20,354 nt of DNA from a bacterium (lineage in GTDB: Bacteria > CG2-30-53-67 > CG2-30-70-394), in assembly GCA_024278555.1 (NCBI GenBank), contig JAJRSX010000047.1, positions 1 through 20,354 of the forward strand, given 5' to 3'. Under the pieces are notes generated by a model. That model searched no databases, was not told the origin of the DNA, and worked only from the letters and a program-made list of their open reading frames with translations. The position numbers were made by a program, and so were the translations under genes. Shown here one piece after another: positions 1-20,354 of this stretch (position 1 is the first letter of the stretch; each line of letters starts with the position of its first letter).

Positions 1-297
1 ACGGTGGAGCTGCGTGATCTGGACACGCAGATTCACCTGTCCCCGATCCGAAGCCGGGCTAAGCTGGTGGCGACGCGAACGAAGCTGGTGAATCACGTCC
101 GGGGGCAGGTGAAGTCGTTGGGCTACCGGGTGAAGTCGTGTGACCCGGATCAGTTTCCCGCTGCGGCGACGAGCTCGCTGCCTTCCGAGGTGGAGGTGGT
201 GATCGAGCCGGCGTTGAAGATCATCCTCGGGCTGACGGAGCAACTCCAGGAGCTGGATCGGGCGATCGAGGCACAGAGGACACAGAGAACTGCATAA
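1..297 (+). pseudogene. IS110-family transposase fragment, interior part only
   Basis: The frame is open from base 1, so the gene begins outside the window. The peptide contains LSPIRSRAKLVATRTKLVNH followed by VRGQVKSLG and a helical stretch ending in LQELDRAIE. This is the pattern of IS110-family (DEDD) transposases at the end of the RuvC-like domain and the following coiled-coil linker. The C-terminal Tnp_20 domain with its catalytic serine is missing. The reading frame instead runs into a cacagag-type repeat at about base 268 and stops at 295-297, so the last residues (AQRTQRTA) are translated repeat. I infer an inactive remnant cut off at the repeat. Family assignment is from recognition, not a search. 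Confidence 0.75.
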
Positions 298-427
298 GGA
301 AAGGTGCTTTCCTCCTCTTGGGCCTCGCAATGGATCGCCACGGGGTTGCCGTGCGCGAGGACGGCGCAAGATCGTGCTGTTTTCTGATGGAGTTCTCTGT
401 GCCCTCCGTTTCTCTGTGGTGAAAATC
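269..427. repeat. Interspersed cacagag-type repeat with inverted arms
   Basis: The left arm at 271-290 (CACAGAGGACACAGAGAACT) is complementary, with mismatches, to the right arm at about 390-418. About 100 bases lie between them. The inner part plus the right arm (about 327-420) resembles the reverse complement of 13515-13620, including GTTTTCTGAT next to GTTCTCTGTGCCC. This is therefore a dispersed element rather than a local hairpin. It truncates the IS110 fragment on its left. Function unknown. Confidence 0.6.
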
Positions 428-508
428 CCTTCCGGGAGCCCCCACCTCCCGGCCGAGGGGTGGAGCGACGCCGTACTTGGCCTCCATTGCTATCTCCGCT
501 GATCCTCT
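411..508 (+). repeat. Copy 1 of a ~99-bp repeat shared by both window ends
   Basis: This segment matches the reverse complement of 20135-20233 at roughly 90 percent by eye, with one single-base indel. Shared words include GGTGAAAATCCCTTCCGGGAG and GGAGCGACGCCGTACTTGG. Both copies lie beside mobile-element sequence. No protein is supported here: the small open frame at 460-660 is translated repeat. The rest of the gene-free stretch (509-656) shows only the weak promoter-like bases ahead of pilX. Confidence 0.75.
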
Positions 509-621
509 TTGTGCTATTCGTGGTTTCGATCGGGGCGTCGTGGGTGATGGGTCCGGAGACGACGATCAGAGATGCGCGCCGCCATGGTGAAACCTTTTCT
601 CCGCCCGGTGTGTCGTGCGGC

Positions 622-656
622 TACTATAGAGGTCACACCTTGGCGAGGATTGGAGA
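622..656 (+). promoter_or_regulatory. Weak candidate -10 region and RBS for pilX
   Basis: TACTAT (622-627), overlapping TATAGA (625-630), is a plausible -10 box in otherwise GC-rich DNA. No good -35 hexamer is visible 16-18 bases upstream. GAGGA at 645-649 sits seven bases before the ATG at 657 and fits a ribosome binding site. The promoter call is tentative. Confidence 0.3.
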
Positions 657-1142
657 ATGAGAGAGCGGATCGGAACGGGTGAGGCGGGGGCGGCGCTGGT
701 CATGGTGCTCCTGATCTTGGTGAGCCTGACGGTGCTCGGCATCGCCGGGCTGGCCACCGCCCGTCTCGATACCCGGATCGTCACCTCCACCGTCGGTCCG
801 ACCACGGCGCGCGTTCGGGCGGAGGAGGGGGTAGCGTGGGGCGAGTCGTATCTGCGCCGCGCCGTGAGCTGGGACGCCCTCCTCGACCCCGCCGGCTGGT
901 CCCTCCTGCCCAACCCAAACCCCGACTATCAGGTGAGCGTGCGCGACGACGACGACCTCGACGGTGATCCAGGGCGCGACACCAACGGGGTGGTCCTGCT
1001 CCGATCCGTGGGGCGAATCGGGGCGGCGGGGGAGCGTGATGGATCCCAGGTGACGGTGGAGGCGGCATTGCGTCGCGCCGGTTTCACCACCTACTACCCC
1101 CAGGCAGGGGGCGGCGCCGGAAATACCGGAACAGGGAGATGA
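657..1142 (+). CDS. pilX: PilX-like type IV pilus assembly protein
   Basis: The 161-residue protein starts with a short polar leader, then GAALVMVLLILVSLTVLG, a single hydrophobic helix at about residues 12-32. That is the pattern of the PilX N-terminal domain of minor pilins. PilX-type proteins join the pilin-like complex that primes type IV pilus assembly in the inner membrane. The rest is a soluble domain with an acidic patch (DDDDLDGD) around residue 100. The ATG at 657 has GAGGA seven bases upstream. The stop is three bases from the pilY1-like start, the usual pilX-pilY1 order. The pilV/pilW genes that normally precede pilX are absent; repeat and transposase debris lies there instead. 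The call rests on the N-terminus and the neighbour. Confidence 0.75.
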   Translation: MRERIGTGEAGAALVMVLLILVSLTVLGIAGLATARLDTRIVTSTVGPTTARVRAEEGVAWGESYLRRAVSWDALLDPAGWSLLPNPNPDYQVSVRDDDDLDGDPGRDTNGVVLLRSVGRIGAAGERDGSQVTVEAALRRAGFTTYYPQAGGGAGNTGTGR

Positions 1143-1145
1143 ACC

Positions 1146-3929
1146 ATGGGTAGGATGACAGCAGGCTGGATCGCGGCGTTCTTGTTGCTCCTCTCCGAGG
1201 TGGCCGCGGCCGCACCCACCACCTTTCCCGGCTCCACCGTGATCATCCCGGCGGACGGACTCCACCAGCCGGCAAGTGGGTCGGTGGTCGCCGCTGCCGT
1301 CCGCAAGCTCGCCGGTCGCCACGGGGTGTCGGTCTACCGGGCAGTAGACGGGACCAAGGCGACCCTCGACGCCATTGACCTCACCGTGGTCGCCCCCCTT
1401 GCCGCGGTGCACGGCGCCCCCCCGCCCGCCGCTCCGGTCACCTTTACCGACGGTCCGTGGATCATCACCGGCGAGGTCGGCCACCTGGAGGGGGTGGCCG
1501 CCGACCTCGCCATGTGGCGCACCACCGCCCCCTTTACCGCCGACGTGGAGCCGGTCTCGCCGCCTGTGGCGGATGGCGTGGTGGTGGTGGGGGAGGCGGG
1601 GTCCTCGATTGCCGAGACGGTCGTCGCTGAGCTCGCCACCCTCGGCATCGAACATGTGAATGTGGTCACCGTTCAGGACCTCCCCGCCGCCCTGGCGGCC
1701 ACCGCGCCGCCGGCGGCGGTGATCCTGCCGCGGGCCCGGGAGATCGGCATCCTCACCATCGAGGAGCGCGGCGTGGTGCGCGCCGCCCTCGGGGCGTGGC
1801 TCGGGCCGGGGCGGCTGCTCCTCGGCCTCGGGGATGCGGGCGTCTCCCTCGAGTCGGCGGCCGTCCCGCGGCTCCTCGCCACCGGTGGGGTGCGCCCGGT
1901 GCCGGCGAGCCGGCTCACCGCCCAGCGGCCGGCCGACCCCCTCGTCCAGACCGCCTCTCACCTCGACCTCGGGGGTCCGGTGGTCGCCCTGGTGCCGGAC
2001 GCCGGCGGCGGTTACTTCCCCACCACCCGTACCCTGGTGGCGGGGGGCGGCCCGGTGGTGGTGGCCGGCCCGGCCGGCGGTGACCCGGCCCGCGGCACGG
2101 TGGTCTATCTCGGCGCGGTGGCGGCGCGGGACGAGGAGGCGGTTCCCCTCACCGCCGGTGGCCTCGACCTCCTCGCCAACGCCCTCCTCCTCGCCTCCCC
2201 CGCCGCGCCCGCCGCCACCGTCAGTCGCGGTGGTGCGGCGGCGGCCGCCGACGGCCTCCTCCTGGCCGGCTCCACCGACCCGGCCACCGGTAGCGGCCAC
2301 CTGCACGCCTTCGACCTGACCGGCGATACCCCCACCCCCCTGTGGGACCTGGCCGACGGGGTCGGCGCGGCCGCCGGCCGAACGATCCTGGCGGCGGTCG
2401 ACCCCCTCCTGGAGGGGGAGGGGGGCGCCACCCTCCCCCCTCGCGCCCCCGTCGCCCTCACCGATCCGTCGATCGCCTATGAGCTCGACCTCCCGACCGT
2501 GGAGCGGCTGCGCGGTCGCGAGCTGCGCCCGGGCGGCAACCCCCTCGACCCGGCCGCGTACCGCGACCGGGACCACCGCCTCGCCGCCATCGACCGCTCC
2601 ACCCCTGCCCTGGTGGGGCCGAGCGGCCAGGGGGCGGGCTCGCCCCACCGGCCGCGGATGGTCTACGTGGGGACCGACGCCGGCCTCCTGGAGGCGGTTG
2701 ACGCGGCCACCGGCAGGGAGCGGTGGGCCCTGCTGCCGGCCAGCCAGCGGGAGCTTCTGGCGCGCGACGGGGTGGCGGCGCGGACCGGGATCGACGGCAG
2801 CCCGGCGGTGGCGGACCTGTGGATCGACGACGACCACGACCCGTCCACACCGCGTCGTTTCCGCACCGTTCTGGCGGTCGCCATGGGGGAGAGCGCCCCT
2901 GCCCTGCTCGCGGTGGACGTCACCGACCCGGCCGCGCCCACCGTCCTCTGGGAGCGGACCGCGATCCGTCCGGCGGGCGCCGGGGAGGCGGCGGAGGTGG
3001 CCACCCACGGCGGGGCGCCCGACGCGGTGGCCATGGGGGCGGCGGCCAAGCCGGCCCTCGCCCATGTCGCCCTCGCCTCGGCCGACGGCCCCAGGCGTAC
3101 CGCGGTGGTGGTCCTCGCGACCGCCCGCGCCACCTCGGCGGCGGGCCATGGTGGCCTGCACCTCTACGGGGTGCGCGCCGAGGACGGGGCGCTGCTCTGG
3201 GATCGCCTCTTCTCCTACGACGGCGGGGTGAACGACGTGGTGCCGCCGCCGGTGGCGGTGGACACCGACGGTGACGGCCTCGCCGAGGTGGTGGTGGCCG
3301 CCGATCTCGAAGGCCGCCTGTGGGCGGTGGAGGCGGCCACCGGCCACCCCCTCTACTGCGCCGATGATCCGGCGTTGTGCCGGGCGCCGGTCCCCCTCTA
3401 TGCCGATTCCGCCGGGTTCGACCGTCCCTTTGGCGCGCCGCCCGCGGTGGTCGCCGAGCACGGCCGCATGGTGGTGGTCGCCGCCACCGGCGGCGCCGAC
3501 TGGATCGACGCGGCCGTGGTGCAGCACCTGGTGGCGGTGGAGGCGACCCCGCCGGCCCGCCTGGTGGCGCCGCCCGCCGCGGGCGCCGGCTACCTCCTCT
3601 TTGCCACCGCCCTGGCCCCGGGGGAGCGGGTCTACGCCCAGCCGATCGTCCAGGGCCACGAGCTCTACCTCGGGATCACCCGCGGGGGGCTGGCCGAAGG
3701 GGACGGCGCGATCGTCCACCTGCGCATCGAGGCGGACGACAGCGGGGTGACGGAGGAGGCGCGCAGCAACCTTGCCACCGGTGTCGGTGCCAGCCTCGCG
3801 CCGGTGGGCGGCGGGGTGGTGGGGACAACGGCGGACGGGACGGTCTTCCGGGCCGGGCCGGTGGTGGTGGCCGCGGCGGCCGCCACGCCGCCGCCCCTGG
3901 TGCGCCTCTACTGGCGGGAGGTGCAGTGA
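1146..3929 (+). CDS. pilY1: PilY1-like pilus tip/biogenesis protein, no recognisable vWA domain
   Basis: The protein has 927 residues with a signal peptide at about 1-22 (WIAAFLLLLSEVAAA then APT). The C-terminal half resembles the PilY1/PilC beta-propeller. MVYVGTDAGLLEAVDAATG begins at residue 505, and VAVDTDGDGLAEVV carries the likely calcium site D706, D708, D710 and E714, followed by ADLEGRLWAVEAATG. PilY1 proteins act with PilX in pilus extension, retraction control and adhesion. Residues 23-330 do not show the N-terminal von Willebrand A domain, or its DxSxS motif, found in classical PilY1; I do not recognise that part. The gene follows pilX by three bases and its stop overlaps the phoH start. 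Base composition is extremely GC-rich, which produces long false frames on the other strand. Confidence 0.75.
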   Translation: MGRMTAGWIAAFLLLLSEVAAAAPTTFPGSTVIIPADGLHQPASGSVVAAAVRKLAGRHGVSVYRAVDGTKATLDAIDLTVVAPLAAVHGAPPPAAPVTFTDGPWIITGEVGHLEGVAADLAMWRTTAPFTADVEPVSPPVADGVVVVGEAGSSIAETVVAELATLGIEHVNVVTVQDLPAALAATAPPAAVILPRAREIGILTIEERGVVRAALGAWLGPGRLLLGLGDAGVSLESAAVPRLLATGGVRPVPASRLTAQRPADPLVQTASHLDLGGPVVALVPDAGGGYFPTTRTLVAGGGPVVVAGPAGGDPARGTVVYLGAVAARDEEAVPLTAGGLDLLANALLLASPAAPAATVSRGGAAAAADGLLLAGSTDPATGSGHLHAFDLTGDTPTPLWDLADGVGAAAGRTILAAVDPLLEGEGGATLPPRAPVALTDPSIAYELDLPTVERLRGRELRPGGNPLDPAAYRDRDHRLAAIDRSTPALVGPSGQGAGSPHRPRMVYVGTDAGLLEAVDAATGRERWALLPASQRELLARDGVAARTGIDGSPAVADLWIDDDHDPSTPRRFRTVLAVAMGESAPALLAVDVTDPAAPTVLWERTAIRPAGAGEAAEVATHGGAPDAVAMGAAAKPALAHVALASADGPRRTAVVVLATARATSAAGHGGLHLYGVRAEDGALLWDRLFSYDGGVNDVVPPPVAVDTDGDGLAEVVVAADLEGRLWAVEAATGHPLYCADDPALCRAPVPLYADSAGFDRPFGAPPAVVAEHGRMVVVAATGGADWIDAAVVQHLVAVEATPPARLVAPPAAGAGYLLFATALAPGERVYAQPIVQGHELYLGITRGGLAEGDGAIVHLRIEADDSGVTEEARSNLATGVGASLAPVGGGVVGTTADGTVFRAGPVVVAAAAATPPPLVRLYWREVQ

Positions 3930-4924
3930 GGGAGGGGGCGACGGAGGCGACCGACGCGGAGGGGCGGGTGGAGGTCGATCCAGACCTCTTCCCGACCCTG
4001 GTGGGGGAGCATGACTGTAACCTCAACCTGATCGAGCGCAGCTTCGGGGTGCGTCTGGTCACCTCGGGCTCGGCGGTCGTTGTCCAGGGAGGCGGTGATC
4101 GTGTCAGGCGGGTTGTCCAACTCCTCCGTGACCTCGTCGAGAGTCCGGAGCTGTGCGGGGGTGGCGGCGAGCTGCGGGTGCTCATAGAGCGCCTCGCCGC
4201 CGAGCCCGGTGCCCGCCTCCACGACCTCGTGGCCCACGGGGTGGTGGTCGGCAAGCGGCGCATCGTCCCAAAGAGCGCCGGCCAGGTCCGCTACCTGGAG
4301 GCGATTCGTGACCACGACATGGTCTTCGCCATCGGCCCCGCCGGGACCGGCAAGACTTACCTCGCCATGGCCACGGCGATCCACGCCCTGAAGGGCAAGG
4401 AGGTCGAGCGGATCATCCTGGCCCGACCCGCGGTGGAGGCGGGCGAGTCCCTCGGCTTCCTCCCCGGCGACCTCTTGGAGAAGGTCAACCCCTACCTCCG
4501 CCCCCTCTACGACGCCCTCTACGACATGGTCCGCCACGAGCGGGCCGAGGCGATGCTCGAGCGCGGTACCATCGAGATCGCGCCGCTCGCCTTCATGCGC
4601 GGCCGCACCCTGAACGACGCCTTCATCATCCTCGACGAGGCGCAGAACTGCACCTCGGATCAGATGAAGATGTTCCTCACCCGCATGGGCTTCAACTCCA
4701 AGGTGGTGGTCACCGGCGACATCACCCAGACCGACCTGCCGAGCGGCCAACCGTCCGGGCTCGTCGAGTCGCAGGCGATCATGGCCGGGGTGGAGGGGGT
4801 CTGCTTCATCCACCTGGAAGAGCGCGACGTGGTCCGCCACCCCCTGGTGCGGCGGGTGATCGCGGCCTACGCGCGGCATGAGGAGCGGAGTAGACAGTCG
4901 GGTAGTAGACGGGGGGTAGAATGA
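3926..4924 (+). CDS. phoH: PhoH-family ATPase (PhoH-like, YbeZ type)
   Basis: The 332-residue protein has an N-terminal KH-like region (LFPTLVGEHDCNLNLIERSF) and then a PhoH P-loop domain. Walker A GPAGTGKT is at residues 137-144 and Walker B FIILDEAQN at 233-241, with ARPAVEAGESLGFLPGD and VVVTGDITQTDLP as family signatures. YbeZ/PhoH-type proteins are ATPases linked to RNA metabolism and usually pair with the endoribonuclease YbeY, which is encoded just downstream. I chose GTG 3926 because GGAGG lies just before it and GTG overlaps the pilY1 TGA as GTGA. The frame stays open much further upstream inside pilY1, but that stretch is low-complexity shadow sequence. Placement directly behind pilY1 is unusual. 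Confidence 0.9.
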   Translation: MREGATEATDAEGRVEVDPDLFPTLVGEHDCNLNLIERSFGVRLVTSGSAVVVQGGGDRVRRVVQLLRDLVESPELCGGGGELRVLIERLAAEPGARLHDLVAHGVVVGKRRIVPKSAGQVRYLEAIRDHDMVFAIGPAGTGKTYLAMATAIHALKGKEVERIILARPAVEAGESLGFLPGDLLEKVNPYLRPLYDALYDMVRHERAEAMLERGTIEIAPLAFMRGRTLNDAFIILDEAQNCTSDQMKMFLTRMGFNSKVVVTGDITQTDLPSGQPSGLVESQAIMAGVEGVCFIHLEERDVVRHPLVRRVIAAYARHEERSRQSGSRRGVE

Positions 4925-4991
4925 GAGCGGCGGTATCTGGATGCCGGACGATGTCACGGGGGCAGGAGCTACCGAAGCAGCGGCGTCACGG

Positions 4992-5328
4992 ATGAAGCTC
5001 CCAAACGCAGAAAAGGTGCAGGTTGACCGAGAGAAGATCACCGACTATCTGCTGTGCGTTTCACATCCGGACGGTGTCGCCAAGGCGGTGTTTTTCCTGC
5101 GCCACGGCTTCAATCGTGAAGCGTGGGAGGAATTCGCCGATGCGTTGCGGATCCATGGTACCTCCTGCCCCGAGTGGCTCGGTCGCCTCGCAATATGGTA
5201 CGAAGTACAGCGTGGATGGGGCACTCGCAAGTCCGAGCGGGCAGAACTCGAAGCGAAGAACGGTCTGGATTGTCGAGCGTGGAAGCGATGTGCCGAGGCT
5301 GGTAACCGCCTACCCGTTGAAGGAGTGA
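4992..5328 (+). pseudogene. DUF6883-type small protein, interrupted by a single-base frameshift
   Basis: From ATG 4992 the frame reads MKLPNAEKVQVDREKITDYL and on through HGFNREAWEEFADALRIHG, the N-terminal part of DUF6883 proteins. The matching C-terminal part (YGTKYSVDG, RRTVWIVERG, VPRLVTAYPLKE) is in the +1 frame and stops at 5326-5328. Skipping one base in the CCCC run at 5168-5171 joins them into a normal-looking product of about 111 residues. Without the skip, the first frame continues into the DUF4926 gene and ends at 5561. Possible reasons are a real mutation, a sequencing error or, less likely, +1 recoding at CCC-C. The gene is less GC-rich than its neighbours, which suggests recent acquisition. 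Biochemical function unknown. Confidence 0.65.
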
Positions 5329-5330
5329 TT

Positions 5331-5561
5331 GTGATTCGAGAGCACGATCGTGTCGTCCTGCTTGCCGACCTACCGGAGAAGGATCTCACGGCCGGCGATG
5401 TCGGGACCGTTGTCCACGCTTACGCCGGGGATAGCGCCTACGAGGTGGAATTTATGACCCTGGCGGGGGTGACTGTGGCGGTTGTGACCTTGCCGGTGGA
5501 GTCGGTGCGGGAGGTGTTCCAGGATGAGGCAACGCACGCGCGGCAGCGCAGGGCAGCCTGA
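5331..5561 (+). CDS. DUF4926 domain protein
   Basis: The 76-residue product begins MIREHDRVVLLADLPEKDL and continues GDVGTVVHAYAGDSAYEVEF, then VAVVTLPVESVREV. This is the complete DUF4926 pattern, a small SH3-like beta fold. I prefer GTG 5331 because GAAGGAG at 5319-5325 gives a five-base spacing and family members start with MIREHD. GTG 5325, overlapping the upstream TGA, is an alternative. DUF4926 genes often sit beside DUF6883 genes, as here, and the pair may be a small two-component or toxin-antitoxin-like unit; that role is unproven. The gene ends five bases before ybeY, so the pair is inserted between phoH and ybeY without breaking the run. Confidence 0.75.
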   Translation: MIREHDRVVLLADLPEKDLTAGDVGTVVHAYAGDSAYEVEFMTLAGVTVAVVTLPVESVREVFQDEATHARQRRAA

Positions 5562-5566
5562 AGCTT

Positions 5567-6004
5567 GTGATCTCCATCCTCCTCACCGAGCACACCCCCC
5601 TGCGCCTCGCCGCCGGCGAGGCGGAGCACCTCCTTTCCGAGGCCATGCGGCTGCTGGCGGTCGACCACGAGGTGAGCGTCACCGCGGTGGAGGAGGCGGA
5701 GATGGCGGAGCTGAACCTGGGGTACCGGGGGCGTGCGGGGTCGACCGACGTGCTCTCCTTCGCCCTCAACGAGGGGGAGGGGGGGGCGGTGGCCGACTAC
5801 TGGCTCGGTGACATCGTCGTCTGTCCGCCGGTGGCCGCGCGCCACGCCGAGGAGGCCGGGCGGCCGGTGGCCGACGAGATGCGGTGGGTCCTCGTCCATG
5901 GCCTCCTGCACCTGTTGGGGTACGATCACGAGGGCGACGCCGAGGCGGCGCGCGCCATGCGGGAGAAAGAGCGGTGGCTGCTCGACCAGATTCAGAGGGT
6001 GTAG
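5567..6004 (+). CDS. ybeY: Endoribonuclease YbeY (rRNA maturation factor)
   Basis: The 145-residue protein has the YbeY zinc motif HGLLHLLGYDH, with H111, H115 and H121 as metal ligands, and the conserved GSTDVLSF segment at mid-length. YbeY is a single-strand-specific metallo-endoribonuclease in 16S rRNA 3' end maturation and ribosome quality control, and acts with the PhoH-like ATPase. Length is normal for the family. The start is GTG 5567, which gives MISILL; no strong ribosome binding site precedes it, so coupling to the gene ending at 5561 is likely. The stop is eight bases from the start of the DgkA-PAP2 gene. Confidence 0.93.
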   Translation: MISILLTEHTPLRLAAGEAEHLLSEAMRLLAVDHEVSVTAVEEAEMAELNLGYRGRAGSTDVLSFALNEGEGGAVADYWLGDIVVCPPVAARHAEEAGRPVADEMRWVLVHGLLHLLGYDHEGDAEAARAMREKERWLLDQIQRV

Positions 6005-6012
6005 AAGAGGGG

Positions 6013-6726
6013 GTGCGCGACTCGCCGTACCGGCCGCGCAACTCGCTGGAGAGCGCCAACCACGCGGTGGAGGGGCTGATCACCGCGGTGCGCTCCGAGC
6101 GCCACCTCCGCTTCCACCTGTTCGCGGCGGTGGTGGTGATCCTCCTGAGCCTCTATCTCCACGTCTCCCTGCAGGACTTCCTGATCCTCGCGGTGGCGAT
6201 GATGCTCGTCTTCTACGCCGAGCTGATGAACACCGCCCTGGAGGTGGTGGTCGACCTGGTCACCGTCGAGCGCCACCCCTTGGCGAAGATGGCCAAGGAC
6301 ATCTCCGCCGGCGCCGTCCTCGTCACCGCGATCCTGGCGATCATCATGGGCTATATCACCTTCGCGCCGTATCTGCGGCGCTGCTTCGAGGTCGGCATCG
6401 AGCAGATCCGGGTCGAGGACGAGCACCTCACCATCGCCGCGTTGTTGCTCACCATGGCGGCGGTCCTCTACCTCAAGGTGCGCACCGGCCGCGGCCGCCC
6501 CCTGCGCGGCGGCATGCCGTCGGGCCACGCGGCGGTGGCCGCCTCGGTGTGGGCGGCGGCCACCCTAATGAGCCGCTCGCCGCTGCTCTCCGGGATGGTC
6601 GCCATCCTCGGTGTGCTGGTAGCGATCAGTCGCGTTACCCTACGCATCCACACCCGCGTCGAGGTCCTCCTCGGGGGGCTCCTCGGGGCGCTCATCACCC
6701 TCCTCCTCTTCCAGCTCCTCGGATAG
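6013..6726 (+). CDS. DgkA-type lipid kinase fused to a PAP2-type phosphatase domain
   Basis: From GTG 6013, preceded by GAAGAGG, the protein has 237 residues. Residues 1-125 are a DgkA domain (prokaryotic diacylglycerol/undecaprenol kinase) with E70, N73, E77 and D81 in AELMNTALEVVVDL and membrane helices around 35-50, 55-72 and 98-118. Residues 140-237 form a C-terminal PAP2 domain: K155-x6-RP (162-163), PSGH 169-172, and SR (206-207) with H213. The expected final Asp of the PAP2 motif is E217. The fusion suggests phosphorylation and dephosphorylation of a lipid such as undecaprenol or diacylglycerol in one inner-membrane protein; the substrate is inferred. The frame is open upstream to 5884 inside ybeY, but that part lacks domain sequence. 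Confidence 0.85.
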   Translation: MRDSPYRPRNSLESANHAVEGLITAVRSERHLRFHLFAAVVVILLSLYLHVSLQDFLILAVAMMLVFYAELMNTALEVVVDLVTVERHPLAKMAKDISAGAVLVTAILAIIMGYITFAPYLRRCFEVGIEQIRVEDEHLTIAALLLTMAAVLYLKVRTGRGRPLRGGMPSGHAAVAASVWAAATLMSRSPLLSGMVAILGVLVAISRVTLRIHTRVEVLLGGLLGALITLLLFQLLG

Positions 6727-6730
6727 CTCC

Positions 6731-7909
6731 ATGGCCCTCTTTTGGCGCAAGCGCAAACAGGTCCAGACCGCGGATGACGCCACCGAGGAGGCCGTCGTCT
6801 CCGAGGAGGGGGGCGACGGCGAGGCGCCGGAGGGTGGCGACGACGCCGCCTGCGCCGTGGCGGAGGGGCTCTCTGCGGCCGCCCAGGTGGTCGATGCGGA
6901 GGCGGAGAGGGAGAGGGTCGGCGAAGAGGCGGCCACGGAGCCGGCATCAGCGGCCGATCTCGCCGAGGGAGGGGGGGGACAGGCCGGGGGGGAGGAGAGA
7001 CGGCGCGGCCTCTTCGCCCGCCTCCGGCGCGCCCTCGGCCGGGGCCTCGGCGGCAAGCTGGCGGCGCTGCTCGGCCGGCGCAAGATCGACGAGGCGCTCC
7101 TGGAGGAGCTGGAGACCCTGCTGATCTCCTCCGACCTCGGGGTCGACACCACCCTCGACATCCTCGACACGGTGCGCGAGCGCGCCTCCCGCAACGAGCT
7201 TGCCGACGCCTCCGCCATCCGCGAGCTGATCCGCGACCACCTCACCACCACCCTGGAGGGGGTGGAGGCGCCGCTCACCCTGGCAGCCGAGCCGGGCCCG
7301 GCGATCCTCATCGTCATCGGGGTCAACGGCTCGGGCAAGACCACCACCATCGGCAAGCTCGCCTTCCGCCTGGTGCGCGACGGCAAGGGGGTGGTGATCG
7401 CCGCCGCCGACACCTACCGGGCGGCGGCGGCCGAGCAGCTCGTGGTCTGGGGCGAGCGCGCCGAGTGCACGGTGGTGCGCAAGGAGGCGGGCGCCGACCC
7501 GGCGGCGGTGGTCTTCGACGCCCTGGCTCAGGCGAAGAAGGAGGGGGCCGACGTGGTCATCATCGACACCGCCGGGCGGCTGCACACCGAGACCAACCTC
7601 ATGGAGGAGCTGGCGAAGATCGCCCGGGTCGCCAGCCGCCAGGTCCCCGACGCCCCCCACGAGGTCCTCCTTGTCCTCGACGCCACCACCGGCCAGAACG
7701 CGGTGCAGCAGGCCGAGCTCTTCCACCGCTACACCGGCCTCACCGGCCTGGTCCTCACCAAGCTCGACGGCACGGCCAAGGGCGGCATCGTCGTCGGCAT
7801 CACCCACCGCCTGAAGGTGCCGGTGAAGCTGATCGGCATCGGCGAGGGGGTGGAGGACCTGCGGGACTTCGATGCCGGGGCCTTCATCGACGCCCTGATG
7901 TCCTCTTAG
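6731..7909 (+). CDS. ftsY: Signal recognition particle receptor FtsY
   Basis: The 392-residue protein has an acidic, low-complexity N-terminal A region (about residues 12-85) and then the NG GTPase domain. G1 is GVNGSGKTTT from residue 197, followed by DTYRAAAAEQL, DTAGRLHTETNLMEEL from residue 279, and TKLDGTAKGG from residue 343. FtsY docks SRP-bound ribosomes at the inner membrane for co-translational insertion. ATG 6731 lies four bases after the DgkA-PAP2 stop, so translational coupling is likely. It is the last gene of the plus-strand run that begins at pilX; REP-like palindromes follow. Confidence 0.96.
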   Translation: MALFWRKRKQVQTADDATEEAVVSEEGGDGEAPEGGDDAACAVAEGLSAAAQVVDAEAERERVGEEAATEPASAADLAEGGGGQAGGEERRRGLFARLRRALGRGLGGKLAALLGRRKIDEALLEELETLLISSDLGVDTTLDILDTVRERASRNELADASAIRELIRDHLTTTLEGVEAPLTLAAEPGPAILIVIGVNGSGKTTTIGKLAFRLVRDGKGVVIAAADTYRAAAAEQLVVWGERAECTVVRKEAGADPAAVVFDALAQAKKEGADVVIIDTAGRLHTETNLMEELAKIARVASRQVPDAPHEVLLVLDATTGQNAVQQAELFHRYTGLTGLVLTKLDGTAKGGIVVGITHRLKVPVKLIGIGEGVEDLRDFDAGAFIDALMSS

Positions 7910-7975
7910 GCAAGGGCGGCGAGCACGACCCGTTCCTACCTCCGATTCCGCACCCCGACAGCCCCGGCTTCGCTC

Positions 7976-8160
7976 TCATGGTAGGAGGGGGTTGTACCCC
8001 CGATGCAGGGCCAACGGGCCTGCCGCGCCCATGGCGCGGGTCGCGGGTACAACCCGCTCCCAACCCATCGCCGCAACGGCGGCGTTGCGCTGTATTTGCC
8101 TCCATGCCGGGTGGCGCCCGGCGCCGCCTCTGCGGTCTGCGCAGCAGACCGCGCCCTTTG
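7976..8160. repeat. Cluster of REP-like palindromes downstream of ftsY
   Basis: This 310-base spacer (7910-8219) contains no supported gene. It has several close hairpins. One has GGGGGT/ACCCCC arms inside GTAGGAGGGGGTTGTACC near 7981. An inverted partner near 8043-8063 has GCGGGTACAACCCGCTCCC. A third at 8107-8121 has CCGGG/CCCGG arms, and a perfect 9-bp hairpin has arms GCGGTCTGC (8132-8140) and GCAGACCGC (8144-8152). The first two resemble the repeat at 11269-11300. None is followed by a T tract, so these are REP/BIME-like elements rather than clear intrinsic terminators. Confidence 0.6.
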
Positions 8161-8219
8161 CGTCGTGGCCCTCGGCCGGTGAGACTCGGGGCCCCATCAC
8201 TCCCTTTCCTGAGCCTCCC

Positions 8220-9224
8220 ATGACCATCCATGGCTACGCCGCCGCCGAGGCGGGGGCGCCGTTGGCACCCTTCGAGTACGAGCCTGCCCCCCTGGCCGCC
8301 CACGAGGTGGAGATCGCCATCTCTCACTGCGGCATCTGCCACTCGGACCTCCACCTGATCGACAACGACTGGGGCAACACCGTCTTCCCCCTGGTCCCCG
8401 GCCACGAGATCGTCGGGGAGATCGTCGCCAGGGGGGCGGCGGTGGGGGAGGCGCGGATCGGCAGCCGGGTCGGGGTGGGGTGGCAGCGGGGGAGCTGCGG
8501 CCACTGTGATGACTGCGTCGAGGGGGAGGAGCCCTTCTGCCCCGAGAACGAGGCGACCTGCCTCGGCCACTTCGGCGGCTTCGCCGACCGGATCCGTCTC
8601 TCTTCACGCTTCTGTTTCGCCCTCCCCGAGTCGATGGACTCGGCCGCGGCGGCGCCGCTGTTGTGCGGCGGCGCCACGGTCTATACGCCGTTGTCGGTCT
8701 ACGGGGTGCGGCCGGACCACCGGGTCGGGGTGGTCGGGGTTGGGGGGCTCGGCCACCTCGCCTTGCAGTTCGCCCGCGCCTGGGGGTGCGAGGTCACCGC
8801 CTTCTCCCACACCGCGGACAAGCGCGACGAGGCCGTGGAGCTCGGCGCCCGCCACTTCGTCGCCACCGGCGAGGCCGGGGCGGTGGCGGCGGCCGCCGGC
8901 AGCCTCGACTTTCTCCTCTCGACCGCCTGTGCCGACCTCGACTGGGCCGCCTACCTCAACCTCCTGCGGCCGCGCGGCATCTTGTGCATCGTCGGGGTGC
9001 CGCCGTCGGACCTGACCCTCCCCGCCTTCCCGCTCATCGTCGGTCGCCGCGCCGTGGGCGGCTCGGTGATCGCCGGCCGGCGGCGGATGCGCGACATGCT
9101 CCGCTTCGCCGCCCGCCACGGGGTCGGTGCGCGGGTCGAGGAGTCCTCCCTGTCGGCGGTGAACGGGGCGCTCACCCGGGTGCGCTCCGGCCGCGCCCGG
9201 TATCGGATCGTCCTCACCCCATGA
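8220..9224 (+). CDS. Zinc-dependent NAD(P) alcohol dehydrogenase (MDR family, YahK/cinnamyl-ADH-like)
   Basis: The 334-residue enzyme has catalytic zinc ligands C37 (in HCGICHSDLH), H62-E63 (GHEIVG) and C149, plus the structural zinc set C93, C96, C99 and C107. The Rossmann motif GVGGLG is at residues 173-178. MDR enzymes of this class reduce aldehydes or oxidise alcohols in the cytoplasm, usually with NADP(H) in YahK relatives; the substrate cannot be read from sequence. I chose ATG 8220, where the family N-terminus MTIHGYAA begins. The open frame reaches back to 7992, but that part is REP-like DNA. The stop overlaps the MATE start (ATGA), so the two are co-transcribed. Confidence 0.9.
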   Translation: MTIHGYAAAEAGAPLAPFEYEPAPLAAHEVEIAISHCGICHSDLHLIDNDWGNTVFPLVPGHEIVGEIVARGAAVGEARIGSRVGVGWQRGSCGHCDDCVEGEEPFCPENEATCLGHFGGFADRIRLSSRFCFALPESMDSAAAAPLLCGGATVYTPLSVYGVRPDHRVGVVGVGGLGHLALQFARAWGCEVTAFSHTADKRDEAVELGARHFVATGEAGAVAAAAGSLDFLLSTACADLDWAAYLNLLRPRGILCIVGVPPSDLTLPAFPLIVGRRAVGGSVIAGRRRMRDMLRFAARHGVGARVEESSLSAVNGALTRVRSGRARYRIVLTP

Positions 9225-10618
9225 CCGCCGCGGCGTCGGCCCACCACGCCCGCCTGATCCACGGCGGCGTCGGCGCCAACCTGGTGGCCCTCGCCCTGCC
9301 GATGGTGGTGGGGCTCTTTGCGGTCATCGCCTTCAACCTGGTCGATGCCCTCTTCATCTCTCGCCTCGGCACCGCACCCCTGGCGGCGGTCGGCTTCACC
9401 TTCCCGGTCGCCCTGCTGGTGGGGAGCCTGGGGATCGGCCTCGGAACCGGCACCTCGTCGGCCCTGTCGCGGGCCATCGGCGAGGGCGACGGCCACCGGG
9501 TACAGCGGCTCGCCACCGACGCCATCACCCTCGCCCTGGTGGTGGCGATCACCATCTGCGTCGTCGGGATGGCGACCCTCGACCCCCTCTTTCGGCTGCT
9601 GGGCGCCCCCGACGCGCTCCTCCCGCGGGTCCGCGAGTACATGGAGATCTGGTACCTCGGCGCCCCCTTCATCGTCGTGCCGATGGTGGGCAACAACGCC
9701 ATCCGCGCCACCGGCGACGCCCGCATTCCGTCGGCGATCATGATCTTCGGGGCGCTGCTCAACTGCCTCCTCGACCCGCTGCTCATCTTCGGCCTCGCCG
9801 GCCTGCCGCACCTCGGCCTCAGGGGCGCGGCGATCGCCACGGTCATCGCCCGCGCCTCCACCCTCCTCCTGTCGCTGGCGGTCCTCGGCCTGCGCGAAAG
9901 GCTCCTCACCCGTCCGGCGTGGACGGCGGCCTTTGTCTCGTGGCGCAAGATCCTCCACGTGGGGCTGCCGGCGGCGGGCACCAACCTGCTGGCGCCGCTG
10001 TCGCTCGCGGTGATCACCGCCATCGCCGCCCGCTTCGGTCCGGCGGTGGTGGCTGGGGTCGGGGTGGCGACCCGGGTGGAGGCCTTCTCCCTCCTGACCA
10101 TCATGGCGGTGGGGGCGTCGCTGGTCCCCTTCGTGGGGCAGAACTGGGGGGCCGGCGAGCAGGGGCGCATCCGCCTGGCGGTGCATCACAGCTACCGCTT
10201 CGCTCTCTACTGGGGCGGCGCCGTCTGGCTCGTGCTCCTGGTGGGTGCGCCGTGGGTGGCGGCGCGCTTCAGCCACGACCCGAAGGTGGCGGCGACCATC
10301 ACCCTCTACCTCCGCCTCGTCCCCCTCGGCTACGGCATGCAGGGGGTGGCGCTCCTCACCGGCTCCCTGTTCAACGCCCTCGCCCGGCCGCTGGTCTCCA
10401 CCGCCCTGCAGGGGGGGCGGATGATCGGCCTCTACCTCCCCCTCGCCTTTCTCGGGTCGCGCGTCGCCGGCCCCGACGGTCTCTTCGGCGGCATCACCAT
10501 CGCCAACCTCATCGCCGGTGCCATCGCCTGGCGCGCCGCCCGTACCATCTGCGACCGCGACGCCCCGCCGCCCCTGCCGGAGGCGGCCGCACCCATCCCG
10601 CCCGAGGCGGGGGGGTGA
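9221..10618 (+). CDS. MATE-family multidrug/Na+ (H+) antiporter
   Basis: The 465-residue protein is hydrophobic throughout with about 12 predicted membrane helices in two MatE repeats. Family segments include FNLVDALFISRLGTAPLAAV near the N-terminus, GTSSALSRAIGEGD, and SLVPFVGQNWGAG at the start of the second half. MATE transporters export cationic compounds across the inner membrane using Na+ or H+ gradients; the substrate is unknown. ATG 9221 overlaps the dehydrogenase TGA by four bases. The C-terminal tail is proline- and alanine-rich. Resemblance to the NorM/DinF class is by recognition only. Confidence 0.9.
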   Translation: MTAAASAHHARLIHGGVGANLVALALPMVVGLFAVIAFNLVDALFISRLGTAPLAAVGFTFPVALLVGSLGIGLGTGTSSALSRAIGEGDGHRVQRLATDAITLALVVAITICVVGMATLDPLFRLLGAPDALLPRVREYMEIWYLGAPFIVVPMVGNNAIRATGDARIPSAIMIFGALLNCLLDPLLIFGLAGLPHLGLRGAAIATVIARASTLLLSLAVLGLRERLLTRPAWTAAFVSWRKILHVGLPAAGTNLLAPLSLAVITAIAARFGPAVVAGVGVATRVEAFSLLTIMAVGASLVPFVGQNWGAGEQGRIRLAVHHSYRFALYWGGAVWLVLLVGAPWVAARFSHDPKVAATITLYLRLVPLGYGMQGVALLTGSLFNALARPLVSTALQGGRMIGLYLPLAFLGSRVAGPDGLFGGITIANLIAGAIAWRAARTICDRDAPPPLPEAAAPIPPEAGG

Positions 10619-10656
10619 GGTGAGAAGTGTGAAGGGTAAATGTTCGCGATGGGGAC

Positions 10657-10715
10657 TTGCCGTCAAATTCAGCAATAGGTACTGTTTATTGTACATGTAC
10701 AGAATGGAGGCTCTG
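10657..10715 (+). promoter_or_regulatory. Promoter and TGTACA operator of yefM-yoeB
   Basis: TTGCCG at 10657-10662 and TACTGT at 10680-10685 form a -35/-10 pair with a 17-base spacer. Just downstream, TGTACATGTACA at 10690-10701 is a perfect 12-base palindrome made of two abutting TGTACA hexamers. TGTACA is the published core motif of the E. coli YefM-YoeB operator, so autoregulation here is a strong inference. The ribosome binding site GGAGG at 10706-10710 precedes the ATG by five bases. Confidence 0.7.
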
Positions 10716-10967
10716 ATGGATGCGATTACCTACACTGCGGCCCGGGCGAACCTGGCAAAGAACATGGCGCGGGTGTGTGATGACCACGCACCGGTGATCA
10801 TCACCCGCCGTGGGGAGCGACCGGTGGTGATGATGGCCCTGGATGACTACGAGGCCCTGGAAGAGACCGCCTACCTCCTCCGTAGCCCGAAGAACGCGCG
10901 GCGGCTCTTGGAATCGATGGCCGAGTTGGAGGGAGGTGGCGGCACGCAACGTGAGCTCTCTACATGA
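10716..10967 (+). CDS. yefM: YefM-family antitoxin (Phd/YefM)
   Basis: The 83-residue protein begins MDAITYTAARANLAKNMARV and continues with APVIITRRGERPVVMMALDDY, the Phd/YefM fold that binds operator DNA and neutralises YoeB through its C-terminal tail. ATG 10716 is chosen because GGAGG lies five bases before it; two in-frame upstream ATGs overlap the operator or sit nearer the RBS. The stop overlaps the toxin ATG (ATGA), the normal antitoxin-first order. The operator just upstream supports autoregulation. The promoter DNA is clearly more AT-rich than its surroundings, in line with a transferred module. Confidence 0.93.
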   Translation: MDAITYTAARANLAKNMARVCDDHAPVIITRRGERPVVMMALDDYEALEETAYLLRSPKNARRLLESMAELEGGGGTQRELST

Positions 10968-11218
10968 AGCTCATCTTTGCCGAGCATGCATGGCAGGACT
11001 ACCTCTACTGGCAGCGTAGCGACAAGCGGCTCCTGAGACGGGTCAACCTGCTCATCCAGGAGATTCAACGGACGCCCTTTGAGGGGATCGGCAAACCCGA
11101 GCCCCTCAAGCACGGCCTCTCCGGTTACTGGTCCCGCCGAATCAACGATGAGCACCGATTGGTGTACAAGGTGGAGGGGGACGCTCTCTTCATCGCCCAG
11201 GCTCGTTACCACTACTGA
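10964..11218 (+). CDS. yoeB: YoeB-family ribosome-dependent mRNA endonuclease toxin
   Basis: The 84-residue protein matches E. coli YoeB closely along its length: DYLYWQ, RTPFEGIGKPEPLKH, LSGYWSRRI, EHRLVY and the terminal RYHY. The catalytic residues E46, R65 and H83 and the last residue Y84 fall at the same numbers as in E. coli, so the toxin looks intact. YoeB cuts mRNA in the ribosomal A site and is held inactive by YefM. The start overlaps the antitoxin stop by four bases. A hairpin with a short T tract follows directly. Confidence 0.96.
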   Translation: MKLIFAEHAWQDYLYWQRSDKRLLRRVNLLIQEIQRTPFEGIGKPEPLKHGLSGYWSRRINDEHRLVYKVEGDALFIAQARYHY

Positions 11219-11220
11219 GC

Positions 11221-11242
11221 GGCGCCGGTGGGCGCCGGTTTT
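11221..11242 (+). terminator. Candidate intrinsic terminator of yefM-yoeB
   Basis: Two GGCGCC hexamers (11221-11226 and 11231-11236) pair around a GGTG loop and are followed by GG and TTTT at 11239-11242, two bases after the yoeB stop. The T tract is short, so efficiency is uncertain. Confidence 0.5.
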
Positions 11243-11268
11243 CCCGGGTCGAAGTCCGACAGGCTCCC

Positions 11269-11300
11269 ATCGCGGGTGCAACCCGCTCCTACCCTCCCTG
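11269..11300. repeat. REP-like palindrome between yoeB and recN
   Basis: GCTCCCATCGCGGGTGCAAC continues into CCGCTCCTACC and matches the reverse of the REP-like units near 7981 and 8043. The inner arms GCGGGT/ACCCGC can form a hairpin. It lies between the converging yoeB and recN genes. Confidence 0.6.
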
Positions 11301-11336
11301 GCCCCTCGGGCGAGGGCGCTCCCTCGGGGAGGCGGG

Positions 11337-12989
11337 CTACCGCAGCAGGCTCTCCGCGTGGCGGCGGGCGGCGGCGTCGTCCTCGTGGCCGGCGAGCATC
11401 CGGGCGAGTTCGGTGACCCGCGCCTCCGGGGTGAGGGGGGTGACGGTGGCCATCGTCACGTCGCCCTCGACCGCCTTGGTGACCTGGAGGTGGTGGTCGG
11501 CGCTGCTCGCCACCTGCGGCAGGTGGGTGATGCAGATGACCTGGCGGTGGCGGGCGAGCTCGGTCAGCAGCGTGCCGATCCGTTCGGCGGCCCGGCCGCC
11601 GACGCCGGCGTCGACCTCGTCGAAGAGCAGCGTCGGCGGGGCGCCGTCCGCCTGGATGCGGCGCAGGGCGAGGCCCACGCGGGCGAGCTCGCCGCCGGAG
11701 GCGACCCGGGCCAGGGGTCGCGGTGCCTGCCCCGGGTTGGCGGCGAGGAGGAAGGTGACCTCCTCTCCCCCGTGGGCGGTGGCCGCCTCCAGGGGGGCGA
11801 GGGCCACCTCGAAGCGGGCGCCCGCCATGTCGAGGTCGTGGAGGAGGGGGGTGACCTCGGCGGCGAGCCGTTTGGCCCCGGCTTGGCGTGCCTCGGTGAG
11901 GGCGGCGGCGGCCGCGGCCAGGTTCGCCTCGGCCTCGGCCAGGCGCGGGGCGAGGTCGCCCGCCTCCGCCTCGCTCGCGTTGAGGCGGGCCATCTCCGCG
12001 ACGATCTCCTGGTAGCGGTCGAGGAGGGCGGCCTGGGAGCCGCCGTACTTGCGGTGTAGCCCGCGCAGGGCGGCGAGGCGAGCCTCCACCGCCGCCAGCT
12101 CCGCCGGGTCGTCGCGCACGGCGCGGGTGAGGTCGTCGAGGGTGTGGGCGATCTCCTCCAGGTTGATGCGCGCCTCACCGGCGAGGGCGGTGAGTGCCTC
12201 GGCCTCGCCGAGGTGGCGGGCGAGGGAGGCAAGCTCTCCCTCCACCGCGGCCACCCCACCGGCGAGGGAGGGCTCGTCGTCGCGCAGCCGCGCCAACAGC
12301 GCGGCGAGGGTGGCGCGGACCTCGGTGGCGTGGGCGAGGCGCCGGTGACGGTCGTCGAGGGCCTCGTCCTCACCGGGCTGTGGGTCGACCTCCTCGATCT
12401 CTTGGCGCTGGAAGGCGAGGTAGTCGAGGCGGCTGTCGCGCTCCGCGGCCGCCGCCCTGAGGGCGTCGAGGCGGCGGCGTAAGGCCTGGGCGTCGGCGTG
12501 GGCCGCGGCGCAGGCGGCGGCGAGGTCGGCGGCGTCGGCCACCCGGTCGAGGAGGTCGCGCTGGGGGGCCGGGAGGAGGAGGTCCTGGTGCTCGAACTGG
12601 CCGTGGGCTTGGAAGAGGAGGGAGCCGAGGCGTCGGAGCTGCTCCACCGTGAGGCGCACCCCGTTGACGAAGATCCGGTTGCGGCCGTCGCGGCTGAGGG
12701 CACGGCGGAGGACCCACTCCTCCTCCGCCTGCTCTGTCGGGACCCCGAGCTCCTCGAGCAGCGGCACCGCGGCGGGCTCCGGGGTGAAGGCCGCCTCCAC
12801 CACCACCTTGGCCGCGCCATCGCGGATCCACTCGCTGCGCCCGCGGCCACCAAGGGCCAGGGCGATGGCGCGGCCAATGAGGCTCTTGCCGGCGCCGGTC
12901 TCGCCGGTGATCGCGGTGAGCCCGGTGTCGAAGGCGATCTTCGCGTGGTGGATCACCGCCAGGTCGTGGATGGAGAGGGTGCGGAGCAT
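11337..12989 (-). CDS. recN: DNA repair protein RecN
   Basis: The 550-residue protein begins MLRTLSIHDLAVIHHAKI with Walker A GETGAGKS at residues 29-36. A long helical, coiled-coil central region rich in Ala, Glu and Arg follows, then the ABC signature SGGELARVGLALR, Walker B LLFDEVDAGVGG and the H-loop ITHLPQVAS. RecN is an SMC-like ATPase in double-strand-break repair and works with RecA. Length is typical. The ATG is at 12987-12989. TAAGAT on the minus strand at about 13013-13018 is a possible -10 box. I found no convincing LexA box, so SOS control cannot be claimed. It diverges from the small plus-strand gene at 13117. Confidence 0.96.
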   Translation of the reverse strand: MLRTLSIHDLAVIHHAKIAFDTGLTAITGETGAGKSLIGRAIALALGGRGRSEWIRDGAAKVVVEAAFTPEPAAVPLLEELGVPTEQAEEEWVLRRALSRDGRNRIFVNGVRLTVEQLRRLGSLLFQAHGQFEHQDLLLPAPQRDLLDRVADAADLAAACAAAHADAQALRRRLDALRAAAAERDSRLDYLAFQRQEIEEVDPQPGEDEALDDRHRRLAHATEVRATLAALLARLRDDEPSLAGGVAAVEGELASLARHLGEAEALTALAGEARINLEEIAHTLDDLTRAVRDDPAELAAVEARLAALRGLHRKYGGSQAALLDRYQEIVAEMARLNASEAEAGDLAPRLAEAEANLAAAAAALTEARQAGAKRLAAEVTPLLHDLDMAGARFEVALAPLEAATAHGGEEVTFLLAANPGQAPRPLARVASGGELARVGLALRRIQADGAPPTLLFDEVDAGVGGRAAERIGTLLTELARHRQVICITHLPQVASSADHHLQVTKAVEGDVTMATVTPLTPEARVTELARMLAGHEDDAAARRHAESLLR

Positions 12990-13116
12990 GGCGAAGCCGG
13001 GGTACCGCGGTTATCTTACCGAGTAGGTTGGTGGTGGCGATCGTACAGTTTGCAGTCTGCGGCGCCGAAGGGTGGATGGGCCAGCCGGGTGTGGTGAATC
13101 TTCGTGGGAGGATCGG

Positions 13117-13452
13117 ATGCGCAACCTTCAGCTTCTCTTGGTGGACCCGGACGCCGATTTTCAGAGCCGCTTCAAGCGCGAGGTCGAGAGCGGCGGCGGG
13201 GTGGAGGTGGCGACCTGCTCCCTCGGCCGCAAGGCGGCGGTCCTCGCCGACTTCATCCACTTCGACGCGGTCTTCGCCAACGCCACCGCCGAGCTGCCGT
13301 ACGACGACGTGCGCGACAAGATCCTGCGCCACATCGCCGACGCCGCATTCTTCGTCTACGGCAACGGTGGGGAGACGACCCCCGGCTTCGAGGCGGTGGC
13401 GCCGGAGGAGACGGTGAAGCGGGCCAAGGCGCTGGTGGCCGGCACGGCGTAG
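13117..13452 (+). CDS. Small receiver-like protein of unknown function
   Basis: The 111-residue protein starts MRNLQLLLVDPDADFQSRFK, which recalls the first strand and acidic pair of CheY-like receivers. The place where the phosphorylated Asp should lie reads FDAVFANATAELPYDD, with no Asp at the end of the strand, so it would be a degenerate receiver if it is one at all. The end reads FVYGNGGETTPGFEAVAPEE and VKRAKALVAG. ATG 13117 is chosen because GGGAGGA at 13106-13112 precedes it; an upstream in-frame ATG at 13072 has no such site. It is a single gene, divergent from recN and followed by repeats. I do not recognise the family with certainty. Confidence 0.6.
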   Translation: MRNLQLLLVDPDADFQSRFKREVESGGGVEVATCSLGRKAAVLADFIHFDAVFANATAELPYDDVRDKILRHIADAAFFVYGNGGETTPGFEAVAPEETVKRAKALVAGTA

Positions 13453-13514
13453 GGGGGCGGTGCCCACTCCGGGGATGGGGTTCGGGGTTGGGAGATCGCG
13501 AGTGGTCGGCAGGG

Positions 13515-13620
13515 GAGATCCACCACAGAGACACAGAGGGCACAGAGAACGACATCAGAAAACAACACGCGTTTGTGCCATCTTCCTTCGTGGCGACTCC
13601 TTGGCGATCCCTCACGAGGC
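13515..13620 (-). repeat. cacagag-type interspersed repeat, second copy
   Basis: CCACAGAGACACAGAGGGCA followed by CAGAGAAC at about 13521-13548, and then about 70 bases to 13620, match the reverse complement of 327-420 at moderate identity. The ACAGAG words recur at eight- and nine-base steps. It lies in the 347-base gene-free spacer 13453-13799 between the receiver-like gene and mqnC. Confidence 0.6.
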
Positions 13621-13724
13621 TGACTCCCTCCCAACCTTGCGTCACATCGTGGTGGGTGGGGGCCGGTGTGGATGCGCGCTCATTCGCGGGACACGTCCTC
13701 TCGATGGGGCGCGAAGCGCACCTT

Positions 13725-13763
13725 TCCCCTTGCGTCTTGGCGCCTTCGCGTCTTGGCGTTGAA
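13725..13763. repeat. Octamer-periodic ttgcgtc/ttggcgcc repeat
   Basis: CTTGCGTC, TTGGCGCC, TTCGCGTC and TTGGCGTT follow each other with an exact eight-base period. The reverse complement reads AACGCCAAGACGCGAAGGCG and belongs to the same family as the copies at 14917-15006 and 19816-19850. It lies just beyond the 3' end of mqnC. Confidence 0.6.
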
Positions 13764-13799
13764 ACCGGTTGACCGCGATCCCCGGTTCGCAGCGTCGCC

Positions 13800-14900
13800 T
13801 CAGGCCGGGCCGAGGATTCGGTACTGCTGGTCGCGCAGGGCGGGTTCGAGGCCGGCGCGCTCGATGAGGCGGGCGAGCTCCGCCCGGCCGAGGCGGAAGG
13901 TGCAGCCGGCGGCGGAGACGACGTTCTCCTCCAGCATGGTGGAGCCCATGTCGTCGGCACCGAAAAAGAGGGCGAGCTGGCCGACCTTCTCCCCCTGGGT
14001 CACCCACGACGCCTGCAGGTGGTCGAAGTTGTCGAGGTAGATGCGGCTGGTGGCGAGGATCTTCAGGTACTCCACCGCGCCTCGGCGGGTGGCTTCCTCC
14101 AGCTCGGTGTGCTCCGGCTGGAAGGCCCACGGGATGAAGGCGACGAAGCCGCCGGTCTCGTCCTGCAGATCGCGCAGGCGCGCGAGGTGGGCGACGAGCT
14201 CCGCGTCGGTCTCCACCGTGCCGTACATCATCGTCGCCGAGGTGGTGAGCCCCTGGCGGTGGGCCTCGCGCATCACCTCCAGCCAGCTCGCGGTGGACTC
14301 CTTGTAGGGGGCGATCTCGTCGCGCACCCGGTCGTCGAGGATCTCGGCGCCGGCGCCGGGGATCGAGTCGAGGCCGGCGGCGCGCAGGCGCTTTAGGGTC
14401 TCGGCGAGGTCGAGCTTCGAGCGGCGGGCGATGTGGGCGATCTCCGAGCAGGAGAGGGCGTGCAGGTGGATCTCCGGGTAGCGCCCCTTGATCGCCGCAA
14501 AGAGCGCCTCGAACCAGTCGATCTTCAGGCTCGGGTGGTGGCCCCCCTGGAGGAGGAGCTGGTGGCCGCCGGCCCCGCGCAGCTCGTCGATCTTGGCGAA
14601 GATCTCCTCGTGGGAGAGGACGTACCCCTCCGGGTCGCCCGGCAGCCGGTAGAAGGCGCAGAACTTGCAGCGGGTGATGCAGACGTTGGTGTAGTTGATG
14701 TTGCGATCGATGATGAAGGTGGCGCGCCGCTCCGGCACCCGCTGGTAGCGCCGCTGCTCCGCCAGCCACCCGAGGAGCGGCAGGTCGTCACAGGCGAGGA
14801 GCGCGAGGGCGTCGTCGTCGGAGATCCGCCCCCCCGCCGCCACGGTGGCGGCGATCGCGGCGAGTTGCGGGTTCGTGGTCGTAGGGGCGAGCGACGGCAT
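13800..14900 (-). CDS. mqnC: Cyclic dehypoxanthinyl futalosine synthase MqnC (radical SAM)
   Basis: The 366-residue protein has the radical SAM cluster motif CITRCKFC with C74, C78 and C81. MqnC-type segments are FYRLPGDPEGYVL, LLQGGHHPSLKIDWFE, HALSCSEI and IPWAFQPEHTELE. MqnC cyclises dehypoxanthine futalosine in the futalosine pathway to menaquinone, using a [4Fe-4S] cluster and S-adenosylmethionine in the cytoplasm. I chose ATG 14900 (MPSLAPTT). The frame stays open to 15008, but that stretch encodes repeat DNA and is not family sequence. The partner mqnE lies 175 bases upstream on the same strand, with a hairpin-forming repeat between them. Confidence 0.93.
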   Translation of the reverse strand: MPSLAPTTTNPQLAAIAATVAAGGRISDDDALALLACDDLPLLGWLAEQRRYQRVPERRATFIIDRNINYTNVCITRCKFCAFYRLPGDPEGYVLSHEEIFAKIDELRGAGGHQLLLQGGHHPSLKIDWFEALFAAIKGRYPEIHLHALSCSEIAHIARRSKLDLAETLKRLRAAGLDSIPGAGAEILDDRVRDEIAPYKESTASWLEVMREAHRQGLTTSATMMYGTVETDAELVAHLARLRDLQDETGGFVAFIPWAFQPEHTELEEATRRGAVEYLKILATSRIYLDNFDHLQASWVTQGEKVGQLALFFGADDMGSTMLEENVVSAAGCTFRLGRAELARLIERAGLEPALRDQQYRILGPA

Positions 14901-14916
14901 GGGGTCCGATTTTTTA

Positions 14917-15006
14917 ACGCAAAGGCGCAAAGGGACTAAGACGCAAGGGGAGACCGGCCGCAGTGGGTGAAAAGACCGTTGCGCCTTTGCACCTTTGCGC
15001 CTTGGC
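14917..15006. repeat. Inverted pair of octamer-periodic repeats between mqnE and mqnC
   Basis: AACGCAAAGGCGCAAAGG at 14916-14933 and GCGCCTTTGCACCTTTGCGC near 14981-15000 face each other. AAGGCGCAAAGG (14922-14933) is perfectly complementary over 12 bases to CCTTTGCGCCTT (14992-15003), with a loop of about 58 bases. A related ttcgtgtgcttcgtggttg segment follows at about 15043-15062. In the mqnE-mqnC transcript this would fold into a large stem. Confidence 0.7.
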
Positions 15007-15075
15007 ATTGGGTTTGTGGTTGTCCATTTGCACCTAGTCTGTTCTTCGTGTGCTTCGTGGTTGTGCCCCCGTGCG

Positions 15076-16155
15076 TCAAAACCGCGCCAGCTCCTCGTAG
15101 ACGGTGGAGCGCTGTACCGGGGTAAAGCCGGCGGTGCGGATCAGGTCGATGAGCTGCTGCTTGGATTCGCGGCCGGCGGTGCGGCCGCCGGCCGCGGCGG
15201 TGACCCGCTCCTCGGTGACCGTGCCGTCGAGGTCGTCGACCCCGTAGTGCAGCGCCACCTGCGCCACCGCCGGGGTGTGCATGATCCAGAACGACTTGAT
15301 GTGGTCGAAGTTGTCGAGGAAGAGGCGGGCGATCGCCAGGGTCTTGAGGTCGTCGTAGCCGGTGGTCATCTCCCCGGCCAGGGGGTTGTTCTCGTTGTGG
15401 TAGGCCAGCGGGATGAAGACCTGGAAGCCGCCGGTCTCGTCCTGCAGCGCCCGCAGCCGCGCCATGTGGTCGATCCGCTCCTCCGGCGTCTCGATGTGGC
15501 CGTAGAGCATGGTGGCGTTGGTCTTCAGCCCCAGCTCGTGGGCGGTGCGGTGGATGGCGAGCCACTCGTCCGCCCCCGCCTTCTCCTTGCAGACGCTCCT
15601 TCGCACCCGCTCGGCGAAGATCTCCGCGCCGCCGCCGGGCATGGAGCCGAGCCCCGCGTCGATCAGCCGCTCCAGGCAGGCCCGGTGGTCGAGGTGGTGG
15701 TGGCGGCAGAAGAAGGCGATCTCCACCGCGGTGAACGCCTTCAGATGCAGCGTCGGGTGGGCGGCACGCAGGGCGCGGAGGAGCGCCTCGTAGTAGTCGA
15801 GGTCCGCCTTCGGGGTGATTCCGCCGACGATGTGCAGCTCGGTGATCCCCGCCTCCTCCGCCCCGTCGGTGGCGGCGAGGCAGTCGTCGATCGACATCAG
15901 GTAGGCGCCGTCGGCGCCGGCATCCCGCCGGAAGCCGCAGAAGTGGCACCGGTAGACGCAGACGTTGGTCGGGTTGAGGTGGCGGTTGACGTTGAAGTAG
16001 CAGACGCGGCCGTGGCGCGCCCGGCGCACCCGGTTGGCCAACGCTCCGATCCAGTTCAGGTCGGGCGAGCGAAACAGGGCGACCCCGTCCGCCTCGCTGA
16101 GGCGCTCCCCCGCCTCCACCTTGGCGGTGATCGCCGTGAGCGTGGCCGAGTCCAT
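15076..16155 (-). CDS. mqnE: Aminofutalosine synthase MqnE (radical SAM)
   Basis: The 359-residue protein has the radical SAM motif CVYRCHFC with C66, C70 and C73. MqnE-like segments are YFNVNRHLNPTNVC, ELHIVGGITPKADLDYYE, KAFTAVEIAFFCRHH and IPLAYHNENNPLAG. MqnE joins chorismate-derived carboxyvinyloxybenzoate with S-adenosylmethionine to make aminofutalosine, the first radical step of futalosine-dependent menaquinone synthesis. The ATG at 16153-16155 gives a normal family N-terminus. mqnC follows on the same strand, so two consecutive pathway enzymes are linked; mqnA, mqnB and mqnD are not in the window. Confidence 0.92.
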   Translation of the reverse strand: MDSATLTAITAKVEAGERLSEADGVALFRSPDLNWIGALANRVRRARHGRVCYFNVNRHLNPTNVCVYRCHFCGFRRDAGADGAYLMSIDDCLAATDGAEEAGITELHIVGGITPKADLDYYEALLRALRAAHPTLHLKAFTAVEIAFFCRHHHLDHRACLERLIDAGLGSMPGGGAEIFAERVRRSVCKEKAGADEWLAIHRTAHELGLKTNATMLYGHIETPEERIDHMARLRALQDETGGFQVFIPLAYHNENNPLAGEMTTGYDDLKTLAIARLFLDNFDHIKSFWIMHTPAVAQVALHYGVDDLDGTVTEERVTAAAGGRTAGRESKQQLIDLIRTAGFTPVQRSTVYEELARF

Positions 16156-16188
16156 GGAGCGGGACGCTAGCAGCGGTGGGGGGTGTCC

Positions 16189-16629
16189 TCAATTTTTTTC
16201 GCCGTGCGAAAAAAATTGGAGAAAGGCACGTGGGTCCATGACCCCGCGCCCTCGCGGCGGCTCGCTCAGGAGTCGCCTATCGCCGGTGACCAGGACGGAG
16301 CCCGGTTCCACTTGGAGTAGATCCCACAGGTGCTGGTCTCCGGGGTCCGGTGCGGGGTCGGTCCCGTGCTCGGGATTTCGCACCACCGCGTGGCCCACGA
16401 TAGCCTCCAACACGGTGTCCACCTCCGCCTCCGTGAGATGGTGGAGACGGAATATCTTCGGGCGTAGGAGAACCTCGCGGTACTCCGTGAGGAGATCGAC
16501 CGAGAGGAGAAAGGGAAAACGGCCCCTCACCATGGCATCGACGATGCGGCAGACGGTGGCCGCCGGACGGTTCGTGATCAGGCCGCTCACCACCACGTTG
16601 GTGTCGATGATGGCCAGGGGCGGCTTCAT
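16189..16629 (-). CDS. PIN-domain toxin (putative TA toxin, COG1569-like)
   Basis: The 146-residue protein begins MKPPLAIIDTNVVVSGLITN, with the first acidic residue D9 of a PIN nuclease. Further acidic positions are in LLTEYREVLLRPKIF, DPGDQHLWDLL and VTGDRRLL. PIN toxins are Mg2+-dependent ribonucleases held in check by a cognate antitoxin. The start overlaps the antitoxin stop by four bases (ATGA). The last eight or so residues (FFSHGEKN) are encoded inside the T7/A7 palindrome at 16190-16218, so the natural C-terminus has probably been replaced by repeat sequence. Activity of this form is uncertain. Confidence 0.85.
   Translation of the reverse strand: MKPPLAIIDTNVVVSGLITNRPAATVCRIVDAMVRGRFPFLLSVDLLTEYREVLLRPKIFRLHHLTEAEVDTVLEAIVGHAVVRNPEHGTDPAPDPGDQHLWDLLQVEPGSVLVTGDRRLLSEPPRGRGVMDPRAFLQFFSHGEKN
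16190..16218. repeat. 29-base palindrome, copy 1, at the 3' end of the PIN toxin
   Basis: The arms CAATTTTTTTCGC (16190-16202) and GCGAAAAAAATTG (16206-16218) are perfectly complementary over 13 bases around a CGT loop. T runs come before the GC core and A runs after it on both strands, the reverse of an intrinsic terminator. A near-identical copy is at 16918-16946. Confidence 0.9.
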
Positions 16630-16874
16630 CGACGGCGCCGGGCCTTGCGGGCGGCGCGGGTCTCCCGCACCGCCAATGCCACTGCGTCGTCCTCCTTCTT
16701 TGACGAGTGGCTGCGAGCGAGGGCTACCAACTCCGCGGCGGAGCGCTGCGTCTGGATCCCGTAGCGATCGAGGCTCTCCTCGATGATCTGGCGGATGCTC
16801 TTTCCCCTGCGCGCAGCCGCCTCCTTCAGTGCCTGGTGGCGCTCATCGGAGAGGGTAATGGTCAGTCGGCCCAT
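16626..16874 (-). CDS. Ribbon-helix-helix antitoxin partner of the PIN toxin
   Basis: The 82-residue protein starts MGRLTITLSDERHQALKEAA, then ARRGKSIRQIIEESLDRYGI. This is a ribbon-helix-helix (CopG/MetJ-type) DNA-binding domain: a short strand and two helices. The C-terminal half is charged and ends in a basic run (RKARRRR); it probably binds the toxin. The ATG at 16872-16874 is preceded on the minus strand by GAGGATCCTCC. The stop overlaps the toxin start. Three CACCA octamers just upstream (16901-16924) could be its operator. I infer an autoregulated VapBC-like module. Confidence 0.85.
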   Translation of the reverse strand: MGRLTITLSDERHQALKEAAARRGKSIRQIIEESLDRYGIQTQRSAAELVALARSHSSKKEDDAVALAVRETRAARKARRRR

Positions 16875-16900
16875 GGAGGATCCTCGGCTGGGGTCATGTC

Positions 16901-16924
16901 ACCAAAACACCATAACACCATTTT
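16901..16924. promoter_or_regulatory. Triple CACCA octamer upstream of the antitoxin
   Basis: CACCAAAA, CACCATAA and CACCATTT follow each other directly and run into the palindrome at 16918. They lie about 27-50 bases upstream of the antitoxin start, where an operator for a ribbon-helix-helix repressor is expected. The function is inferred from position and repetition only. Confidence 0.4.
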
Positions 16925-16946
16925 TTTCGCTGTGCGAAAAAAATGG
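16918..16946. repeat. 29-base palindrome, copy 2, upstream of the antitoxin
   Basis: The arms CCATTTTTTTCGC (16918-16930) and GCGAAAAAAATGG (16934-16946) are perfectly complementary over 13 bases around TGT. Core and flank (TGGAGA after the right arm) match copy 1 at 16190-16218, so the two copies bracket the antitoxin-toxin pair. Changes in the arms (CAA/TTG versus CCA/TGG) are compensatory. Confidence 0.9.
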
Positions 16947-16960
16947 AGAGGGTCGGCTGC

Positions 16961-17944
16961 TCATGCCTTGGGTGGTGGATCCGTGGAATCGCCGGTACGC
17001 CGCTCTTCCGGGTCTTCGGTGCGGTAGCTCCGCTCCCACTGGGCCTCCAGCTCCTCGGTGGCGTCGGCGATCGCCTCCTCCTCGGCCATCTCGCGGATGC
17101 GGCGCTGGCCGATGCGCCACTTGCGCAGGAGCCCGAGCCCCACCACCGGCGAGGCGAGGAACCAGACCAGCGATCCCGAGAGGATCAGGGGCAGCCAGGT
17201 GTAGCGGAGGCGCACCGCCGAGCGCCAACCCTCCACCGACCCGTGGAAGCCGTCGTCGTAGACCGCGGCGATCGCCGTGGCCACGCCGTCGCCGGCGGCG
17301 AGACGGTCGAGGAGCCTGGCCAGCCCCTCCCAGCCCCCCTCCTGCTTCAGGTAGTGGACCATCGACAGCGCCTGGGCGTAGGCGGCGCGCGGGGCGCGCG
17401 CGCCGCCGAAGTCGGGGCGGCCGCCGGTGAAATCGGTAAGCGACTGGGTGGCGGCGAGGCGCGCGAGGATGGGGATGTCGCCGGGGCGCAGCTCCCGAGA
17501 GACGAGCATCGCCAGCCCCTCGTCGAGCCACCGCGGCAGCCCGCGCGGGACCCGCCGGTGGAGGGCCAGGTGGGTGAGTTCGTGGGCGAAGACCGTCTCC
17601 AGGTTCAGGGGCGACGTCGAGACCCGTGGGGAGCGCAGGAGGATGGTGTTGCGATTGGCGATCGCCAGCCCCTCGATCCACTCCGCCACCGCGACGCTGT
17701 TGGGGATCTGCAGGCGCTCCTGAATATGGACCCGGATCGGGACCGGGAGGTGGATGTGCAGCCTCCCTTCGATCTTCGCCAGGGTCGCCGGACCGATCTC
17801 CGCCAGGTGGTCGGCGACGCCGCGGTCCGGCTCGGTGAAGAGAAAGAGAAAGCGGCCGGCGGCAAGGCTGCGCACCGGCGGCCGGGCCGCGGCCGGCGGC
17901 GCGAGGGCCAGGAGGATGGTGAGGAGCAGGAGAGCAGCGCGCAC
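16961..17944 (-). CDS. Membrane-anchored gluzincin-type metallopeptidase (peptidase MA-like)
   Basis: From GTG 17944 the protein has 327 residues. Residues 1-20 form a signal peptide (LLLLTILLALAPPAAA). HELTH (H121, E122, H125) and, in RWLDEGLA, E142 give the HExxH plus downstream Glu arrangement of gluzincin peptidases, as in the peptidase MA-like domain. One strong hydrophobic segment at about 250-275 (LPLILSGSLVWFLASPVVGL) is followed by a charged cytoplasmic tail, which suggests an enzyme facing the periplasm. The substrate is unknown. The start is uncertain: no clear ribosome binding site is seen, and GTG 17977 is an alternative. It follows the GDT1-like gene on the same strand. Confidence 0.75.
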   Translation of the reverse strand: MRAALLLLTILLALAPPAAARPPVRSLAAGRFLFLFTEPDRGVADHLAEIGPATLAKIEGRLHIHLPVPIRVHIQERLQIPNSVAVAEWIEGLAIANRNTILLRSPRVSTSPLNLETVFAHELTHLALHRRVPRGLPRWLDEGLAMLVSRELRPGDIPILARLAATQSLTDFTGGRPDFGGARAPRAAYAQALSMVHYLKQEGGWEGLARLLDRLAAGDGVATAIAAVYDDGFHGSVEGWRSAVRLRYTWLPLILSGSLVWFLASPVVGLGLLRKWRIGQRRIREMAEEEAIADATEELEAQWERSYRTEDPEERRTGDSTDPPPKA

Positions 17945-17997
17945 GGCGGGAGCATTCCACAAACGGGCGGTGCGCACAGGGGCGCCGGAGACGCTGC

Positions 17998-18270
17998 TCA
18001 GCGGCCTGCCAGTATCCAGACGCCGATGCCGATGAAGGCGACCCCGGCGACCCGCGAGACGAGCTTCGGGTCGAGCCAGCGGGAGAGGAGCCCGCCGGCG
18101 AAGACCGCCAGGGCCGAGGCGACCACCAGGGCGAGGGCGGCGCCGACAAACACCGTGAGCCGGCCGTTGCCCGGCTCGCTCGCGTAGAGGAGGGTCGCCA
18201 CCTGCGTCTTGTCGGCGATCTCCGCGAGAAAGACGGTGGTGAAGACGGTAAAGAGCAGCTTCAGATCCAT
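17998..18270 (-). CDS. Half-size GDT1/UPF0016 (TMEM165-like) cation transporter
   Basis: The 90-residue protein begins MDLKLLFTVFTTVFLAEIAD then KTQVATLL, with the family motif E-x-x-D-K-T. Three hydrophobic helices follow, ending FIGIGVWILAG. UPF0016/GDT1 proteins export Mn2+ or Ca2+ (for example Vibrio MneA). Full-length members have two such repeats in about 190 residues, so this is a single-repeat form that would have to dimerise. ATG 18270 is chosen because the upstream open frame encodes repeat DNA. The gene is in the same orientation as proA and the peptidase. Confidence 0.88.
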   Translation of the reverse strand: MDLKLLFTVFTTVFLAEIADKTQVATLLYASEPGNGRLTVFVGAALALVVASALAVFAGGLLSRWLDPKLVSRVAGVAFIGIGVWILAGR

Positions 18271-18272
18271 GG

Positions 18273-18440
18273 GGGCTCGCCTCGCTCGCGGGGTGGGGGG
18301 TGAGGGGAGGTGGAGGCCTCTGGCCGGCGTGGCCATTGGTTCCAGGTTTCGCTGTAAATCCGACTCCAGACAAGATCCGGCCCGGAGGGCCGTCCGTCCC
18401 TCACCCCCTCAACCCCCACCCGGCGAGCGAGGCGAGCCCA
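18273..18440. repeat. Long GC-rich inverted repeat between proA and the GDT1-like gene
   Basis: GGGCTCGCCTCGCTCGC at 18273-18289 is perfectly complementary to 18423-18439. The match continues with a few mismatches through GGGTGGGGG and TGAGGGG for about 37 bases in total, around a spacer of about 110 bases. No gene is supported here. No T tract follows on the minus strand, so a simple terminator is unlikely. Confidence 0.75.
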
Positions 18441-18467
18441 TCCCGCCGGCCGGAGGCCGGCCACCTC

Positions 18468-19739
18468 TCACCCCCGCACCTGGCCGCTCCCGAGGATGGT
18501 GTACTTGGAGGTGGTGAGGTCCTCCAGCCCCATGGGGCCGCGGGCGTGGAGCTTGTTGGTGGAGATGCCGATCTCCGCCCCGAGGCCGAACTCGAAGCCG
18601 TCGGTGAAGCGGGTGGAGGCGTTGACGTAGACCGCCGCCGCGTCCACCTCGCGCAGGAAGCGGCGGGCGCGGTCGTAGTCGCGGGTGAGGATCGCCTCCG
18701 AGTGGTGCGAGGTGTGGGCGGCGATGTGGTCCAGGGCCTCGTTGAGGGAGTCGACGATGCGCACCGAGCAGTCGAGGGAGAGCCACTCGGTGTCCCAGTC
18801 CGCCTCGGCGGCGGGGACGAGCTGGTCGCCCATCACCGGCGCCAGGAGGGCGCAGGTGCGCTTGCAGCCGTGGACGATCACCCCGGCGTCGCGTGCCGCC
18901 GGCGCGAACCGCTCGAAGAGGGGTTCGGCCACCGCCACGTGGACCAGCAGGGTCTCCATGGCGTTGCAGGTGCCGGGCCGCTGCACCTTGGCGTTCAGCG
19001 CCACCTCGGCCGCCATCTCCAGGTCCACGTACCGGTCCACGTAGGTGTGGCACAGCCCCTTGTCGTGCTTGATCACCGGGATGGTGGCCGTCTCGGTGAC
19101 GAAGCGGATCAGCCCCTCGCCGCCGCGCGGGATGATGAGATCGACCCGGTCGTCCATCTTCAGCAGCCGCGCCACCAGGGCGCGGTCCGTATCGTCGACG
19201 AAGGTGACCGCCGCCGGCTCCAGCCCCGCCGCCGCCACCGCCTCGGCGAGGATTTCAGCGATGGCGCGGTTCGAGTAGATCGCCTCGGAGCCGCCGCGCA
19301 GGACCACCGCGTTGCCCGACTTGAGGCACAGGCCGGCGGCGTCGGCGGTGACGTTGGGGCGCGACTCGTAGATGATCCCCACCACCCCGATGGGGACCCG
19401 CACCTTGGCGATCTCCAGGCCGTTCGGCCGCACCTCGTGGCGGGTGATCCCGCCGACCGGGTCCGGCAGGGCGACGATCTGCCGGAGCCCCTCGGCCATC
19501 TGGTCGATGCGGCCGTCGGTGAGCGCCAGGCGGTCGAGCATCGCGGTACTCAGGCCGGCGGCCTCGCCCGCCTCCAGGTCGAGGCGGTTCGCCTCCTGCA
19601 ACGCCGCCCGCGCCCCCTCCAGCCCCGCGGCCATGCGGGTGAGGGCGTCGTTCTTCTTCGCGGTCGGAGCAAAGGCGAGGCTCCGCGCCGCGGCGGCAGC
19701 GGCGGTGGTAGCGGCATCGAGGTCAAAGGGGGTGGACAT
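18468..19739 (-). CDS. proA: Gamma-glutamyl phosphate reductase ProA
   Basis: The 423-residue protein is an aldehyde-dehydrogenase-fold enzyme with VPIGVVGIIYESRPNVTADA, LKSGNAVVLRGGSEA, LIIPRGGEGLI and the active-site Cys C258 in KVQRPGTCNAMETLLVH. ProA reduces gamma-glutamyl phosphate with NADPH to glutamate semialdehyde in proline synthesis, in the cytoplasm. Length is normal. ATG 19737-19739 (MSTPFDLD) is chosen. The frame is open to 20228, but that extension encodes repeat DNA. The partner kinase gene proB is not adjacent in this window. Confidence 0.96.
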   Translation of the reverse strand: MSTPFDLDAATTAAAAAARSLAFAPTAKKNDALTRMAAGLEGARAALQEANRLDLEAGEAAGLSTAMLDRLALTDGRIDQMAEGLRQIVALPDPVGGITRHEVRPNGLEIAKVRVPIGVVGIIYESRPNVTADAAGLCLKSGNAVVLRGGSEAIYSNRAIAEILAEAVAAAGLEPAAVTFVDDTDRALVARLLKMDDRVDLIIPRGGEGLIRFVTETATIPVIKHDKGLCHTYVDRYVDLEMAAEVALNAKVQRPGTCNAMETLLVHVAVAEPLFERFAPAARDAGVIVHGCKRTCALLAPVMGDQLVPAAEADWDTEWLSLDCSVRIVDSLNEALDHIAAHTSHHSEAILTRDYDRARRFLREVDAAAVYVNASTRFTDGFEFGLGAEIGISTNKLHARGPMGLEDLTTSKYTILGSGQVRG

Positions 19740-19815
19740 GGCTCCTCCGGGCAGGCTGGGGAGGACCATTGTCCCCGAAACCGTCCCCGGGCGCGACTGG
19801 ACGCGAACGGCCCCA

Positions 19816-19850
19816 ACGCAAAGGCGCAAAGGCGCAAAGACGCGAAGAGG
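19816..19850. repeat. Octamer-periodic cgcaaagg repeat
   Basis: CGCAAAGG, CGCAAAGG, CGCAAAGA and CGCGAAGA follow with an exact eight-base period. This is the cleanest copy of the family also seen at 13725-13763 and 14917-15006. Confidence 0.7.
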
Positions 19851-19896
19851 GTCAGCAGAGATACCCCTGGGCGTTTCGTCATCTTTCACACCGCTG

Positions 19897-19981
19897 GAAC
19901 ACGAAAACGCGAAAGAGGAAAGGCACGAAAAACAACCGATTGAATTCTTTCGTGTTTTGAACTTTTCGTGCTTTCGTGTTC
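19897..19981. repeat. acacgaaa inverted repeat
   Basis: GAACACGAAA (19897-19906) pairs with TTTCGTGTTC (19972-19981), and GCACGAAAA (19923-19931) pairs with TTTTCGTGC (19963-19971). Both matches are perfect and nested, with the centre near 19947, so a long hairpin with internal bulges can form. Confidence 0.75.
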
Positions 19982-20134
19982 CCACTCCCTCGAGGTCTCG
20001 GGAGCATCGACTTTCTCGCCAGTCATTATTTCCGCTGCTCCTCGAAGGGGAGGAAACCGAGGGCTCGGTGTCACAGGTGGCTTGATGTGGGCAAGGGGCA
20101 GCCTTGAAGGCGGGCCGTACTACAGAGGGCACTG

Positions 20135-20233
20135 AGAGGATCAGCGGAAATAGCAACGCGGGCCAAGTACGGCGTCGCTCCACGCCTCGGCCGGGAGGTG
20201 GAGGGCTCCCGGAAGGGATTTTCACCACGGAGA
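20135..20233 (-). repeat. Copy 2 of the ~99-bp repeat shared by both window ends
   Basis: This is the inverted partner of 411-508 at roughly 90 percent identity. In copy 1 the match is followed by a complete cacagag-type tract. Here that tract stops after ACCACGGAGA (20224-20233) and unrelated sequence leading to a transposase-like start begins, as if an element had inserted there. Confidence 0.75.
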
Positions 20234-20239
20234 TGGGAT

Positions 20240-20324
20240 GAGGAGGCCGCTCTCCTCGCGAGCTCAGGTTCTAACCTGGCTCAATGCTAACCACGGGCTC
20301 GGAGCCCACAAGCAAAGGAGAGCG
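20240..20324 (+). promoter_or_regulatory. Structured leader with alternative hairpins over the transposase RBS
   Basis: CGCTCTCCT (with GCTCTCCT at 20249-20256) is complementary to AGGAGAGC (20316-20323), which contains the ribosome binding site. Inside lie two hairpins, CAGGTT/AACCTG (20265-20278) and GGGCTC/GAGCCC (20295-20307). Alternatively CTCCTC (20252-20257) can pair with GAGGAG (20240-20245). The two pairings exclude each other. The region could act as a translational switch, or as an IS110-type guide (bridge) RNA. Confidence 0.5.
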
Positions 20325-20327
20325 ACC

Positions 20328-20354
20328 ATGAAGCAGGCTACCACGCAGACGATC
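20328..20354 (+). CDS. Start of a probable transposase, truncated by the window end
   Basis: ATG 20328 opens a frame of nine codons (MKQATTQTI) to the end of the window, with AAAGGAG five to eleven bases upstream. Position after a structured leader and beside a repeat suggests a transposase, possibly IS110-like as at the left edge. Too little sequence is visible to be sure. Confidence 0.4.

What the first reader, a model, noticed from the sequence alone, without database searches (positions are those of the whole stretch)
20240..20354. Mobile-element leader with two mutually exclusive hairpins, one hiding the transposase RBS
CTCCT at 20252-20256 can pair either with GAGGAG upstream (20240-20245) or with the AGGAG ribosome binding site at 20316-20320 inside a 9-bp closing stem (20248-20256 with 20316-20324). 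Two further perfect hairpins lie inside. The layout resembles a closed multi-stem RNA of about 77 nt. IS110-family elements are known to encode bridge/seek RNAs in non-coding ends next to the transposase. This could therefore be such a guide RNA, a translational switch, or both.
Basis: partly seen in the sequence, partly recalled or inferred. Interest (0 to 1): 0.6.

Follow-up and report, generated by a model that had tools for sequence, protein, structure and literature searches.

The report
Transposase leader that hides its RBS
The end of this stretch is the left end of a mobile element of the IS1111 kind, whose messenger RNA folds into a three-stem shape, conserved across unrelated bacteria, that covers the spot where translation of the transposase would start, while the RNA that guides the element to its target appears to be encoded at the other end.

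Summary
The pairings are real and conserved. The contig breaks inside a multi-copy IS110-superfamily element. Its first 98 nt form a closing stem holding the ribosome binding site, plus two hairpins, ending at the transposase ATG. A covariance model finds the same leader in 12 further genomes; in G127 it precedes an intact 356-aa IS110-family transposase. On a model-fitted alignment 22 of 25 pairs change on both sides and still pair (93.9% of cells paired; 31-45% when slid). Rfam has no match.

The right ends settle the class: sub-terminal inverted repeat ATGAGAAGG/CCTTCTCAT, 7-nt left and 3-nt right extensions, long right non-coding region, i.e. IS1111 group. That region, not the leader, carries target-matching guides (8, 7 and 6 nt in three elements, at one homologous position) and a donor-junction match that covaries once. 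In four of five lineages joined ends give a sigma70-like promoter starting transcription about at the closing stem.

Verdict: translation-repressing transposase 5'-UTR, like ISPpu9 in logic, but a compact unlisted RNA family. It is unlikely to be the bridge/seek RNA. The 'mutually exclusive' hairpin is peculiar to this lineage; its 5' arm lies in the sub-terminal repeat. Translational effects are untested.

The parts
20129..20230 (+). left target flank: genomic repeat that ends ...TTTTCACCACGG
   Evidence: 20129-20233 recurs in the genome without the element; intact sites read TTTCACCACAGAGACACAGAGG, which equals left flank plus right flank with the element removed
20231..20237 (+). left terminal extension of the element, AGATGGG (7 nt)
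   Evidence: start of the sequence shared by copies; homologues AGATAGT, AGATAAA, AGTTAGG and others; 7-nt left extension is an IS1111-group trait
20238..20252 (+). sub-terminal inverted repeat ATGAGGAGGCCGCTC; its partner GAGCGGCCTCCTCAT lies at the right end in other contigs of the same genome
   Evidence: right ends L030, L038, L039, L042, L089, L090, L103; core ATGAGAAGG/CCTTCTCAT in G285, G422, G440, G391
20234..20239 (+). position of the -10 half of the junction promoter (TAGTAT, TAGAAT, TAGGAT, TAAAAT in relatives); here TGGGAT with a 23-nt spacer, probably not functional
20245..20256 (+). 5' arm of the closing stem
20260..20282 (+). hairpin 1 (4 bp, one bulged U, 5 bp)
   Evidence: all 9 pairs show changes on both sides
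20283..20294 (+). single-stranded linker AATGCTAACCAC, variable between lineages
20295..20307 (+). hairpin 2 (5 bp)
   Evidence: all 5 pairs show changes on both sides
20316..20327 (+). 3' arm of the closing stem; contains the ribosome binding site AGGAG at 20316-20320
20328..20354 (+). first 9 codons of the transposase, MKQATTQTI, cut by the contig end
   Evidence: copies L019-L023 continue MK(Q/R)ATTQTIGVDVSDRKSRICVLP...
1..267 (+). another, truncated copy of the same element: piece of the transposase gene fused to the target repeat (268 onward)
   Evidence: NCBIfam NF033542 positions 117-212, E 4.9e-7; repeat family

Best explanation
This is the left end and 5' untranslated leader of an IS1111-group insertion sequence. 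When the element circularises, a -35 box at its right end and a -10 box in the first 9 nt of its left end are joined, and transcription starts at about the first base of the closing stem. The transcript folds at once into a closing stem with two inner hairpins; the closing stem pairs the ribosome binding site and ends right before the AUG, so the transposase is translated only rarely. Target and donor recognition is done by a separate structured RNA encoded in the right-end non-coding region. Shown here: the conserved structure, the hidden RBS (by folding), the transposase downstream, the ends, the promoter arrangement in 4 of 5 lineages, and target and donor matches in the right end. Inferred: low translation, transcription start, and what opens the leader. 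In this host the copies look decayed and the junction promoter is badly spaced.
For: Conserved leader found by covariance model in 13 genomes: G000, G013, G127, G285 and, in G285's phylum, 10 of 68 genomes including G285. Intact transposase directly behind it in L122: PF01548 and PF02371 above cut-off, NF033542 E 7e-68. Covariation: 22 of 25 pairs with changes on both sides, score 0.56 against 0.18 shuffled and 0.05-0.07 when slid. Independent single-sequence folds give the RBS-holding stem in 11 of 11 lineage representatives, mean probability that the RBS is unpaired 0.02-0.40. IS1111-type ends against published criteria. Junction promoters, TTGACA-like, 17-18 nt, TAnnAT-like, in G285, G422, G440, G391. 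Target guide in the right end: suffix matches of 8, 7 and 6 nt with the own target against 2-3 with others; donor junction ATGGAAG or ATGGGAG copied in the right-end RNA, covarying in G391. Precedent: in ISPpu9, weakening the RBS-burying 5'-UTR structure raised expression 26-fold (PMC8450116).
Against: No expression data. The pair counts come from an alignment fitted to the model; MAFFT plus RNAalifold without that help recovers only the closing stem. In this genome the right-end part that would hold the guides is not in the assembly, so guide location is inferred from relatives, and the promoter spacing is poor (23 nt). The second (top-strand) target guide is inconsistent: it fits the right flank of L097 and, with one G-U pair, of L191, but not of L190. 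The strong conservation of hairpins 1 and 2 is more than RBS hiding alone needs.
Confidence: 0.77

Rival explanations
1. The leader is itself the bridge/seek RNA: it binds the transposase and pairs with target and donor DNA, as in IS110-group elements with a left-end guide RNA.
For: Length (about 80-100 nt) fits seekRNAs of 70-100 nt and it lies upstream of tnp as in IS110-type elements. In this genome ACCACGG in the linker also occurs in one variant of the target.
Against: Leader matches to target are at background (3-5 nt) in the three elements tested, while right-end matches are 6-8 nt at one homologous place. Ends are IS1111-type, where the guide RNA is at the right end. The ACCACGG match is not kept between copies with other targets or in other lineages.
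Confidence: 0.06
2. A two-state translational switch: GAGGAG (20240-20245) pairs with CTCCTC to free the RBS, in competition with the closing stem, for example on read-through transcripts.
For: The alternative hairpin is strong here (-10.1 kcal/mol alone) and would form first during transcription from outside.
Against: Closed state wins by 7.6 kcal/mol; in ten other lineages the 5' segment alone folds at only 0 to -3.8 kcal/mol; the GAGGAG arm lies within the sub-terminal repeat and probably largely upstream of the predicted start of the circle transcript.
Confidence: 0.06
3. The leader is a regulated site: transposase, its guide-RNA complex or an antisense RNA binds hairpins 1 and 2 and opens or locks the RBS (feedback control).
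For: Hairpins 1 and 2 are conserved in shape with covariation, more than a simple RBS-masking stem needs; ISPpu9 uses an antisense RNA to open its 5'-UTR.
Against: No binding partner or antisense promoter was tested here. It is an extension of the best explanation, not an alternative to RBS hiding.
Confidence: 0.08
4. The inverted repeats act as DNA (transposase binding or cruciform at the left end), not as RNA.
For: The closing stem overlaps the sub-terminal inverted repeat; DNA palindromes also covary.
Against: Only the outer 9-15 bp are matched at the right end; the inner helices exist only at the left end, contain U-G pairs (4, 7 and 6 cells at three pairs), and end with an RBS and start codon at a fixed distance in 10 of 11 lineage representatives (7 nt).
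Confidence: 0.03

Closest known systems
ISPpu9 (Pseudomonas putida) transposase 5'-UTR with sRNAs Asr9 and Ssr9 (PMC8450116)
   Same: IS110-superfamily transposase whose mRNA 5'-UTR buries the RBS; multi-copy element inserted in genomic repeats; a further RNA encoded downstream of tnp.
   Different: ISPpu9 5'-UTR is 244 nt with a 180-nt antisense RNA. Here the leader is about 98 nt of element sequence before the ATG, starts at the closing stem if the predicted promoter is right, and is conserved over distant lineages; antisense RNA not tested. Sequence homology to ISPpu9 was not tested.
IS1111-group bridge RNA / seekRNA (PMC11208160, PMC11187229)
   Same: Sub-terminal inverted repeat, 7/3-nt extensions, long right-end non-coding region with target and donor matches, circle-junction promoter.
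   Different: The feature reported here is a second structured RNA, at the left end, overlapping the RBS, without target matches.
IS110-group bridge RNA (IS621) and ISEc21 seekRNA
   Same: Structured RNA between left end and transposase.
   Different: Those carry guides in internal loops; this leader has small closed loops and no target match in the elements tested.

Membership tests
IS110 superfamily (DEDD transposase) | DEDD_Tnp_IS110 plus Transposase_20 domains | tested here: met
   L122 protein downstream of a homologous leader: PF01548 67 bits, PF02371 68 bits, NF033542 229 bits. In the host itself only fragments.
IS1111 group | sub-terminal inverted repeats, usually 11-13 bp (range 7-17) | tested here: met
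   15 bp in this genome; 9 bp core in G285, G422, G440, G391; published range
IS1111 group | terminal extensions of 7 bp left and 3 bp right | tested here: met
   AGATGGG and GGA; removing the element restores the intact repeat CACAGAGACACAGAGG
IS1111 group | long non-coding region downstream of tnp with the guide RNA | tested here: met
   about 315 nt in L097 and more in L190; target suffix matches of 6-8 nt at a homologous place and donor-junction match. Met in relatives; not testable in the host assembly.
IS110-group bridge RNA located in the left end | left-end RNA with stretches complementary to both strands of the target | tested here: not met
   leader matches at background in three elements
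RBS-hiding transposase leader (ISPpu9-like) | RBS paired in a stable 5'-UTR structure | tested here: met
   11 of 11 lineage representatives
RBS-hiding transposase leader (ISPpu9-like) | weakening the structure raises translation | not testable with these tools
   needs reporter assays
Any Rfam 15 family | match at or above gathering score | tested here: not met
   no match for the window, nothing at the leaders down to E 10 in five sources

The most novel reading that the evidence does not exclude
A second conserved RNA of RNA-guided IS1111-type elements: a left-end leader that the transposase or its guide-RNA complex recognises, coupling translation of the recombinase to the amount of guide RNA or to circle formation, that is, an RNA feedback circuit between the two ends of the element.
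Probability: 0.15. Interest if true: 0.7.

Novelty: new variant of a known kind. Interest (0 to 1): 0.42.

Why it matters
It separates two roles that are easily confused in RNA-guided transposons: a non-coding end that hides the RBS and one that guides insertion. A conserved leader family with a covariance model gives a handle for finding these elements and for testing how RNA-guided recombinases keep their own expression low. It also warns that 'structured RNA next to an IS110-family transposase' is not enough to call a bridge RNA.

Tried and rejected
Pfam domains in the host genome: no match, only relics. Relatives of the 98-aa fragment in plasmids, phages and viral contigs: none. Pattern scan of viral contigs for the linker/hairpin 2 motif: none. 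Full-length IS110 relatives in plasmids are about 32-38% identical, and eight of them carry no leader of this family even at E 10; L097-L099 give no match either, but the left end is missing from L097 and was not located in L098 and L099. Reading the ACCACGG of the linker as a target guide was dropped because it is not kept across copies and lineages. The first idea that GAGA belongs to a short target duplication was dropped once right ends were found. RNAalifold on a plain MAFFT alignment finds only the closing stem, because MAFFT misaligns the hairpins.

Full report
1. Observation. The sequence and coordinates are as stated. 20240-20328 folds at -40.6 kcal/mol, z -3.65 against dinucleotide shuffles, none of 200 as stable. 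A fold forced to contain the alternative hairpin is 7.6 kcal/mol worse and has negligible probability at equilibrium.

2. What it belongs to. The window is one contig of a draft genome, and its last 135 bases recur about 25 times, mostly where contigs end. Longer copies run on into MK(Q/R)ATTQTIGVDVSDRKSRICVLP..., and the window's own first 267 bases are a further piece of the same gene, matching NCBIfam IS110 transposase NF033542 at positions 117-212. No copy in the assembly reaches the Pfam cut-off; several share one internal deletion, so this population looks decayed, or the intact copy was not assembled.

3. Homologous leaders. DNA search of 98 relatives found one distant leader, in G013, a genome of another phylum. 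It has the same layout with a compensating change in the closing stem and a different hairpin 1. A covariance model then found G285 and G127, and an improved one found ten of 68 genomes in the phylum of G285. In L122 (G127) the leader stands directly before an intact 356-aa transposase with both IS110 Pfam domains; its only sequence matches among solved structures are the IS621 and ISCro4 transposases. On the alignment of 36 leaders (27 distinct) 93.9% of cells pair, 22 of 25 pairs show changes on both sides, and the covariation score is 0.561, against 0.179 shuffled and at most 0.073 when partners are slid. That alignment was fitted to the model; the plain alignment supports only the closing stem. 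Independent of any alignment, single folds of 11 lineage representatives all put the RBS into the closing stem, with 7 nt from RBS to start codon in ten of them. Eight other IS110-family elements from plasmids lack the leader, and Rfam has no such family. Two of the hits, in G410 and G434, are degenerate and fold differently.

4. The other end. Contig starts of G285 revealed three right ends...TTGATTTACCTTCTCATGGA|AGCACGAG, and the own genome has ...TTGACAGGGAGCGGCCTCCTCATGGA|AGACACAGAGG. Left ends start AGATnnn-ATGAGAAGG. This is a sub-terminal inverted repeat with a 7-nt extension left and a 3-nt one right, and joining the flanks gives the intact repeat seen many times in the genome. These are published marks of the IS1111 group. 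G422, G440 and G391 agree.

5. Where the guide is. The right-end non-coding region contains, in order, TGGCC...GGCCG, a guide, (A/G)AT(T)GCAGCACC, a hairpin, and GTGCGAATGGAAGC. The guide ends with the target bases just left of the insertion point plus AG: the match is 8 nt in G440, 7 in G422, 6 in G127, against 2-3 for mismatched pairs. The last motif copies the donor junction ATGGA|AG; G391, whose right end is ATGGG, has ATGGGAG in the RNA, while G422 has one mismatch. A match to the right flank just before TGGCC is exact over 8 nt in L097, near-exact in L191 and absent in L190 (read; L097 has a second 8-nt match elsewhere, so this part is only suggestive). The leader has no match above background. 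So the guide RNA is at the right end, as in other IS1111 elements, and the leader is something else.

6. How it works, most likely. Joining right and left ends makes -35 TTGACA/TTGATT/TTGACT and -10 TAGAAT/TAGGAT/TAGTAT/TAAAAT at 17-18 nt in four of five lineages; transcription would start about at the closing stem. The mRNA then folds over its RBS. In the host the spacer is 23 nt, so its copies may be silent. The logic matches ISPpu9, where weakening the RBS-burying structure raised expression 26-fold. What opens the leader is not known; hairpins 1 and 2 are conserved beyond what RBS hiding needs, which leaves room for a binding partner.

7. The 'two exclusive hairpins'. The 5' arm of the alternative hairpin lies in the sub-terminal repeat and probably largely upstream of the predicted transcript start. 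In ten other lineages the same segment alone folds at 0 to -3.8 kcal/mol. It may form on read-through transcripts in this lineage but is not a conserved switch.

8. Novelty. The principle (RBS-hiding leader of an IS110-superfamily transposase) is known; this compact three-helix leader, found in 13 genomes from several phyla and absent from Rfam, was not found described in the papers searched.

Noticed in passing
L011, L024, L050 (and L025 7 nt later): Separate left-end copies in the host genome stop at exactly the same base, ...GACCGGAAGAGC, 18 codons into the transposase, and then run into unrelated DNA. This suggests a short non-autonomous derivative or a preferred pseudo right end.
   Followed up: partly
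L015:3764-3880: A palindromic copy: left end followed, at the closing stem, by an inverted copy of the left end (GGCCTCCTCATCCCATCTC), as if replication had switched template inside the stem.
   Followed up: no
window 268-511 and about 60 further places in the genome: A repeat family of about 240 bp with CACAGAGG-type ends; it is the landing site of the element and is shared by window positions 411-514 and 20129-20233 in opposite orientation.
   Followed up: partly
window 1-267; L086; L088: Copies truncated at different points of the element but joined directly to the CACAGAGG side of the target repeat.
   Followed up: partly
L119, L120, L121, L164, L189 (G285): The G285 element lands in simple repeats of the type GATTACGATTACG/AGCACGAGCACG, which are scattered in that genome.
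   Followed up: no
L097:1024-1341, L190:3004-3450, L191:3480-3766, L122:4056-4331: A second conserved RNA, probably the bridge/seek RNA of this IS1111 subgroup, with a covarying hairpin between TTGCACC and GAGTGCGAATGG; no covariance model was built for it.
   Followed up: partly
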